This document shows positions 1 to 64,000 of a DNA stretch of 64,000 nucleotides, piece by piece. The position numbers and the translations under genes were made by a program. The DNA comes from Allobosea sp. 117 (GTDB lineage Bacteria; Pseudomonadota; Alphaproteobacteria; Rhizobiales; Xanthobacteraceae), in NCBI RefSeq assembly GCF_000702305.1, contig NZ_JNLC01000001.1, positions 62,001-126,000 of the forward strand, in the 5' to 3' direction. Numbering within the stretch: position 1 is the stretch's first letter; every line of letters starts with the position of its first letter. The notes under the pieces were generated by a model. That model was not told where the DNA came from. It saw only the letters and a list, made by a program, of their open reading frames with translations, and ran no database searches.

Positions 1-950
1 GCCATGTCGATATTTGCGACGACCGGCTGCTGGCGGTCGAGGCGCTGCTCGACGTGCGCGAGAAGGTCAAGGATTACATAGACCTACAGCTCGTCGCCTT
101 TCCGCAGGACGGCTATTTCCGCTCGCCGAACGCGGCCGCCAATCTCGAACGCGCGCTCGACATGGGTATCGACGTGGTTGGCGGCATCCCGCATTTCGAG
201 CGCACCATGGCGGACGGCGCCGCTTCGCTGAAAATCCTGTGCGAGATCGCCGCCGCGCGCGGGCTGCTGGTCGACATCCATTGCGACGAGACGGACGACC
301 CGCTTTCCCGCCACATCGAGGCGCTGAGCTACGAGACGCAGCGTCTGGGGTTGCAGGGCAGGGTGGCCGGCTCGCACCTCACCTCCATGCACTCCATGGA
401 CAACTACTATGTCTCGAAGCTGATCCCGCTGATGGTCGAGGCTGGCGTGCACGCCATCGCCAACCCGTTGATCAACATCACGCTTCAGGGCCGGCACGAC
501 ACCTATCCCAAGCGCCGGGGGCAGACACGGGTGCCCGAGCTGCGTGCCGCCGGCGTCAACGTCGCCTTCGGGCACGACTGCGTCATGGACCCCTGGTACT
601 CGCTCGGCTCGGGCGACATGCTGGAAGTGGCGCACATGGCGCTTCATGTCGGGCAGATGACCTCGCGCGCGGCTATGACCTGGTGCTTCGAGGCGGTGAC
701 CACCAATCCGGCACGCATCATGGGGCTGGAGGGATACGGGCTGGAGCCGGGCTGCAACGCCGATTTCGTGGTGCTGCAGGCGGCCGACCCGATCGAGGCG
801 ATCCGGCTCAAGGCGGCACGGCTGTTCGTGATCCGGCGCGGGCAGGTGATCGCCGAGGGCGTGCCGCGCGTCTCCGCGCTGAACCTTCCGGGCCGGCCGG
901 GGCTGGTTGATCCGGCGGCCTATGCGCCGAAGGCCGGCGGCGTCTCGTAG
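1..950 (+). CDS. codA: Cytosine deaminase-family amidohydrolase, 5'-truncated
   Basis: This is the C-terminal part of a metal-dependent amidohydrolase that hydrolyses cytosine to uracil (pyrimidine salvage) or a close cyclic substrate. The window cuts off the 5' end; the reading frame is open from base 3, and residues continue upstream of the first internal GTG at 54. Visible active-site blocks match E. coli CodA: an HCDE motif (metal His and catalytic Glu), a GSHLTSMHS block and GHDCVMDPWYS (metal Asp). The N-terminal HxH metal pair lies outside the window. The C-terminal end 'GCNADFVVL' is the usual composite beta-sandwich return. Other members of this family act on isopropylammelide or creatinine, so the substrate is inferred. 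Confidence 0.85.
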   Translation, partial: HVDICDDRLLAVEALLDVREKVKDYIDLQLVAFPQDGYFRSPNAAANLERALDMGIDVVGGIPHFERTMADGAASLKILCEIAAARGLLVDIHCDETDDPLSRHIEALSYETQRLGLQGRVAGSHLTSMHSMDNYYVSKLIPLMVEAGVHAIANPLINITLQGRHDTYPKRRGQTRVPELRAAGVNVAFGHDCVMDPWYSLGSGDMLEVAHMALHVGQMTSRAAMTWCFEAVTTNPARIMGLEGYGLEPGCNADFVVLQAADPIEAIRLKAARLFVIRRGQVIAEGVPRVSALNLPGRPGLVDPAAYAPKAGGVS

Positions 951-992
951 AACGGGCGGAAGCGACGGTTTTCGTAGAGCCAACAATAGCGA

Positions 993-1033
993 CGTCATCC
1001 TGAGGTGCGAGCGGAGCGAGCCTCGAAGGATAA
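993..1033. repeat. Palindromic interspersed repeat, copy A
   Basis: A 41-base element with internal dyad symmetry (GTCATCCTGAGGTGCGAGC matched by GCGAGCCTCGAAGGAT). A second copy in the opposite orientation lies at 2012-2060, on the other side of the intervening hydrolase gene. Elements of this kind (GTCATCC...GAGCCTCGAAGGAT) are common intergenic repeats in Bradyrhizobium-, Rhodopseudomonas- and Xanthobacter-type genomes. It may act as an mRNA-stabilising or terminating hairpin after the deaminase gene. Confidence 0.7.
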
Positions 1034-1095
1034 CGGTGACTGTGGGTGAGGCGCCGAGGCTTCTGCGCCGCGCCTCCCCGCGCGGCCGGATGGGC

Positions 1096-1923
1096 TTAAT
1101 GCCCCGGCAGCACCAGCACGGTCGGCTTTGCGGGCAGTGTTGCGCGGGAGAGGGTGATCCGCGGACCGGGATTGCGCGCGACCGCGTATTTGCTGTCGCC
1201 GAGCCGGTTCAGGAAGCGGTTCAGCGTGCTCTCGTTGAAATAGTGCATGGGGATTACGAGCGGCGCCTCCAGCGCTTTGAGCACCTCCACCATGCCGTCG
1301 ACGTCGAGCGTGTAGCTGCCGTCGACCGGGGCCAGCACCACATCGATGCGGCCGAGGACGGCGATGTCGTCCTCAGTCAGCGTGTGGTGCAGATGCCCGA
1401 GATGGGCGATGCACAGGTCGGCGGCGCGAAACACGAAGATCGAGTTGCCGAACTTCTCGGTGCCGCCATTGTAGTCGCGGATGTTGGTCGGCACGTTGCC
1501 GACCCAGAGATCGCCGACATCGAGATTGTAGCGCGCCGGCGTGCCGTCCGCGTCGGCCCAGCCCTTCAGCACGTGCTCGATGCCGGGATCGGGCACGTTG
1601 GTGTAGTGGGTGGAATGCGCGTGGTTCATCGTGGCGACGCGCGGCACGATGTCGGGGCGGACATGATCGTTGTAGTCGGTCAGCGCCGTCACGCCTCCGG
1701 GCGTCTCGATCAGGAAGGTCGAGTGCCCGATATAGGTGAGGCTGACCTCGGTCGGCTGGAGCGCGGCCAGCCTGAAGGCCGGTGGGATCTCCATCGGCGG
1801 GAACTGCGCCACCATCTTGGGGCAGCGTTCGGCCTCGGCGCGGGCGGCGGTCGGCGCGGCGAGATGGACGGTCAGGATGGTCAGTGCGGTCAGTGTCGTC
1901 GCTACGAGGCCCCTGCCGATCAT
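1096..1923 (-). CDS. Exported metallo-beta-lactamase-fold hydrolase (UlaG-like)
   Basis: A 275-residue protein of the metallo-beta-lactamase superfamily in its UlaG/RomA-like branch. Residues 1-29 form a signal peptide (hydrophobic core then AARAEA), so it is probably periplasmic. The fold is recognisable from 'YIGHSTFLIETPGG', 'MNHAHSTHY' (in place of the canonical THxHxDH), 'IAHLGHLHHTL', and a late 'VIPMHYFNEST' His. The AHSTHY variant is typical of this branch. Substrate unknown; lactonase or phosphodiesterase activities occur in relatives. It faces the deaminase tail-to-tail, and inverted copies of one palindromic repeat flank it. Confidence 0.75.
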   Translation of the reverse strand: MIGRGLVATTLTALTILTVHLAAPTAARAEAERCPKMVAQFPPMEIPPAFRLAALQPTEVSLTYIGHSTFLIETPGGVTALTDYNDHVRPDIVPRVATMNHAHSTHYTNVPDPGIEHVLKGWADADGTPARYNLDVGDLWVGNVPTNIRDYNGGTEKFGNSIFVFRAADLCIAHLGHLHHTLTEDDIAVLGRIDVVLAPVDGSYTLDVDGMVEVLKALEAPLVIPMHYFNESTLNRFLNRLGDSKYAVARNPGPRITLSRATLPAKPTVLVLPGH

Positions 1924-2011
1924 GCGCCACTCCCGTAAGGTCGGGTCATGATCGACATTGCTGCGCTGCGGCGCGAGTCACGATTTCGCGTTTGCGATGC
2001 CGCTCGTTCGC

Positions 2012-2060
2012 CATGTCATCCTTCGAGGCTCGCCCTGCGGTCGAGCACCTCGGGATGACG
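2012..2060. repeat. Palindromic interspersed repeat, copy B (inverted)
   Basis: Reverse-complement relative of the element at 993-1033; the two share TCATCC(C/T)GAGGTG and GCGAGCCTCGAAGGAT. This copy is slightly longer in its loop and is itself bounded by GTCATCC and GGATGAC. It sits between the start of the exported hydrolase gene and the end of the next hydrolase gene. Confidence 0.7.
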
Positions 2061-2097
2061 GTGCTTTTCGGGGCGGGCGCTCAGCGCAGCTCGGCAG

Positions 2098-2736
2098 TCA
2101 CCGCTTCAGGAACGGGTTGGCCGTCTTCTCCGCGCCAATGGTGGAGGCGTTGCCGTGGCCGGGCAGGATGGTGACCTCGTCGCCCAGCGTCAGCAGCTTG
2201 CCCTTGATGCCTTCGATCAGCGTCTCGTGGCTGCCATAGGGAAAATCGGTGCGCCCGACCGAGCGGTTGAACAGCGTGTCGCCGACGATGGCAAAGGAGG
2301 CCGGCTTGTGCACCAGCACGATATGGCCGGGCGTGTGGCCGGGCACGTGCAGCACGTCGAAGGCGAGGTCGCCGATGTCGACGGTGTCGCCCTCCTTCAG
2401 CCAGCGGTCGGGCCGCACGGGCTGGCCGGGGATGCCGGTGCGGGCGCCGGCGGCCTCGAGATCGTCCAGCAGGAACTCGTCGGCCTCGTGCGGCCCCTCG
2501 ATCGGCACCCGCAGCGCCTGCGCGAGCTCGGCGGCGCCGCCGGCATGGTCGATATGGCCGTGGGTCAGCAGGATCTTCTCGGCCGTGACCTCGAGTTCCT
2601 CAAGCGCCGCAAGGATTTGCGGGAGGTCGCCGCCCGGATCGACGACGGCGCCGCGCTTGGTGGCCTCGTCCCAGACGATGGAGGCGTTCTGCTGGAACGG
2701 GGTGACAGGCACGACGGCAACGCGCAATTCCGGCAT
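2098..2736 (-). CDS. Glyoxalase II-like MBL-fold hydrolase (YcbL type)
   Basis: A 212-residue cytoplasmic metallo-beta-lactamase-fold enzyme of the short GloB-like/YcbL group, expected to hydrolyse thioesters such as S-lactoylglutathione. The binuclear metal site is complete: THGHIDH near residue 60, 'HVPGHTPGH' near 130, '[14 protein letters not shown]' near 153 and a final 'ILPGHG' near 192. It lacks the C-terminal glutathione-binding domain of classical GloB, as expected for this subgroup. Its ATG follows CCGGAATT without a strong ribosome-binding site. It is divergent from lepA, with 137 bases between starts. Confidence 0.88.
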
Positions 2737-2873
2737 CGGGTTTCCTCGGGGGCGGATCGACGCGGACTGTCGTCGATCCTATACCGCACTGCAAGAAGAA
2801 CCGCGCCTTATGGCGAATGGTGGGCATGCCCGCGGCTTGTGAGCCGGTTGAGCGGATGCTATCTGCGCCGGCC

Positions 2874-4679
<1,806 letters not shown>

Positions 4680-4834
4680 CATCCGGGGGCGAGCTGGCAT
4701 CCGCAGGCAATCGCGGGCTTGTTTTAGAGCGCGGTTGCGCGCTGCCTGACCGCACGCCGAGCGCGCGGCTTTCGAATCGATGGTATTTGTGCTCCCATCG
4801 CACTGTTCGCATACAGCGATGGGGAGGTGCTCAA

Positions 4835-5032
4835 ATGGCGTATAAATTCGAAGTCTACGAGGACAAGGCTGGCGGTTTCCGGTTCCGCTTCAAGGCGTCG
4901 AACGGCGAGAACATGTTCGCGTCGGAAAGCTACAAGGCCAAGGCTTCGGCGCTGAGCGCCATCGAGTCGATCAAGAAGAACGCGCCCGGTGCCGAGGTGG
5001 TCGAGCTGCCGAAGGACGAGAAGAAGGCCTGA
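4835..5032 (+). CDS. DUF1508 (YegP-family) small protein
   Basis: A 65-residue protein made of a single DUF1508 unit ('FEVYEDKAGGFRFRFKASNGE', then 'SYKAKASALSAIESIKKNA'). E. coli YegP carries two such units; a single unit is common in alphaproteobacteria. The ATG at 4835 follows a strong GGGGAGGT ribosome-binding site. The function is not established; relatives are small, abundant proteins. A strong intrinsic terminator follows directly, so this is a monocistronic unit. Confidence 0.88.
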   Translation: MAYKFEVYEDKAGGFRFRFKASNGENMFASESYKAKASALSAIESIKKNAPGAEVVELPKDEKKA

Positions 5033-5050
5033 TCGACATTCGCTCATGCA

Positions 5051-5078
5051 GAAAAGGCCGGAAGGGCCCGGCCTTTTC
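5051..5078 (+). terminator. Rho-independent terminator after DUF1508 gene
   Basis: An 11-bp stem (GAAAAGGCCGG with CCGGCCTTTTC) around a short purine-rich loop, with the T-run built into the 3' arm. It lies 18 bases after the stop codon. The A-run on the 5' arm means it could also work for the convergent PRC-barrel gene. Confidence 0.85.
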
Positions 5079-5104
5079 CGTCATGGGGCTATGCCGTAGC
5101 GGGC

Positions 5105-5488
5105 TCAGATGAGGTAGGGCGGGACGTTATAATAGTCGTCCACCTTGCGGCCCCAGTCGCGGTCCGCCCAGTTGCCCTCCTCCGCGCTGCTCTGGCGCGG
5201 CGCGCCACGGAGCTGTTCCTCGGTGATGTCGACGACGTAGCCGTCGAAGTTCTCGTCATATTTCAAGAGCGACCACGGCAGCGGATAATAGTCCTCGCCG
5301 AAGCCGAGGAATCCGCCGAAGCTCATCACCGCATAGGCGGTCTGGCCGGTCAGCTTGTCGATCATCACCCGCGCGATCGAGCCGATGCGCTCGCCGTCCG
5401 GACGATAGACGGCGGTCCCTTCCACCTTGTCGCTGGCGATAAGGGTAGCGGTCTCGCGGGCTTCGAGATTCTGCTGCGTGCTCTGCAT
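5105..5488 (-). CDS. PRC-barrel domain stress protein
   Basis: A 127-residue cytoplasmic protein with one PRC-barrel domain (about residues 12-92: 'ASDKVEGTAVYRPDGERIG', 'VMIDKLTGQTAYAV', 'LPWSLLKYD'). The barrel resembles the RimM and photosynthetic reaction-centre H-subunit cytoplasmic domain. The ATG at 5488 is preceded by a CTGGAGGA ribosome-binding site; the open frame extends upstream but has no such signal. An EcfG-type promoter 38-62 bases upstream suggests control by the general stress response, in which PRC-barrel genes are frequent members. Molecular role unknown. Confidence 0.85.
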   Translation of the reverse strand: MQSTQQNLEARETATLIASDKVEGTAVYRPDGERIGSIARVMIDKLTGQTAYAVMSFGGFLGFGEDYYPLPWSLLKYDENFDGYVVDITEEQLRGAPRQSSAEEGNWADRDWGRKVDDYYNVPPYLI

Positions 5489-5525
5489 CTTATCCTCCAG
5501 TTCGTGTCGTTTGCCATGGCTGGAA

Positions 5526-5550
5526 AACGCCTGCCGCCCGCGACAGTTCC
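5526..5550 (-). promoter_or_regulatory. EcfG-type (general stress sigma factor) promoter
   Basis: On the minus strand the sequence reads GGAAC, 16 bases, CGTT, an exact match to the alphaproteobacterial EcfG consensus GGAAC-N16/17-CGTT. The -10 element lies 38 bases before the start codon of the PRC-barrel gene, leaving a leader of about 30 bases. No sigma-70-like pair is as good in this gap. Confidence 0.7.
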
Positions 5551-5714
5551 ACGGAAATCTTGCGCATGACCTGCATCGGGCCGGATGAATAGAGTAACAG
5601 TGTCGAATGACTTCCGAATTCTTATCAAAATACCTTTGACGGCATGGGCGGAGGCGGTTGCCGTGAGGTCGCCTCCTCCGGTATTTTGCCCTGCCTTTCT
5701 GGAGGAGCGGATCG

Positions 5715-6743
5715 ATGGCGGGCAGTAACGGGCGCTGGACGATGAACCGGCGCGGCGCGCTGAAGGCCGCCGGCGTGCTCGCGCTGCTCGGTGTGCCGAT
5801 GGCCTCGCGCTCGGCGAGCCTCGACGATCCGGCGCTGGTCGACATCGCCGCGCTCAAGCCGGGCGAATATGTCTGGTATCCCGACCGCGCGCCGCAGGGG
5901 CTCGTCGCCATCATCGTGTCGCTGCCGGACCAGCGCGCCTATGTCTATCGCAACGGCATCCGCATCGGCGTGTCGACGGTCTCGACCGGCAAGGCGGGGC
6001 ACGAGACGCCGGTCGGCGTGTTCACCATCCTGCAGAAGGACGCGAACCACCATTCCTCGCTCTATAACGACGCGTCGATGCCCTATACCGAGCGGCTCAC
6101 CTGGTCGGGCGTCGCTCTGCACGCCGGCGGGCTGCCGGGCTATCCCTCCTCGCATGGCTGCGTGCACCTGCCGCTCGCCTTCGCCAAGCTGCTGTTCGGC
6201 GTCACCCATTACGGTACGCCGGTGATCGTCGCCGATGCGCATTCCCAGCCGGCGGACGTGCTGCATCCGGGCCTCATCCTGTCGAAGGACGCCGATGCGG
6301 TGGTCGCCACCGCCGAGGCGAATTCGAGCGCCGCGCCCGGCAATTCGCCGGCGGGGCAGGGCAGCGCGCCGGCCGATGCCGTCGCGGTCTCCATGGTCAT
6401 CAGCCGCGCCGACGCCGCGCTGACCGTGCTGAAGGGCGGCGACGTCGTCTACACGGCACCGGTCACCATCCGCGATCCCGGAACGCCGCTCGGCAACGTC
6501 GTCTATGTGCTGAAGGACGTGAAGGGCGACATCGCCTGGACGGCGGTGTCCTTCGAGGGCAACGGCAACGGGCCGGGCAAGGTCGGCGACGCGATCGACC
6601 GCGTCACCGTCGCCAAGGAGGCGAATGCGAAGCTTGCGACGCTGCTGGTGCCGGGCTCGACCATGCTGATCACCGATCTGCCGGCGCATCCCGGCACGCG
6701 CTCGGACGACGATTTCGTGGTCGTATCCGCGGCGGCGAGTTGA
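5715..6743 (+). CDS. L,D-transpeptidase (YkuD family)
   Basis: A 342-residue exported enzyme that forms 3-3 peptidoglycan cross-links or attaches proteins to peptidoglycan. The N-terminus 'MNRRGALKAAGVLALLG' looks like a twin-arginine-type or Sec signal, ending near residue 33. The YkuD domain spans about 62-175, with the nucleophile Cys149 in SHGCVHLP and the upstream His in 'ALHAGGLPG'. Residues 205-340 form a second beta-rich segment ('TPLGNVVYVLKD' and 'DDDFVVV') that resembles a YkuD fold but has no Cys. It leads a group of three peptidoglycan enzymes (with mepA and the transglycosylase). Confidence 0.88.
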   Translation: MAGSNGRWTMNRRGALKAAGVLALLGVPMASRSASLDDPALVDIAALKPGEYVWYPDRAPQGLVAIIVSLPDQRAYVYRNGIRIGVSTVSTGKAGHETPVGVFTILQKDANHHSSLYNDASMPYTERLTWSGVALHAGGLPGYPSSHGCVHLPLAFAKLLFGVTHYGTPVIVADAHSQPADVLHPGLILSKDADAVVATAEANSSAAPGNSPAGQGSAPADAVAVSMVISRADAALTVLKGGDVVYTAPVTIRDPGTPLGNVVYVLKDVKGDIAWTAVSFEGNGNGPGKVGDAIDRVTVAKEANAKLATLLVPGSTMLITDLPAHPGTRSDDDFVVVSAAAS

Positions 6744-6789
6744 TCGGCGGCCGTTCCGGAACGATCTTCGCCGCATCGGGGGCTGGTCG

Positions 6790-7677
6790 ATGCGATTCGC
6801 TTTGTTTTCCTGCGTGGCATTGGGCCTTGCGCTGACGGCGGGGACGGCAGCGGCGCAGGCGCTCGACACCACGCCCGCCAAGCAGCTCTTCGGGGGTATG
6901 AAGGTGGCCGCGCCGATGGAGGCGCGGGCGATCGGCTTCTATGCCAAGGGCTGCCTTGCCGGTGCCGAGCCGCTCGCCGTCAACGGTCCGGCCTGGCAGG
7001 TGATGCGCCTGTCGCGTAACCGCAACTGGGGGCATCCCGAGCTCGTCGCCTTTCTGGAGCGCTTCGCGACGCGGGTGCCCGAGGTGTCGGGCTGGCCGGG
7101 CATCCTCGTCGGCGACATGTCGCAGCCGCGTGGCGGCCCGATGCTGACCGGGCACGCCTCGCATCAGGTCGGGCTCGATGCCGACATCTGGCTCACCCCG
7201 ATGCCGAAGCGCGAATTCACCCGGGAGGAGCGCGAGAGCGTCTCCGCCACCATGATCGTGCGGCCGGACCGGCTCGACGTCGACGCAAAGGTGTGGACGC
7301 CCTCGCATGTTGCGGTCATCCGCGCTGCGGCGCAGGACAGGGAGGTTGAGCGCATCTTCGTCAATGCGGCGATCAAGAAGGCGCTCTGCCGCGACGCCAA
7401 GGGCGACCGGGGCTGGCTCGCCAAGGTGCGGCCCTATTGGGGGCACGACTACCACATGCATGTCCGGCTCGGCTGCCCGGCCGGGCAGGAGGGCTGCCGG
7501 GATCAGGACCCGGTGCCGGCGGGCGAGGGCTGCGGCAAGGAACTGGACTGGTGGTTCTCCGACGCGGTGCTCCACCCCAAGCCCGCGCCGCCGCCGAAGG
7601 AGCCGCCGAAGCCCAAGCCGCCGATGATGCTCGCCGACCTGCCGACCGCCTGCCGGCAGGTGCTGCTGGCGCGGTGA
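6790..7677 (+). CDS. mepA: Penicillin-insensitive murein endopeptidase
   Basis: A 295-residue LAS-family zinc peptidase that cuts cross-links (D-Ala-mDAP, and in some homologues L,D bonds) in peptidoglycan. A signal peptide occupies residues 1-22 (ending in GTAAAQA). Metal and catalytic motifs are intact: 'GHASHQVGLDADIW' (His and Asp ligands) and 'WGHDYHMHVRLGCP'. Paired Cys residues match the disulfides of the MepA family. A Pro/Lys-rich linker near the C-terminus precedes a short tail with a Cys. It lies 46 bases after the L,D-transpeptidase, whose 3-3 cross-links are plausible substrates. Confidence 0.93.
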   Translation: MRFALFSCVALGLALTAGTAAAQALDTTPAKQLFGGMKVAAPMEARAIGFYAKGCLAGAEPLAVNGPAWQVMRLSRNRNWGHPELVAFLERFATRVPEVSGWPGILVGDMSQPRGGPMLTGHASHQVGLDADIWLTPMPKREFTREERESVSATMIVRPDRLDVDAKVWTPSHVAVIRAAAQDREVERIFVNAAIKKALCRDAKGDRGWLAKVRPYWGHDYHMHVRLGCPAGQEGCRDQDPVPAGEGCGKELDWWFSDAVLHPKPAPPPKEPPKPKPPMMLADLPTACRQVLLAR

Positions 7678-7695
7678 GGATGCTGCTGGAGCGGC

Positions 7696-7721
7696 GTCAG
7701 CCGCGCGGCTGGCGCGCTGAC
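7696..7721. terminator. Hairpin between convergent mepA and mltB
   Basis: GTCAGC and GCTGAC arms enclose a perfect 14-base palindrome (CAGCCGCGCGGCTG), and a second GC-rich inverted repeat around GGCGCC follows near 7750-7765. The position between two convergent genes suits a bidirectional terminator, but there is no T-run. Confidence 0.35.
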
Positions 7722-7775
7722 ATTGCGCACCGCCGCCGTTCGGCGCGAGGCGCCGGAGGGGCGCCCCGACGCGGT

Positions 7776-8597
7776 TCAGTCCTCGAGCTTGCTGGCGAAG
7801 TAGACGATCGCCTTCTGGTAGACGCCTGCCTTGTTCCAGCCCGCCAGCGCGCCCATGTTGTTGGCCGGCGACTTGCCGCTCCAGCCATAGCCGCGCAGAT
7901 AGTTCGCGGTGGAGGCGAGCACGTCCGGCACGCTGCGGATGAGGTCACGCCGCCCATTGCCGTCGAAATCGACCGCGAAGCGATAATAGGAGGTCGGCAT
8001 GAACTGGGTCTGGCCGAGCTCGCCGGCCCAGGCGCCGCGCATCTCGCCGAGCGAGAGGTCGCCGCGCTGGTAAACGCGCAGCGCGTCGAGGAGCTGGCCG
8101 GTGAAGAAGGCCGAGCGCCGGCAGTCATAGGCGAGGGTGGCGAGCGAGCCGAAGATCGGCTTGCTACCCTGATTGGCGCCGAAATCGGTCTCCATGCCCC
8201 AGATCGCCACCAGCACCGAACCCGGCACGCCATATTGCTGCTCGATGCGGGACAGCAGCGCGGCCTGCGACTTCATCAGCGAGCGGGCCTTGTTGACGCG
8301 CCCGGCGCCGACGCGGTTGGCGACGAACTGCTCGAAGCTGACGCTGAAGTGCTTCTGGTTGCGGTCGAGCCGGATGACGCCGGTGTCGTAGCCCACGCCG
8401 TCGAGCGCGCGCAGGGCCGAAGGCGATATGCCCTGACCGGCGGCTTCCTGGCGGAAGGCGGCGAGCCAGGCATTGAAGCCGGAGGCATCGTTTCCGCATT
8501 GCGCGGCGAAGGCCGGCGCGGCGAGAAGGGACAGGAGGAGAGTGAAGACCCCGGCCATGAGCCGGACCGGAGCCGACCGAATCGAACGCCGCGACAT
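7776..8597 (-). CDS. Lytic murein transglycosylase (MltB family)
   Basis: A 273-residue exported lytic transglycosylase that cleaves MurNAc-GlcNAc bonds with 1,6-anhydro product formation. A signal peptide covers residues 1-32 (AFAAQC; without a clear lipobox, so likely soluble). The catalytic Glu136 sits in 'AIWGMETDFGANQG', followed by 'LGEMRGAWAGELGQTQFMP', 'DFDGNGRRDL' and 'NYLRGYGWS', all MltB-family landmarks. It has no C-terminal peptidoglycan-binding domain, making it shorter than many alphaproteobacterial paralogues. It converges on mepA. Confidence 0.92.
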   Translation of the reverse strand: MSRRSIRSAPVRLMAGVFTLLLSLLAAPAFAAQCGNDASGFNAWLAAFRQEAAGQGISPSALRALDGVGYDTGVIRLDRNQKHFSVSFEQFVANRVGAGRVNKARSLMKSQAALLSRIEQQYGVPGSVLVAIWGMETDFGANQGSKPIFGSLATLAYDCRRSAFFTGQLLDALRVYQRGDLSLGEMRGAWAGELGQTQFMPTSYYRFAVDFDGNGRRDLIRSVPDVLASTANYLRGYGWSGKSPANNMGALAGWNKAGVYQKAIVYFASKLED

Positions 8598-8745
8598 GTG
8601 TACAGCCCGCCCTTGAGGGAACCCGCGGCGAGCCTATGCCGGCCGCCTCGGATCGCGCAAGACGGTAGGCCGGGATGGCCGAGCCCGGATATGGACGGGG
8701 TGAGCGAAGGGTAAACCCCTCGGACGGTATAGAATCGCTCCGAGT

Positions 8746-8813
8746 CCCTCTCCATCAACCATGCCCTTGAGCCGGACCTGCCTGCTTCCATCTGATTCGC
8801 GGGATGGAGAGGG
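8746..8813. repeat. 11-bp perfect inverted repeat in intergenic region
   Basis: CCCTCTCCATC at 8746-8756 is matched by GATGGAGAGGG at 8803-8813, with 46 bases between. It lies in the 274-base gap between the transglycosylase gene start and the transglutaminase-like gene end. The role is unknown; it could form an RNA hairpin or be a degenerate mobile palindrome. Confidence 0.5.
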
Positions 8814-8849
8814 CGCTATGGCCGAACGCACCGAAGACATCTGCCGGGA

Positions 8850-8871
8850 GCGCCGCCGCCAGCGGCGGCGC
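8850..8871 (-). terminator. GC-rich hairpin right after the transglutaminase-like gene
   Basis: GCGCCGCCGC and GCGGCGGCGC form a perfect 10-bp stem with a 2-base centre, starting at the base next to the stop codon on the minus strand. It lacks a T-run, so termination is inferred from position and stem strength only. Confidence 0.45.
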
Positions 8872-9684
8872 CTATTCCACGGCGGCGACCTCATAGGTCC
8901 ATACCCGGAAGGACTTCAGCAGGTGGGGACCGAAGGAATTGATCAGCGGTATGTCGGTGGCGTCGCGGCCGCGGGCGACGACGATGCGGCCGATCCGCCG
9001 GGCGTTGTTGCGCGGATCGAAGGTGCGCCAGGCGCCGTCGAGATAGACTTCCATCCACGCGCTGAAATCCATCGGATCGACGACCGGCACGCCGATGTCG
9101 CCGAGATGCCCGTTCACATAGCGGGCCGGAATGTTGAGGCAGCGGCAGAAGGCGACGGCGAGATGCGCGTAGTCGCGGCAGACGCCGACGCGCTCGTGAT
9201 ACGCCTCGAAGGCGGTGCGGGTCGACCGCGCCTGCATGTAGTCGAACCTGATGTGCCCGTTGACGAAATCGCAGATCGCCTGGACCCGGCCCCAGCCGGG
9301 CTCTATCGCGCCGAACAGGTCCCAGGCGATCTGGCTCAGGCGATCGGTCTCGCAGTAGCGGCTGCCCATGAGATAGACGAGACACTCGTCCGGCAGCTCC
9401 GGCACCGGCACTTCACGTGCGGCGGGAAGCACGGGGTCGAGCTGGCCGTCATCCTCGATCGTGGCGTCGCCCCAGATCGTCAGGTCGCCGATCGGGGCGA
9501 CAAGCCGCCGGCACTTGTTGCCGAACAGGTCGCGATAGGTCGATGTCGGCACGTCAGGTGTGGTGAACACCGTTTCCGGCGCCCGGATATCGGCGGCGCG
9601 ATCCTCGTGGACGGACAACAGGCAGACAAGCGCGGTCGCCTGCTGGCACATCAACGTAATCTCATAGCCGTAGCGGATCAGCAT
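8872..9684 (-). CDS. Transglutaminase-like superfamily protein (possible variant triad)
   Basis: A 270-residue cytoplasmic protein. Residues 1-90 are the beta-rich region typical of this family, and the transglutaminase core spans about 125-230. The nucleophile Cys169 sits in 'RVGVCRDYAHL' and the Asp in 'TFDPRNN'. At the place where the core normally has HAW, the sequence reads 'DFSAWMEVYLDG', with Ser in the His position. The ATG at 9684 ('MLIRYGYEITLMCQQ') matches the family start; the open frame runs further upstream without support. Function in these bacteria is unknown (protease or amidase-like). A related but intact protein is encoded at 35332-36222. Confidence 0.82.
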   Translation of the reverse strand: MLIRYGYEITLMCQQATALVCLLSVHEDRAADIRAPETVFTTPDVPTSTYRDLFGNKCRRLVAPIGDLTIWGDATIEDDGQLDPVLPAAREVPVPELPDECLVYLMGSRYCETDRLSQIAWDLFGAIEPGWGRVQAICDFVNGHIRFDYMQARSTRTAFEAYHERVGVCRDYAHLAVAFCRCLNIPARYVNGHLGDIGVPVVDPMDFSAWMEVYLDGAWRTFDPRNNARRIGRIVVARGRDATDIPLINSFGPHLLKSFRVWTYEVAAVE

Positions 9685-9798
9685 GCGCGTTTCCCGGGAG
9701 CGTGAAGCCGCTTGCCGGAAATCGGCGGCAGTCAGCACGCGGACCCCACCGTACCACGAGCACCGCAATAACCATTGTACGTGACATGCGGCCGGGAT

Positions 9799-10539
9799 TC
9801 ACATCCCGACGCGGCCGAAGCCAGGTATCTTGATACCCGGCCGGCGCAGGTCGAGGCCGGCGACGGCGCCGAGGACGTTCAGCTCGACGCCCTCCACCCA
9901 GGCGAGGGTGAAGCCGCCATAGCCGGCGAGCGACACGCGGATGCCGGTGCGCGAGGGCGAGAGGCCGAACCAACCGCCGTCGAGCGGATAGTCCTTGCCG
10001 ATGGCGGTCGGCGGCAGCGCGGCGCCCATCTCCGGTACGGCGGCGATGACCGAGGCGACGAAGGTGTTCGAGTTCGGCCCCGGCCAGGCCGCATAGTCGC
10101 CGGCGTGGCTGTAGGGATAGGCGCCGACCGCCGCGCGGATGCGGGGGATCAGCTTCGCAGCGGCCTCGCCGTCCACGGCGAAGACGGGCTCCGGCGCGTG
10201 GCCGAACCAGCGCCCGTCCGGCGGATAGGCGTTACGGCGAATCGGCATGCCCCAGCCGACCTTGTCGAAGCGCTCGTAGTGCCCGCCCGCCTCCTTCAGC
10301 ACGATCCAGCTATGAACGGCGAAGATGCCGCGCCATCGTCCGACGCGGGCGGCGTAGATGCGCACCATGGCGGCAGGGTTCTCCGCGGCGGGCGGCAGGG
10401 TGCCGGTGCTGGACCAGTCGGCGGCGTACCAGTTCGTCTCGAAGTCGCCGTCGCGCCACTGCACCAGCGCATGGGCGCCGAGCGGCAAGGCGAACAGGAT
10501 GAGAAAGGCGAGCGTGGCAATGCGCAGCGGGCGAAGCAT
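9799..10539 (-). CDS. DUF3750 domain protein
   Basis: A 246-residue protein with an N-terminal membrane segment (residues 5-24, 'IATLAFLILFALPLGAHAL'), so probably inner-membrane anchored with a periplasmic body. The body carries the DUF3750 signature: 'WYAADWSSTG', 'YAARVGRWRGIFAVHSWIVLK', 'GPNSNTFVA' and a C-terminal 'LNVLGAVAGLDLRRPGIKIPGFGRVG'. The pattern of a conserved His, then Asn/Ser and Cys-free core, resembles a permuted hydrolase fold, but no activity is known. The chosen start gives a normal signal anchor. It is divergent from mntH. Confidence 0.8.
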   Translation of the reverse strand: MLRPLRIATLAFLILFALPLGAHALVQWRDGDFETNWYAADWSSTGTLPPAAENPAAMVRIYAARVGRWRGIFAVHSWIVLKEAGGHYERFDKVGWGMPIRRNAYPPDGRWFGHAPEPVFAVDGEAAAKLIPRIRAAVGAYPYSHAGDYAAWPGPNSNTFVASVIAAVPEMGAALPPTAIGKDYPLDGGWFGLSPSRTGIRVSLAGYGGFTLAWVEGVELNVLGAVAGLDLRRPGIKIPGFGRVGM

Positions 10540-10612
10540 TGCCGACAGAATGCCGCCAATTCCGGCGGAATCATAGCGGGCGCAACGGTTTGCAGCGCGG
10601 GTCGCAGCTAGA

Positions 10613-10627
10613 TGCAAATCATTCGCA
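10613..10627. promoter_or_regulatory. Mur/Fur-type box 1
   Basis: TGCAAAT-C-ATTCGCA is a 7-1-7 dyad of the kind bound by the alphaproteobacterial manganese regulator Mur (Fur family). It lies 21 bases before the putative -35 element of mntH, 118 bases before its start codon, and 74 bases upstream of the divergent DUF3750 gene. Confidence 0.65.
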
Positions 10628-10633
10628 ATACCA

Positions 10634-10662
10634 TTGACAGGGCAGCACGGCTTGCCCATTCT
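10634..10662 (+). promoter_or_regulatory. Putative sigma-70-type promoter of mntH
   Basis: TTGACA at 10634-10639 is a perfect -35 element. With 17 bases of spacing the -10 would be CATTCT, a poor match, so the exact -10 is uncertain. The promoter lies between the two Mur boxes, with box 2 covering the expected transcription start. Confidence 0.5.
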
Positions 10663-10665
10663 TAA

Positions 10666-10680
10666 TGCGAATGGTTCGCA
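10666..10680. promoter_or_regulatory. Mur/Fur-type box 2
   Basis: TGCGAAT-G-GTTCGCA contains the perfect dyad TGCGAA-N3-TTCGCA. Its centre is 53 bases from that of box 1, about five helical turns, so two dimers would sit on the same DNA face. It overlaps the expected start of mntH transcription, as required for repression by metal-loaded Mur. Confidence 0.7.
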
Positions 10681-10730
10681 TGTGCGATTGCTTGCGGCGG
10701 GGCATTGGCTGCGCGCGCGGAGAGGCGGGA

Positions 10731-12077
10731 ATGAGCATGCTGGAGCGGCTGGGTGGTGGTGCGGACCTCGGCTGGCGGCGGGAGCGGGGGGACCCGGCCC
10801 TGTCGGAGGTGCACGGCTCGATCGCGGTGCCGAAGCGCTCCGGCCTGTGGCGCGTCTTCGCCTTCATGGGGCCGGGCTATCTCGTCGCCACCGGCTATAT
10901 GGACCCCGGAAACTGGGCGACCTCGCTCGCCGGCGGCTCGAAGTTCGGCTACGGGCTGCTCACCGTCGCGCTGCTCTCCAACATGATCGCCATCCTCCTG
11001 CAGGCGCTGTGCTCGCGGCTCGGCGTCGCCTCGGGGCGCGATCTCGCGCAGGCCTGCCGCGACGGCTTTCCGCGTCCGGTAGCGTGGGTGCTGTGGGTGC
11101 TGGCGGAAGCCGCCATCTGCGCCACCGACCTCGCCGAGGTGATCGGCACGGCGATCGGCCTCAACCTCCTGTTCGGCATTCCTCTGGAGCTCGGCGTGGT
11201 GCTGACCGCACTCGACGTGTTCCTCATATTGTGGCTGCAGAATCTCGGCTTCCGCTGGATCGAGGCGCTGGTGGTGGCGCTGCTCGCGGTCATCGCTGCC
11301 TGCTTCGGCATCCAGATTGCGATGGCCGATCCCGACTGGGGGCAGGTGATCCGTGGCTTCGCGCCGACCACCGAGATCGTGCGCAACCCGGACATGCTCT
11401 ATCTGGCGCTCGGCATCCTCGGCGCGACGGTGATGCCGCACAATCTCTATCTGCACTCGGCGATCGTGCAGACGCGGCGCCACGACGGCACGGAGAGCGG
11501 CAAGCGCGAGGCGATCAAGCTCGCCACCCTCGATTCGACCGTGGCGCTGATGTTCGCGCTCACCATCAACGCCTCGATCCTGATCCTCGCCGCCAGCGCC
11601 TTCCATCATGGCGGCGTCGGCGAGGTGACCGATCTCGGCAAGGCGCACGAGCTGCTCAATCCGCTGCTCGGCTCGACGCTGGCGCCGACCCTGTTCGCCA
11701 TCGCGCTGCTGTGCTGCGGCCTCAACTCGACGGTGACCGCCACCATCGCCGGCCAGGCGGTGATGGAAGGCTTCCTTCAGATCAAGCTGGCGCCGTGGCT
11801 GAGGCGCCTGATCACCCGCGGCATCGCCATCGTGCCGGCGGCGGGCGTCACCATCGCCTATGGCGAGAGCGGGGCGGGCGCGCTGCTGATCCTCAGCCAG
11901 GTGATCCTCAGCCTGCAACTGCCCTTCGCCATCGTGCCTCTGATCGTGTTCACCGCCGACAAGCGCAAGATGGGCATCTTCACCGCGCCGCTGTGGCAGA
12001 CCGTGCTCGCGGCCATCGCGGCGGCGCTGATCATCAGCCTCAACATCAAGCTGCTGTTCGACCTCGCCACCGGCTGA
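10731..12077 (+). CDS. mntH: Mn2+/divalent metal importer (Nramp family)
   Basis: A 448-residue, roughly 11-helix inner-membrane proton-coupled importer of Mn2+ (and Fe2+). The metal-site motifs are intact: DPGN at residues 58-61 (helix 1) and MPHN at 235-238 (helix 6). The ATG at 10731 follows GAGGCGGGA directly. Two Mur-type boxes and a TTGACA element upstream indicate repression by manganese through a Fur-family regulator. It is a single-gene unit divergent from the DUF3750 gene. Confidence 0.95.
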
Positions 12078-12186
12078 CCCACGTTCGCGCGGTATTGAGG
12101 CGGGGGCGACCAAGGTCCGGCTTGCCGGCCTCCCCATCGCAAGCTCCCATGCTAGGCTGTCGTCACCGGCATGGCATGGGGGCCAG

Positions 12187-13563
12187 ATGAACGCCTCGAA
12201 CACGAGTTTCTTCGGTGATCTGCTCGGCACCATCGCCGAGCGCGGCCGCGCGCTGCTGGACATGGGGCGCGACAAGAAGCCGGCCGGCGCCGTGCGCGCC
12301 GCCACCATGGTCGCGTCCTGCGAGCAGCTTCTCTCGGGCAAGGGCGAGGCCTCCGGCGTCGCGCTGGCGCGGGAGATCCTGCAATCCTACGCCCGGCTGA
12401 AGACGGGCGAGCGCATCGCCTTCTTCGAGGCGCTGCACGATGTGTTCGGGCCGGACAGGGACCGGCTCGACAAGGCGATCGCCGCCTATGGCGCCAAGCC
12501 GGGCGACCGCACCGCCGGCGAACTGCACGCGGCGAGCGAGCCGCGCCGGCAGGAACTCTTCCGTCGCTTCAATCTCGCGCCGGGGGGGACCGCCAATCTC
12601 GTCGCCATGCGCGGGCATCTGCTCGACATTCTCGGCCGGCGGACCGATCTGGTGGCGGTCGACCGCGATTTCACGCATCTCTTCACGTCATGGTTCAATC
12701 GGGGGTTCCTCGTGCTGCGCCGGATCGACTGGTCGACGCCCGCGAGCGTTCTTGAGAAGATCATCCGCTACGAGGCGGTGCACGCCATCCGCGACTGGAA
12801 CGACCTGCGCGCGCGCGTCGACAGCCCGGACCGGCGCTGCTACGCCTTCTTCCATCCGGCGCTGGTCGACGAGCCGCTGATCTTCGTCGAGGTGGCGCTG
12901 ATGAAGGACGCGCCGGGCGCCATTGCGCCGATACTGGAGGAGGGGCGCACCCCGCTCGATCCGGCCAAGGCGGGCGTCGCCGTGTTCTATTCCATCTCCA
13001 ACTGCCAGCCGGGGCTCGGCGGGGTGAGCTTCGGCAATTTCCTCATCAAGCAGGTGCTGGAGGAGATCTCGCGCGAGCTGCCGAACCTCAAGACCTTCGT
13101 CACGCTCTCCCCGGTGCCCGGCTTCCGAGCCTGGATCGAGGGCGAGCGGCGCAACGAGGCCTCGGTCGCACTCACGGCGGCCGACCGCGAGGCGCTGGCG
13201 GCACTCGACGCGCCGGGCCTCGAGATGGACGCCGACCGGCAGGCGCAACTCGCGCCGGTGCTGAGCGCCTTGGCGGCGCATTTCTTCCTGATCGGGCGCA
13301 CGGCCAAGGGCCGACCGCTCGATCCGGTGGCCCGCTTCCATCTCGGCAACGGGGCGCGGCTGGAGCGGATCAACCCGTTCGGCGACCTCTCGCCCAAGGG
13401 CATCAAGCAGGCGGCCGGGCTGATGGTGAACTACCGCTACGTGCCCGAGGAGATCGAGGCCAACCACGAGGCCTTCTTCGACAAGGGGCAGGTCGTCGCC
13501 AGCCCGGCGGTGCGCAAGCTGCTGCGCGCCGGTACGCAGCAAAGGGCGCTGGTGGCGAATTGA
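12187..13563 (+). CDS. Malonyl-CoA decarboxylase
   Basis: A 458-residue enzyme that converts malonyl-CoA to acetyl-CoA and CO2. It has the all-helical N-terminal domain (about 1-160) followed by the GNAT-like catalytic domain. Recognisable blocks are 'RRIDWSTPASVLEKIIRYEAVHAI', 'YAFFHPALVDEPLIFVEVAL', 'FYSISNCQPGLGGVSFGNFLIK' and 'FHLGNGARLERINPFGDLS', the last holding the catalytic His region. In rhizobia the enzyme is called MatA and pairs with MatB and MatC; neither is beside it here, so a housekeeping or organic-acid role is inferred. Confidence 0.92.
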   Translation: MNASNTSFFGDLLGTIAERGRALLDMGRDKKPAGAVRAATMVASCEQLLSGKGEASGVALAREILQSYARLKTGERIAFFEALHDVFGPDRDRLDKAIAAYGAKPGDRTAGELHAASEPRRQELFRRFNLAPGGTANLVAMRGHLLDILGRRTDLVAVDRDFTHLFTSWFNRGFLVLRRIDWSTPASVLEKIIRYEAVHAIRDWNDLRARVDSPDRRCYAFFHPALVDEPLIFVEVALMKDAPGAIAPILEEGRTPLDPAKAGVAVFYSISNCQPGLGGVSFGNFLIKQVLEEISRELPNLKTFVTLSPVPGFRAWIEGERRNEASVALTAADREALAALDAPGLEMDADRQAQLAPVLSALAAHFFLIGRTAKGRPLDPVARFHLGNGARLERINPFGDLSPKGIKQAAGLMVNYRYVPEEIEANHEAFFDKGQVVASPAVRKLLRAGTQQRALVAN

Positions 13564-13597
13564 AGCGCGGCCGAGCACGCTTCGTGCATCGCCGTGT

Positions 13598-14920
13598 ATG
13601 AAGCAATCCGGTGAATGGCGGGCGAAGGCGGGGGCCGGCGCGGTGAGGCGATCGATCGAGTTGCGCGCGCGGTTCGAGCGGAACGGCAATAGCGCGCGCA
13701 CGGTACTGGAATTCGGCGGCGACTCTCCGCCGACGCCCGACATCTATTTCGCCTTCGAAGGGCCGGCGGTGCCCACCGCTATGCCGCATGGCGGGTTCGC
13801 CGTTCTGGCCGCCCTGCCGCTCGCGATGCGCCTCGACATGGACATCGTGGTGGACCTGCCGGTCGAGCGTTCGCTGCTCGAAAACATCGACGCCTATCAG
13901 GTGGCGTGGTCGCGCTGGCGGCCGGACCTGTTCCGCCCGGTGGGCATCCGTGTCGGCGAGGAGACGGTGACGCCACCGAACGGCTCGCGCCGGGCCATCG
14001 CCTCCTTCTCCGGCGGGCTGGACGCCACCTACACAATCCACGCGCACCGGCGCCGCCTACTGGGGCGCCGCAGCCTCGACATAGAGGCCGCGGTGCTGGT
14101 GCAGGGCTTCGACCTGCCGCTGGACCGGCCCGACATCTTCGCCGCCGCCCATGCGTCCTGCGAACGCATCCTGTCGCATTACGACGTGCCGCTCAGCATC
14201 GTGCGAACCAACTGGCGGGAGGTCTGCGTCGATTGGGAGATGACCTTCGCCCTGGCCGTCGCCACCGTGCTGAGCCAGTTCCGCGCCGATTTCGGCTTCG
14301 GCGTCTACAGCGCCGATCTCGCCTATGCCCACGAGGTCATGCCGTGGGGCAGCAACTCCTCCACCAATGCGCTGCTGACCTCGTCCGGCTTCCCGATCGT
14401 CTGCACCGGCTTCGAGGCGAGCCGCACCCGAAAGGCGGCCGTGGTGGGGGGCGAGCGGCCGGTGCTGGAGAATCTGCGGGTCTGCTGGGAGAGGCCGGAG
14501 AGCCTCGGCAATTGCGGGGTTTGCGAGAAGTGCCGGCGCACCAAGCTCAACTTCCTCGCCGCCGGGGTGGACGCAGTGCCCGCGCTCGGCCCCATGCCGA
14601 CGGTGGAGGAGGTGCGCTCCATCCGCACCAAGAGCCCGATCTCGCGCTACCGCAACATCGTGGATGACGGCGATTGGTCGACCTGGCCCGAGATGCGGGC
14701 GGCGGTTGAGCATGTCATCGCCAGCAATCCGGCCAATACGAATCAGATATTCGCGGCGCCGTGGATTCCGCCGGCATCCAGGCAGGGGCCGGATGCGCCG
14801 ACACCCATTCCCGCCCTGTCCGCACCTGCGCAGACGCAAGTCGGTTCCGCGGGCACGCCTCCCGCATCATGGGCGCGGCTGAAAGCCCTGCTGCGCGCCC
14901 TGCCGACCGCGATCGGCTAG
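13598..14920 (+). CDS. PP-loop ATPase protein with QueC-like zinc site, function unknown
   Basis: A 440-residue soluble protein. Residues 136-142 (SFSGGLD) form a PP-loop, the signature of N-type ATP pyrophosphatases that adenylate substrates. Residues 296-312 contain Cys-x9-Cys-x2-Cys-x2-Cys ('GNCGVCEKCRRTK'), a zinc site much like that of the preQ0 synthase QueC. The first 120 residues form an extra beta-rich domain absent from QueC, and the last 70 are Pro/Ala-rich. It starts 34 bases after the malonyl-CoA decarboxylase gene and ends before a palindromic element. It is not QueC itself (wrong length, different core spacing). A substrate cannot be named. Confidence 0.75.
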   Translation: MKQSGEWRAKAGAGAVRRSIELRARFERNGNSARTVLEFGGDSPPTPDIYFAFEGPAVPTAMPHGGFAVLAALPLAMRLDMDIVVDLPVERSLLENIDAYQVAWSRWRPDLFRPVGIRVGEETVTPPNGSRRAIASFSGGLDATYTIHAHRRRLLGRRSLDIEAAVLVQGFDLPLDRPDIFAAAHASCERILSHYDVPLSIVRTNWREVCVDWEMTFALAVATVLSQFRADFGFGVYSADLAYAHEVMPWGSNSSTNALLTSSGFPIVCTGFEASRTRKAAVVGGERPVLENLRVCWERPESLGNCGVCEKCRRTKLNFLAAGVDAVPALGPMPTVEEVRSIRTKSPISRYRNIVDDGDWSTWPEMRAAVEHVIASNPANTNQIFAAPWIPPASRQGPDAPTPIPALSAPAQTQVGSAGTPPASWARLKALLRALPTAIG

Positions 14921-14961
14921 CCCCATCCGGACGATCGGGAAGCGCCATGATCCATTGAGCT

Positions 14962-15011
14962 GGAGCATGTTCTCATCGCAAAGGCCCGCCGGCCTTCGCG
15001 GAACATGCTCC
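14962..15011. repeat. Long palindromic repeat of the GAGCATGTTC type
   Basis: GGAGCATGTTC at 14962-14972 is exactly matched by GAACATGCTCC at 15001-15011, and the interior CGCAAAGGCC/GGCCTTCGCG arms continue the dyad with one mismatch. It could terminate the PP-loop gene. A relative lies at 51624-51675. Similar 'GAGCATGTTCCG...' palindromes are widespread intergenic repeats in Hyphomicrobiales. Confidence 0.75.
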
Positions 15012-15086
15012 GACAGGCGGCGCCGGCGGGGGCCGTCTTGACACCGGAGCCGGCTCGTTGCCCTTTGACGCCCCCGGAGGGACAGC

Positions 15087-16310
15087 ATGCGATTTCTTCC
15101 CCATCTGCTGAAGCGCTTCATCCGCAATGGCCGGCTGACGGTCGTCGCGCCGGACGGCACGCGCGACGTCTATGGTTCGGGGGAGGGCGGGCCGAGTGTC
15201 ACGATTCGGCTCCATGACGACAAGCTCGACCGCGAGCTGTTCTTCAACCCGGAGCTGGTGGCGGCCGAGGCCTATATGGACGGGCGGCTGACCTTCGAGG
15301 ACGGCTCGGGCGTGTACGACTTCCTGCTGCTGTTCTCGGTGAACCGCACCGGCCTCGCCTCGCACCCGGTGCAGCAGGCGCTGCGCAAGGCGTGGCGGGG
15401 GCTGAAGCGCTGGCACCAGTCGAATCCGCTCGGCCGCGCGGCGAAGAACGCGCAGAGCCATTACGACCATCCGCCGGAGTTCTACCGGCTCTGGCTCGAC
15501 AGCCAGATGATCTATTCCTGCGCCTATTTCCCTGACCCCGAGGCCTCGCTGGAGGAGGCGCAGCACGCCAAGCTCCGGCACATCGCCGCGAAATTGAAGC
15601 TCGAGCCCGGCATGCGGGTCGCCGAGATCGGCTCGGGCTGGGGCGCGCTCGCCATCTATCTCGCGCAGCAGGGCGCGCATGTCACCGCCATCAACGTCGC
15701 CACCGAGCAGCTCGCGGAATCACGCAAGCGCGCCGAGGCGGCGGGCGTCGCCGACCGCATCACCTTCTTCGAGCGCGACTACCGCGAGCTCACCGGCACC
15801 TTCGACCGCGTCGTTTCGGTCGGCATGATGGAGCATGTCGGCGTCAATCATTTCGACGACTATTTCAGCACCGTGAAGCGGCTGCTGGTGCCCGGCGGAT
15901 TTGCGATGATCCACGCCATCGGGCGTATGTCGCCGCCCGGCTCCACCGGGCCGTTCATCCGCAAATACATCTTCCCCGGCGGCTATGTGCCGGCGCTGTC
16001 CGAGGTCTTTGCATCGCTCGAGCGGGTGGGGCTGTGGGCGGGGGACTGCGAAATCCTGCGCCTGCACTACTATTGGACCATCAAGCACTGGCGCGAGAAC
16101 TTCGAGGCCAGGCGCGCCGAGGTGGTCGCCATGATGGGCGAGCGCTTCGCGCGGATGTGGGAGTTCTATCTCGTCGCCGTCGAGCTCGGCTTCCTGCACG
16201 GCTCGAACATGGTGTTCCAGCTTCTGCTGGCCAACGAACGCGACGCCGTGCCGGTGATCCGCGACTTCATCACCGACGACGAACGGGCGCTGGCGGCGAC
16301 GGGACAGTAG
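15087..16310 (+). CDS. cfa: Cyclopropane-fatty-acyl-phospholipid synthase
   Basis: A 407-residue SAM-dependent methyltransferase that converts cis double bonds of membrane phospholipid acyl chains to cyclopropane rings. The SAM motif 'VAEIGSGWGALAIYLA' lies near residue 178, preceded by 'HYDHPPEFYRLWLDSQMIYSCAYF' and followed by 'ERDYRELTGTFDRVVSVGMMEHVG'. 'FIRKYIFPGGYVPALSEV' and a C-terminal YYWTIKHW block complete the CFAS signature. It begins after the palindromic repeat and converges on the TetR gene, with a 9-base gap. Confidence 0.94.
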   Translation: MRFLPHLLKRFIRNGRLTVVAPDGTRDVYGSGEGGPSVTIRLHDDKLDRELFFNPELVAAEAYMDGRLTFEDGSGVYDFLLLFSVNRTGLASHPVQQALRKAWRGLKRWHQSNPLGRAAKNAQSHYDHPPEFYRLWLDSQMIYSCAYFPDPEASLEEAQHAKLRHIAAKLKLEPGMRVAEIGSGWGALAIYLAQQGAHVTAINVATEQLAESRKRAEAAGVADRITFFERDYRELTGTFDRVVSVGMMEHVGVNHFDDYFSTVKRLLVPGGFAMIHAIGRMSPPGSTGPFIRKYIFPGGYVPALSEVFASLERVGLWAGDCEILRLHYYWTIKHWRENFEARRAEVVAMMGERFARMWEFYLVAVELGFLHGSNMVFQLLLANERDAVPVIRDFITDDERALAATGQ

Positions 16311-16319
16311 CTCCCGGTG

Positions 16320-16988
16320 TCAGGCTGCGGGCTTCGTCCCATAGGCGGCGAGGAACACCTTCACGCCACTGGAGACGGTGCGCTCGATCTTCTCCTCGAC
16401 CGGCTGCGTGTCGCCACCGAACAGCAGGCCCTTCACGATATTGCCCTGGCACAAATTGAAGAACTGGTAGGCGGCCATCTCGCAGTCCTCGACGGCGAGA
16501 TGCCCAAGCTCGGTCTGGCGCGCCAGCAGATCGGCGAGGCGGCGCCCGCCATAGCAGGGGCCGGTCTCGAAGAAGGTGCGTCCGACCGCCGGGAATTTCT
16601 CGGCGACGCCCATCACCATCCGCACCATGCGGATGTGGTCGGGGCGCACCATCATGGTCATGAAGGACACGCCGATGCGATGCAGTAGGCTGGCGACGTC
16701 GGGATCGGAATCATCGATCTCCCACAGCCGCTCGGCCGACTGCCGGCGATCCGCCTCGACGAGGGCCTGGAAGAGGTCTTCCTTGCTGTCAAAATAGACG
16801 TAGATCGTCGCCTTCGAGACCGAGCCCGCGCGGGCGATCTCGTCCATGCTCGCGCCATCGAAGCCCTTGTCGAAGAAAACCCGGCGCGCGCCGTCGATGA
16901 TGTCGCGGCGTTTCTTCGCTTCCGGCTCGGCTCGTTCGGCCGCGGGAGCGATCACGGCTGCGGCGCTGCTGCTCGAATGGGTCATCAT
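16320..16988 (-). CDS. TetR-family repressor of the adjacent efflux genes
   Basis: A 222-residue dimeric DNA-binding repressor. The helix-turn-helix lies at about residues 27-75 ('RDIIDGARRVFFDKGFDGASMDEIA', 'SVSKATIYVYFDSKEDLF'); the rest is the all-helical ligand-binding domain, similar to the AcrR C-terminal group. It is divergent from the HlyD/MFS pump genes, and the 134-base gap holds two identical dyads that are almost certainly its operators. The ligand is unknown. Confidence 0.9.
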   Translation of the reverse strand: MMTHSSSSAAAVIAPAAERAEPEAKKRRDIIDGARRVFFDKGFDGASMDEIARAGSVSKATIYVYFDSKEDLFQALVEADRRQSAERLWEIDDSDPDVASLLHRIGVSFMTMMVRPDHIRMVRMVMGVAEKFPAVGRTFFETGPCYGGRRLADLLARQTELGHLAVEDCEMAAYQFFNLCQGNIVKGLLFGGDTQPVEEKIERTVSSGVKVFLAAYGTKPAA

Positions 16989-17003
16989 GGCCTCCAGAAA
17001 TCG

Positions 17004-17032
17004 TGAATAGGTCTATCCCGGTGCGATGTCAA
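17004..17032 (-). promoter_or_regulatory. Sigma-70-type promoter of the tetR gene
   Basis: On the minus strand: TTGACA, 17 bases, TATTCA. The predicted start lies only about 10 bases before the ATG, with the CTGGAGG ribosome-binding site in between. Operator 1 begins 9 bases upstream of the -35 element, consistent with autoregulation. Confidence 0.65.
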
Positions 17033-17037
17033 AGAAT

Positions 17038-17065
17038 TTGACTAAACCGTTTAGTTTGATATGGT
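17038..17065 (+). promoter_or_regulatory. Putative promoter of the efflux operon
   Basis: TTGACT at 17038-17043, 16 bases, TATGGT at 17060-17065. Operator 1 fills the space between the two hexamers and operator 2 lies just downstream of the start site, so a bound repressor would exclude RNA polymerase. Confidence 0.55.
17041..17055. promoter_or_regulatory. TetR operator 1
   Basis: ACTAAAC-C-GTTTAGT, a perfect 7-1-7 dyad, located between the -35 and -10 elements of the pump promoter. Confidence 0.85.
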
Positions 17066-17079
17066 GCACTCCGCAATTC

Positions 17080-17094
17080 ACTAAACCGTTTAGT
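17080..17094. promoter_or_regulatory. TetR operator 2
   Basis: An identical copy of ACTAAAC-C-GTTTAGT, centred 39 bases from operator 1. Two identical perfect dyads between divergent regulator and target genes make this a high-confidence operator pair. Confidence 0.85.
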
Positions 17095-17122
17095 TCGAGA
17101 CACGTAGGTCGGAGGCGGGCAC

Positions 17123-18313
17123 ATGGCACAGGTCGAGCGAATGAGAGAGACGGAGAAGCCGTCATCGGACGCCGGAACGTCGGCGGTCGCCTTGACCTTG
17201 CTCAAGAAGCCGGAAGCCGAGGCGGCGCCGCCGTCGACGCCTGAGGCGGCGGTTCAGGCCGCGCCAGCGCGCCGGCGCTCGCGCCGTCCGCTGATCTTCG
17301 GCGGCATCCTCGCCGTGCTGCTTGTCGGCGGCGGCTGGTACGGGGTCGACTGGTGGCGGGTGGGGCGCTTCGAGGTCTCCACCGACGATGCTTATGTCGG
17401 CGCCGACACCACCGTGCTTGCCGCCAAGGTCGGCGGCTATGTGAAGAGCGTCGAGGTCGCGACCAACCAGCCGGTGAAGGCCGGCGACGTGATCGCGCGC
17501 ATCGACGACGGCGACTACGTGCTGGCACTGAAGGCGGCCGAGAACAAGATCGCGACGCAGCAGGCGGCGCTCACCCGCTTCGACGAGCAGATCAAGGCCG
17601 GGCAGGCGAGCGTCGACCAGTCCAAGGCGCAGCTCGTCTCCACGCAGGCGGAGCTGAAGCGCACGCAGCTCGAATTCGACCGCCAGGACCAGTTGGCGCG
17701 CTCCTCCTTTGCCAGCCGCTCGGCGCTCGACAATGCGCGCGCCGACCGCGACAAGGCGCAGGCGAGCGTCGACGCGGCGGATGCCGCCGTGACCTCGGCG
17801 CAGGCCGCAATCGCCGTGCTCGAGGCGCAGCGCGCCGAGGCGGTGCGGGTGCTCGACGAGTACCGCACGGCGCGCGACCAGGCGCAGCGCGATCTCGACT
17901 TCACCGTTGTGCGCGCGCCGGTCGACGGCGTCGTCGGCAATCGCGCGGTGCAGGTCGGCCAGCTCGTGCAGCAGGGGACGCGGCTCGCGGCGGTGGTGCC
18001 GCTTGGCGCGGTCTATGTCGATGCCAATTTCAAGGAGACCCAGCTCGGGCGGCTGCATCCGGGGCAGAGGGTGCGCGTCGAAGTCGATGCCTATCCGGAC
18101 GAGGATTTCGAGGGGCAGGTGCTCAGCGTCTCGCCGGCCTCCGGCTCGGTGTTCAGCCTGCTGCCGCCGGAGAACGCCACCGGCAACTTCACCAAGATCG
18201 TGCAGCGCGTTCCCGTGCGCATCGAGCTCGACGCCGCCGCCCTGGCCAAGCGCGAGCTCAGGCCCGGAATGTCGGTGACGACGGTCGTCGACACGCGCGG
18301 CAGCGCCTCCTGA
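17123..18313 (+). CDS. HlyD/EmrA-family membrane fusion protein
   Basis: A 396-residue periplasmic adaptor of a multidrug pump. A cytoplasmic N-terminal segment rich in Pro/Ala/Arg precedes one membrane helix (about residues 55-73). Then come the split biotinyl-lipoyl domain ('DAYVGADTTVLAAKVGGYV', 'VRAPVDGVVGNRAVQVGQLVQ'), a long alpha-helical hairpin (about 125-250) and a beta-barrel. It lies 26 bases before its MFS partner and shares its operator-controlled promoter. It would link the MFS protein to an outer-membrane channel encoded elsewhere. Confidence 0.92.
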   Translation: MAQVERMRETEKPSSDAGTSAVALTLLKKPEAEAAPPSTPEAAVQAAPARRRSRRPLIFGGILAVLLVGGGWYGVDWWRVGRFEVSTDDAYVGADTTVLAAKVGGYVKSVEVATNQPVKAGDVIARIDDGDYVLALKAAENKIATQQAALTRFDEQIKAGQASVDQSKAQLVSTQAELKRTQLEFDRQDQLARSSFASRSALDNARADRDKAQASVDAADAAVTSAQAAIAVLEAQRAEAVRVLDEYRTARDQAQRDLDFTVVRAPVDGVVGNRAVQVGQLVQQGTRLAAVVPLGAVYVDANFKETQLGRLHPGQRVRVEVDAYPDEDFEGQVLSVSPASGSVFSLLPPENATGNFTKIVQRVPVRIELDAAALAKRELRPGMSVTTVVDTRGSAS

Positions 18314-18339
18314 CGGGACGCGGCTGAGGAGACGGTCCC

Positions 18340-19914
18340 ATGGCCGACACGCTGACAGCTTCCGGCGGACGGGCGGTGCCGAGCACCGACGGGCGGCGCA
18401 TGTTCGCCTTCCTGTGCATGGTGTTCGGCATGTTCATGGCGATCCTGGACATCCAGATCGTCTCGGCCTCGCTCGCGGAGATCCAGGCCGGCCTTGCCGC
18501 CTCGTCGGACGAAATATCCTGGGTGCAGACCAGCTACCTCATCGCCGAGGTGGTGATGATCCCGCTCTCCGGGTTCCTGTCGCGCGCGCTCTCGACCCGC
18601 TGGCTGTTCGCCGCTTCGGCCGCCGGCTTCACCGTCATGAGCTTCATGTGCGCAACGGCGACGTCGATCGACCAGATGATCGTCTATCGCGCGCTGCAGG
18701 GCTTCCTCGGCGGCGGCATGATCCCGACCGTGTTCGCCGCCGCTTACTCGGTGTTCCCACGCGAGAAGCAGCCGATCGTGGCGCCGCTGATCGGGCTCGT
18801 GGCGACGCTGGCTCCGACCATCGGGCCGACCATCGGCGGCTATCTCACCGACCTGTTCTCCTGGCACTGGCTGTTCCTGGTGAACATCGTGCCGGGCATC
18901 TTCGTCATCATCGCCACCGTGACGCTGGTCGATTTCGACGAGCCCGATCTCGCTTTGCTCGACCGCTTCGACTGGTGGGGCCTGCTCTTCATGGCCGGCT
19001 TCCTCGGCAGCCTCGAATTCGTGCTGGAGGAGGGCCCGACCAACGACTGGTTCGAGGACGAGGCTATCCTCTTCTTCGCCATCGTCTGCGCCGTCTCGGC
19101 GATCGCCTTCTTCGCGCGGGTGTTCTCGGCGCGCGAGCCGGTGGTGGACCTGCGCGCCTTCGCCAACCGCAACTTCGCCGTCGGCTCGGTGTTCAGCTTC
19201 GTCGTCGGCATCGGCCTCTACGGGCTGACCTATCTCTATCCGCTCTATCTCGCCCGCGTGCGCGGCTACTCGGCGCTGATGATCGGCGAGACGATGTTCG
19301 TCTCGGGTCTTGCCATGTTCCTCTGCGCCCCGATCGCGGGGCGGCTGATGGGCAAGGTCGATCCGCGGCTGATGATCGGATTCGGCTTCGCCGCCTTCGC
19401 GCTGGGCACCTGGCAGGTGACCGGGCTGACCAAGGACTGGGACTTCTGGGAACTGCTGTGGCCGCAAATCCTGCGCGGCGTCGGCATCATGATGGCGATG
19501 ATCCCGATCAACAACATCTCGCTCGGCACGCTGCCGCCGGCGCAGCTCAAGAACGCCTCCGGCCTGTTCAACCTGATGCGCAATCTCGGCGGCGCGGTGG
19601 GGCTGGCGTTGATCAACACCGTGCTGAACGATCGCTGGGACCTGCATCTCGCCCGCCTGCACGAGAATGTGCAGTGGGCGAGCGAGGTCGCGGTGGAACG
19701 GCTCGACGCGATGACGCGCTCGTTCTCCGCGCTCGGGTCGGATGCTGACGCCGCCGCGCTCAAGACGCTCTCCGGGCAGGTGCGCATCCAGGCCGAGGTG
19801 ATGGCGTTCTCCGACGTGTTCCTCGTGCTGACAGTGCTGTTCGTCGCGCTCCTTCTCGCCTCGCCGCTGATGCGCCGGCCGGCGCCCGGCGGCGGCGGCG
19901 GCGGAGGGCACTGA
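18340..19914 (+). CDS. DHA2-family MFS multidrug transporter (EmrB-like)
   Basis: A 524-residue, 14-helix inner-membrane drug/proton antiporter. The N-terminal 'FGMFMAILDIQIVSASLAEIQ' and 'WVQTSYLIAEVVMIPLSG' are the DHA2 helix-1/2 motifs, and motif C ('APTIGPTIGGYL') confirms an antiporter. The family fits the EmrB/FarB group that works with HlyD-type adaptors. It ends in a Gly-rich tail. Expression is expected to be induced by a compound that releases the TetR protein. Confidence 0.93.
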   Translation: MADTLTASGGRAVPSTDGRRMFAFLCMVFGMFMAILDIQIVSASLAEIQAGLAASSDEISWVQTSYLIAEVVMIPLSGFLSRALSTRWLFAASAAGFTVMSFMCATATSIDQMIVYRALQGFLGGGMIPTVFAAAYSVFPREKQPIVAPLIGLVATLAPTIGPTIGGYLTDLFSWHWLFLVNIVPGIFVIIATVTLVDFDEPDLALLDRFDWWGLLFMAGFLGSLEFVLEEGPTNDWFEDEAILFFAIVCAVSAIAFFARVFSAREPVVDLRAFANRNFAVGSVFSFVVGIGLYGLTYLYPLYLARVRGYSALMIGETMFVSGLAMFLCAPIAGRLMGKVDPRLMIGFGFAAFALGTWQVTGLTKDWDFWELLWPQILRGVGIMMAMIPINNISLGTLPPAQLKNASGLFNLMRNLGGAVGLALINTVLNDRWDLHLARLHENVQWASEVAVERLDAMTRSFSALGSDADAAALKTLSGQVRIQAEVMAFSDVFLVLTVLFVALLLASPLMRRPAPGGGGGGGH

Positions 19915-19949
19915 TGGGGCGGGTGCTGCGTCTGTCGACACGGCGCCTC

Positions 19950-19978
19950 TTGCCACGAGGCGGGCAAGTCCGGTAAAC
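19950..19978 (+). promoter_or_regulatory. Candidate promoter of the leuA transcript
   Basis: TTGCCA, 17 bases, GTAAAC. The implied start near 19985 leaves about 30-40 bases before the leader peptide. The match is modest and other placements are possible. Confidence 0.35.
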
Positions 19979-20021
19979 ACGCGCCATCGAGAGCCTTCGC
20001 GAGAGCCGAGCCGTGACGCAC

Positions 20022-20114
20022 ATGTCCGCCCGCCGCACCGCGAACCCGGCCGCCAGGCGGATTCCGGGTGGCGCTCTCCTTTTGTCCGGTCTCCTTCTTC
20101 TTAGCCGCCCCTGA
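20022..20114 (+). CDS. Leucine-rich leader peptide upstream of leuA
   Basis: A 30-residue ORF ending LLLSGLLLLSRP, with seven leucines among residues 19-27. The codons are CTC, CTT, TTG then CTC, CTT, CTT, CTT: five of seven are CTT or TTG, which are rare in the surrounding genes (CTG and CTC dominate there). Stalling here during leucine shortage would change folding of the following hairpin. A GTG nine bases upstream (20013) is an alternative start; neither has a strong ribosome-binding site. It ends 130 bases before leuA. This is the classic layout of transcription attenuation and is too short to have been found by length-filtered gene calling. Confidence 0.78.
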   Translation: MSARRTANPAARRIPGGALLLSGLLLLSRP

Positions 20115-20149
20115 GGGCCGGCCGGGCTTGATGCCTGGGCGCTCAGGGG
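20108..20149 (+). promoter_or_regulatory. Attenuator hairpin of leuA
   Basis: CCCCTGAG at 20108-20115, which includes the leader stop codon, pairs perfectly with CTCAGGGG at 20142-20149. Inside, CCGGGC (20122-20127) pairs with GCCTGG (20133-20138, one G-U). A ribosome stalled on the leucine codons would cover or free the 5' arm. There is no T-run after the hairpin, so whether it acts by transcription termination or by sequestering the leuA ribosome-binding site is open. Confidence 0.6.
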
Positions 20150-20244
20150 ACGCCGCCGCTCCGACCTAGACAACAGCCAGACCTGATGTGCCGGACGAAG
20201 CCGAGATGCGGCTCCCGGTGCCCGCGACGAGAAGGAAGCCGTTC

Positions 20245-21816
20245 ATGTCCACCCGTTCCGATGCCGACCGCGTCGTCATCTTCGACACCACGCTGCGCGA
20301 CGGCGAACAGTGCCCCGGCGCCTCGATGACCTTCGAGGAGAAGCTCGATGTCGCCGAGCTGCTCGACGAGATGGGCGTCGACATCATCGAGGCGGGCTTC
20401 CCGATCGCCTCCAATGGCGACTTCGAATCCGTCGCCGAGATCGCCCGGCGTACCAAGCGGGCCGTGATCGCCGGCCTCGCCCGCGCCATCCCTGCCGACA
20501 TCGCCCGTGCCGGCGAGGCGGTGAAGCATGCGCAGCGCCCGCGCATCCACACCTTCGTCTCGACCTCGCCGATCCATCTCGAGCATCAGATGCGCAAGAC
20601 GCAGGAGCAGGTGATCGAGATCATCACCGCCACTGTCACGCAGGCCCGCAACCTCGTCGACAACGTCGAATGGTCGGCGATGGACGCGACGCGCACGCCG
20701 ATCGACTATCTGTCGCGCTGCGTGGAGACGGCGATCAAGGCCGGTGCCACCACGATCAACCTGCCCGACACCGTCGGCTACGCGACGCCCTCGGAATATG
20801 AGGTGATGTTCCGTCAGGTACGGGCCTATATCGCCGATCGCGTACCGAACGCCGATCAGATCGTCTTCTCAGCGCATTGCCACGACGATCTCGGGCTCGC
20901 GGTCGCCAACTCGCTGGCGGCGCTGGCTGGCGGCGCGCGGCAGATCGAGTGCACCATCAACGGCCTCGGCGAGCGCGCCGGCAACGCCGCGCTGGAAGAG
21001 GTGGTGATGGCGATCCGCACGCGCGGCGACGTGCTGCCCTACGCGACCGGCATCAATGCCGGCATGCTCACCCGCGCCTCCAAGATGGTGTCGGCGGTGA
21101 CGTCGTTCCCGGTGCAGTACAACAAGGCGATCGTCGGCCGGAACGCCTTCGCCCATGAGAGCGGCATCCACCAGGATGGCATGCTCAAGAACAACACCAC
21201 CTACGAGATCATGACGCCGGAGAGCGTCGGCGTCTCCAAGACCTCGCTGGTGATGGGCAAGCATTCCGGTCGCGCCGCCTTCCGCGACAAGCTGAAGGCG
21301 CTCGGCTACGAATTGGGCGAGAACGCGCTGAACGACGCCTTCGCGCGGTTCAAGGATTTGGCCGACCGCAAGAAGGTTGTCTATGACGAGGACATCGAGG
21401 CGCTGGTTGATCACGAGATCGCCGTCGCCCATGACCGGATGAAGCTGGTCTCGCTCACCGTCATCGCCGGCAGCCACGGCCCGCAGCGCGCCACCATGAA
21501 GATGGAGGTCGACGGCCACGTCATCACCGAGGAGGCGGCGGGCAACGGGCCGGTCGACGCCACCTTCAACTGCATCAAGGCGATCGTGCCGCATGCGGCG
21601 AAGCTGGCGCTCTACCAGGTGCACGCGGTGACCGAGGGCACGGACGCGCAGGCGGAGGTCTCGGTGCGGTTGGAGGAGGGCGACAAGGCGGTGACCGGCC
21701 GCGGCTCCGATCCCGACACGCTGGTCGCCTCGGCGCAAGCCTACATCATTGCGCTGAACAAGCTGCAGTCGAAGCGCCAGAGCGTGAACGCGCAGGCCCA
21801 GCCCGCGGCGGAGTGA
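20245..21816 (+). CDS. leuA: 2-isopropylmalate synthase
   Basis: A 523-residue enzyme catalysing the first committed step of leucine synthesis, acetyl-CoA + 2-oxoisovalerate to 2-isopropylmalate. The TIM barrel begins 'IFDTTLRDGEQCPGASM' and contains the metal motif 'SAHCHDDLGLAVANS' and 'NGLGERAGNAALEEV'. The C-terminal LeuA regulatory domain (about 395-505) gives leucine feedback inhibition. The ATG at 20245 follows AGAAGGAA; a GTG at 20188 would only add an unconserved extension. The upstream leader peptide adds transcript-level control. A strong terminator follows. Confidence 0.96.
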   Translation: MSTRSDADRVVIFDTTLRDGEQCPGASMTFEEKLDVAELLDEMGVDIIEAGFPIASNGDFESVAEIARRTKRAVIAGLARAIPADIARAGEAVKHAQRPRIHTFVSTSPIHLEHQMRKTQEQVIEIITATVTQARNLVDNVEWSAMDATRTPIDYLSRCVETAIKAGATTINLPDTVGYATPSEYEVMFRQVRAYIADRVPNADQIVFSAHCHDDLGLAVANSLAALAGGARQIECTINGLGERAGNAALEEVVMAIRTRGDVLPYATGINAGMLTRASKMVSAVTSFPVQYNKAIVGRNAFAHESGIHQDGMLKNNTTYEIMTPESVGVSKTSLVMGKHSGRAAFRDKLKALGYELGENALNDAFARFKDLADRKKVVYDEDIEALVDHEIAVAHDRMKLVSLTVIAGSHGPQRATMKMEVDGHVITEEAAGNGPVDATFNCIKAIVPHAAKLALYQVHAVTEGTDAQAEVSVRLEEGDKAVTGRGSDPDTLVASAQAYIIALNKLQSKRQSVNAQAQPAAE

Positions 21817-21837
21817 CGGCGCCCGTCCGTCGACATG

Positions 21838-21870
21838 GAACGGCCGGGGCTTGCCCCGGCCGTTCTGTTT
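21838..21870 (+). terminator. Rho-independent terminator of leuA
   Basis: A perfect 12-bp stem (GAACGGCCGGGG with CCCCGGCCGTTC), a four-base loop, then TGTTT. It begins 22 bases after the leuA stop codon and also sits just beyond the convergent Gln-rich gene. Confidence 0.9.
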
Positions 21871-21876
21871 CGAGAG

Positions 21877-23721
21877 TCACTGTGGCGGGAATGGCTGTCG
21901 TCCGCGCGGGTCGGGCTGACCGCCGTCTCCCGGCTGCGGCTGATCGGGACGCTGCTGCTGGCGACGCTGGGGCGGCGGCTGATCCGGCGCGCCCTGGCGG
22001 CGTCGCTCCATCTCCTGACGCCGCTGCTCCTGCTGTTGGCCGCGTTGCTGCTCGATTTCCTGCCGGCGCTGATCCTGCTGCTGGCGCCGCTGCTCCTGTT
22101 GCTGATTGCGCTGCTGCTCGATCTCCCGCCGGCGCTGGTCCTGCCGCTGGCGCTGCTGCTCCTGCTGCTGGCCACGCTGGCGCTCGATCTCCTGCCGGCG
22201 CTGGTCCTGCTGCTGGCGCCGCTGCTCCTGTTGCTGATTGCGCTGCTGCTCGATCTCCTGCCGACGCTGGTCCTGCTGCTGGCGCTGTTGCTCCTGCTGC
22301 TGGCCACGCTGGCGCTCGATCTCCTGTCGGCGCTGATCCTGCTGCTGACGCCGCTGCTCCTGTTGCTGATTGCGCTGCTGCTCGATCTCCTGGCGGCGCA
22401 GGTCCTGCTGCTGGCGGCGCTGCTCAGTTCCGGCTCCGGCCGGCGGAGCGGGCGCCATGCCGGGCGCGGCCGGGCGCTGCATATCGGGCCGCTGTCCTGC
22501 CGGGCCACCCTGATCGGGACGGGGCTGATCGGGACGGCCCTGCACCTGACCGGCGCGCTGCCGACGCTCGTCGCGCACCCGCTCGAGCTGGTCGCGGCGC
22601 TGCTCGATCGCCTGCCGGCGCTCGCGCTCGAGATCGTCGTTGCGCGTGGCCGCCTGCTGGCGCAGCTCCCTGATGCGGTCTGCCCGCTCGCGCTCGAGGG
22701 TCTGGAGGTCGCGCCGATAAGCGTCGCGGTCGGAAAAGCGACGTTCGCGCAGCTCGCGCCGGCGGCTCTCGTCGAGCGAGGTGAGGAGTGCCGCGGAGGG
22801 CGCCGCCAGGCCGCGTCGATCGCCCGGCACGTCGTCGCGCACATACTGGCGCACCACGACACGACGATCCGGCTCGACCGTTCGGGCGACGCGGGGCGGT
22901 GGCGGCAGCCGGTCGCCGAGCGTGATGCGCGGCGCGAAGACGCCGATCTGTCCGGCATTGTCGTCGTAGAAGAGATCGTCCTGCCGGTCGACATAGACGA
23001 TGTCGCGCGTAACGATGCGGGTGCGCACGACATTGTCGAAGGCCGTCGGGGGGAGCGCGCGGTTGACGTAATAGCCGTTCTCCCAGACCGGGTCGTATTC
23101 GTCGGTCGCGGCGCGCAGATAGACACTGATCTCGGGGATCGGCGCGGCATAGGCGGCAAGGTCCGTCTCGCCGAAATACTGGTCCTGCACGAAGACCCAG
23201 CTCTCCGCGATCGGCGGCTCGTAATATTGCGCGCGTCCGATGGCGAAGCCGGCACGCTCCGGGGCGACCGGCGCCCATCCGGTTCGGCCGCCGCCACGCC
23301 GCCAGGTCACCCAGGCCGGCGACCAGGTGTCGCCCGGCACCCAGAACCAGCCATAGGCCGGATCATAACCCCAGCGTCCGTAATGATAGGTCGCCCAGCC
23401 GAAGGGTTCGTCGGATTCCCAGTACGAGCCATAAGCGTCGGTCCAGACCCAGCGGCCCTCCTGATAAGGCCGCCAGCCGGCGCCGACATCGTTCGGGATG
23501 AAGACGTAGCGATAGTCGGGATGCTCGACCCAGGTGCCGTAATCGGCGAGCTGATCATAGAAAACGCGCACGTCCATGGGAGCGCCCGCGGAGGGAGGTC
23601 CGGCCTGCGAAAGTCGAGCCGGGGGCAGTGGGGTCTGGCCGTTCGCCGGGACCCCGAGCGAGCTCGCGAGAAAGCTTGCCGCCAGGCCCGCGATCAGCAG
23701 CGGGTGGTGAAGTTTGATCAT
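21877..23721 (-). CDS. Exported DUF6600-type protein with Gln/Arg-rich repeat tail
   Basis: A 614-residue protein. Residues 1-28 form a signal peptide. Residues 45-165 are rich in Trp, Tyr and Gly ('YGTWVEHPDYRYVFIPN', 'GWRPYQEGRWVW', 'GWATYHYGRWGY', 'GWFWVPGDTWSPAWVTWRRG'), the pattern of the DUF6600 family. The middle part (about 320-400) is charged and helical. Residues 420-590 consist of 22-residue Gln/Arg/Glu repeats likely to form an elongated coiled coil. The ATG at 23721 ('MIKLHHPLLIAG') gives a normal signal peptide. An EcfG-type promoter lies 38-62 bases upstream. Role unknown; a secreted or envelope stress protein is inferred. Confidence 0.8.
   Translation of the reverse strand: MIKLHHPLLIAGLAASFLASSLGVPANGQTPLPPARLSQAGPPSAGAPMDVRVFYDQLADYGTWVEHPDYRYVFIPNDVGAGWRPYQEGRWVWTDAYGSYWESDEPFGWATYHYGRWGYDPAYGWFWVPGDTWSPAWVTWRRGGGRTGWAPVAPERAGFAIGRAQYYEPPIAESWVFVQDQYFGETDLAAYAAPIPEISVYLRAATDEYDPVWENGYYVNRALPPTAFDNVVRTRIVTRDIVYVDRQDDLFYDDNAGQIGVFAPRITLGDRLPPPPRVARTVEPDRRVVVRQYVRDDVPGDRRGLAAPSAALLTSLDESRRRELRERRFSDRDAYRRDLQTLERERADRIRELRQQAATRNDDLERERRQAIEQRRDQLERVRDERRQRAGQVQGRPDQPRPDQGGPAGQRPDMQRPAAPGMAPAPPAGAGTEQRRQQQDLRRQEIEQQRNQQQEQRRQQQDQRRQEIERQRGQQQEQQRQQQDQRRQEIEQQRNQQQEQRRQQQDQRRQEIERQRGQQQEQQRQRQDQRRREIEQQRNQQQEQRRQQQDQRRQEIEQQRGQQQEQRRQEMERRRQGAPDQPPPQRRQQQRPDQPQPGDGGQPDPRGRQPFPPQ
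22030..22430. repeat. In-frame tandem repeat array, 66-bp units in a 132-bp higher-order period
   Basis: GCTGATTGCG recurs at 22101, 22233 and 22365, and GCC(A/G)CG at 22039, 22171 and 22303, each exactly 132 bases apart. Each period holds two 66-base units that encode alternating 22-residue types beginning QQRN and RQRG. The array is near-identical at DNA level, which points to recent unequal crossing-over or slippage. Confidence 0.9.
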
Positions 23722-23758
23722 GTCCGAACCTCGTGACGCAGACGTAGAGTGCGCCTTC

Positions 23759-23783
23759 AACGTCGGACGTTGAGGATCGTTCC
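23759..23783 (-). promoter_or_regulatory. EcfG-type promoter of the Gln-rich protein gene
   Basis: Minus strand: GGAAC, 16 bases, CGTT, an exact match to the general stress response consensus. The -10 element lies 38 bases before the ATG at 23721, the same geometry as the promoter of the PRC-barrel gene. It overlaps a perfect 8-1-8 palindrome (TCAACGTC-G-GACGTTGA, 23757-23773). Confidence 0.7.
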
Positions 23784-24055
23784 AGTCATATCAGTAATAA
23801 TGGAAATATTACGCCAATTGTGGCAAATTACGGCAGCAAAATGAACAAGTAAAATAGCGTTTCTCTGTGTTTCAGATGAGGGCTCATGTTTGAACGTCAA
23901 CAAACTCTCATGATGCTCGCGATAGTTTTCCTGGGCCGGAAGGTTCAGGGCTGCTCGACCCGTTGAGGTGGGTCGACGATGTCGCGCCTTATTCCTGCCG
24001 AGGCCGCTGGCGATAGTCCGCTCTCCTCACCAAGGGCCATGACGTGTCATGACGC
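23784..24055. other. AT-rich intergenic region between divergent genes
   Basis: The gap upstream of the Gln-rich gene is 334 bases; beyond the EcfG-type promoter it is AT-rich for about 110 bases, unlike its surroundings, and contains the dyad GTAATA-N7-TATTAC (23794-23812). The last 100 bases are ordinary GC-rich sequence leading to the DUF930 gene. No further ORF or RNA gene is apparent. Confidence 0.5.
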
Positions 24056-24796
24056 ATGACGCACGCTGCGACCGCTCCGGATGTCATGCTGCATGCGCGG
24101 GACCGGCGAGGGTCGCAATCTGACCCGAACACCGGCCGCCGTCGCGGCGCCGTCACGGGCATCGTCGGATCGGCCGCGCTCCATGCGGGGCTCCTGGCCA
24201 TGGCCGTGCTTCTGGCCGCCGCGCCGGTGCTGGAATCCTCGCGCGAGCCGGCGATGGAGGTCGAGGTGATCGGGGCCCGCGAACTCGCGGCGCTGCTGCC
24301 TGCCAAGCCGCCGCTTCCTGCCGGGCCGCTCGAAGAGGTGTTGCCGGGCGCGTCGTCGGCGCCGCCATCCGCCTCGCCGCACATGTCGCCGGCGCGCCCC
24401 TCGCAGCCGGACATGATCGAGGCATCGCGCATGCTGTCGGAGCGGGCGCTTGCCGATCCGCGCAGCCGCGGCACGCGGCGGGCGCTAACCGAGCTCACCG
24501 ACGAGGAGCGCATCGCCCAGCTCTGCGATCTGGAGGCGATGGAGCAGATCCACGCGTGGCGGCAAAGCTTCCAGCCCGACCGTCTCGTCGACTACGCCCG
24601 CGCCGACGCGCGGATGCAGGACAACACGCTTATCGCTTCGGGCGGAGCGTTCCGCAGCCATCTGCGCTGGTTCGAGGTGTCCTATCGCTGCGATCTCGAC
24701 GAGGGCATGCGCAAGGTCGTCGGCTTCGCCTTCCGGGTCGGGGATGAGATTCCACGCGAGGAATGGACGGCCCTGAACCTTCCTTCCCGGCATTGA
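24056..24796 (+). CDS. DUF930 domain membrane-anchored protein
   Basis: A 246-residue protein with a TonB-like layout: short basic cytoplasmic start, one membrane helix (about residues 34-56), Pro-rich periplasmic stretch (80-120), then the DUF930 domain ('RIAQLCDLEAMEQIHAW', 'NTLIASGGAFRSHLRWFEVSYRCDL', 'PREEW'). Two conserved Cys in the domain probably form a disulfide. DUF930 proteins are common in Hyphomicrobiales and have no known activity. No clear ribosome-binding site precedes the ATG at 24056; ATG 24086 is an alternative. It converges on pabC. Confidence 0.82.
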   Translation: MTHAATAPDVMLHARDRRGSQSDPNTGRRRGAVTGIVGSAALHAGLLAMAVLLAAAPVLESSREPAMEVEVIGARELAALLPAKPPLPAGPLEEVLPGASSAPPSASPHMSPARPSQPDMIEASRMLSERALADPRSRGTRRALTELTDEERIAQLCDLEAMEQIHAWRQSFQPDRLVDYARADARMQDNTLIASGGAFRSHLRWFEVSYRCDLDEGMRKVVGFAFRVGDEIPREEWTALNLPSRH

Positions 24797-24805
24797 AGCG
24801 GCGGT

Positions 24806-25618
24806 TCAGGGCCGGACGCCGCGTTCCATCTCCACCCCAGCGAACAGGGCGGCGCTGAGCGTGTCGAGGGTGTCCGTCGCCTGCATCCTCAAGGCGACGC
24901 CGTCGAGGGCGGTGACACGGCGGATGAAGCGCAGGCTGTTGGTCAGGAACACCGCGTCCGCCTCGCGCAGGTCTGAGGGACGCAGCGGCGCCTCGTCGAA
25001 GGCCAATCCTTGTCCGGCGGCGAGATCGGCAACCAAGGCACGGACGATGCCGGGCAGGCAGCCCTCGCGGAGCGGCGGCGTGACGAGGCGCCCGTCCTTC
25101 AGGATGAAGATGTTGGCGATGGTGCTGCAGGCGATCCGTCCGCCGGTGTTAAGCAGCAGCGCGTCGTCGGCGCCGCGCTCCGCCGCTTCGCGCGCCGCGA
25201 GAATGTTGTCGAGATAGTTCAGTGACTTGAGGCTGGCGGTCGGGGAGCGCTCGTTGCGCGGCGCGCCGGCGGTGACGAGCCTGGCCGGCTGACCGAGCAG
25301 GGCGGGGCTCCACGGCGCGGTGGTGACCACGACGGTCGGCGTGCCGGCGGTGGCGGGCCACAGGCCGCGCGCGGCGGTGCCACGAGTCACGGTGGTGCGG
25401 ATGATGGACGGCGCGGGACCGACCGCCGCATCCACGGCCGCCTCGACCGATGCCCGCAGCGCGCCGGGCTCGCCGATGCCTATGGCCTGCGCCGAGGAAA
25501 GCAGCCGCGCGAGATGGCGTTCGCGCGCGACCATCACGCCACCCAACGCAAGGGCGGTGTCGAACACGCCGTCGCCGAGCGTGAAGCCGCGGTCTTCGAC
25601 GCTGACGGTCGCGGTCAT
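24806..25618 (-). CDS. pabC: Aminodeoxychorismate lyase-type class IV aminotransferase
   Basis: A 270-residue PLP enzyme (fold type IV) expected to split 4-amino-4-deoxychorismate into p-aminobenzoate and pyruvate for folate synthesis. Typical blocks are 'FTLGDGVFDTALALGG', 'HLARLLSSA', 'SLKSLNYLDNILAAREA' (with the Schiff-base Lys) and 'GRIACSTIANIFILKDG'. Its ATG overlaps the pabA stop by four bases (ATGA), the sign of translational coupling. A branched-chain or D-amino acid aminotransferase is excluded mainly by this context. Confidence 0.88.
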   Translation of the reverse strand: MTATVSVEDRGFTLGDGVFDTALALGGVMVARERHLARLLSSAQAIGIGEPGALRASVEAAVDAAVGPAPSIIRTTVTRGTAARGLWPATAGTPTVVVTTAPWSPALLGQPARLVTAGAPRNERSPTASLKSLNYLDNILAAREAAERGADDALLLNTGGRIACSTIANIFILKDGRLVTPPLREGCLPGIVRALVADLAAGQGLAFDEAPLRPSDLREADAVFLTNSLRFIRRVTALDGVALRMQATDTLDTLSAALFAGVEMERGVRP

Positions 25619-26190
25619 GCCGGCGCCTTCGCGAGCGCCAGGAAGTTCTCCAGAATCCGGTAGCCGTGCTCGGTCAGCACGGATTCGGGATGGAACTGCA
25701 CGCCATAGGTCGGGTGCGTGCGGTGGGCGAGGCCCATGATCTCGCCGTCCTCGCTCCAGGCGGTGGCGACGAGGGGCTCGCCGCCGGCGAGCTCCACCGC
25801 GAGCGAGTGGTAGCGTCCGGCCGCGAAGGGGGAGGGCAGGCCCTCGAACACGTCGCTGCCGCGATGCGTGATCGCCGAGGCGCGTCCGTGCATCGGCTCC
25901 TTCGCCCGCACGACGCGCCCGCCGAAGGCCTGGCCGATGCACTGGTGGCCGAGGCAGATGCCGAGGATCGGCAGCCGCCCCGAAAGCGCGTGGATGGCCG
26001 GCAGCGAGATGCCTGCCTCGTTGGGCGAGCAGGGACCGGGCGATATGACCAGCGCCTTCGCGCCGCTGGCGGCGATCGCCCCGACATCGAGGGCATCATT
26101 GCGTGCGACCTTCACCTCCTCGCCGAGCTCGGTGAGGTAGCGCGCAACGTTGAAGACGAAGCTGTCGTAATTGTCGATGACGAGGATCAT
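25615..26190 (-). CDS. pabA: Aminodeoxychorismate synthase glutaminase subunit
   Basis: A 191-residue class I glutamine amidotransferase that supplies ammonia to PabB. 'MILVIDNYDSFVFN', the oxyanion block 'SPGPCSPNEAG', the nucleophile Cys in 'LGICLGHQCIGQAFGG', and the His-Glu pair in 'GVQFHPESVLTEHG' are all intact. It overlaps pabB upstream and pabC downstream by four bases each. Alone it could equally be TrpG; the position between pabB and pabC decides for a folate role, though one subunit may serve both pathways. Confidence 0.92.
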   Translation of the reverse strand: MILVIDNYDSFVFNVARYLTELGEEVKVARNDALDVGAIAASGAKALVISPGPCSPNEAGISLPAIHALSGRLPILGICLGHQCIGQAFGGRVVRAKEPMHGRASAITHRGSDVFEGLPSPFAAGRYHSLAVELAGGEPLVATAWSEDGEIMGLAHRTHPTYGVQFHPESVLTEHGYRILENFLALAKAPA

Positions 26191-27623
26191 CCGGCCACCG
26201 TCCCGGCGGGTTGCCCCACCTCTTGCCGGAAGGCGCGGAACAGGCGCTCGGCCTTGGTCAGGCTCTCGGCATGCTCCAGTGCGGGGTCGGAGAGCACGGT
26301 GACGCCGCCGCCGACGCCGAAGCTCGCCTCCCCACCCTCGACCGTGACGGTGCGGATGGCGATGTTGAGGTCGGCCGTGCCGTCGAAGCCGATATAGCCG
26401 ATCGAGCCGCAATAGAGGCCGCGCGGACGTCCTTCCAATTCGTGGATGATCTCCATGGCGCGGATCTTCGGCGCACCGGTGATCGAGCCACCGGGGAAGG
26501 AGGCGGCGATCAGGTCGAGTCCGTCGCGGCCCTCTGCTAGCTCGCCGGTCACCACGGAGACGAGGTGATGGACGTTGGCGTAGGTCTCGAGGCCGCACAG
26601 GCGCGGCACCTGAACCGTGTGCGGCTTGCAGACACGCGAGAGATCGTTGCGCAGCAGGTCGACGATCATCACGTTCTCGGCGCGGTCCTTCTCGCTGGCG
26701 GTGAGCTCGCGGCCGCGGAAGGCGTCGAGCGTCGGCTCCACCGAGCGCGGCACGGTGCCCTTGATCGGCCGCGTCTCGACCGCGCGGCCCTCGATGCGCA
26801 CGAAGCGCTCCGGCGAGGAGGAGGCGACGATGCGGTCCTCGTTCACGATCAGCGCGGCGAAGGTCGCCGGATTGGCGCGCCGCAGCCGGTCGTAGAGCGC
26901 GAGCGGGTCGGCCTCGCCGATCTCGGCATGGAAGCGCTGGGTGAAGTTCGCCTGGAAGATGTCGCCGGCGCGGATGTAGTCGATCACGCGCGCCACCGCG
27001 GCGCGGTAGCCCTCGGCGGTGAAGTTCGAGGCCCATTCGGGCTCGGCGATGGCATCGTCGAGCGGCGGCTCGGGGGTGGCGAGGCGCTCCACCGCATCCT
27101 GCAGCCGCTCGCGGGCGCGGGCCTGCCGTCGCGCCGGATCGGCCTCCGGCCAGCCGGTCGAGATCACATAGGCGCGCCGCGCCACCTGATCGAAGGCGAT
27201 GACGACGTCGTAGAAGCCGAGATCGATCTCCGGGCCTTCGCCGGCCTCGGGGGCGGTCACGGGGAAGCGGTCGAAAAGCCGGCCGGCCTCATAGGCGAAA
27301 TAGCCGGCGGCGCCGCCCTGGAAGCCAGCGTCGAGCGGGAGGGGCGCCTGCCGGAAGGCGGCGAGCCGCTGCCGGAGGGCCGGAATGGGCGCAGCCTGCT
27401 CCGGCGCGTCATTCCACCTCGCCCGGCCGTCCTCGACGCGGAAGCGGCCGAAGGGCTCGGCTATCAGATAGCTCCAGCGGCCGAGCAGCGGGTGCACCAT
27501 GGCGCTGTCGAGGAAGACGAGCCCGTCGACCCGCCTGCCGTGTCTGTGGGCAAAGCGTCGCGCCGCCCGCCAGGGGTCCTGGTGGTCGATCTCGACGACG
27601 AGGGGCGGCGGCTCGTGAATCAT
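26187..27623 (-). CDS. pabB: Aminodeoxychorismate synthase component I
   Basis: A 478-residue chorismate-utilising enzyme that makes 4-amino-4-deoxychorismate from chorismate and ammonia. The active-site motif is 'RPIKGT', with Lys288 in the position that distinguishes PabB from TrpE (PIAGT). 'AGDIFQANFTQRF', 'SSSPERFV', 'NVMIVDLLRNDLSRV' and 'FPGGSITGAPKIRAMEII' complete the chorismate-binding domain. The ATG at 27623 starts the conserved region; the frame is open further upstream. It is first gene of the pabB-pabA-pabC operon, divergent from the tctCBA genes. Confidence 0.94.
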   Translation of the reverse strand: MIHEPPPLVVEIDHQDPWRAARRFAHRHGRRVDGLVFLDSAMVHPLLGRWSYLIAEPFGRFRVEDGRARWNDAPEQAAPIPALRQRLAAFRQAPLPLDAGFQGGAAGYFAYEAGRLFDRFPVTAPEAGEGPEIDLGFYDVVIAFDQVARRAYVISTGWPEADPARRQARARERLQDAVERLATPEPPLDDAIAEPEWASNFTAEGYRAAVARVIDYIRAGDIFQANFTQRFHAEIGEADPLALYDRLRRANPATFAALIVNEDRIVASSSPERFVRIEGRAVETRPIKGTVPRSVEPTLDAFRGRELTASEKDRAENVMIVDLLRNDLSRVCKPHTVQVPRLCGLETYANVHHLVSVVTGELAEGRDGLDLIAASFPGGSITGAPKIRAMEIIHELEGRPRGLYCGSIGYIGFDGTADLNIAIRTVTVEGGEASFGVGGGVTVLSDPALEHAESLTKAERLFRAFRQEVGQPAGTVAG

Positions 27624-27818
27624 GAACGCAATATGGGACGGCGGGCCTGCGTTTCCTAGCGAGATGCCAAACCGGCGGAAATCGCATGAATGCGCCCTTC
27701 GGACGGCTTGACGCTGCTGCATGCGGATGTTGGGTTTGTCGCATCGGCAAGCGCCGCCGCGAGAACGGGTGTCGGCGCGTCATCGACAACGTTCGGACAT
27801 AGTCTCGGGAGGGACGCA

Positions 27819-28835
27819 ATGAAAAGCTGGAACATCGCTTCCGCCGGACGCGCCGCGCTCGCCGTCGCGGCGCTCGCCCTCGGCGCGGGGGCTCTGACGG
27901 CCGTATCGGCCGACCGTGCGCAGGCGCAGGATTATCCGACCCGTCCGATAACCATGGTCGTGCCATTCACGGCGGGCGGCCCCACCGACACGGTGGCCCG
28001 ACTGATCGCCGAATCCATGTCGCGCAGCCTCGGCCAGCAGGTGATCGTGGAGAATGTCGGCGGCGCCGGCGGCACCCGCGGTGCCGGCCAGGTCGCCAAG
28101 GCCGCGCCGGACGGCTACACCATCCTCGTCCACCATATCGGCCAGGCCACCGCGGCGACGCTCTATCGCAAGCTGCCCTACAACGTGCTGACCGACTTCG
28201 AGGCCGTCGGCCTCATCACCGACGTGCCGATGACGGTGCTCGGCAAGAACGGGCTGGCGCCGAAGGATGCCACCGAGCTGGTCGCCTTCATCAAGGAAAA
28301 CAAGGACAAGGTCATCTACGGCAATGCGGGCGTCGGCTCGGCCTCGCATCTGTGCGGCATGTTGCTGATGTCGGCGCTCGGCACGCAGATGACGACGGTG
28401 CCCTATCAGGGCACGGGCCCGGCGATGAACGACCTCGTCGGCGGCCAGATCGACCTTCTGTGCGACCAGACCACCAACACCACCGGCCAGATCAAGGCCG
28501 GCAAGGTGAAGGCTTATGGCGTCACCACCAAGACCCGGCTGAAGTCGCTGCCCGACATCCCGACGATGGAGGAGGGGGGTGTGAAGGGCTTCGAGATCGC
28601 CGTCTGGCACGGCGCCTATGCGCCGAAGGGCACGCCGCCGGCCGTGGTCGCCAAGCTCAATGCCGCCCTCAAGACGGCGCTGCAGGACCCCAAGGTGATC
28701 GCCCGCTTCGCCGACCTCGGCACCGAGCCGGTGTCGCAGGATCGCGCCACGCCGGAGGTCCACAAGGCGTTCCTCGCCGCCGAGGTCGCCAAGTGGAAGC
28801 CGATCATCGAGCAGGCCGGCGTGTTCGCCGACTGA
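27819..28835 (+). CDS. tctC: Tripartite tricarboxylate transporter substrate-binding protein (TctC/Bug)
   Basis: A 338-residue periplasmic binding protein. A signal peptide of about 40 residues ends in 'AQAQDYPTRPI', the usual Bug-family mature start. 'MVVPFTAGGPTDTVARLIAE', 'VIVENVGGAGGTRGAGQVAKAAPDGYT' and 'VPYQGTGPAMNDLVGGQIDLLCDQT' are diagnostic. The ATG at 27819 has a GGGAGGGA ribosome-binding site. It feeds the TctAB membrane complex encoded immediately downstream. The ligand (citrate, other carboxylates, or amino acids) cannot be told from sequence. Confidence 0.93.
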   Translation: MKSWNIASAGRAALAVAALALGAGALTAVSADRAQAQDYPTRPITMVVPFTAGGPTDTVARLIAESMSRSLGQQVIVENVGGAGGTRGAGQVAKAAPDGYTILVHHIGQATAATLYRKLPYNVLTDFEAVGLITDVPMTVLGKNGLAPKDATELVAFIKENKDKVIYGNAGVGSASHLCGMLLMSALGTQMTTVPYQGTGPAMNDLVGGQIDLLCDQTTNTTGQIKAGKVKAYGVTTKTRLKSLPDIPTMEEGGVKGFEIAVWHGAYAPKGTPPAVVAKLNAALKTALQDPKVIARFADLGTEPVSQDRATPEVHKAFLAAEVAKWKPIIEQAGVFAD

Positions 28836-28942
28836 TTCTCGCGAGCCGATACGAGGCCGTCCCAGGACGGGCGGCCTCGCCGTCCCGGCAGGGACGCACC
28901 AACAAAACGGGCGAAAGCCAGAGCGGACGAGGGGCAGACCGC

Positions 28943-29437
28943 ATGAGCCGGTTCATCAAGAGCGAGAAGGACGTCCTCTCCGGCGTCCTTCTCTTGGCGC
29001 TGGCCGCCATGTTCGCCTATCTGACCCTCGACCTGCCGATGGGTACGGCGATCCGTATGGGGCCGGGCTATTTCCCGCTTCTGCTGGCCGGCCTACTCGG
29101 CGTTCTCGGGCTGATCGTGCTGCTGACCGGCATCGCCTTCACCGGCGATGCTCCCGCAAAGGGCGAAGACGACGACGCCAAGGCACCACCGATCCCGTGG
29201 ATGGCGCTGGGGCTCGTCACCCTCGCGGTGGTGATCTTCGGTCTCGGCATACGTCCTCTTGGACTGGGTCCCTCCATGGGGCTGGCAGTGTTCATTTCCG
29301 CGCTCGCCAGCAAGAAGTTCCATCTGCTGACCGCGCTCGCGCTCACCGCGCTGATGGTGGTGTTCGCCTGGGCAGTGTTCATCAAGGGCCTGGGGCTTCC
29401 GCTTCCCATGCTCGGGCCTTGGCTCGGCGGCTACTGA
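28943..29437 (+). CDS. tctB: Tripartite tricarboxylate transporter small membrane subunit (TctB)
   Basis: A 164-residue inner-membrane protein with four predicted helices and a short charged cytoplasmic loop (EDDDAK) in the middle. The N-terminal 'KSEKDVLSGVLLLALAAMFAYLTLDLPMGTA' and 'RMGPGYFPLLLAGLLGVLGLIVL' are typical of TctB. It lies 107 bases after the binding-protein gene and 12 bases before tctA. Confidence 0.92.
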   Translation: MSRFIKSEKDVLSGVLLLALAAMFAYLTLDLPMGTAIRMGPGYFPLLLAGLLGVLGLIVLLTGIAFTGDAPAKGEDDDAKAPPIPWMALGLVTLAVVIFGLGIRPLGLGPSMGLAVFISALASKKFHLLTALALTALMVVFAWAVFIKGLGLPLPMLGPWLGGY

Positions 29438-29449
29438 GGGGTGGGGGTC

Positions 29450-30949
29450 ATGGAAATCTTCGACAATCTGGCGCTCGGCTTCTCCGTCGCGCTCACCTTC
29501 CAGAACATCCTCTACTGCTTTATCGGCGTGCTGCTCGGGACGCTGATCGGCGTGTTGCCGGGCCTCGGGCCGGTGGCGACCATCGCCATGCTGCTGCCAA
29601 TCACCTTCGGCCTGCCGCCGGTCTCGGCGCTGATCATGCTCGCCGGCATCTATTACGGCGCGCAATATGGCGGCTCGACCACGGCGATCCTGATCAACCT
29701 GCCGGGCGAGAGCTCGTCCGTCGTCACCGCCATCGACGGCTACCAGATGGCGCGCAAGGGCCGCGCCGGCGCCGCGCTTGCGACCGCGGCGCTCGGCTCC
29801 TTCTTCGCCGGTACGGTCGCCACCTTCCTCTTGGCGCTGTTTGCGCCGCCGCTCGCCGACCTCGCGCTGCAGTTCGGCGCGCCGGAATATTTCGCGCTGA
29901 TGGTGCTCGGCCTCGTCGCCTCGGTGGCGCTGGCGTCCGGCTCGGTGATCAAGGCGCTGGCCATGGTGGTGCTCGGCATCCTGCTGGGCCTCGCCGGCCA
30001 GGACGTCTACACCGGCACGCCGCGCTTCACCTTCGACATCACCGACCTTGCCGACGGCATCGAGTTCGTCGCCCTCGCCATGGGCGTGTTCGGGCTCGGC
30101 GAGATCATCCGCAATCTTGAGGACGAGCACGGCCGCAGTGTTCTGGTGCAGAAGGTCACCGGGCTGATGCTGACCAGGGAGGACCTGAAGCGCATCGTCG
30201 GGCCGGTGCTGCGCGGCACCGCGCTCGGCTCGCTGCTCGGTATCCTGCCGGGCGGCGGCGCGATGCTTTCCTCCTTCGCGGCCTATTCGATCGAGAAGAA
30301 GATTTCCAAGGAGCCGCAGAGCTTCGGCCGGGGCGCCATCGAGGGCGTCGCGGGTCCCGAATCGGCCAACAATGCCGGCGCGCAGACCTCCTTCATCCCG
30401 ATGCTCACCCTCGGCATCCCCTCCAACCCGGTGATGGCACTGATGATCGGCGCGCTGATCATCCAGGGCATCGTGCCCGGCCCGAACGTGGTGAACGAGA
30501 AGCCGGACCTGTTCTGGGGCATCATCGCCTCGATGTGGATCGGCAATCTGATGCTGGTGCTGCTCAACCTGCCGCTGATCGGCATGTGGGTGCGCCTGCT
30601 GACTGTGCCCTATCACGTGCTCTATCCGCTGATCGTCGGCTTCTGCTGCATTGGCGTCTACAGCGTGAACAACAACGCCTTCGACGTGTTCGCCATGGCG
30701 CTGTTCGGGGTGGTCGGCTACGTGCTGGTGCGCCTCGAATGCGAGCCGGCGCCGCTGCTGCTCGGCTTCATCATCGGCCCGATGCTGGAGGAATATCTGC
30801 GCCGCGCACTGCTGATCTCGCGCGGCGACCCGATGGTCTTCCTCTCACGCCCGCTCTCGGCGACGCTGCTGCTGATGGCGGTCGCCGCGCTCGCCGTGGT
30901 GCTGCTGCCCTCGATCAGCAAGAAGCGCGAAGAGGCGTTCAAGGAGTGA
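29450..30949 (+). CDS. tctA: Tripartite tricarboxylate transporter large membrane subunit (TctA)
   Basis: A 499-residue protein with about 11-12 membrane helices, forming the sodium/proton-driven translocation pore with TctB. The hallmark 'GVLLGTLIGVLPGLGPVATIAMLLPITFG' motif is present, followed by 'GIYYGAQYGGSTTAILINLPGE' and 'GGAMLSSFAAYSIEKK' then 'GVAGPESANNAGAQTSFIPMLTLGIPSNPV'. The ATG at 29450 follows GAGGGGTGGGGG; the GTG at 29441 lies inside that ribosome-binding site and is less likely. It is last gene of tctCBA. Confidence 0.94.
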   Translation: MEIFDNLALGFSVALTFQNILYCFIGVLLGTLIGVLPGLGPVATIAMLLPITFGLPPVSALIMLAGIYYGAQYGGSTTAILINLPGESSSVVTAIDGYQMARKGRAGAALATAALGSFFAGTVATFLLALFAPPLADLALQFGAPEYFALMVLGLVASVALASGSVIKALAMVVLGILLGLAGQDVYTGTPRFTFDITDLADGIEFVALAMGVFGLGEIIRNLEDEHGRSVLVQKVTGLMLTREDLKRIVGPVLRGTALGSLLGILPGGGAMLSSFAAYSIEKKISKEPQSFGRGAIEGVAGPESANNAGAQTSFIPMLTLGIPSNPVMALMIGALIIQGIVPGPNVVNEKPDLFWGIIASMWIGNLMLVLLNLPLIGMWVRLLTVPYHVLYPLIVGFCCIGVYSVNNNAFDVFAMALFGVVGYVLVRLECEPAPLLLGFIIGPMLEEYLRRALLISRGDPMVFLSRPLSATLLLMAVAALAVVLLPSISKKREEAFKE

Positions 30950-31051
30950 GTCCATCGCTGCCGGGTAAAACCGCGCCGCGCGCTATGGACAGGCCGGGAT
31001 GCCTCTGCTACACGACCGCGGCTCGCGAGACGGAGTGCTCGCGCGCTGTTC

Positions 31052-31127
<76 letters not shown>

Positions 31128-31311
31128 TCTTATCCCTTGATAGGGTTAGGGTTCTCCGAACATCGATACCTGGTGACGGCGCCGCCTCGCGCCGAGGCTG
31201 TAGCTTGCCCATCAGTTCCCGGTAGCTCGGCGGTTCGTCCATCACGTCACGCCGGAGCGCCGCGACGGGCCCGATATCGTCGATCCGCGCGCCTCGCAGG
31301 GAGATGTCCCA

Positions 31312-33426
31312 TCACGGCGCGACGATGGCTCCGTCGGACAGAACCGCCTTTTTCAGCCGGTCGGTCAGGCTGCGCACCAGCGGTGCCGAGATGTGGTCCC
31401 CATCCATGTAGGCGGGGATGCCGCCGATGACGGCGTGGCACTTCTGCTCGTCGCAGAAGACGTCGCGCATCCTGACGAAATGGAACCGGTCATCGGCGAT
31501 CTTCGCGGCGGCCCGGGCGAAGACGGTCTCGTGCGGGATGCGCTGGGCGGGATAGCTGCACGGGTCGTCGGACGCCGCTGTCCTGGCGAGGCAGTCCGGC
31601 AGGCGTTCGGGTAGCTCGGGAACGTCGTCCATGACCACGACCCGCTTGCCCGCCGCCAGAAATTGCCGCCAGGCGTCGGCAAATCCCTGTCCGTCGTCCT
31701 CGGCCCATGTTCCGTTCGCGAACGATCTGGCTTGATTGTAGGCATTGCCCGACACGACGACGACATCGATCGACGGATCATTGGCCACCGCGTTGATGGC
31801 GGCCTTGCGCCACTTCACGCAGCCGGGCCGACGCTCGGGGGTGAGGTAGGTCGCGAAGGAGGCGTCGTCCAGCGTGGCGGCGCAGGAGGACGCCAGATAG
31901 CCCTTCACGTGCAGGGGGATATCCCGGGCCATCTCGATCAGCGCCGCGCCCCACATGCCGGCGTGGGAATCTCCGATCAGCGCGATGCGCAGCGGGTTTT
32001 CCGATTCGGGACGACCGAAGCCGCACGGGTTCAGCCGCTCGTCTCCCGGCGGGTTCTGGCAGAGGCTGCCATTGGGCGGTCGCACGATCTGCGTATCCCA
32101 GGTCTGCAGGGCGAAGTCGCGCTCCAGCAGGCGGTGCGAGTGCTGGCAGTCGGCTTCGGCCCCCGCGGCCCGCGCGCCGAAGCAGGACCCCTGCGGGTAT
32201 TGCGACAAAGCGTAAAGCCGCTCGGCCACCTCGCGCGCCCTCTCGATCATCCGCCCCGCGGCGAAATAGGAGCCGAGCGCAACGGTGGCCGACAGCAGGA
32301 CGAGGGCGCCGAGAGCCGGCACCGGCCGCGACAGCAGGCCGGTCCGCCCAAAGCGGAAGCGGTCCTCGATGAACGGCTTGGTGAGCGCCGACAGGGCCAG
32401 GCACAGCGCGATCGTCAGGGCGATGTGGGTCGCCCCGTGACCACTGATGCCGAGAGCGAACGGCATGATGACGACGAGTGGCCAATGCCAGAGATAGATA
32501 GCGTAGGACCTGTCGCCGAGCCATTGCACGATCCGCAGCCGGATCACGGCCGCCGGCGTGCCGATGCCGGGACGATCCCCGATCATGAGCAGCACGGCGG
32601 TCGCGGCCACGGGGGGGATCGCGGCGAACCCGGGAACGCCGGATTGCGGCCCGAGAAGCCAGCCGCACACGGCCAGCATCGCCCAGCTCGGCAGGGCGAG
32701 GTGCCTGAGCGCGGCGACCGATCCGCCATGCGAGCGCGCGATCAGCGCGGCCAGACCGCCGGCCGCAAACTCCCAGGCGCGCGACTGCGTCTCGAAATAG
32801 ATGGCGGCGCGCGACACCTGCGGGGCCAGCACCACCGCGGCAAGCGAGAGCACGATCACCAGCGCCAGCACGACCGGCAGCCGATGTTCGCTCCGCATGC
32901 GCCGGAGCGGACTCCTGGGATGCAGGGAAAGGAGAAGCAGCGCCGGCCAGACGAGATAGAACTGCTCCTCCACCGAAAGCGACCAGAAGTGGGTGACGGG
33001 CGAAGCGGCCGCACCCTCGGCGAAATAGTCGACCGAATTGTTCGCCAGCCGCCAGTTCACGACATAGAGGGCGGCCGCCGCGACGTCGTTCATCGCCGAG
33101 GCGATGCGGGCCGGCGGGAGCCAGAGCCAGACCGCGATCGCGGTTGCCAGAAGGACGGTCAAGGCCGCGGGCAGCAGCCTGCGCGCGCGGCGGGCGTAAA
33201 AGCCGGCGAAGCTGAAGCTGCCGCCCTCCATCTCGCGGACCAGATGCATCGTGATCAGGAATCCGGAGATCACGAAGAAGATGTCGACGCCTATGAAGCC
33301 GCCGGGCAACGCTTCCGGCACCAGGTGGTTCGCGAACACAAGCGAGACCGCAAGTGCGCGAAGGGCTTGATACGCCAGAACGATGGAGCCTCGTTCGGCC
33401 GGCGCCCCCGATTTGTCCGACAACAT
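31312..33426 (-). CDS. Acyltransferase-3/SGNH fusion, O-acetylation of surface polysaccharide
   Basis: A 704-residue membrane protein of the OafA/YrhL type. Residues 1-380 form about ten helices of the acyltransferase-3 domain ('LRALAVSLVFANHL', 'GVDIFFVISGFLIT', 'FYARRARRLLPAAL', 'HFWSLSVEEQFYLVWP'). Residues 440-700 form a periplasmic SGNH hydrolase-like domain with 'IALIGDSHAGMWG' and 'YMDGDHIS' near the end. Such fusions transfer acetyl groups from cytoplasmic acetyl-CoA to O-antigen, exopolysaccharide or peptidoglycan. It stands alone, after the tRNA-Lys gene and before a gene-poor stretch; the target sugar is unknown. Confidence 0.9.
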   Translation of the reverse strand: MLSDKSGAPAERGSIVLAYQALRALAVSLVFANHLVPEALPGGFIGVDIFFVISGFLITMHLVREMEGGSFSFAGFYARRARRLLPAALTVLLATAIAVWLWLPPARIASAMNDVAAAALYVVNWRLANNSVDYFAEGAAASPVTHFWSLSVEEQFYLVWPALLLLSLHPRSPLRRMRSEHRLPVVLALVIVLSLAAVVLAPQVSRAAIYFETQSRAWEFAAGGLAALIARSHGGSVAALRHLALPSWAMLAVCGWLLGPQSGVPGFAAIPPVAATAVLLMIGDRPGIGTPAAVIRLRIVQWLGDRSYAIYLWHWPLVVIMPFALGISGHGATHIALTIALCLALSALTKPFIEDRFRFGRTGLLSRPVPALGALVLLSATVALGSYFAAGRMIERAREVAERLYALSQYPQGSCFGARAAGAEADCQHSHRLLERDFALQTWDTQIVRPPNGSLCQNPPGDERLNPCGFGRPESENPLRIALIGDSHAGMWGAALIEMARDIPLHVKGYLASSCAATLDDASFATYLTPERRPGCVKWRKAAINAVANDPSIDVVVVSGNAYNQARSFANGTWAEDDGQGFADAWRQFLAAGKRVVVMDDVPELPERLPDCLARTAASDDPCSYPAQRIPHETVFARAAAKIADDRFHFVRMRDVFCDEQKCHAVIGGIPAYMDGDHISAPLVRSLTDRLKKAVLSDGAIVAP

Positions 33427-33548
33427 AAAACTTAAACCCGTCCGGCTGCGGGGCGGTTCATATCAGGTTCTAGGTGCCGCACGCCATCCGTTCATGCCCG
33501 GCTCGTCCCGGATCGGCGATGCCGGGGGGCGCGGCCTTGCGCGCGGCA

Positions 33549-33707
33549 TCATCTTGCGGGTACGGCTTTCCCGGACGGTAATGACCGTCGCGGCTGGCGG
33601 ATCTTGGCATCGGCGATGCAGTAGCGGCCGTGCAATTCGGCGCGTTCGGTCAGCAGCGCGTTCATGCGACAGAGCTGGTCGAGGATACGTTTGAGAATGT
33701 TCGGCAT
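33549..33707 (-). CDS. Possible small hypothetical protein
   Basis: A 52-residue ORF ('MPNILKRILDQLCRMNALLTERAELHG', then a Cys and a basic tail) with AGAGGCAGG as a possible ribosome-binding site. The N-terminal half reads as an amphipathic helix. I do not recognise it. It is the only plausible coding unit in the stretch 33427-33858, which otherwise shows nothing I can name. Chance occurrence in GC-rich DNA is possible. Confidence 0.35.
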   Translation of the reverse strand: MPNILKRILDQLCRMNALLTERAELHGRYCIADAKIRQPRRSLPSGKAVPAR

Positions 33708-33858
33708 GGCCTGCCTCTGACGGTTCCGGCGCCGATCCGTGGCGTCGGCTCATCATGTGCGGGGGCAGACATAGGCTTTCGATCGTGATTTCGCGCTTCG
33801 CGCATAAAGGCGGCATGATGAAATCATCCGGCAACGCCCGCGGGCGGAGATGGACGGA

Positions 33859-34065
33859 ATGAAACACGAACCGCCGACGCTCTGCGCCGAGTGCCTGCGC
33901 TGCGGTCAGCGCTCCATCCTCGGGCGTGCGCTCCCGCAGCTCGCGGGCGGAGCGATGCCGGAGGGCGGGCGGCTGCGCTGCGACCTCTGCGGCGGGCGGC
34001 GCGTGCGCCTCGTCCCGGCGCGCGGCCCGGCGGAGATCATCGCCTTCGTCGCGCGGCGGCGGTGA
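33859..34065 (+). CDS. Small zinc-ribbon-like protein
   Basis: A 68-residue protein with paired Cys motifs: CxxCxxC at residues 9-15 and RCDLCGG near residue 42, spaced as in a zinc ribbon ('LRCGQRS' and 'RCDLCGGR'). The tail is basic. The ATG at 33859 is nine bases from GCGGAG and is preferred over the ATG at 33850. The function is unknown; a nucleic-acid- or protein-binding role is inferred from the ribbon. The following 211 bases (34066-34276) contain an AT-rich segment near 34155-34190 that may hold the promoter of the next gene. Confidence 0.6.
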   Translation: MKHEPPTLCAECLRCGQRSILGRALPQLAGGAMPEGGRLRCDLCGGRRVRLVPARGPAEIIAFVARRR

Positions 34066-34276
34066 TCCGCGGATCGCTTCAAGGACTTTTCCATACGGCC
34101 TTTCCGACGACGCGGAAGTGGTGCCGTCGAAGTGGCGAAATGCGCGCAACCTATGCGAGAATATGATTGATATTCTTCTATAAGATGTAATCATCCTCTC
34201 CCTGCACGCCCGACGCGTGAGGCGACCCGCGGGTCGCTCCCGCGGGGCCTGCGTGTCATGTCGGGGGGAGGGGCGG

Positions 34277-34915
34277 ATGACGGCTTTCGTCGACCAACTG
34301 GTGCAGGTCTGCAAGAACGAGTACGCGCGATGGGACAATGGCGCGGGGCGCGAAACCTGGGGACGGCCACAGCACAGCAAGGACTACTATCTCTTCGTGA
34401 AGGACTACTGGGTCTCTATAGGCAATAACAACCTGACCGGCCGCACCGTGGTCGACGGCAAGAGGCCGGCCTGGTCGTCAGCCTTTGTGTCGTTCTGCGT
34501 CAAGACGGCCGGCGCGTCGGCGAACCAGTTCCGCTTCACGGAGGCGCATTGCCACTATGTCGACCGGGCGATGAAGAAGGCGGCCGGCGGCCTGCCCAAT
34601 TTCGGCTATACCGCCATGCGATCCGATGCCTATAAGCCTCGGGTCGGCGACATCTGCTGCGCCGGGCGCGAATACGCCAAGAGCTACACCTACGATCAGG
34701 CGGCGCTGATCTACGAGGCGGACAGCTTCTACCCCTCCCACGGCGACATCGTCATCGACGTAACCGCCACACACGTCCACACGATGGGCGGCAACATCTC
34801 CAACAATGTCGATCGCAAGTCGCTGCGACTGACCGATATGGGCTATCTGCGCAACCGCTTCACGGAGGCGGGAACCGAACTGCCCTGGATCGCCATCCTG
34901 CGCTGCGATCTCTAG
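34277..34915 (+). CDS. DUF2272 domain protein
   Basis: A 212-residue protein matching the DUF2272 family: 'ARWDNGAGRETWG', 'YWVSIG', 'RPAWSSAFVSFCVKTAGA' and 'SHGDIVIDVTATHVHTMGGNISNNVDRKSLRL'. The conserved Trp-Ser-Ser/Ala-x-Phe-hydrophobic and later His residues resemble a CHAP/NlpC-like peptidase fold, so a peptidoglycan or peptide hydrolase is possible, but not shown. There is no signal peptide. The ATG at 34277 is preceded by GGGGGGAGGGGCGG. It is flanked by gene-poor DNA upstream. Confidence 0.8.
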   Translation: MTAFVDQLVQVCKNEYARWDNGAGRETWGRPQHSKDYYLFVKDYWVSIGNNNLTGRTVVDGKRPAWSSAFVSFCVKTAGASANQFRFTEAHCHYVDRAMKKAAGGLPNFGYTAMRSDAYKPRVGDICCAGREYAKSYTYDQAALIYEADSFYPSHGDIVIDVTATHVHTMGGNISNNVDRKSLRLTDMGYLRNRFTEAGTELPWIAILRCDL

Positions 34916-34983
34916 CACAATGGAGGACGTGGCGCTGCGGCCGGCAAGCGGCCGGCGGCGGGCTCGCCTCCCACGCCGTCGAT

Positions 34984-35008
34984 CGAACCAATCCACGCGC
35001 GGCGCGTT
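34984..35008 (+). promoter_or_regulatory. Near-match EcfG-type promoter
   Basis: CGAAC, 16 bases, CGTT: one mismatch in the -35 element from GGAAC-N16-CGTT. The -10 lies 36 bases before the ATG of the small membrane-anchored protein gene, almost the same distance as in the two perfect examples in this window. Confidence 0.45.
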
Positions 35009-35043
35009 GTCGGGGCGGCGATCGGCAGCATGGAGAGGCGGCA

Positions 35044-35259
35044 ATGGCGGAACGTTCGAAGGACAACATCACGAACCTCGGCAAATCGGGCCGCGAGACG
35101 GTGCGGAACGCCGAAGATGCGGTGCGTTCCGTCGGCGATGAGGTGCAGAACCTCGCCGAAGACGCCGTTGCCGACCTCGCGCCGGAGCGGCGCTACTCCT
35201 TCCACGCGCTCATCGCCGCCGGCCTGATCGGCTTCGTCGTCGGCCGCATGTGCGCCTGA
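35044..35259 (+). CDS. Small YqjD/ElaB-like (DUF883-type) membrane-anchored protein
   Basis: A 71-residue protein. Residues 1-48 form a charged amphipathic helix ('NLGKSGRETVRNAEDAVRSVGDEVQNLAEDAVADL'), and the last 18 form a C-terminal membrane anchor with small-residue spacing ('AAGLIGFVVGRMCA'). This is the layout of YqjD/ElaB proteins, which tether ribosomes to the inner membrane in stationary phase in E. coli. The ATG follows GGAGAGGCGGCA. The upstream near-EcfG promoter fits a stress role. The family assignment rests on layout. Confidence 0.75.
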   Translation: MAERSKDNITNLGKSGRETVRNAEDAVRSVGDEVQNLAEDAVADLAPERRYSFHALIAAGLIGFVVGRMCA

Positions 35260-35331
35260 GGAACTATCCAGCTATATATCCGCGACCGTACCGGTTCGCC
35301 GGGCGGTCGTTTGTGCTTTTGAGGAATGGCC

Positions 35332-36222
35332 ATGCAGACGCTCACCGTGCGTCATCTGACGAAATACAGCTACGCCAACCCCGTCACCTTCCAGACGCAC
35401 CGGCTGATGCTGCGGCCGCGCGACAGCCATGACCTGCGCCTCGTTCATGCCGACCTCATCCTCTCGCCGAGCGCCAGCGTGCGCTGGCTGCACGACGTGT
35501 TCGGCAATTCCGTCGCCATCGCCGATTTCCATGAGCCCGCCAGCGAGCTGGTGATCGAAAGCCTGCTGACCATCGAGCGCTATGGGCTCGGCGGGCTGAA
35601 CTTCGAGCTCGACGAGGGCGCGCGCGACTACCCCTTTGTCTATTCCACCGACGACCGTACCGATCTTGGCCGCATGCTCGAATGTCACTATTCCGATGCG
35701 CAGGGCGAGCTCGATGCCTGGGCGCGCGGCTTCATCGCCACGCGGCCGACCGACACCATGGCGCTGCTCGCCGACATCAACCGCGGCATCCGCAACGGCT
35801 TCGCCTATCAGGTGCGCTACGAGCAGGGCACGCAGCCGCCGACCGAGACGCTGCGGCTCGGCAGCGGCTCGTGCCGCGACTTCGCGCTGCTGCTGATCGA
35901 GGCAGCACGTGCGCTCGGCTTCGGCGCGCGCTTCGTCACCGGCTATCTCTACGATCCGGCGCTCGACGGCGAGAATGCCGGGGTGATCGGCGCCGGCGCC
36001 ACCCATGCCTGGGCCGACATCTATCTGCCGGGCGCGGGCTGGGTCGAGTTCGACCCGACCAACGGCACGATCGCCGCCGACAATCTTATCCGGGTCGCGG
36101 TCACGCGCGATCCGGCGCAGGCGGTGCCAGTCGCCGGCGGATTCACCGGGGCGATCGGCGACTATCTCGGTCTGATCGTCGACGTGTCGGTGCGTTTGCA
36201 GCCGGAGCCGCTGGCGGCGTGA
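35332..36222 (+). CDS. Transglutaminase-like cysteine protease family protein
   Basis: A 296-residue cytoplasmic protein. The bacterial transglutaminase N-terminal region (about residues 1-80: 'TVRHLTKYSYANPVTFQTHRLMLRPRD') is followed by the core with an intact triad: Cys181 in 'GSGSCRDFALLLIEAARALG', His225 in 'ATHAWADIYLPGAGW' and Asp241 in 'FDPTNG'. The ATG at 35332 is well spaced from TGAGGAA; ATG 35326 overlaps it. Proteins of this type often occur with alpha-E/circularly permuted ATP-grasp genes, which are absent here. Substrate unknown. Confidence 0.88.
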   Translation: MQTLTVRHLTKYSYANPVTFQTHRLMLRPRDSHDLRLVHADLILSPSASVRWLHDVFGNSVAIADFHEPASELVIESLLTIERYGLGGLNFELDEGARDYPFVYSTDDRTDLGRMLECHYSDAQGELDAWARGFIATRPTDTMALLADINRGIRNGFAYQVRYEQGTQPPTETLRLGSGSCRDFALLLIEAARALGFGARFVTGYLYDPALDGENAGVIGAGATHAWADIYLPGAGWVEFDPTNGTIAADNLIRVAVTRDPAQAVPVAGGFTGAIGDYLGLIVDVSVRLQPEPLAA

Positions 36223-36263
36223 GGGCGGCTGACGGGGCGCATAGGCCGGGATAGGCTTCCGGC

Positions 36264-36674
36264 ATGTTCGATTCTGCTCCGCTCCTCCCGCTGTTCCACA
36301 TGATCGAGGGTGCACCGACCCCGGTCGCGCCTTTCAGCCATGCCGTTCAGATCGGGCCGTGGCTGTTCGTCACCGGCCAGATGCCGACAGATCCGGCCGA
36401 CGATTCCGCGCCGCTGCCCGAAGGCATCGAGGCGCAGACCCGGCGGGTGATGGACAATCTGATCCTCGTGCTGGCAGGCATCGGCTTCACGCTGGCCGAC
36501 GTGGTCCAGGCGCGTATCTACCTCACCGAATTCGAGCGCGACTATCCCGCGATGAACGCCGTCTACCGCTCCTATTTCGAGACGGGCCGTCTGCCGGCGC
36601 GCACCTGCGTCGGCGTCACCGGTCTGGCGCGGGGCGCGGTGGTGGAGATCGACCTCGTCGCCTATCGGGCCTGA
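36264..36674 (+). CDS. RidA/YjgF-family enamine/imine deaminase
   Basis: A 136-residue protein of the RidA family, which hydrolyses reactive enamines such as 2-aminoacrylate made by PLP-dependent dehydratases. The signature 'PARTCVGVTGLARGAVVEIDLVAY' includes the substrate-carboxylate-binding Arg of active RidA proteins. 'SHAVQIGPWLFVTGQMP' and 'LADVVQARIYLTEF' support it. A threonine/serine dehydratase, a source of such enamines, lies 15 kb away in this window, but no operon link exists. Confidence 0.92.
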   Translation: MFDSAPLLPLFHMIEGAPTPVAPFSHAVQIGPWLFVTGQMPTDPADDSAPLPEGIEAQTRRVMDNLILVLAGIGFTLADVVQARIYLTEFERDYPAMNAVYRSYFETGRLPARTCVGVTGLARGAVVEIDLVAYRA

Positions 36675-36742
36675 CCGGCAGAATTGTTGACGCTCCCTGT
36701 GCCCCGTGGCCTCATACCTCTCAGAATAGCGGGGACGGGGAC

Positions 36743-37216
36743 ATGGGGCTGACGGAATGGGCGTGGATCGCCCTCATCGCCTATGCGGTCCACATCATGG
36801 AAGAATACATGTTCGACTGGCGCGACTGGGCACGCGCCGTGATCAGGCTGCCGGTCGAGTGGGGGGATTTCTACGTCACCAATTCCGTGGTGGTGGTGTT
36901 CGGCATCGCGCAGGGGGCGCTGGCGCCGACCGTTCCGCTCGTTCCGCTTACCTTCGCCGCGCTGATGATCATCAACGCGACCTTCTTCCACGTCCTGCCG
37001 ATGATCGTGACGCGCGGGCGCTGGTCGCCGGGCGTGTTCACGGCCGCGGTGCTGTTCTATCCGGTTGGGATCGAGGTCTTCCGCGCGGCCAGTGCCGAAG
37101 GCACGCTCACCACCGGCACGCTGATCGGAGCTTTCGTCATCGGTGCGCTGCTGATGGCCTATCCGATCGTCATGCTGCACCTGAGGGGCCTGCCGTATTT
37201 CCGGCAGACCCCATAG
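36743..37216 (+). CDS. HXXEE-domain membrane protein
   Basis: A 157-residue inner-membrane protein with about five helices. The family-defining HxxEE motif is 'HIMEEY' at residues 17-22 in the first helix, and a second histidine lies in 'INATFFHVLP'. Such polar clusters in helices suggest a metal or proton site, but no function is known. The ATG at 36743 lies 5 bases after GGGGACGGGG. It may be cotranscribed with ridA, 68 bases upstream. Confidence 0.82.
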   Translation: MGLTEWAWIALIAYAVHIMEEYMFDWRDWARAVIRLPVEWGDFYVTNSVVVVFGIAQGALAPTVPLVPLTFAALMIINATFFHVLPMIVTRGRWSPGVFTAAVLFYPVGIEVFRAASAEGTLTTGTLIGAFVIGALLMAYPIVMLHLRGLPYFRQTP

Positions 37217-37230
37217 GTGACGAAGGCGGA

Positions 37231-38331
37231 TCAGGCCGCCGCTTCCTCGAGCGCGGGATAGTCGATGTAGCCCTTCGCGCCGCCGCCATAGAGATGGTCG
37301 CGGTCGAGCTCGTTCAGCGCCGCGCCGCGCTTCAGCCGCTCCACCAGATCCGGATTGGAGATGAAGTTCTTGCCGAAGGCGACGAGGTCGGCCTTGCCGC
37401 TCGCGACCACGGCTTCCGCCATGACCCGGTCATAGCCGTTATTGACCATCCAGGTGCCGTCATAGCGCTTGCGCAGCGCCTCGAAATCGAAGCCCGGCAC
37501 GATGTCGCGCGGCCCGCCGGTCGCGCCCTCGATGAGGTGCACATAGACCGGGCCGAGCGTGTTCAGCACATCCGCCACATGCTCAAACAGCGGCTGCGGG
37601 TTGCTGTCGCTGAGGTCGTTCGCCGGGGTCACGGGCGAGATGCGGATGCCGGTGCGCTTGGCGCCGATCTCCTGCGTCACCGCCGCGACCACCTCGCGCA
37701 GGAAGCGCGTGCGGTTCTCGATCGAGCCGCCATAGGCGTCGGTGCGCTTGTTGGCGCCGTCGCGCAGGAACTGGTCGATCAGGTAGCCGTTGGCGCCGTG
37801 GATCTCGACGCCGTCGAAGCCCGCTTCGAGCGCCTTCGCCGCGGCGCGGCGGAAGTCGTCGACGATGCCGGGGATTTCCTCGATCTCCAGCGCGCGCGGC
37901 TCGTCGACATCGGCGAAGCCGCCATTCACGAAGGTCTTGGTGTTGGCGCGCACCGCGGAAGGCGCCAGCGGCGCCGCGCCGCCCGGCTGCAGGGAGCGGT
38001 GCGAAACGCGGCCGACATGCCAGAGTTGCACGAAGATGTGCCCGCCCTTGGCATGCACGGCATCGGTGACGGCGCGCCACCCGGCGACCTGCGCGTCGGT
38101 GTAGACGCCAGGCGTGTCCTGATAGCCCTGCGCGGTATCGGAGATCTGCGTCGCCTCGGTGACGATCAGCCCGGCCTGTGCCCGCTGGCCGTAATACTGG
38201 GCCATCAGCGGGGTCGGGACGAGGCCGGCGCCCGCGCGGTTGCGCGTCAGCGGGGCCATGACGATGCGGTTCGACAGGGTGACGTCGCCGAGCTTGTAGG
38301 GCTCGAAGAGGGACGGCGTGCCGGTGCTCAT
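37231..38331 (-). CDS. Old Yellow Enzyme-family alkene reductase (NemA-like)
   Basis: A 366-residue FMN-dependent NAD(P)H oxidoreductase that reduces activated C=C bonds, N-ethylmaleimide and nitro compounds. 'FEPYKLGDVTLSNRIVMAPLTRNRA' opens the TIM barrel, 'QLWHVGRVSH' carries the conserved His-x-Gly-Arg block, 'DGVEIHGANGYLIDQFL' and 'TDAYGGSIENRTRFL' are classical OYE signatures, and the C-terminal 'VAFGKNFISNPDL' binds FMN phosphate. No regulator is next to it. It is divergent from pncB. Confidence 0.93.
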   Translation of the reverse strand: MSTGTPSLFEPYKLGDVTLSNRIVMAPLTRNRAGAGLVPTPLMAQYYGQRAQAGLIVTEATQISDTAQGYQDTPGVYTDAQVAGWRAVTDAVHAKGGHIFVQLWHVGRVSHRSLQPGGAAPLAPSAVRANTKTFVNGGFADVDEPRALEIEEIPGIVDDFRRAAAKALEAGFDGVEIHGANGYLIDQFLRDGANKRTDAYGGSIENRTRFLREVVAAVTQEIGAKRTGIRISPVTPANDLSDSNPQPLFEHVADVLNTLGPVYVHLIEGATGGPRDIVPGFDFEALRKRYDGTWMVNNGYDRVMAEAVVASGKADLVAFGKNFISNPDLVERLKRGAALNELDRDHLYGGGAKGYIDYPALEEAAA

Positions 38332-38541
38332 GAAGCGATCCTATGGCTGGAAGGGTGTTACATCGTGCACGACATATGTGCGCCGCACCAATTCCGCCAG
38401 AGCCCGCTACCCATGAAAATTTGCATGGTGGGATTGGGGAACGCTTATGCCCATGCCGGAGGCATTCCAATGTCGCGGGCGGCACCTGCAATTTCGGGCG
38501 GCATGCACTAGAAGGGACGCCGGGAACTGGGGTCGTCCTCG

Positions 38542-39834
38542 ATGATCGACATCGCCACGCGCGTCTACAACCACACCTGGAAGATCGATCCGATCGTCCG
38601 CTCGGTGCTCGACACCGACTTCTACAAGCTCCTGATGGCGCAGACGATCTTCCGCCGGCATTTCGAGACGCGGGTCACCTTCGGCATCATCAACCGCACC
38701 AGCCGGGTGCGCATCGCCGATTTCGTCGACGAGCGCGAACTGCGCGAGCAGCTCGACCATGTGCGCACGCTCTCGCTGACGCGCGGGGAATCCACCTGGC
38801 TGCGCGGCAACATGTTCTACGGCAAGCGGCAGATGTTCGCGCCGGACTTCATCGCATGGCTCGAGGGTTTCCGTTTCCCGCCCTATCACCTCGAAAAGCG
38901 TGACGGGCAATACGAGCTGACCTTCGAGGGGCCGTGGATCGAGACCACCATGTGGGAAATCCCGGCGCTCGCCATCATCAACGAATTGCGCTCGCGTGCG
39001 GTGCTGCGCAGCATGGGACGCTTCGAACTGCAGGTGCTCTATGCCCGCGCCATGACGCGCGTGTGGGAGAAGGTCGAGCGGCTGAAGGCGCTGGAGGGCG
39101 CCAATGTCGCCGATTTCGGCACGCGGCGGCGGCACGGCTTCCTGTGGCAGGACTGGTGCGTACAGGCCGTCATGGAGGGGCTGGGTGCCGGCTTCCTCGG
39201 TACCTCGAACTGTCTCATCGCGATGCGCCGCGAGGTCGAGGCGACCGGCACCAACGCGCATGAGCTGCCGATGGTCTATGCCGCGCTGGCCGAGAGCGAC
39301 GCCGAACTCGCCGAGGCGCCCTACGAGGTGCTCGCCGACTGGCAGGAGGATTACGACGGCAATCTGCGCGTCATGCTGCCCGACACCTACGGCACCACCG
39401 GCTTCCTCGCCCATGCCCCGGACTGGGTGGCGCGCTGGACCGGTATCCGCGTCGACAGCAAGGACCCGATCGAGGGCGGCGAGGAGGCGATCGCCTGGTG
39501 GCGCTCCCGGGGGCAGGACCCTTCGACCAAGCTGGTCATCTTCTCGGATGCGCTCGACGTCGACGCCATCGAACGCATCTACCGCCATTTCGCCGGGCGC
39601 GTGCGCATGGGCTTCGGCTGGGGCACGCTGCTCACCAACGATTTCCGCGGTTTCGCCCCGAACGGGGCGCTGGACCCGATTTCCATCGTCTGCAAGGTGA
39701 TTTCCGCCAATGGGCGCCCGACGGTGAAGCTCTCCGACAACCCCACCAAGGCGATGGGACCGCCGGAGGAAATCGAGCGCTATAAGCGCGTCTTCGGGGT
39801 TGGAGCGCAGCAGGAACGCGCGGTCCTCGTCTGA
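38542..39834 (+). CDS. pncB: Nicotinate phosphoribosyltransferase
   Basis: A 430-residue enzyme of NAD salvage: nicotinate + PRPP + ATP to nicotinate mononucleotide. The N-terminal '[20 protein letters not shown]', central '[32 protein letters not shown]' and '[11 protein letters not shown]', and the phosphate-binding end '[14 protein letters not shown]' are all present. Length is normal for the proteobacterial form. It begins directly with ATG at 38542, after a weak GGGGTCG. It is a single-gene unit. Confidence 0.95.
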
Positions 39835-40046
39835 GCGCGGCCGGCCCCTAGCGCCATGTGCGGCGAAAAAGCAGGTGACGTCGGGCCAAGACTTGCCGCA
39901 ATTAAAGGTCAGTTTAAATATCGGCCGTGTCAATTCTGCAACGATTCCAATCGGCACGCCGTTTCGGGCCCTCTCTGGAGGGGTTAAGGGGAAAAGGGGC
40001 GCAAGGTGCAGGCAAGGGGCGGCCTGCCGGAGCGAGCGACAATTTC

Positions 40047-41813
40047 ATGGTAAATGCGCAGATTCGAGATCGCGAGGCCGTCGGCCATGAGCCGTCCGGC
40101 GCCGGCGAATGGGTACCGGCCCCTGGGCATGAGGATCGTTCCTACGTCCGGTTCGCCCGCGACCCCCGAATCATCGCATCGTCCGACGGGCCCGGCCTTG
40201 TGCCGGCCGGCGCGGGCGAGGATGCCGTCGAGGCCGAGCATCTGCTGAGTGATCTGCAGGCGTTCATGGCCTCGCTGGCCACCGAGAAACGTACGGACGG
40301 AGGGGTGGACGTGCCGGGAGGACATGAGACCGACACGGGCACCTCGGTGCTCGGGAGCGGGTTCGGTGCGCGCCTGATCGCCGCCGAGGCTGCCCGTATC
40401 GCCGCCGAACGCACAAGGCTGATGCAGGAGAACGGCGAGACCGACGTGCCGTGGCCCGACGAGGAACGGATCGACCGCATGGCCGCGGCCGCCTTCACCT
40501 ATGTCGGGGTTCCCGACAGCGAATTCGCTCCCAAGCACGCGCGGGCGGCCGACGCCTCCCGCCCGCAGCCCGCCACTGAGGCCACCGCCGCCTTCGGCTC
40601 CGTCGTCCGCGCGGCAGCCGCGCCGGTCGAAGCCTCCATCCAGAAACAGCTCGAAGAGACCGGCCGCACCGATCCGTTCCTGTTCGAGGCGCCGAAGCCG
40701 ATCCCCGAGAAGCCGCGGCCGGTCGCTCCAACCCTGCGCGCGCCGGCCGATGCCGATGCCGCCGCGGTGCCGGCCGCCAAGCCCACCGCTGCTCAGCCTT
40801 CGGCCAAACAGGCCGCGAAGCCTCGGGCGGCGAAGGTCGAGCCGACCGTGGAGCCGGCGCCGCGCCGGGAGGGCGCGCGGGTCAGCGCCTTCGATCCGGC
40901 GCTGAAGCCGGAGAAGCGCACCCGGCGCGCGCGGGCCTCCGAGGCCATTACCTGGACACGCTTCGCGGTGCTCGCGGTGATCATCGCGGCGGTCGGCGGA
41001 GCGGTCATAGCCCTGCAGTCGCTGGCGGCGCGAAACGACAACGCTTCGGCCGCACCGACGGTTACGGATGCCGCGATCGCTAGTGTCGCACCCTCGCAGA
41101 ACGCCTCCGAGCCGCCCGCGAACCCGAACGCTGGAGCTCCGGAGCCGCGCATCGTGACGGCGCCGGCGCCGGATTCGACGGCACAGAATTCAGGCGCGCC
41201 GCAGCAGCAGGACAGTGCGGTCGCGGCGGCGCAGGCCGACGCCCAGCCGGCCGATGCTCAGGCGACGCCCCCTGAAGCTCAGGTGACCGCCGTCGGCCCG
41301 GACATGACCGCTCCGGTGCAGGCTGATGCCGTCGCGCCCGAAGGCGCCGCCGTTCCCGAGGCGACGCAGGCCGCGAATGATCCGGCCCTCGCGCCGGCCG
41401 GCAACGAACCCGCCGAGCCCACCGTTCCGCAGATGCAGGGCTTCGCGCCCGCCGATCCGCCCGTGGCGGTCCCGGATGCCGTCGTGCCGACGCCGCCGGC
41501 CAAGCCCGCGCCCCCGAAGCTCGCGGCCGCGAAGCCTCCGGCCCCGGCCGCGCCCGCGAATCAGCCGAGCGCCGATTCGTCGAACGATGCCGCTGCAGAT
41601 GATTCAGCGGCCTCCGGCACCGTGCAGGCGGGCAAGGCGACCATCCGGTCCAGCGTGACGCTGCGTGCCAAGCCGGATAACAGCGGCGCCGCGCTCACCA
41701 CGCTGAAGGCCGGTGAGCAGGTCGATCTGGTCAGTTGCAACATCTGGTGCGAGATCGTGGCCGACGGCAAGCGCGGCTTCGTCTTCAAGCGCTTCGTCCA
41801 GGCCGGCGGCTAG
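40047..41813 (+). CDS. Membrane-anchored protein with C-terminal bacterial SH3 domain
   Basis: A 588-residue protein. A cytoplasmic region of about 310 residues (Ala/Pro-rich, low complexity in the second half) precedes one membrane helix ('FAVLAVIIAAVGGAVIAL', about 315-333), a long Ala/Pro/Gln-rich periplasmic linker (about 340-515) and a final SH3-like domain ('VQAGKATIRSSVTLRAKPDNSGAALTTLKAGEQVDLVSCNIWCEIVAD' region). SH3 domains of this kind usually bind peptidoglycan. The ATG at 40047 has GGAG upstream; a GTG at 39927 is possible but has no ribosome-binding site. A wall-tethering role is inferred. Confidence 0.75.
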   Translation: MVNAQIRDREAVGHEPSGAGEWVPAPGHEDRSYVRFARDPRIIASSDGPGLVPAGAGEDAVEAEHLLSDLQAFMASLATEKRTDGGVDVPGGHETDTGTSVLGSGFGARLIAAEAARIAAERTRLMQENGETDVPWPDEERIDRMAAAAFTYVGVPDSEFAPKHARAADASRPQPATEATAAFGSVVRAAAAPVEASIQKQLEETGRTDPFLFEAPKPIPEKPRPVAPTLRAPADADAAAVPAAKPTAAQPSAKQAAKPRAAKVEPTVEPAPRREGARVSAFDPALKPEKRTRRARASEAITWTRFAVLAVIIAAVGGAVIALQSLAARNDNASAAPTVTDAAIASVAPSQNASEPPANPNAGAPEPRIVTAPAPDSTAQNSGAPQQQDSAVAAAQADAQPADAQATPPEAQVTAVGPDMTAPVQADAVAPEGAAVPEATQAANDPALAPAGNEPAEPTVPQMQGFAPADPPVAVPDAVVPTPPAKPAPPKLAAAKPPAPAAPANQPSADSSNDAAADDSAASGTVQAGKATIRSSVTLRAKPDNSGAALTTLKAGEQVDLVSCNIWCEIVADGKRGFVFKRFVQAGG

Positions 41814-41823
41814 TTCGCCGGCC
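41801..41823 (+). terminator. Hairpin overlapping the stop codon of the SH3 protein gene
   Basis: GGCCGGCG and CGCCGGCC form an 8-bp perfect stem around a 7-base loop containing the stop codon, followed by GCTTTCCCC. A moderate intrinsic terminator candidate. Confidence 0.5.
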
Positions 41824-42127
41824 GCTTTCCCCAGTTACAAATCATTGTCGGATAAAGGTTTTCCTTGTCCGACGGTGCCGCCTCCGGGCTGGTTCGGGGG
41901 CCATCCTTCGCTGCGCCGCGGGCGACGATATCTCCGCTTCTCGAAGCGGACTGCCGGCTGTGCTTGCCGGCGCGCGCCGGACGCGGTCGGGCCCCGCCAT
42001 GTAACACGTCGCAGCAATTCTTGATGGCCGCGGCAGGATTTGACGAATCTCGTCCGCTCGCCTGCGTTCACGGCACATGCTAGACCGCGCCGGGCGAGCT
42101 TTAAGGAATTTTTGAAGGACAGTCAGA
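41824..42127. other. Intergenic region upstream of gnnA
   Basis: About 300 bases without a convincing gene. It contains scattered short GC-rich dyads (for example CCGGCGCGCGCCGG near 41966), a possible -35 (TTGATG, 42021) without a clear -10, and the GAAGGA ribosome-binding site of the next gene. I see nothing else. Confidence 0.4.
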
Positions 42128-43123
42128 ATGGCTCAGAGCGCTGTTCCCGCCGCGCGGGCGCCGATCCGGGTCGGCGTCGTCGGCGTCGGTGTGATGGGGG
42201 CGAACCATGCCCGCGTGCTCGCCGATCTGCCCGGCGCCAGCCTCGTCGGCATCGCCGATCCCGATCTCGCCCAGGGTGGCAAGGTCGCCGAGTTCCTCGG
42301 CTGCAAGGCGGTGCCGGATGTCGGCGGCCTGCTCGGGCTGAAGGTCGACGCGGTGGTGGTGGCGGCGCCGACCCATCTGCATCACGAGATCGCGCTCACC
42401 GCTATCAATTCCGGCGCGCATGTGCTGGTCGAGAAGCCGATCGCGCCCACCGTGGAGGAGGGCGAGGCGATCGTCGCCGCTGCGAAGGAGCAGGGCGTGA
42501 CGCTGATGGTCGGCCATGTCGAGCGCTTCAATCCGGCCGTCGAGGCGATCAAGAATGCCATTCGCGGCGAGGAGATCCTCTCCATCGGCATCACCCGAGT
42601 CGGGCCGTTCCCGCCGCGCATGTCTAATGTCGGCGTCGTCATCGACCTCGCGGTGCACGACATCGACCTGATCTGCCACTTCACCGGCTCGGAGATCGCC
42701 GAGGTGCAGCCGCAGGTGAAGGCGGCGGTGGCCGAGCGCGAGGACATCGCGCTGCTGCAGTTCCGCACCGCCAACGGCGTGCTCGCGCACATCAACACCA
42801 ACTGGCTCACCCCCTTCAAGGCGCGTACCGTGCATGTCGCGACGCGCAAGAAATATGTGAGCGGTGACCTGCTGACGCGGCAGGTGACAGAGTGCTTCGA
42901 CTATCGGCCGGACGGCAGCTATTCGATGCGCCACCTTCCCGTCGCCTATGCCGAGCCGCTGCGCGTCGAGCTGACGCGCTTCCTCGACGCCATCCGCACC
43001 GGCGAGCCGCCGGCGGTGACCGGCGAGGACGGGGTCGCCAGCCTCGCCACCGCCATCCGCTGCCTGCCGACACCGAGTGCCGCGCCGGAAGCCGCGCCGG
43101 CGCGCATCCGCGTCGCGGGCTGA
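42128..43123 (+). CDS. gnnA: Gfo/Idh/MocA-family dehydrogenase, probable UDP-GlcNAc 3-dehydrogenase
   Basis: A 331-residue NAD-dependent oxidoreductase. The Rossmann motif 'VGVVGVGVMG' is near residue 15, followed by 'LVEKPIAPT' (the EKP motif), 'MVGHVERFNPA' and 'DLAVHDIDLICH', the last two characteristic of the UDP-sugar 3-dehydrogenase group. With the adjacent aminotransferase it should oxidise UDP-GlcNAc at C3 for synthesis of UDP-GlcNAc3N, the precursor of 2,3-diamino-glucose lipid A found in many Hyphomicrobiales. Pathway assignment is by family and neighbour. The gap to the next gene is 14 bases. WbpB/WlbA-type sugar pathways are the alternative. Confidence 0.75.
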   Translation: MAQSAVPAARAPIRVGVVGVGVMGANHARVLADLPGASLVGIADPDLAQGGKVAEFLGCKAVPDVGGLLGLKVDAVVVAAPTHLHHEIALTAINSGAHVLVEKPIAPTVEEGEAIVAAAKEQGVTLMVGHVERFNPAVEAIKNAIRGEEILSIGITRVGPFPPRMSNVGVVIDLAVHDIDLICHFTGSEIAEVQPQVKAAVAEREDIALLQFRTANGVLAHINTNWLTPFKARTVHVATRKKYVSGDLLTRQVTECFDYRPDGSYSMRHLPVAYAEPLRVELTRFLDAIRTGEPPAVTGEDGVASLATAIRCLPTPSAAPEAAPARIRVAG

Positions 43124-43137
43124 GCAAGGGATTCTGC

Positions 43138-44292
43138 ATGAACACGCATGTGAAGATCGAAACCGCTCCGATCCCCTTCATCGACGTCGCGGCCCAGCGG
43201 GCGCGGCTCGGGACCCGGATCGACGAGGCGGTGACGCGGGTGCTGAACCACTGCCGTTTCGTGAATGGGCCGGAAGTGGCCGAGCTGGAGACGAAGCTCG
43301 CCGCCTTCGCCGGCGCCAAGCACGCCATTGCCTGCGCCAGCGGCACCGACGCGCTCGCCATGCTGCTGATGGCGTGGGGCGTGAAGGCCGGGGATGCGGT
43401 GTTCTGTCCCTCCTTCACCTTCTGCGCCACCGCCGAGGTGGTGCCGTGGGTGGGCGCGACGCCGGTCTTCGTCGACGTGAAGGCCGACACCTTCAACATG
43501 GACCCGGCGAGTCTCGAGGCCGCCATCGCGGTGGCTAAGCGCCAGGGGCTCACCCCGAAGGTCGTCATCCCGGTCGACCTGTTCGGTCAGGCAGCCGATT
43601 ACGACGCAATCCTGCCGATTGCGAAGGCCCATGGGCTGAAGGTGTTGTGCGACACTGCGCAGGGCTTCGGCGCCACCTGGAACGGCAAGCGCACCGGCTC
43701 GATCGGCGACGCCACCGCGACGAGCTTCTTCCCGGCCAAGCCGCTCGGCTGCTACGGCGACGGCGGGGCGGTGTTCACCGACGACGACGACCTCGTGCCG
43801 GTGCTGAAGAGCGTGCGCGAGCACGGGCAGGGCGTCGACAAGTATCAGAACGTCCGCATCGGCATGACAGGGCGCCTCGACACCATCCAGGCGGCGGTGC
43901 TGATCGAGAAGCTTGCCATCTTCGCCGATGAGACCGCCGCCCGCGATGCCGCTGCGAAGCGCTACAACGCGGCGCTGGCCGACCTGTGCATCGTGCCGGT
44001 GGTCGACAGCCGCGCGACCTCGGTGTGGGCGCAGTACACGATCCGCCTTCCCGCTGGCCGGCGCGACGCGCTCGCGAGCGCGCTGCAGAAGGAAGGCGTG
44101 CCGACGGCGGTCTATTACCGCATCCCGATGCACCGCCAGCCGGCCTATGCGCAGTATCCTTCCGCCGGCAACGGCCTGCCGGTGTGCGAGCAGCTCGCTG
44201 AGGAAGTGATCAGCCTGCCGATCCACGCCTATCTCGACGAGGCGACGCAGGACCGCGTGATCGCGGCGGTGCGGCGCGCGCTCACCGCATGA
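43138..44292 (+). CDS. gnnB: DegT/DnrJ/EryC1 aminotransferase, probable UDP-3-keto-GlcNAc transaminase
   Basis: A 384-residue PLP-dependent sugar aminotransferase. 'FVNGPEVAELETKLAAFAGAKHAIACASGTDAL' opens the fold, 'PSFTFCATAEVV' follows, and the Schiff-base Lys201 is in 'FFPAKPLGCYGDGG'. The C-terminal 'LPIHAYL' is typical. It would convert the 3-keto product of GnnA to UDP-GlcNAc3N using glutamate. It starts 14 bases after gnnA, so the two are cotranscribed. WbpE-type enzymes are close relatives and cannot be excluded by sequence inspection. Confidence 0.77.
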   Translation: MNTHVKIETAPIPFIDVAAQRARLGTRIDEAVTRVLNHCRFVNGPEVAELETKLAAFAGAKHAIACASGTDALAMLLMAWGVKAGDAVFCPSFTFCATAEVVPWVGATPVFVDVKADTFNMDPASLEAAIAVAKRQGLTPKVVIPVDLFGQAADYDAILPIAKAHGLKVLCDTAQGFGATWNGKRTGSIGDATATSFFPAKPLGCYGDGGAVFTDDDDLVPVLKSVREHGQGVDKYQNVRIGMTGRLDTIQAAVLIEKLAIFADETAARDAAAKRYNAALADLCIVPVVDSRATSVWAQYTIRLPAGRRDALASALQKEGVPTAVYYRIPMHRQPAYAQYPSAGNGLPVCEQLAEEVISLPIHAYLDEATQDRVIAAVRRALTA

Positions 44293-44301
44293 GATAGCGC
44301 C

Positions 44302-44796
44302 ATGTATGGCGAGGGCGGGGGATCGCGGCGGGACCGCATCGTCGCCAACGCCATCGCCGCGGTGCGCCGCAACTTTTCGGCCCAGCTTGCCAAGGGCGAC
44401 TGCCGCGTCTGGACCGGCCCTTGGACGTTCGGTGGTCAGGGCTGGACCAGGGAGCTGCGGGCGGACGTCACGCTGATCTGGAAGGTTCCTTCACCGATCC
44501 CGGAGACGGCGCGGCTCGCCATTGTCGTGCTGGACGAAGCCGAGCCGGTGCCGGACCTGCTGTTGCGGCTCGATCTTTTCCGGGCGACGCAGGTGCTGGC
44601 GCATCTGCTCGTCGCGGAGACGGCGCGCCCGCGCATCCTCTCGCACGCGAACTCCTCGTCTGGGCCGTGGCACGGCTTCTCGGTCTTCGACCGCATCGAG
44701 GACGCCATCTGGCTGCATCATCTCGGTGCGGTGATCGGACTGCGCGAGTTCTATTTCGGCATCTTCCCGGAGGCAGGCTCGGGGTTCGGGACGTAA
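44302..44796 (+). CDS. Conserved-looking hypothetical protein between gnnB and murJ
   Basis: A 164-residue soluble protein that I do not recognise. The first half is basic ('RRDRIVANAIAAVRRNFSAQLAKGDCRVWTGPW' region), the middle is a beta/alpha-like stretch ('TARLAIVVLDEAEPVPDLLLRLDLFRATQVLAHLL'), and the end has aromatic residues. It starts only nine bases after gnnB and probably belongs to the same operon, with murJ 87 bases downstream. The position suggests an envelope role, but nothing in the sequence proves one. Confidence 0.65.
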   Translation: MYGEGGGSRRDRIVANAIAAVRRNFSAQLAKGDCRVWTGPWTFGGQGWTRELRADVTLIWKVPSPIPETARLAIVVLDEAEPVPDLLLRLDLFRATQVLAHLLVAETARPRILSHANSSSGPWHGFSVFDRIEDAIWLHHLGAVIGLREFYFGIFPEAGSGFGT

Positions 44797-44883
44797 CGGG
44801 TGCCTGAGCCGTTTCCACCGGATCGGGAAAGGCTCTAGGTTCCGCCGGGCGGCGCTGGCCGTCGATTCGCGACGGCAGAGGGC

Positions 44884-46437
44884 ATGATTCGTTCCATCTT
44901 CTCGGTCGGCGGCTGGACGCTGCTCTCGCGGCTCACCGGCTTCGTGCGCGACATCTTCATGGCGGCGGTGCTCGGCGCCGGGCCGATCGCCGATGCCTTC
45001 TATATCGCCTTCCGCCTGCCGAACCATTTCCGTGCCATCTTCGCTGAAGGGGCGTTCAATGCCGCCTTCGTGCCGGCCTATGCGCGGGTGAAGACGCAGG
45101 AGGGGCCGGGCCGGGCCAAGGCGTTCGCCGACGAGATCCTCACCGGCGTCGTGGTGGTCCAGCTCGTCATCCTCGCGGGGGCGTTGCTCGGCACGCAGTG
45201 GCTGGTCGGCGTGCTGGCGCCGGGGCTCGATGCGGAGCGCTTCGATCTCGCTGTCGCCTTCACCCGTATCACCTTTCCCTATCTCGGACTGATCGCCGTG
45301 GTGACGCTGCTCGGCGGCGTCCTGAACGCCAATGACCGCTTCTGGGCGGCGGCGGCGGCCTCGATCCTGCTCAATATCGCGATGGTGGCGACGCTCAGCG
45401 TCGCCGGGCTGTTCGAGACGGCCGGGCACGCGGCCGCCTGGGGTGTGCTGATCTCGGGGTTCCTCCAGGTCGGGCTTTTGCTGTTCGACGCCGAGGGGCA
45501 TGGGCTGCATCTGCGGTTCGGGTGGCCGCGCCTCGATGCCGACATGCGTGCCTTCCTCAAGGCGCTCGGTCCGGCCATTGTCGGCTCGGCCGGCGTGCAG
45601 CTCGCTCTCTTCGCCGACACGCTGATCGCCTCGTTTCTCCCGCAAGGCGCCGTTGCCGCGCTGTTCTATGCCGACCGTATCAACCAGCTCCCCATTGGCG
45701 TGGTCGGCATCGCGGCCGGCATTGTGCTGCTGCCGGAGATGTCGCGCCGTCTGGCCGCCGGCGACGAGGGGGGCGCGCGCCTCGCGCAGGCGCGGGCGAT
45801 CGAGCTCACGCTGGTGCTGGCGCTGCCCTTCGTCTGCGCCTCGCTCGCCATCCCTGAGCTGATCATGCGCGGCCTGTTCCTGCGCGGAGCCTTCACCCCC
45901 GAAGCGGCGGCCGCCGCCGCCGCGACGCTGGCGGCCTATACGGTGGGGCTGTTTCCGTTCGTGGTGATGCGCGCCTTCTCGGCGCCCTTCTACGCCCGCG
46001 GCGACACCCGCACGCCGGTCATCGCGACGCTGCTCGCGGCGGTGATCAACATCGCGCTGAAGGTGCTGCTCATGGACCGGTTCGCGCAGGTGGGCCTCGC
46101 CTTCGCGACCTCGGTGGGAGCATGGATCAATCTCGGGCTTCTAATGTTGTTCGCCCGCCGGCAGGGCATCGCATTCGGTGACGGCGCGCTGTTGCGCGCC
46201 TTGCCGCGGCTCGCCTTGGTCGGCCTTGCGCTCGGCGCCGCGCTTTATTTCACCGCGGAATGGGCGCGGCCGGCGCTCGCCAGCCTGCCGGCATTGCGCG
46301 AGGAGGCGCGACTTTTCGCCTGCATCATGGTTGGCGGCGCCGTTTATGCCGTTCTGCTCTGGTTCATCATCGGGCCCGCACAACTACGCGCGCTCGTCCG
46401 GACACCACCGGCGGGGAAGGTAACCAAAGTTATCTGA
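44884..46437 (+). CDS. murJ: Lipid II flippase MurJ
   Basis: A 517-residue, 14-helix MOP-superfamily flippase that moves lipid II across the inner membrane for peptidoglycan synthesis. 'LLSRLTGFVRDIFMAAVLGAGPIADAFYIAFRLPNHFRAIFAEGAFNAAFVPAY' carries the essential Arg and the RLPN/F-x-EGAF motifs (MviN signature). 'DTLIASFLPQGAVAALFYADRINQLPIGVVGIAAG' and the late 'APFYARGDTRTPV' fit the family. It follows the probable lipid A-sugar genes, forming an envelope precursor group. Confidence 0.95.
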   Translation: MIRSIFSVGGWTLLSRLTGFVRDIFMAAVLGAGPIADAFYIAFRLPNHFRAIFAEGAFNAAFVPAYARVKTQEGPGRAKAFADEILTGVVVVQLVILAGALLGTQWLVGVLAPGLDAERFDLAVAFTRITFPYLGLIAVVTLLGGVLNANDRFWAAAAASILLNIAMVATLSVAGLFETAGHAAAWGVLISGFLQVGLLLFDAEGHGLHLRFGWPRLDADMRAFLKALGPAIVGSAGVQLALFADTLIASFLPQGAVAALFYADRINQLPIGVVGIAAGIVLLPEMSRRLAAGDEGGARLAQARAIELTLVLALPFVCASLAIPELIMRGLFLRGAFTPEAAAAAAATLAAYTVGLFPFVVMRAFSAPFYARGDTRTPVIATLLAAVINIALKVLLMDRFAQVGLAFATSVGAWINLGLLMLFARRQGIAFGDGALLRALPRLALVGLALGAALYFTAEWARPALASLPALREEARLFACIMVGGAVYAVLLWFIIGPAQLRALVRTPPAGKVTKVI

Positions 46438-46509
46438 TGCGGCTTTCGCATCGCAACAAAACTATGGTAAGGGCAACGCCCTCGGGGAGCCGCTGCGGGA
46501 CGTGACTCT

Positions 46510-46529
46510 CCGATCGGTCGTACGATCGG
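46510..46529. promoter_or_regulatory. Palindrome upstream of the RND efflux operon
   Basis: CCGATCG-N6-CGATCGG, a perfect 7-6-7 dyad 28 bases before the adaptor gene start. Position and size suit a repressor dimer, but no regulator gene lies next to the pump, so the cognate protein is unknown. Confidence 0.45.
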
Positions 46530-46556
46530 CCTTCCAGATCGCCTCGGAGAAGTCTT

Positions 46557-47768
46557 ATGACGGTCGCGTTCCCGCGCCTTGCTTCCCTGACCATTCTCGT
46601 CGCCACGCTCGGTCTCGCCGGCTGCGGACAGCCGCAGCAGGCCCAGCAGGCGCCGCCCGCGCCGCCGGTCACCGTGGCCAAGCCGCAGGTGAAGCCGGTC
46701 ACCGACTACGACGAATATGTGGGGCGCTTCGCCGCGGTCGATCTGGTGCGCATCTACGCGCGGGTGTCGGGCTATCTGGCGAGCATCAATTTCACCGACG
46801 GACAGTTGGTGAAGCAGGGTGACCTGCTGTTCACCGTCGACAAGCGGCCGTTCCAGATCGCGCTCGAACAGGCGCAGGCCAACCTCGCCAAGTCGCAGGC
46901 CGATCTCGATTTCGCCATCTCCGACCTGCAGCGCGCGCAGACGCTGCTGCAGGACCGTGCCTCCACAGCGATCTCCAAGCAGACCTTCGATCAGCGCCAG
47001 CAGACCGAGCGTTCGGCGCGCGCTCAGGTCGCCGCCAACGAGGCGGCGGTGCGGGCGGCCCAGCTCGACCTCGAATTCACCGAGCTGCGCGCTCCGGTCA
47101 GCGGCCGCATCGGCGACCGGCAGGTCTCGGTCGGCAACCTCGTGACCGGCGGTACCGGCGGCGTCAACACCAACACGCTGCTGGCCACCATCGTCTCCAT
47201 CGACCCGATCTATTTCGACTTTACCTTCGACGAGGCCTCGTTCCTGCGCTACCAGCGCCTCGCCAAAGGCGGTGCGCCGTCCGACGGGCAGGTGCTGCCG
47301 CCGATGCCGGTGAAGTTGGAGCTCATCGACGAGACCGGCTTCCCGCATGCCGGCACGATGGACTTCGTCAACAACACCATCAGCGAGACCACCGGCACCA
47401 TCCGGGGCCGCGCCAAGTTCAGCAACCCGAACGGCACGTTCACCCCCGGCATGTTCGGCCGCGTCCAGCTTCCGGCTTCCGAGCCGAAGGACACGCTGCT
47501 GGTGCCGGACGTCGCCATCGGCACCGAGCAGACGCGCAAGTTCGTCTATGTCATGGGGCCGGGCAGCGAGCCGCAGGCGCCGCAGATGAAGTACGTGACG
47601 CTCGGCCGCGTGGTCGACGGTCTGCGCGTCATCAAGAGCGGCCTCGACCCCAATGATCGGGTCGTCGTCAACGGTCTGATGCGCATCCGGCCGGGCTCGA
47701 AGGTGGTCGCGCAGGAGGAGGGGGCAGCTCCGGCCGCCGCCGCGCCCGCCAAAGCCGCCACGAACTGA
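46557..47768 (+). CDS. RND efflux periplasmic adaptor (MexA/AcrA family lipoprotein)
   Basis: A 403-residue membrane fusion protein. A lipoprotein signal with lipobox LAGC puts the lipidated Cys at residue 23. The lipoyl halves ('YARVSGYLASINFTDGQLVKQGDLLFTVDKRPFQ', 'LRAPVSGRIGDRQVSVGNLV') surround a coiled-coil hairpin (about 105-170), followed by beta-barrel and membrane-proximal domains ('GMFGRVQLP', 'VTLGRVVDGLRVIKSGLDPNDRVVVNGLMRIRPG'). It lies 15 bases before the pump gene. No outer-membrane channel gene follows, so a shared TolC-like channel is presumed. Confidence 0.94.
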   Translation: MTVAFPRLASLTILVATLGLAGCGQPQQAQQAPPAPPVTVAKPQVKPVTDYDEYVGRFAAVDLVRIYARVSGYLASINFTDGQLVKQGDLLFTVDKRPFQIALEQAQANLAKSQADLDFAISDLQRAQTLLQDRASTAISKQTFDQRQQTERSARAQVAANEAAVRAAQLDLEFTELRAPVSGRIGDRQVSVGNLVTGGTGGVNTNTLLATIVSIDPIYFDFTFDEASFLRYQRLAKGGAPSDGQVLPPMPVKLELIDETGFPHAGTMDFVNNTISETTGTIRGRAKFSNPNGTFTPGMFGRVQLPASEPKDTLLVPDVAIGTEQTRKFVYVMGPGSEPQAPQMKYVTLGRVVDGLRVIKSGLDPNDRVVVNGLMRIRPGSKVVAQEEGAAPAAAAPAKAATN

Positions 47769-47783
47769 GCGCGGGAGGCATCC

Positions 47784-50700
47784 ATGCGCTTTTCGCACTT
47801 CTTCATCGATCGCCCGATCTTCGCCTCGGTCGTCTCGGTCGTTATCATGATCCTGGGCGGCGTGGCCTTCTTCGCGCTGCCGATCGCCCAATATCCGGAC
47901 ATCGCTCCGCCGGTCATCAACGTGACCGGGCAGTATCCCGGCGCGAGCGCGGAGACGGTGGCGGACACCGTCGTCGCGCCCATCGAGCAGCAGATCAACG
48001 GCGTGGAGGGGATGCTCTACATCTCCTCCAACTCCAGCGCCGACGGCCGCTTCTCGATCAACGTGACCTTCGAGGTCGGCACCAACCTCGACATCGCGCA
48101 GGTGCAGGTGCAGAACCGCGTCGCCATCGCGCAGCCGCGCCTGCCGCAGGAGGTGCAGCAGATCGGCGTCGTCGTGGCGAAGAGCTCGCCCGACATCCTG
48201 ATGGTGGTGAGCCTGTTCTCGCCGGATGATTCCCGCGACTCGCTGTTCATCTCCAACTACGCCAACCTGCAGATCAAAGATCAGTTGCAGCGCGTGAACG
48301 GCGTCGGCTCCATCACGGTGTTCGGCTCGCGCGACTATGCGATGCAGATCTGGCTCGATCCGGACCGGCTGCAGTCGCTGAATCTCACCGCGACCGACGT
48401 CACGGCCGCCCTGCAGGCGCAAAACATCCAGGTCGCGTCGGGCGTCCTGAACGCGCCGCCGGTGCCGCAGCAGCTCGCCTTCCAGGTGGCGGTGCGCACG
48501 CTCGGACGCCTGTCGACGCCCGAGGAGTTCGGCAACATCGTCGTGCGCCAGACCGGCGACGCGGTGGTGCGGCTGCGCGATCTCGCCCGCATCGAGATCG
48601 CGGCGCAGGACAATTCCTCGATCTCCTATTTCGACTCGAAGCCTTCCGTCGCGCTCGGCATCTTCCAGCTTCCGGGCTCGAACGCGCTGGCGACCGGACA
48701 GGCGATCGAGGCCGAAATGCGGGAGATCTCCAAGGGGTTCCCGAGCGGCATCACCTATTCGACGGCCTACAACCCCACCACCTTCATTGCCGAATCGGTG
48801 CGGGCGGTGGAGGACACGATCATCGAGGCGGTCATCCTCGTGGTGATCGTCGTCATCCTGTTCCTGCAGACCTGGCGGGCGGCGATCATCCCGATCCTCG
48901 CCATCCCGGTCTCGCTGATCGGCACCTTCTTCATCATGAGCCTGTTCGGCTTCTCGCTGAACAACCTGTCGCTGTTCGGCCTGGTGCTCGCCATCGGCAT
49001 CGTGGTCGACGACGCCATCGTGGTGGTGGAGAGCGTCGAGCACAACATCTCGACTGGGCTCAGTCCGCGCGACGCCGCCTACAAGACGATGGATGAGGTG
49101 GGCGGCGCGCTGGTCGCGATCTCGCTGGTGCTTGCCTCGGTGTTCGTGCCCTCAGCCTTCATCACCGGCATTTCCGGTGAGTTCTACCGCCAGTTCGCGC
49201 TGACCATCGCGGGCTCGACGCTGATCTCGCTGCTGGTTTCTCTCACCCTGTCGCCGGCCATGTGCGCGCTGCTTCTGCGGCCGCACCGCAAGGACCACAA
49301 GCCGGCTTGGTATGCCCGGCCGATCACCGGCTTCTTCTGGGGCTTCAACAAGGGCTTCGACGGCCTCTCGCGCGGCTATGGCTGGCTCACCGGCCGGCTG
49401 GTGCGTTTCGCGGCCATCGTGCTGGTCGTCTATGCCGGCATCCTGTTCTTCGGCTTCCAGTTGTTCCGCGACACGCCGCAGGGCTTCATCCCGGCGCAGG
49501 ATCGCGGCTATCTCATCGTCGCCGCGCAGCTTCCCGGCGGAGCCGCGCTCCAGCGCACCAACGAGGTGATGACGCGGGCCGCGCAGGTCGCGCTGAAGAC
49601 GCCGGGCGTCGCGCATGTCGTTAACATCGTCGGCTTCTCCGGCGCGACCTTCACCAATGCGCCGAATGCCGGCGCCATGTTCGTCATCCTCGGCCCGGCT
49701 GCCGAGCGGGCCAAGGATCCGCGCCAATCGGCCGGCGCGATCCAGGGCGCGCTGTTCCAGCAGCTCGGCGTGTTCGAGGAAGCGTTCATGATCGTCGTGC
49801 AGCCGCCGCCCGTGTCGGGCATCGGCAATGCCGGCGGCTTCCGCATGATGGTCGAGGACCGCGGCGGGCGTGGTTCCGGCGCGCTGCAGGGCGCGGTCTA
49901 TGCGATGATGGGCCGTGCCGCCCAGACCCCGGGCCTGACGCAGGTGTTCTCGCTCTTCGAGACATCGACGCCGCAGCTCTTCCTCGACATCGACCGCACC
50001 AAAGTGCAACTGCTCGGCGTGAACATGGCGGACGTGTTCGCGGCGCTGCAGATCTATGTGGGCTCGTCTTACGTCAACGACTTCAACTTGTTCGGCCGCA
50101 CCTACCGGGTGCAGGCACAGGCCGACGCGCCCTACCGCCTGACGCCCGAGGACGTGCTCAAGCTCAGGGTGAAGAATTCGGCCGGTGAGACGGTGCCGAT
50201 TGGGGCCTTCACCACCGTGCGCGACATTTCGGGTCCCTTCCGCGTGCCGCGCTACAACCTCTATCCGGCGGCCGAGCTCGACGGCAACACGGCGCCGGGC
50301 GTGTCGCAGGGCCAGGCGATCCAGCTCATGGAGCAGATCGCGCGGGAGACGCTGCCCGACGGTTTCGCCTTCGAATGGACGACGCTCGCGTTCCAGCAGA
50401 TCCGGGCCGGCAACACCGCCATCTTCGCCTTCGGGCTCGGCGTGGTGTTCGTCTTCCTGGTGCTGGCGGCACAGTATGAAAGCCTGACGCTGCCTCTTGC
50501 GGTCATCCTCATCGTGCCGATGTGTCTGATCGCGGCGATCGCGGGCATCCTGCTGCGCGGGATGGACAACAACATCCTGAGCCAAGTGGGCTTCATCGTG
50601 CTGATCGGCCTCGCGGCGAAGAACGCGATCCTGATCGTGGAGTTCGCCAAGCAGTTGGAGGATCGGGGCGAGGACCGCTTCACCGCGGCCACCCATGCGG

Positions 50701-50951
50701 CGCAGCTTCGCCTTCGGCCGATCATCATGACGTCGCTCGCCTTCATCCTCGGCGTGGTGCCGCTGGTACGGGCGACGGGCGCGGGCGCCGAGCTGCGTCA
50801 GGCCCTCGGCACGGCGGTGTTCTCGGGCATGATCGGCGTGACCTTCTTCGGCCTCCTGTTCACGCCGACCTTCTACGTGGTCTGCCGCTGGCTGGCTTCG
50901 CTGGGCGGCCGGCGCAAGGCGAAGATGGCGGATGCGCACCCCGCCGCGTGA
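47784..50951 (+). CDS. RND multidrug efflux pump, HAE1 family (AcrB/MexB-like)
   Basis: A 1055-residue trimeric proton-driven exporter. Two repeats of six helices frame the large periplasmic loops. 'FFIDRPIFASVVSVVIMILGGVAFFALPIAQYPDIAPPVINVTGQYPGA' is the standard N-terminus; 'GIVVDDAIVVVESVEHN' contains the paired Asp of the proton relay in helix 4, and 'LIGLAAKNAILIVEFAKQ' holds the essential Lys in helix 10. Substrates (drugs, solvents, plant phenolics) cannot be told. It ends in a terminator hairpin shared with the convergent regulator gene. Confidence 0.95.
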   Translation: MRFSHFFIDRPIFASVVSVVIMILGGVAFFALPIAQYPDIAPPVINVTGQYPGASAETVADTVVAPIEQQINGVEGMLYISSNSSADGRFSINVTFEVGTNLDIAQVQVQNRVAIAQPRLPQEVQQIGVVVAKSSPDILMVVSLFSPDDSRDSLFISNYANLQIKDQLQRVNGVGSITVFGSRDYAMQIWLDPDRLQSLNLTATDVTAALQAQNIQVASGVLNAPPVPQQLAFQVAVRTLGRLSTPEEFGNIVVRQTGDAVVRLRDLARIEIAAQDNSSISYFDSKPSVALGIFQLPGSNALATGQAIEAEMREISKGFPSGITYSTAYNPTTFIAESVRAVEDTIIEAVILVVIVVILFLQTWRAAIIPILAIPVSLIGTFFIMSLFGFSLNNLSLFGLVLAIGIVVDDAIVVVESVEHNISTGLSPRDAAYKTMDEVGGALVAISLVLASVFVPSAFITGISGEFYRQFALTIAGSTLISLLVSLTLSPAMCALLLRPHRKDHKPAWYARPITGFFWGFNKGFDGLSRGYGWLTGRLVRFAAIVLVVYAGILFFGFQLFRDTPQGFIPAQDRGYLIVAAQLPGGAALQRTNEVMTRAAQVALKTPGVAHVVNIVGFSGATFTNAPNAGAMFVILGPAAERAKDPRQSAGAIQGALFQQLGVFEEAFMIVVQPPPVSGIGNAGGFRMMVEDRGGRGSGALQGAVYAMMGRAAQTPGLTQVFSLFETSTPQLFLDIDRTKVQLLGVNMADVFAALQIYVGSSYVNDFNLFGRTYRVQAQADAPYRLTPEDVLKLRVKNSAGETVPIGAFTTVRDISGPFRVPRYNLYPAAELDGNTAPGVSQGQAIQLMEQIARETLPDGFAFEWTTLAFQQIRAGNTAIFAFGLGVVFVFLVLAAQYESLTLPLAVILIVPMCLIAAIAGILLRGMDNNILSQVGFIVLIGLAAKNAILIVEFAKQLEDRGEDRFTAATHAAQLRLRPIIMTSLAFILGVVPLVRATGAGAELRQALGTAVFSGMIGVTFFGLLFTPTFYVVCRWLASLGGRRKAKMADAHPAA

Positions 50952-50962
50952 CGCGCGGCGGG
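50940..50962. terminator. Bidirectional hairpin between RND pump and regulator genes
   Basis: CCCGCCGCG and CGCGGCGGG form a 9-bp perfect stem around TGACG, with the pump stop codon at 50949-50951 in the loop. It lies 8 bases from the end of the convergent XRE-cupin gene. No T-run follows. Confidence 0.5.
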
Positions 50963-50969
50963 AGAGTGT

Positions 50970-51590
50970 TCAGTCGAGCACCGCGGCCTTGAGCAGGCAC
51001 ACCATCGTGGCGTGGGCGGGTTCGGTGCCGATGTTGCGGATGACGTGCCGGCGGTCGCAGCGATAGCGCAGCGTCTCGCCGGCGCGGGCCACCTCGATCA
51101 CGTCGGCGCATTCGACCTGAAGCTCGCCGGAGAGCACCGACAGGCATTCGATCGAGCCGCGCTGGTGGCCGTCGGAAACCAGCTCGCCGCCGGGCTCGGC
51201 GACGAAGTCGAACCATTGCAGCCATTCGACCGTCTTGATCCAGCCGGTGATGGTGAGGCGGCACTTGCCGTCCTCGGAGACGAGGATGGGCGTGTCGGCG
51301 CGGGTCAGGTGCTCGACGAAGGGCTCTTCGTCGGTGGCCGCGAGAAAGCGCTCGATCGACACATCCAGCGCCTGGGAAAGCCGCCAGACCGTCGCCAGGG
51401 TTGGGTTGGTCTCGTTGCGCTCGATCTGGCTGATGATCGACTTCGCCACGCCCGACTGCTCGGCGAGCTCGGAGAGGGACAGGTTGTAGGTCTTGCGCAG
51501 CCGCTGGATGGTGCGGCCGAGCTGGCCGGTGATGGCCTGCGCGCCGGCTTCCATGCCGCCACGATCAAGGCTGCGCGTGCGGCCGGACAT
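50970..51590 (-). CDS. XRE-family regulator with C-terminal cupin domain
   Basis: A 206-residue transcription factor. The helix-turn-helix is at about residues 25-80 ('LGRTIQRLRKTYNLSLSELAEQSGVAKSIISQIERNETNPTLATVWRLSQAL') and the cupin sensor domain at 110-200 ('GHQRGSIECLSVLSGELQVE'). Members such as PuuR-like or SutR-like proteins control amino-acid, polyamine or aldehyde metabolism. The ATG at 51590 follows GGGAGCA; an upstream TTG at 51608 is less likely. It is divergent, at 351 bases, from the threonine/serine dehydratase gene, a possible target. Confidence 0.9.
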   Translation of the reverse strand: MSGRTRSLDRGGMEAGAQAITGQLGRTIQRLRKTYNLSLSELAEQSGVAKSIISQIERNETNPTLATVWRLSQALDVSIERFLAATDEEPFVEHLTRADTPILVSEDGKCRLTITGWIKTVEWLQWFDFVAEPGGELVSDGHQRGSIECLSVLSGELQVECADVIEVARAGETLRYRCDRRHVIRNIGTEPAHATMVCLLKAAVLD

Positions 51591-51941
51591 GCCTGCTCCC
51601 CCGTTCAATGCTCCGGTTCATTTAGAGCATGTTCCGCGAGAATTGGAGACTTTTGCATGGAGAGCATGCTCCAACATATTGAAAGAGGGCACTTTCTGTT
51701 CGCTCGGGCGGTTGCGTTCGAACGGAGGAGCTCACCGCCGTCCGGCCTCGCCGGGGCGAGCGGCGGATCGAAGCGAATGCATGGCTCCCCCGATCCTGAG
51801 CGTGCTTGACGATGTGGCGGGGAGCATGGTGCCTTGGGTGCGAAGCGCTTCCGTCGGATCGATGTCTCGCCCGACCGGGAAAAGCTCTGGATCGACGCAC
51901 GCGGCGGGCGGACCGGCGGTGCGGATGAAGGGAATTCACGC
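51591..51941. other. Intergenic region between regulator and dehydratase genes
   Basis: A 351-base gap. Apart from the palindromic repeat at 51624-51675 it holds a GC-rich imperfect hairpin near 51730-51765 and a TTGACG hexamer at 51809 that could be a -35 element for the dehydratase gene. No ORF here looks real. Confidence 0.4.
51624..51675. repeat. Palindromic repeat of the GAGCATGTTC type, second copy
   Basis: GAGCATGTTCC near the left end and GGAGAGCATGCTCC near the right end form an imperfect dyad around an interior of about 25 bases. It is related to the element at 14962-15011 and lies 34 bases upstream of the regulator gene start. Confidence 0.65.
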
Positions 51942-52934
51942 ATGCAGAACGACCTGCCGACCTTCGCCGATGTCGCTTCCGCCGCCGAGCGCCTGCGCCC
52001 CGTCGCGGTGCGCACGCCGCTGATCGCCTGCCCGAAGCTCGACGAGCTGACCGGCGGGCGCATCTTCGTGAAGCCCGAGCCGCTGCAGCGCACCGGCTCC
52101 TTCAAGTTCCGCGGGGCCTATAACCGCATCTCGCGGCTCGGTTCGGAGCAGCGCGCGGGCGGCGTGGTGGCCTGCTCATCCGGCAACCACGCGCAGGGCG
52201 TGGCGGCGGCCGCGACGCTGCTCGGCATGCCCTCGGTCATCGTGATGCCGAAGGATGCTCCGGCGCTGAAGAAGAAGCGCACCATGGCGTTCGGCGGCGA
52301 GGTGGTCGAATATGACCGCGAGACCGAGGACCGCGACGCCATCGCCAATGCGATCGCGCGCGAGCGCGGAGCGGTGTTCGTGCCGCCCTATGACGATTTC
52401 TACATCATCGCCGGGCAGGGCACGGTCGGCCTCGAGATCGCCGAGGACCTCGCCGCGCTCGGGATCGCGCCGGATGTGGTTGTCGCCAATGCCTCGGGCG
52501 GCGGGCTCATCTCAGGCATCGCGCTCGCCATCAAGGAGCACTTCCCGCGCACCCGCGTCCTGACCGCAGAGCCGGCCGGCTTCGACGACCATGCGCGCTC
52601 CTTCCGCGCCGGTCACCGCGAGCGCAATGCGCAGCTCTCCGGTTCGATCTGCGACGCGCTTCTCGCCGCGACGCCGGGCCGGCTCACCTTCGAGATCTCC
52701 TCGCGCCTTGTCGGGGAGGGAGTGTCGGCGAGCGACGAGGAGGTGGCGCGCGCCATCGCCTTCGCCTTCGAGGAGCTGAAGATCGTGGTGGAGCCGGGCG
52801 GCGCGGTGGCGCTGGCGGCGGTGCTGGCCGGGCGGCTCGACCTTGCGGGCAAGACCGCGGCGATCGTGCTCTCGGGCGGCAATGTCGACCCGGCGACCTT
52901 CACCGCCTGCCTGGAGGTAGCGGGGCGGGCGTAA
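51942..52934 (+). CDS. Threonine/serine dehydratase (PLP, fold type II)
   Basis: A 330-residue PLP enzyme that deaminates L-threonine or L-serine to 2-oxobutyrate or pyruvate. The Schiff-base Lys is in 'TGSFKFRGAYNRIS', the phosphate-binding Gly loop is 'ASGGGLISG', and 'ACSSGNHAQGVAAAATLLG' is typical. It lacks the C-terminal ACT-like regulatory domain of biosynthetic IlvA, so it is a catabolic or serine-racemase-like form. The ATG at 51942 follows GAAGGGA. The ectoine-degradation enzyme EutB is related, but no ectoine genes are nearby. Confidence 0.88.
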   Translation: MQNDLPTFADVASAAERLRPVAVRTPLIACPKLDELTGGRIFVKPEPLQRTGSFKFRGAYNRISRLGSEQRAGGVVACSSGNHAQGVAAAATLLGMPSVIVMPKDAPALKKKRTMAFGGEVVEYDRETEDRDAIANAIARERGAVFVPPYDDFYIIAGQGTVGLEIAEDLAALGIAPDVVVANASGGGLISGIALAIKEHFPRTRVLTAEPAGFDDHARSFRAGHRERNAQLSGSICDALLAATPGRLTFEISSRLVGEGVSASDEEVARAIAFAFEELKIVVEPGGAVALAAVLAGRLDLAGKTAAIVLSGGNVDPATFTACLEVAGRA

Positions 52935-52939
52935 TCCCT

Positions 52940-53995
52940 CTAGGCTGAAAGCCGCAGCGGGCGGCCCTGCGCCTTCTCGATATTGCCGAGGAACTGTTCG
53001 GTGCAGGCGCGCCACGAGTGGCGCAGTGCGAAGCGGCGGGCGGCGTCACGGTCGATGTCGAGCGCGGCCAGCGCGGCGGCGCGCAGGTCGTTGTCGAGCA
53101 CGCCGACCCGGTCCGGCCCGATCAGCGCGTGGCCGATAACATCGCGCGGCCCGGCGACCGGAAAGGCGGCAACCGGCAGGCCGCTGGCGAGCGCCTCCAG
53201 CATCACGATTCCGAAGGTGTCGGTGAGGCTCGGGAAGACGAAGACGTCGGCGGCGGCATAGGTGCGGGCGAGCCGCTCGCCCTCCTGCTTGCCGAGGAAG
53301 CGGGTAGCGGGATGGCGCGCTTTGAGCTCCGCGCGGGCCGGACCGTCGCCGATCACCAGCTTGGTACCGGGCAGGTCGAGGTCGAGGAAGGCCGCGATGT
53401 TCTTCTCCACGGCCACGCGGCCGACGAAGAGGAACAGCGGACGGGGCAGGGCGGCGAGCGCTGCGTCGTCGATCTCCTCCGTCGTGCGTGGTCGGAACAG
53501 CTCGGCGTCGACCCCGCGCGACCAGCGCATCATGTTGCGGAAGCCGCGCGCGCGGAGCTCGCCCTCCAGCGTCTCGGTCGAGACCATCATGCCGGCGCCG
53601 GCATTGTGGAATCGGCGCAGCCAGGCATAGGAGAGGCGCTGCGGCACCGGCGCGCGGGCCGCGAGATATTCCGGGAAACGCGTGTGATAGCTGGTGGTGA
53701 AGCTGCGGCCCATGGCGAGGCAGGCGCGGCGCGTGGTCAGGCCGACCGGCCCCTCGGTCGCGATGTGGACGTAGTCGGGAGCGATCGCCTTCAGCCGGCG
53801 CGTCACCATGGAGGGCGTCGCCAGGGCAAGCCGGATTTCCGGATAGGTCGGCATCGGCACGGTGCGGAAGGCGGCGGGAGTGAGGAACTCGATATGCGCG
53901 CCGAGCGTCTCCGCTTCGCGCGCAGTATGTTCCAGCGAGCGCACCACGCCGTTGATCTGCGGGTGCCAGGCGTCGGTCGCGACGAGGATGCGCAT
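52940..53995 (-). CDS. agt: GT4 glycosyltransferase, probable diacylglycerol glycosyltransferase
   Basis: A 351-residue GT-B-fold retaining glycosyltransferase. The N-terminal 'RILVATDAWHPQINGVVRSLEHTA' and the donor-site 'ADVFVFPSLTDTFGIVMLEALASGLPVAAFPVAGP' are classical for GT4. It overlaps the upstream PlcP-like gene by one base (TGATG). In Agrobacterium and marine alphaproteobacteria, a GT4 enzyme of this kind (Agt) glycosylates diacylglycerol to glucosyl- or glucuronosyl-diacylglycerol when phosphate is scarce, and its gene is next to plcP. The role here is inferred from that context. Mannosyltransferase activity is the alternative. Confidence 0.78.
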   Translation of the reverse strand: MRILVATDAWHPQINGVVRSLEHTAREAETLGAHIEFLTPAAFRTVPMPTYPEIRLALATPSMVTRRLKAIAPDYVHIATEGPVGLTTRRACLAMGRSFTTSYHTRFPEYLAARAPVPQRLSYAWLRRFHNAGAGMMVSTETLEGELRARGFRNMMRWSRGVDAELFRPRTTEEIDDAALAALPRPLFLFVGRVAVEKNIAAFLDLDLPGTKLVIGDGPARAELKARHPATRFLGKQEGERLARTYAAADVFVFPSLTDTFGIVMLEALASGLPVAAFPVAGPRDVIGHALIGPDRVGVLDNDLRAAALAALDIDRDAARRFALRHSWRACTEQFLGNIEKAQGRPLRLSA

Positions 53996-54804
53996 CAGGC
54001 GGCCGCCCTCGGAGGCGCGAGCAGGGCCGGCGAGCTGTAGGCGGCGGCCCTTGTGGCGCGCGCCCAGTCGATCAGCTCGAAGCGGCCGTCCTGGTGCTCG
54101 ACGATGGCGGTGCAGCTCTCCACCCAGTCCCCGCAATTGAGGTAGTCGACACCGAAGCGGTCATGCATCACGGCGTGGTGGATATGGCCGCAGATCACGC
54201 CGTCCACCTTGTGGCGGCGCGCCTCGTTGGCCACCGCCTCCTCGAAGCGGCCGATGAAGTTTACCGCGTTCTTCACCTTGAGCTTCGCCCACTGGCTGAG
54301 CGACCAGTAGGGGAAGCCGAGCTTGCGGCGGACCCAGTTCAGATAGGTGTTGATGCCGAGCGCGGCGGTGTAGGCGCCATCACCGAGGAAGGCGAGCCAT
54401 TTGGCGTGGCGCACCACGACGTCGAAGATGTCGCCATGGATGACCAGGTAGCGCTTGCCGTCGGCCGCCTCGTGGATCGCCGTCTCGACCACCTCGATGC
54501 CGCCGAAATGGTTGCCGTAGTAGTCGCGCAGGAATTCGTCGTGATTGCCGGGCAGATAGACGATGCGGGTGCCCTTGCGGCCCTTGCGCAGCAGCTTCTG
54601 CACGACGTCGTTATGCGTCTGTGGCCAGTACCAGCCGGCGCGCAGGCGCCAGCCGTCGACGATGTCGCCGACGAGGTAGAGCGTTTCAGCGTCGTGGTGC
54701 TTCAGGAAGTTGAGCAGGAGGTCCGCCTGGCAGCCCTTGGTGCCAAGGTGGATGTCGGACAGGAAGAGGCTGCGGAAGCGCCGCGCGTCGGCTGCGTCGT
54801 TCAT
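53995..54804 (-). CDS. plcP: Metallophosphoesterase, probable phospholipase C PlcP
   Basis: A 269-residue calcineurin-like phosphoesterase. The dinuclear site is complete: DIH at residues 17-19, GD at 46-47, GNHDE at 86-90, HGD at 123-125 and GHIHH at 206-210. The wider context ('YWPQTHNDVVQKLLRKGRKGTRIVY', 'HFGGIEVVE', 'NCGDWVESCTA') resembles rhizobial PlcP rather than LpxH. PlcP splits membrane phospholipids into diacylglycerol during phosphate starvation, which the adjacent GT4 enzyme would glycosylate. Automated annotation often calls it UDP-diacylglucosamine pyrophosphatase. The ATG at 54804 fits the family length; one at 54888 is possible. Confidence 0.8.
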   Translation of the reverse strand: MNDAADARRFRSLFLSDIHLGTKGCQADLLLNFLKHHDAETLYLVGDIVDGWRLRAGWYWPQTHNDVVQKLLRKGRKGTRIVYLPGNHDEFLRDYYGNHFGGIEVVETAIHEAADGKRYLVIHGDIFDVVVRHAKWLAFLGDGAYTAALGINTYLNWVRRKLGFPYWSLSQWAKLKVKNAVNFIGRFEEAVANEARRHKVDGVICGHIHHAVMHDRFGVDYLNCGDWVESCTAIVEHQDGRFELIDWARATRAAAYSSPALLAPPRAAA

Positions 54805-54912
54805 CTCGGATGATCCGCCGGGATGGCTGTCCACAGGATCCCCGTCGACCATTTCAGACTGCGCTAGGGAGATCACAGTTTGATTCATGACCCGGACATA
54901 AGCCTGAGTCGC

Positions 54913-54930
54913 ATCACGCTTTTATGACGA
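54913..54930 (-). promoter_or_regulatory. Candidate PHO box upstream of plcP
   Basis: Minus strand: TCGTCAT, 4 bases, GCGTGAT, compared with the PhoB consensus CTGTCAT-N4-CTGTCAT (5 of 7 and 4 of 7 matches). It is degenerate, but it is a direct repeat at the right spacing and the right distance for a start near 54890. Confidence 0.35.
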
Positions 54931-54946
54931 CGCTTCACACTTAAGT

Positions 54947-55537
54947 TCAGATGAAAAGCAGTCCCACGCTCGCCGCCACCAGCGCCGCCATGACGAGATT
55001 CACGATGCGCCGCTGGCGCGGGCGGGACAGCAGGCGGGCCATCGCCACGCCGAAGCCGGCCCAGAGCGACAGCGCTGGGAAGGTCGTCGCGCCCATCACC
55101 AGGGCGATCAGCATCACTTCGGCGAAGAGGTTGCCGCCGATGGTGGTGAAGGCCGGCACCACGCCGAGCGCCAGCGTCCAGGCCTTGGGGTTCACCCATT
55201 GGAAGAGCGCTGCCTCCAGCAGCGTCAGGGGACGGGCGATCGCGCTCGCTTCGGGGTCGGAGGCGGTGGCGATTTTCCAGGCAAGATAAAGGAGATAGGC
55301 CGATCCGACGAACTTCAGAATCAAATGGAGCTGGGGGAAGGTGGCGAACAGGCCGCCGAGCCCGAAGCCGATGGCGACGATCATCAGCGGAAAGCCCAGC
55401 GCCACGCCCCATATCTGCGGCAGCGTGCGGCGGAAGCCGAAGGCGGCACCCGACGCGGTCGAGATCAGGTTGTTGGGGCCGGGTGTGAAGGCGCCGGCGA
55501 TCGCGAAAAGCACGAGCGACACGAGGGAGTGAGTCAC
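54947..55537 (-). CDS. LysE/RhtB-family amino-acid exporter
   Basis: A 196-residue inner-membrane exporter with about six helices. 'FTPGPNNLISTASGAAFGFRRTLPQIWGVALGF' is the LysE signature, and 'LYLAWKIA' plus 'FQWVNPKAWTLALG' are typical. The start is GTG at 55535-55537 with a GGGAGGA ribosome-binding site. A perfect palindrome begins 15 bases upstream, so a repressor or activator dimer likely controls it. Exported amino acid unknown. Confidence 0.9.
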   Translation of the reverse strand: MTHSLVSLVLFAIAGAFTPGPNNLISTASGAAFGFRRTLPQIWGVALGFPLMIVAIGFGLGGLFATFPQLHLILKFVGSAYLLYLAWKIATASDPEASAIARPLTLLEAALFQWVNPKAWTLALGVVPAFTTIGGNLFAEVMLIALVMGATTFPALSLWAGFGVAMARLLSRPRQRRIVNLVMAALVAASVGLLFI

Positions 55538-55552
55538 GGCGTCCTCCCGCCT

Positions 55553-55573
55553 TATGTCAGTATTGCTGACATA
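55553..55573. promoter_or_regulatory. Perfect palindrome between lysE-type and FAH-type genes
   Basis: TATGTCAG-N5-CTGACATA, an 8-5-8 perfect dyad, 15 bases before the GTG of the exporter gene and 124 bases before the FAH gene ATG. It sits where the exporter promoter should be. The cognate regulator is not encoded next to it. The size fits a GntR-, TetR- or MarR-type dimer. Confidence 0.65.
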
Positions 55574-55697
55574 TTAATTGGGTGCAGATGTAGCGCCGAT
55601 AGCCGAAGGCGGCAACCCGAATCCACGGGAAGCGGGTTGCGGGGCGCCGGTCGCCGACCGAATATCCCGCCGGCGATTCAGCCCAAGGGGAGTGGAC

Positions 55698-56546
55698 ATG
55701 AAGCTGGTGCGTTTCGGCGCGGCTGGCCGGGAGAAACCCGGCATTCTCGACGCCAATGGCGTGGTGCGGGACCTGACCGGGCTGGTGTCCGACATCGGCG
55801 GCGACGTGCTCTCGCCGGCCGGTCTCTCGCGTCTGCGGGAGATACAGCCGGCTTCGCTGCCGGCCGCGCCGGCCGGATCGCGGCTGGGCGCCTGCGTTGC
55901 GCGCGCCGGGCATTTCGTGGCGGTCGGGCTCAACTATGCCGATCACGCGGAAGAGACGGGCATGGCGATCCCGACCGAGCCCGTGCTGTTCTCCAAGGCG
56001 CCGAACTGCATCGTCGGGCCGAATGACGACATCATCCAGCCGAAGGGGTCGACCAAGCTCGACTGGGAGGTGGAACTCGGCATCGTGATCGGTACGCGCG
56101 CCCGCTATGTCGAGCTCGCTGACGCGCCGGCGCACATCGCCGGCTATTGCCTCGCCAATGACGTTTCGGAACGCGCCTTCCAGATCGAGCGCGGCGGCCA
56201 GTGGATCAAGGGCAAGAGCTGCGAGACCTTCGGTCCACTCGGACCGTGGCTGGTGACGCCAGACGAGATCGCCGACGTCGGCGATCTCTCCATGTGGTGC
56301 AATGTGAACGGCGAGCGACGCCAGCGCGGCTCGACCCGCACCATGATCTTCAAGCCGGACTTCCTCGTCTCCTACATCAGCCAGTTCATGGTGCTGGATG
56401 TGGGCGACGTGATCATCACCGGCACGCCGCCGGGCGTCGGGCTCGGCATGAAGCCGCCGGTCTTCCTCAAGCCTGGCGACGTGGTCTCGCTTGGCATAGA
56501 CGGGCTCGGCGAACAGCGCCAGAAGGTGGTGCCGTTCGCCGGCTGA
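55698..56546 (+). CDS. Fumarylacetoacetate hydrolase-family protein
   Basis: A 282-residue metal-dependent hydrolase or decarboxylase of the FAH superfamily. 'VGLNYADHAEE' carries the catalytic His, 'PVLFSKAPNCIVGPNDDIIQP' follows, the metal ligands are in 'DWEVELGIVIG' and 'GYCLANDVSERAFQ', and 'ITGTPPGVGLGMKPP' ends the core. Length and N-terminal extension match the ureidoglycolate lyase / 2-keto-4-pentenoate hydratase-like branch, not tyrosine-pathway FAH. The ATG at 55698 follows AGGGGAGTGG. The natural substrate cannot be named. Confidence 0.9.
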   Translation: MKLVRFGAAGREKPGILDANGVVRDLTGLVSDIGGDVLSPAGLSRLREIQPASLPAAPAGSRLGACVARAGHFVAVGLNYADHAEETGMAIPTEPVLFSKAPNCIVGPNDDIIQPKGSTKLDWEVELGIVIGTRARYVELADAPAHIAGYCLANDVSERAFQIERGGQWIKGKSCETFGPLGPWLVTPDEIADVGDLSMWCNVNGERRQRGSTRTMIFKPDFLVSYISQFMVLDVGDVIITGTPPGVGLGMKPPVFLKPGDVVSLGIDGLGEQRQKVVPFAG

Positions 56547-56555
56547 CGCCCGTTT

Positions 56556-57368
56556 TCAGTGCGCGAAGAACAGCGGGGCGGGCGCGCTGTCGAGCATGGA
56601 GCGGGTGACGCCGCCGAGCACGAACTCGGCGAGACGCGGCCGGCTGTAGGCGCCGAGGACGAGCAGATCCGGCTTGAACTCGGCCGCCTCGGCGCGGATC
56701 GCCTTCTCGGCATAGCCAGCCTCGATGTGCTTGTGCTCGGCCTTCACTCCATGCGAGGCGAGGTGCGTCGCGAGGGCGCCGCCCCCGGCGCTGTCGACGC
56801 CCGGCTCGTCGACGGTCAGCACCTCCACCTTGTCGGCCAGCGCGAGCAGGGGCAGGGCGAAGCGCACGGCATGGCCGGCCTCGCGCGAGGGCTTCCAGGC
56901 GATCAGTACGCGGCCGATCGAGGCGGGAACCGGCTTGCCGGTCGGCACGACGATGACCGGGCCGTCCGAAAGGAGCGGCAGATGCTCCGGCATGGTCGAG
57001 GCGAGGTCGTCGTCCATGGTGCCGCCGACAGTCTCGCTCACGACGGCGACATCGGCGAAATAGGCCGCTTCCTTGAGCGCCTCGGTGACCTCGCCTTCGA
57101 CGGTGCGCCACTCGGCGCTGATCCTGGCCTCGGCGACTGCCGTCTCGAAGCTGCGGCGTAGCTCGGCCTCCTTGGCGCGGGCCTCCTGCTTCAGCTCGTT
57201 AATATAGATGGACAGCGCCCGGCCGACCCGCGGCACGCCCGTCGGATAGAGGGTGTAGAGGCCGACAAGCGTCGCGCCGGTCTGGCGGGCGAGCCGCACG
57301 GCGAAGGCGAGGCGATCAGCGAAGCCGCTGTCGGGGGCGGCGTGCAGGAGGATGGTCCGGACGGCCAT
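56556..57368 (-). CDS. Universal stress protein, tandem UspA type
   Basis: A 270-residue cytoplasmic protein with two Usp domains (about 1-145 and 150-270). The second ends 'LLVLGAYSRPRLAEFVLGGVTRSML', close to the ATP-binding G-x2-G-x9-G-S/T motif, whereas the first ('VVSETVGGTMDD') has a degenerate nucleotide site. Such tandem proteins are linked to redox, hypoxia or membrane stress. No EcfG-type promoter was seen upstream. It converges on the FAH-family gene with a nine-base gap. Confidence 0.9.
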   Translation of the reverse strand: MAVRTILLHAAPDSGFADRLAFAVRLARQTGATLVGLYTLYPTGVPRVGRALSIYINELKQEARAKEAELRRSFETAVAEARISAEWRTVEGEVTEALKEAAYFADVAVVSETVGGTMDDDLASTMPEHLPLLSDGPVIVVPTGKPVPASIGRVLIAWKPSREAGHAVRFALPLLALADKVEVLTVDEPGVDSAGGGALATHLASHGVKAEHKHIEAGYAEKAIRAEAAEFKPDLLVLGAYSRPRLAEFVLGGVTRSMLDSAPAPLFFAH

Positions 57369-57617
57369 GTCGTCTCTCGTGTTTTGAAAAGGGCGTTTCC
57401 TACCCCGGGGACGGGATGACGCTACGGTATTCGTACCCCGTGCAAATCTGCAATATCCCCGATCTTCGAGCTTGCGTTGCGTCAGGGCAACGGTGCCGTG
57501 GTGACTGTCAGGCCCCCATCACGAGCGCGAGAGGCGTAATTGCTCCGCTTGTTGGAAGCTTACTAATGTTGCGGCGCATCAGGGGTTCGCAACGGGCCCC
57601 GTCATCTGGAGAGCTCC

Positions 57618-58064
57618 ATGGCGCGCCGTCTTGCCCTCGCCGTCCTCGCCGCTTCGATCCTGACCACGGCCGTGACCGGCACCGTGGTGGTCGCGCAGTC
57701 CGACGTGATCAAGACCCGCCAGGGCCTGCTCAAGGAGTTCGGCCGCGTGACGAAGCCGATCGGCGGGATGCTGAAGGGCGAGCCCTTCGATCTCGCCACG
57801 GTGCAGACTGCGCTCGACACCTATGTGAAGAACGCCAAGGAGCTGCCGAACCTGTTCCCCGAAGGCTCCGGCACGGGCGACACCGGCGCCCTGCCGGCTA
57901 TCTGGGCAGCGGGCAGCGACTTCAAGGCGCGCTTTGCCAAGTTCGAGACCGACGCCGTGGCCGCGCGCGCCGCGATCACCGACGAGGCGAGCTTCAAGGC
58001 GACCATGCCCGGCCTGATCCGCCAGTGCGGCGGCTGCCATGACAGCTACCGCAAGAAGAGCTGA
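57618..58064 (+). CDS. Cytochrome c'
   Basis: A 148-residue periplasmic class II cytochrome c. A signal peptide of 26 residues (ending in VVVAQ) precedes a four-helix bundle, and the heme-attachment motif CGGCH is at residues 137-141 near the C-terminus, followed by 'DSYRKK', the classical cytochrome c' ending. These proteins have a five-coordinate heme that binds NO and CO and protect against nitrosative stress. The 3' end overlaps the next gene by 26 bases, so the cytochrome b partner is translationally coupled. Confidence 0.93.
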   Translation: MARRLALAVLAASILTTAVTGTVVVAQSDVIKTRQGLLKEFGRVTKPIGGMLKGEPFDLATVQTALDTYVKNAKELPNLFPEGSGTGDTGALPAIWAAGSDFKARFAKFETDAVAARAAITDEASFKATMPGLIRQCGGCHDSYRKKS

Positions 58065-58797
58065 GGCGGCGCAGGACGCTCTTCCCGGCGCGGCTGGAGG
58101 GGGCGTCGGCCGCGAGGGCGGCAGCGTGCTCGCCTGGGACCTGCCGACCCGGCTCGCCAAATGGGCGCTGGCGGTCCTGGTCGGGCTTGCCTTCGCCAGT
58201 AAATATTACGGCGACCTCGAGCTGGTCTGGCACATGTGGAACGGGTTGGCCATTCTCGTGGTCGTCGTGTTCCGCGTGCTGTGGGGTTTCGTCGGCGGCT
58301 CGACCGCACGCTTCACGCGTTTCCTCGCCGATCCCCTCCGGGCGATCGGCTATCTGGTCGCGCTGCTGCGCGGGCGGGCGCCGCGCTTCCTCGGGCACAA
58401 TCCGCTCGGCGGCTGGATGGTGGTGGCGCTGCTGGCGGCGGTGGCGGCGCAGGCCGTCACCGGGCTGTTCACCACCGACGACATCATCGTCGACGGTCCG
58501 CTGGTCCGGGTGGCGAGCGAGGAGACGGTGGCGAGCGCCTCGGGCCTGCACCAGCGCATCTATTGGGTGATGCTGGCGCTGGTCGCCGTGCATATCGTCG
58601 TGAATATCGGCTACTCGCTGGTCGGCAAGGACAATCTCATCCGTGCCATGCTCACCGGGCGCAAGCCGCGCGCGGTCTATGCGGATCAGCCGGCAGCCAC
58701 CGCCGGCTCCATAGTCAAGGCGCTCGCCTGCCTCGCCGTCTCCCTTCTCGTGGTGTTCGGCGGCATCGCGCTGGCCGGCGGCGATCCGTTCCCCTGA
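58039..58797 (+). CDS. Cytochrome b561-family membrane protein
   Basis: A 252-residue inner-membrane diheme cytochrome with four core helices and a fifth C-terminal helix. Candidate heme His residues are in 'ELVWHMWNGLA', 'FLGHNPLGGW', 'ASGLHQRIYW' and 'VAVHIVVNIGY'. An alternative start further in ('VLAWDLPTRLAKW') would remove the hydrophilic leader and the overlap. It should pass electrons from the quinone pool to the periplasmic cytochrome c'. The gene pair (b561 + c') recurs in proteobacteria. Confidence 0.9.
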   Translation: MTATARRAEAAQDALPGAAGGGVGREGGSVLAWDLPTRLAKWALAVLVGLAFASKYYGDLELVWHMWNGLAILVVVVFRVLWGFVGGSTARFTRFLADPLRAIGYLVALLRGRAPRFLGHNPLGGWMVVALLAAVAAQAVTGLFTTDDIIVDGPLVRVASEETVASASGLHQRIYWVMLALVAVHIVVNIGYSLVGKDNLIRAMLTGRKPRAVYADQPAATAGSIVKALACLAVSLLVVFGGIALAGGDPFP

Positions 58798-58861
58798 ATG
58801 CCGGTCTGCCCCGCCCAAACTCATCTTGCGAGGGGCCGGGACTCATGCTCCATGCGCGGCC

Positions 58862-59788
58862 ATGAACGCGCTCAAGGGGATCGCGCTGCAGATCGGCGCG
58901 ACCTTCCTCTTCACCATCATGTCCGCGCTGGTGCGCATCGTCTCGGAACGGGTTCCGACCGGCGAGGTGGTGTTCGCGCGCTCCTTCTTCGCGCTGTTCC
59001 CGCTGCTCGCGCTGCTCGCCGTCCGTAACGAGATCAGCTCGGCGGTGCGCACCGCCCATCCGTTCGGGCACATAGCGCGCGGCACCATCGGTGTCGGCGC
59101 CATGGCCCTCGGCTTTTTCGCGCTGGCCCGCATTCCGCTGGCCGATGCCACCGCCATCGGCTTCGCCGCCCCACTCATCACCGTGGTGCTCGCGGCGCTG
59201 TTCCTGAAGGAGAATGTCCAGCTCTATCGCTGGAGCGCGGTGCTGGCCGGGCTCGGCGGCGTCGTGGTGATGCTGTCGCCGCATCTCGGTGCCGGTTTCG
59301 ACACGCTGGACAGCGCGCTCGGCGCGGGTGCGGCGCTGGCGGCGGCCTTCTGCGTCGCCGGAGCGATGATCCAGGTGCGGCGGCTGACCGCCACCGAGAC
59401 CACGGCCGCCATCGTCTTCTATTTCCAGGCGCTCGCCGCCGTCGCCGGCCTCGCCACCGCGGCGTGGGGCTGGACGCTGCCGAGCCTTGCCGATGCGGGA
59501 CTCCTCGTCTCGATCGGCTTCATCGGCGGCGTCGGGCAGATCCTGCTCACCGAAAGCTATCGCTACGCGCCGGTCTCAGTGGTGGCGCCCTTCGCCTATT
59601 CGGCGATGCTGTGGTCGCTGCTGCTCGGCTTCGTGCTGTTCGACGAAATGCCGCCGCCTGCCGTCCTGATCGGCGCGGCGATCGTCATCGGCGCCGGCCT
59701 GTTCGTGATCTGGCGCGAGCGGCGCCTCGGCCTCGACCGCGCGGCGGCGGACTCCGCTTCGACGCCGCCGGCGGGACCAACGGCCTGA
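58862..59788 (+). CDS. EamA/DMT-superfamily transporter
   Basis: A 308-residue, ten-helix inner-membrane metabolite exporter with two EamA repeats (about 8-135 and 150-285). 'LFTIMSALVRIVSERVPTGEVVFARSFFALFPLL' starts repeat 1 and 'GQILLTESYRYAPVSVVAPFAYSAMLWSLLLGFVLFDE' ends repeat 2. Substrate unknown; relatives export amino acids or nucleosides. The ATG at 58862 gives the conserved start. It ends two bases before the convergent MFS gene. Confidence 0.9.
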   Translation: MNALKGIALQIGATFLFTIMSALVRIVSERVPTGEVVFARSFFALFPLLALLAVRNEISSAVRTAHPFGHIARGTIGVGAMALGFFALARIPLADATAIGFAAPLITVVLAALFLKENVQLYRWSAVLAGLGGVVVMLSPHLGAGFDTLDSALGAGAALAAAFCVAGAMIQVRRLTATETTAAIVFYFQALAAVAGLATAAWGWTLPSLADAGLLVSIGFIGGVGQILLTESYRYAPVSVVAPFAYSAMLWSLLLGFVLFDEMPPPAVLIGAAIVIGAGLFVIWRERRLGLDRAAADSASTPPAGPTA

Positions 59789-59790
59789 CG

Positions 59791-60942
59791 TCAGGCGACG
59801 TCGCTCGCGGGCTTGAGGAGGATGGCCGCCAGCGCGAAGGCGGCGCAGGCGAGCGCGACGAAGACGACGAGGCCATGCGTCGTCGCCTGCATGCCGACCC
59901 CCGCCAGGACCGGGCCGAGCAGCGCGCCGATGCCCCAGAACACTCCCATCCCGGCATAGATGCCGATGATCTCGCTGCCGGCGAAGCGGCTGCCGATGAT
60001 GGTCAGCATGATCGTGTAGATGCCGACGAACAGGCCGCCCCAGACGAACAGCAGGGGATAGATCGTCCAGCGCACGTCCAGCGCCCACGGCCAGACCAAC
60101 GCGCCGAACGCGGAGAGCACGGCGAGAAGGATGATGAGCTTGCGGCGGTCCATGGTGTCGCCCAGCCAACCGATCGGGAGCTGCAGGACGATGGCGCCGA
60201 ACATCATACAGGTCATGAGCTGGGTCGCCTGCGCCTCCTCCCACCCGACCGACATGGCGTAGAGGGTGAGGAAGGTGAGGCCGGCGGTCTCGACCGCGGC
60301 ATTGAGCGCGGTCGCCGCCATGGCTATCGGGGCCAGGCGCATGTAGCGCAGCGGGTTGCCGTGATCCGGGCGCTCGATCGCCGGCACCGCGATGGACGGC
60401 GACAGCACGAGGACCGCCGCGCCCGCGGCGAGGCCTGCGCCGATCGCGTAGGGCAGGAAGCCGTCCGAGCCGGCGAAGGAGAGGATCAGCGGCCCGAGCG
60501 CGAAGCCGACCGACAGCGCGGCGGTGTAGGCGCCCATGGTGCGGGCGCGGCTCGCTTCCGAGCTCAGCGCGTTGAGCCAGGTCTCGGAGAGCACGAACAG
60601 CACCTCGGAGGCGGCGCCGAGCAGGATGCGCAGCGGGAACCACAGCCAGACGAAGGGCAGAGCGGGGAACAGGCAGAGGAGGAACGCCGCGCTCAGCAGC
60701 GAGCCGATGATGGTGCGCCGCAGGCCCAGCCACGCGGTCAACGGCGGCAGCAGCACCGCCATGCACAGGACGCCGATGGCATGCATGGCCGCATTCGCGC
60801 CGATGAGTCCTTCGCTCAGCCCGCGTTCCGCGAGATCGAGCGCGATCAGCGCGGCGCTGAGGCTGTAGGTCAGCCCGAAGATCGCCGCGGTGGCGATGAC
60901 CGCGATGCGCGCGGGCAGGCTGTTCTGCGAGAGGGGCTGCAT
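59791..60942 (-). CDS. MFS transporter, YcaD-like
   Basis: A 383-residue, twelve-helix major facilitator similar to E. coli YcaD and related UMF-type transporters. 'FGLTYSLSAALIALDLAERGLSEGLIGANAAMHAIGVL' opens the fold; 'LGDTMDRRKLIILLAVLSAF' is the MFS motif A between helices 8 and 9. The substrate is unknown. It lies 45 bases after the membrane hydrolase-like gene in the same direction and may be cotranscribed. Confidence 0.88.
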   Translation of the reverse strand: MQPLSQNSLPARIAVIATAAIFGLTYSLSAALIALDLAERGLSEGLIGANAAMHAIGVLCMAVLLPPLTAWLGLRRTIIGSLLSAAFLLCLFPALPFVWLWFPLRILLGAASEVLFVLSETWLNALSSEASRARTMGAYTAALSVGFALGPLILSFAGSDGFLPYAIGAGLAAGAAVLVLSPSIAVPAIERPDHGNPLRYMRLAPIAMAATALNAAVETAGLTFLTLYAMSVGWEEAQATQLMTCMMFGAIVLQLPIGWLGDTMDRRKLIILLAVLSAFGALVWPWALDVRWTIYPLLFVWGGLFVGIYTIMLTIIGSRFAGSEIIGIYAGMGVFWGIGALLGPVLAGVGMQATTHGLVVFVALACAAFALAAILLKPASDVA

Positions 60943-60987
60943 CGGGAGTTCGGCCTCTTCAATGGTCGCGAAAGCGCCAGTGGCGCC

Positions 60988-62268
60988 TCAGAGCGGATGC
61001 GGCTGGGCTTTCGCGCCGGCCATGCCGAGGCGGTGCGGGAGCTCGACGATGGCGGAAAGGGCGCGCGCATAGTCGAGCACCAGCCCCGGCGTCCAGGCCA
61101 TGGCGGCCGCGCGCCGGCGCATGACGCCGGCCGCCCAGAGCTCGGGAAGGAAGAGCAGCCGGACCACGAACCACGGCGAGCGCCCCTGCTCGGCGAACAC
61201 GCCCTCGACCGCGGCGTCGAGCGCCTTCGCCACCGCGCTCGAGCAGTTCCGGTTGGTCAGGTTGTAGGTGGTGTCCCGGCCGTAGACCGACCAGAACTCC
61301 CGCAGCGCGCCGACGTCGAGATCGTCGAGCCGGACCTGCCGGGTCGAGGGGCACCATTCCTCGCTTTCCACCGCATAGCTCGGCTGGAAGCGGCCGGGAA
61401 CGTTGTTCTCGTCCGTGGCCCGCAGGGTGCGCGTGAACTGCGACTGATCGCGGTCGATCTCGACGGCGGGATAGTGGCTTATGTAGATGTCCGGCACGAC
61501 TTCGAGGGCGGCGTGCCCGGTCGAGACGACGCCTTTCTCGTCGAGCGCGGCCACATAGCGCGCGATGCCCCGGCTGAGCGGAACGAGCGCGCCGGTCGGC
61601 GTCCACACATGCACGGTGAGGGCTCCCGCCACGCGCGGAGACGTCATGGGCAGGGCCGCCGCGCGCCTCCTTTCGATCGTCCAGCCGTCGCTGAGTGCGC
61701 GCGCGATGCGCGTGCCCGGCGGCAATCGCCGGATGCGGAAGGCCAGCAGCAGGAGGCTTGCCCCCGTCACGAACATCAGCGTCCCGACATCAATGCCGAC
61801 CTGTCCGCGCCATTGGGTCGGCCACGGAACGAGCGACCAGACGCCGAACAGGAATTCGAAGCCGGCAAGGACGAGAGTGCGGCGCCATTTCGAGAAGCGG
61901 ACGACCCAGGCGCTGGCGGCGCGCCAGCAGGCATCGACGATGATGACGGCGCCGACCAGCAGGCCGATGAGGATCTCGGTCCGCCAGGGGGCGAGGATCA
62001 GCAGCGATATGACGATGAGCACCAGGGCCTTGCCGAGCCGCAGCGTCCGGGCGGTGCCGGAGCCGGCGATTCCCGCGAACAGCGAGACGGCGGCATCGAG
62101 CATCAGGGGCAGCGCGAAATAGGCCGGCCAGATCCGGAACTCGTCAAACAGCGCGTTGACGAAGAAGAACACGCCAGCCGCCAGCCAAGTCAGACCGATT
62201 CCGCCGAGGAACCACCATTTGCGCCGGAGAAGAGGCGCGCCCAGCAAAAGCAAAAGAAGCTCGATCAT
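60988..62268 (-). CDS. Membrane protein with permuted papain-like (His-then-Cys) domain, unknown function
   Basis: A 426-residue protein. Residues 1-180 contain about six helices reminiscent of HdeD/DUF308 membrane domains. Residues 215-400 form a soluble domain with 'STGHAALEVVPDIYISHYP' (His252) and 'TTYNLTNRNCSSAVAKALD' (Cys342). A His before a Cys, with 'GHAAL' and 'NCSS' contexts, matches circularly permuted NlpC/P60-like hydrolases. The topology would put the domain on one side of the membrane next to its anchor. Start ATG at 62268 (MIELLLLL). Peptidase, amidase or acyltransferase activity is inferred only. Confidence 0.7.
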   Translation of the reverse strand: MIELLLLLLGAPLLRRKWWFLGGIGLTWLAAGVFFFVNALFDEFRIWPAYFALPLMLDAAVSLFAGIAGSGTARTLRLGKALVLIVISLLILAPWRTEILIGLLVGAVIIVDACWRAASAWVVRFSKWRRTLVLAGFEFLFGVWSLVPWPTQWRGQVGIDVGTLMFVTGASLLLLAFRIRRLPPGTRIARALSDGWTIERRRAAALPMTSPRVAGALTVHVWTPTGALVPLSRGIARYVAALDEKGVVSTGHAALEVVPDIYISHYPAVEIDRDQSQFTRTLRATDENNVPGRFQPSYAVESEEWCPSTRQVRLDDLDVGALREFWSVYGRDTTYNLTNRNCSSAVAKALDAAVEGVFAEQGRSPWFVVRLLFLPELWAAGVMRRRAAAMAWTPGLVLDYARALSAIVELPHRLGMAGAKAQPHPL

Positions 62269-62428
62269 GAATCCTGCCGACCGGTCTTGCTCAACAACAG
62301 GTAGAAAAACAGAAGGCTCGCCCCTCGGTCGGTGACGGCCGACAGGAAATGCCACGCGAAGAATGACGTAATCGTATCGAGCTGCGCCGGTGGCGGGCAA
62401 GGTGTGCCCGGGTGGAGCGGCGGGCGGG

Positions 62429-62665
62429 TCAGAACGCCTTGAAGGTGATGATGGTGCGGGTGTCCTGGATGCCCGGCACGGTCTGCACCTTCTCGTTCAC
62501 GAAATGGCCGATGTCCGTGCCCTCGTTCACGTAGAACTTGACGAGAAGGTCGAACTCGCCGGCCGTCGAATAGATCTCGGACGCGATCTCCGCGTCGGCG
62601 ATGGCGTTGGCGACCTCATAGGAGCGGCCGAGCTGGCATTTGATCTGCACGAAGAAGGGAATCAT
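62429..62665 (-). CDS. Lrp/AsnC ligand-binding (RAM) domain protein without DNA-binding domain
   Basis: A 78-residue protein consisting only of the AsnC/RAM effector domain ('FFVQIKCQLGRSYEVANAIADAEIASEIYSTAGEFDLLVKFYVNEGTDIGHFVNEKVQTVPGI' region). The helix-turn-helix of Lrp is missing. Stand-alone RAM proteins occur widely and may bind amino acids or modulate full-length Lrp proteins by mixed oligomers. The ATG at 62665 gives the usual start; the gene is divergent from thiD. Confidence 0.88.
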   Translation of the reverse strand: MIPFFVQIKCQLGRSYEVANAIADAEIASEIYSTAGEFDLLVKFYVNEGTDIGHFVNEKVQTVPGIQDTRTIITFKAF

Positions 62666-62776
62666 AGGAAGGGTTGTCCGGTTGGGCGCGGCGCTGGCGC
62701 CCGCCAAAGGGAGCAGATGGCTGTTCGGCTGGCAACCCCGCCTCATCAGGGGCCGGCCTTCGCGATGATGACGTTC

Positions 62777-62805
62777 TTGCAACACCCCGTCCGTTCGCCT
62801 ATTTC
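62777..62805 (+). promoter_or_regulatory. Promoter of the thiD transcript
   Basis: TTGCAA, 17 bases, TATTTC. The predicted start near 62812 falls just before the first base of the riboswitch, which supports the assignment. Confidence 0.6.
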
Positions 62806-62818
62806 CGCATCACGATCA

Positions 62819-62914
62819 CGTTGGGGTGCCCCAGAGACCATGTTGGTTCGACGGGGCTGAGAGGCGCGATGCCAACCCACGAACCTGATCCGGGTCATGC
62901 CGGCGGAGGGAACG
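62819..62914 (+). ncRNA. TPP riboswitch (THI element) controlling thiD
   Basis: The thiamine pyrophosphate aptamer is complete: GGGGTGCC at the 5' side, the conserved GGGCTGAGA, ACCTGATCCGGGTCATGCC with the second conserved helix, and the closing GGCGGAGGGAA. About 70 bases separate it from the thiD ATG; no terminator with a T-run is present, so control is probably by blocking the AGGGGAGAG ribosome-binding site. TPP binding should lower ThiD synthesis. Confidence 0.95.
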
Positions 62915-62985
62915 GATCGCGCGTGCCGATCAGGCGAGAGGCCCGGCACAAGCGCGGCGGTCTTCACCGGCAGGGGAGAGCGCCG

Positions 62986-63801
62986 ATGACGAAGACGCCC
63001 ATAGCGGTGACCATAGCAGGCTCGGATTCCGGCGGCGGGGCCGGCATCCAGGCCGATCTCAAGACGTTCTCCGCGCTTGGCGTCTATGGCGCCAGCGTCG
63101 TCACCGCTCTCACCGCACAGAACACGCGCGGCGTCACCGGCATCCACGACGTGCCGCCCGACTTCATCGCGGCGCAGATGGATGCGGTGTTCTCCGACCT
63201 CGAGGTCGACGCGGTGAAGATCGGCATGCTGTCGCGCCCGGAGGTGATCGAGACGGTCGCGTTCGGTCTGGACCGGCACCGGATTTCGACCGTGGTGCTC
63301 GATCCGGTCATGGTCGCCGCCTCCGGCGACCGCCTGCTGGTACCCGAGGCGGTGGAGACGCTGCGCGCCATGCTGCTGCGCCGCGCCCTCCTCATCACGC
63401 CGAACATTCCCGAGGCGGCGGCGCTGCTCGACGTGGCGCCGGCTTCCTCGCCCGCCGAGATGCGCGCGCAGGCGGAGCGGCTGATGGCGTTCGGGCCACA
63501 GGCGGTGCTGATCAAGGGCGGGCATGGCGAGGGACCGGACAGCGTCGACGTGCTGCTCGACGCGGAGGGCGTGGTCGAACTCGCCGCCCCGCGCGTCGCC
63601 ACCCGCAACACGCACGGAACCGGCTGTACGCTCTCCTCCGCCATCGCGGCGGGCCTTGCGCGGGGCATGGAACTGCGCGCTGCGGTGCGTGCCGCCAAGG
63701 ACTATCTGACAGCGGCGATCGGCGCCTCGGACGAGCTGACAATCGGGCAGGGGCACGGCCCGGTGCACCATTTCCACGCGCTCTGGCCGCGCAGCATCTA
63801 A
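62986..63801 (+). CDS. thiD: Hydroxymethylpyrimidine/phosphomethylpyrimidine kinase
   Basis: A 271-residue ribokinase-fold enzyme that phosphorylates HMP and HMP-P to HMP-PP in thiamine synthesis. '[26 protein letters not shown]' binds the pyrimidine, '[13 protein letters not shown]' is typical, and the anion hole '[15 protein letters not shown]' carries the catalytic region. The ATG at 62986 follows AGGGGAGAG. A TPP riboswitch upstream confirms the pathway. Its stop codon overlaps the end of the convergent epimerase gene. Confidence 0.97.
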
Positions 63802-64000
63802 CCCCAGAGTGTGGGCTCTGGCGGAAACACGGTGCTGCCCTCATATCGCAGGGCAGGCTCGCGGTCGCGCGCCAGCAGCAGCGGGCCATCGAGGTCGACG
63901 ATGCGCGCCAACGGCGTGAGCAGCAGCGCCGGCGCCATGGCGAGCGAGGTCGCGACCATACAGCCGACCATGATGCTCAGGCCCGCCGCCTCTGCCGCCC
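63798..64000 (-). CDS. dgcA: C-terminal end of an L-Ala-D/L-Glu epimerase-like enolase (DgcA type), truncated by window
   Basis: The last 67 codons of a gene that starts beyond the window. The translation ends 'GLSIMVGCMVATSLAMAPALLL...VDLDGPLLLARDREPAL...FPPEPTLWG', the distinctive C-terminus of muconate-lactonising-type epimerases called DgcA (N-acetyl-D-glutamate racemase) or YcjG-like L-Ala-D-Glu epimerases. The Met-Val-Gly-Cys-Met region supplies substrate-pocket residues. Its stop overlaps the stop of thiD by two bases, in opposite orientation. The N-terminal two-thirds are not visible. Confidence 0.75.
   Translation of the reverse strand, partial: AAEAAGLSIMVGCMVATSLAMAPALLLTPLARIVDLDGPLLLARDREPALRYEGSTVFPPEPTLWG

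Follow-up and report, generated by a model that had tools for sequence, protein, structure and literature searches.

A leucine-rich leader and a conserved stop-codon hairpin upstream of leuA in Alphaproteobacteria: a candidate leucine-responsive translational attenuator

Introduction

In the stretch of DNA analysed here (the window, 64,000 nt), leuA is preceded by a short open reading frame (ORF) rich in leucine codons and by a hairpin that contains the stop codon of this ORF. This raises the question whether leucine controls leuA at this locus and by which mechanism it would do so. A leader peptide rich in Leu codons precedes leuA also in the enteric leu operon. The initial annotation had recognized the architecture of leucine attenuation and, since a T-run was missing, had proposed Rho-type or translational control. 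No T-run follows the stem in the window, and a translational mode agrees with the likely partner of the leader, the Shine-Dalgarno sequence of leuA. Of the proposed architecture, the leader and the stem at the stop codon are retained, whereas the mechanism has to be revised, because the likely partner is the Shine-Dalgarno zone of leuA and no terminator is found. We propose that a leucine-responsive translational attenuator is probably located in front of leuA.

The leuA leader in the window

The features of the leader region and the downstream gene are the following.

20013..20114, + strand: predicted leader ORF with GTG start, 33 codons and TGA, containing 7 Leu codons
20022, + strand: alternative leader start ATG, giving 30 codons
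20076..20102, + strand: the Leu codons CTC CTT TTG TCC GGT CTC CTT CTT CTT, the putative sensor
20245..21816, + strand: leuA, 2-isopropylmalate synthase, 523 aa (NF002087 / TIGR00973 leuA_bact)

The genome has a single match for leuA, and a linker of 95 nt before leuA is untranslated. As described before, the short ORF is present and carries seven Leu residues in nine codons; its C-terminal end reads A-L-L-L-S-G-L-L-L-L-S-R-P-stop. Among the 532 ORFs of 10-60 codons on both strands of the window, the leuA leader is the single one with at least seven Leu in nine codons. The Leu codons had been listed as mostly CTT and TTG, which has to be corrected to four CTT, two CTC and one TTG. Their proposed scarcity in neighbouring genes holds for leuA, the gene to which our count refers: its 33 Leu codons include no CTT and three TTG. 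The 30-codon frame postulated earlier does exist with the ATG at 20022, but in an alignment with three sequences of Ancylobacter, to which its genome is close, this start occurs in the window alone. The start common to all four sequences is the GTG at 20013, resulting in a leader of 33 codons.

Two further features of the window were noted. A TPP riboswitch (Rfam RF00059, 57.6 bits) is located at 62812-62928. Downstream of leuA, an ORF on the minus strand (21877-23760) contains long repeats rich in Q, R and E; on the other strand, much of the same stretch is likewise an open, leucine-rich frame.

A conserved hairpin around the leader stop codon

The hairpin at the end of the leader is composed as follows.

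20108..20149, + strand: hairpin P1-P3, from RNAalifold and covariation
20108-20115 and 20142-20149, + strand: P1, a stem of 8 bp (CCCCTGAG pairs with CTCAGGGG) containing the leader stop codon
20117-20119/20138-20140, + strand: P2
20120-20123, + strand: bulge of 4 nt between P2 and P3
20124-20127/20133-20136, + strand: P3

A perfect stem of 8 bp beginning at the stop codon had been reported. The stem is real, but it begins 4 nt 5' of the stop codon (20112-20114), which thus lies 4 nt inside P1 from its 5' end. The folding energy of the window leader is ordinary (z 0.04) and uninformative. Moreover, the minimum-energy fold contains an alternative pairing in place of P1, which has a probability of 0.33 and can be forced at a cost of 1.4 kcal/mol. 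Therefore, comparison between genomes must decide, and the support for P1 in the window is comparative.

The first comparison set consisted of the window and 80 leuA loci of other genomes. A pattern search recovered P1 in 77 of these 81 loci, the rows left out being a false pattern match (L081) and three loci with no P1 (L041, L059 and L078). An RNAalifold analysis of 75 aligned sequences gave a consensus of 15 pairs, comprising P1, a 1x1 mismatch, P2, the 4-nt bulge and P3, with double changes in 11 of the 15 pairs. In an alignment of 95 sequences, 93.2% of the P1 and P2 cells are paired, and their covariation of 0.297 exceeds that of all slid versions (0.122 or less) and was reached in none of 500 shuffles. 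The pairs of P2 are weaker, with 16 to 25 of the 95 sequences unpaired. The predicted ensembles of 66 lineages contain P1 at a mean probability of 0.85, exceeding 0.5 in 58 of them. The conserved alphaproteobacterial P1 reads CCCCUGA/UCAGGGG with the stop codon inside, and the bulge and P3 differ across the class both in length and in sequence.

A larger collection comprised 163 leader/leuA pairs, from which L131 and L138, whose start is more than 400 nt distant, and L154, which has a LeuA of another type, had been dropped beforehand. At least four Leu codons are found among the last 12 codons of the leader in 133 of these pairs, and CTT accounts for 415 of the 804 Leu codons in this part of the leaders versus 171 of 2967 in leuA itself, of which up to 900 nt from the start were counted. 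The stop codon is inside P1 in 157 of the 163 loci. In the remaining six the leader frame continues, and the stem thus appears to be of greater importance than the stop codon. Further, the proline codon CCC in P1 is replaced by CTC in 5 of the 163 loci, and in the CTC rows of our alignment A4 the opposite arm was changed too (three U-A pairs, one U-G pair). Thus, the RNA stem is kept rather than proline, which suggests that P1 is maintained as RNA.

Two variants of the leader speak against the mechanism proposed below. At locus L188 (around 406-478), P1 is retained upstream of leuA and the in-frame Leu run is lost. In 46 of the 163 loci Arg precedes the last Leu codon (45 times as CGA), giving Leu-Arg-Leu beside P1, often with few Leu codons; examples are L104, L106, L107, L121, L123, L125, L130, L141, L143 and L146. 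In L123, L143, L146 and L165, a CACCUAAGUC-like strand matching the leader sits in the linker, away from the Shine-Dalgarno sequence. In several genera a second hairpin before the Shine-Dalgarno sequence was seen by eye.

The leucine codons match the Shine-Dalgarno sequence of their own leuA

In the window, the Leu codons can pair with the region immediately upstream of leuA (P0).

20087..20099, + strand: 5' strand of P0, putative anti-Shine-Dalgarno strand (20087-20090 pairs with 20238-20241, and 20092-20099 with 20229-20236)
20229..20241, + strand: 3' strand of P0, including the presumed leuA Shine-Dalgarno sequence GAAGGA (20231-20236)

P0 is present in the minimum-energy fold of the window with or without P1 forced, and the Shine-Dalgarno zone is predicted to pair with the Leu run at a probability of 0.89. 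Since pyrimidine-rich codons fit any purine-rich site, the informative comparison is that of own and swapped pairs of genomes. Some genomes occur twice across our two collections (e.g. L077/L094, L079/L097, L073/L112 and L076/L126); the sets of 66 and 36 lineages used here collapse duplicate genomes and contain one sequence per LeuA cluster (at 80% and 75% identity, respectively). The leuA starts were set by a script favouring Shine-Dalgarno-like upstream sequences, which could increase pairing as such but affects own and swapped pairs equally.

The Leu codons (15 nt) match positions -20 to -3 of their own leuA better than those of swapped ones, with z -6.6 (n=66) and -5.7 (n=36) and none of 20000 permutations in either set. 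Two controls gave no such signal: the 15 nt upstream of the Leu codons against the same zone (z -1.4 and -0.4 for n=66 and n=36), and leuA codons 2-7 as partner of the Leu codons (z +0.3 and -0.1). When all 20 nt of the run were compared with the 60 nt at the 3' end of the linker, z was -9.8 (n=66) and -7.8 (n=36), again with 0 of 20000; the control stretch reached -2.1 and -3.0, so part of this broader signal is due to composition. When own linkers were dinucleotide-shuffled, the mean z of the run was -1.19 (sem 0.18) with values below -2 in 18 of 66 lineages, as compared to -0.02 and 1 of 66 for the control. Complementarity to the linker 5' of the Shine-Dalgarno sequence was likewise found for the CUUA at the end of the run (z -4.4, n=66; z -2.4, n=36). 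Paired changes were recognized by eye in Methylobacterium (CUUACCC/GGGUAA) and in methanotrophs (CCUGCUG/CAGCAGG). Because own pairs exceed swapped pairs, the sensor codons seem to act also as the anti-Shine-Dalgarno strand, as judged from sequence comparison.

This match is not universal among the 66 lineages. In 36 of them, 4 nt or more of positions -14 to -5 lie within the best predicted duplex, which is not so in the other 30, and the Shine-Dalgarno zone pairs with the Leu run at a probability above 0.3 in 42 and at 0.3 or below in 24. In several lineages, a segment of the leader finds its partner at another place in the linker.

The effect of a ribosome on the leader was computed for the same 66 lineages. 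A ribosome of 30 nt placed on the Leu codons lowers the mean energy for opening the Shine-Dalgarno zone from 6.40 to 4.26 kcal/mol, versus 5.96 kcal/mol for a ribosome placed upstream (Wilcoxon p 0.003), and the drop exceeds 1 kcal in 35 and 16 of the 66 lineages, respectively. In the window the opening energy decreases from 7.5 to 4.6 with the ribosome on the Leu codons, and the upstream control gives 9.3. A ribosome at the stop codon results in a mean of 4.69, near the value for the Leu codons; in the window it leaves the Shine-Dalgarno sequence closed (9.4). Since on average the zone is opened nearly as much from the stop codon, the mechanism proposed below would need fast release of the terminating ribosome.

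Proposed mechanism and alternative explanations

We propose that the leader ORF is translated and that its Leu codons would serve as sensor and as anti-Shine-Dalgarno strand at once. When leucyl-tRNA is plentiful, the ribosome would clear the Leu codons and terminate at the stop codon inside P1. Then P1 would refold, and the freed CU-rich Leu codons would pair with the leuA Shine-Dalgarno sequence, so that P0 blocks initiation. During leucine shortage the ribosome would be stalled on the Leu codons, P0 could not form, the Shine-Dalgarno sequence would stay open and LeuA would be made. The role of P1 would be to bring the strands of P0 together and to tie ribosome release to refolding. From this computational case we infer leader translation, stalling, the direction of control, the role of P1 and regulation by leucine, and we thus agree with the initial annotation that leucine-dependent control is the likely purpose of the leader.

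The alternative that fares best is Rho-dependent transcription attenuation, in which the leader ribosome or P0 would govern the access of Rho to the 95-nt linker and thereby transcription of leuA; as a variant, polarity following blocked leuA translation could occur. It would fit the leader ORF architecture, the GC-rich genomes and the finding that in 151 of 163 loci P1 is not followed by a T-run. However, control by Rho has no need of a Shine-Dalgarno match that is specific for each genome, and we consider this explanation rather unlikely.

Less likely still is that the bulged P1-P3 structure is a binding site for a protein or a small molecule and that the Leu run serves as a base stem only. 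The bulged hairpin of the 75-sequence alignment would be in line with this, and for the similar LEU element of Actinobacteria a protein has been argued for (PMC1262725). Against it, the bulge and P3 are the parts that vary over the class, whereas 153 of 163 loci retain the last CUU-A of the Leu run, and in the set of 75 sequences the variation of the two preceding codons is found mainly at their third positions.

Classical attenuation of the enteric style, with P1 as pause hairpin, its 3' arm as antiterminator and an intrinsic terminator downstream, would account for the Leu-run leader peptide and for the stop codon in the hairpin, and T-rich stretches do follow P1 in 12 of the 163 loci. But a T-run after P1 is lacking in the other 151, and in the window region we found no terminator-like site. 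An antiterminator would be expected to form between the 3' arm of P1 and the linker, but this combination gave z +1.7; for the P1 interior and the linker, as in a pseudoknot, z was -0.3 in the 66 lineages. Thus, a classical antiterminator and a pseudoknot are both unsupported in Alphaproteobacteria, and this mode of control is very improbable. Between the 3' arm of P1 and the leader run the signal was weak (z -1.8), and other pairings of the P1 arms with linker or leader showed no clear signal. Constitutive secondary structure without leucine sensing is hardly credible, considering that in-frame, CUU-rich Leu codons are tied to leuA, including two LeuA types.

Distribution in Alphaproteobacteria

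With the covariance model R1, one copy of the element was found in the genome of the window, at leuA with E 5.8e-15; when the antisense match of this copy is disregarded, the next-best one has E 2.0. R1 matches are present in 98 of 387 alphaproteobacterial genomes. We examined 89 of the 97 matches in genomes other than its own, and leuA is downstream in all 89. The model R2 matches 133 of the 387 genomes at E <=0.01. Ten weak or LeuA-less R2 matches were inspected, and four of them (L187, L192, L193 and L194), which are low-scoring and located inside other genes, were taken as chance and rejected. A sample drawn across the phylum contains 92 genomes out of 397 with a match at E <=0.001, and all 92 are labelled as belonging to the same class or nearer; the listing of this sample gives no count of genomes from other classes.

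The R2 element was matched in 121 of the 198 genomes carrying a LeuA of the window type (TIGR00973), and it is directly upstream of leuA in 110 of the 112 genomes in which both places are listed. When 20 of the 77 genomes without a match were inspected, six showed the element by eye, three of which reach E 1.4e-4 or better in a search without filters. Thus, 121 of 198 is a lower bound. The other 14 do not show the element, and many genomes with a TIGR00973-type LeuA do lack it.

The initial annotation had named as evidence against it that relatives keep leuA and lose the Leu codons or the stem. The outcome is mostly in favour of attenuation: the leucine leader and its link to leuA recur across Alphaproteobacteria, and Leu run and stem are kept in relatives, as seen from the frequencies of P1 and of Leu-rich leader ends and from the covariation of P1 given above. 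Retention is not general, as the 77 unmatched genomes and the 14 inspected ones lacking the element indicate.

The element also precedes a second type of LeuA, TIGR00970, in five loci: L185, L186, L190, L195 (family f13), and L189. The latter is the same place as L154, and its LeuA has 27% identity to that of the window. E-values of chance R2 matches (5.6e-4 to 0.01) overlap some of the TIGR00970-linked ones (1.0e-7 to 5.4e-4), and the latter were accepted because leuA follows. Judged by these sequence matches, the element is widespread in Alphaproteobacteria before two distinct LeuA types, and it appears to go with leucine synthesis and not with one gene. The leader of Sphingomonas parapaucimobilis (L218) looks like the TIGR00970-linked element.

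Relation to known leucine leaders

The enteric leu operon attenuator is represented in Rfam by Leu_leader (RF00512). A search of Rfam 15 with the window copy gave no family at the gathering score or at E<=1, and with 16 further loci only tRNAs were found at the gathering score. The alphaproteobacterial element differs from the enteric attenuator in that we found for it no intrinsic terminator, antiterminator or Rfam match. In translational attenuation of the ermC type, stalling of a leader ribosome frees a Shine-Dalgarno sequence. The proposed leuA mechanism would differ from this type in its signal, which would be amino-acid shortage at sense codons, and in that the sensor codons themselves would be the sequestering strand.

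The closest relative is the LEU element upstream of leuA in Actinobacteria described by Seliverstov, Putzer, Gelfand and Lyubetsky in 2005 (PMC1262725). In its predicted base stem, the run of Leu codons pairs with the Shine-Dalgarno sequence of leuA, a pseudoknot or alternative internal hairpin and a binding protein were suggested, and the mode of regulation was left open. The alphaproteobacterial element shares with it the position upstream of leuA, the leader ORF with a Leu run, the internal hairpin and a base stem of the LEU type, which is supported by our comparisons and absent in some lineages. It differs by the conserved P1 with the stop codon, by its occurrence mostly before TIGR00973 LeuA, and by the lack of a pseudoknot signal in the 66 lineages. 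In view of the latter, we regard it as a LEU-like variant in its working and not as a full member.

Leaders of leuA in the actinobacteria Microbacterium and Nonomuraea both contain CUUCUUAGCUGCC followed by a hairpin. R2 gives the two leaders 20.6 and 20.5 bits at this place, and both have the CUUA core which R2 rewards; the base stem is in the minimum-energy fold of the Microbacterium leader and not in that of Nonomuraea. ORFs with Leu runs were also seen before leuA in Sinorhizobium meliloti (L219, reading ...LLLLGLIRGCRVR) and, by eye, in Shinella (L222, ...LLLLLLRLIGDRWA) and Cupriavidus metallidurans (L221, ...SSLLLLSLPIGCRA), all retrieved with a TIGR00970-type query. They show hairpin-like repeats by eye and are LEU-like leaders which R2 does not reach.

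Statements on leuA of Streptomyces coelicolor count against the proposed attenuator: PMC1262725 states in one passage that leuA leader mutations had some effect, inconsistent with classical attenuation, and in another that mutations of the Leu codons do not influence regulation. For the actinobacterium Corynebacterium glutamicum, a putative leuA leader peptide with four consecutive Leu codons was described, and the passage concerned speaks of attenuation and uncharged tRNA and gives no structure (PMC4046766). A leader of ilvB in Alphaproteobacteria is mentioned in a passage of PMC1273637. None of the papers among the full-text matches listed deals with a leuA leader of Alphaproteobacteria; two papers cited in the literature, Vitreschak 2004 and Lopatovskaya 2010, could describe it.

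Significance

Based on these observations, we lean towards the view that the element is an old and widespread leucine sensor in which the leader codons are the anti-Shine-Dalgarno strand of the controlled gene, and which would share its logic and part of its sequence with Actinobacteria and serve two LeuA types. If this is true, leucine control could be attributed to many genomes (98 of 387 by R1; 121 of 198 by R2) at a place where Rfam 15 is blank for the copies searched, and this view would offer a possible reading of the actinobacterial LEU element. It would also provide a testable alternative to terminator-based attenuation for GC-rich bacteria with terminator-less leaders, and could be useful for engineering the flux through LeuA. 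Finally, the choice among the codons CUU, CUC and CUG in such leaders would be tuned by tRNA shortage and by pairing with the ribosome-binding site together.
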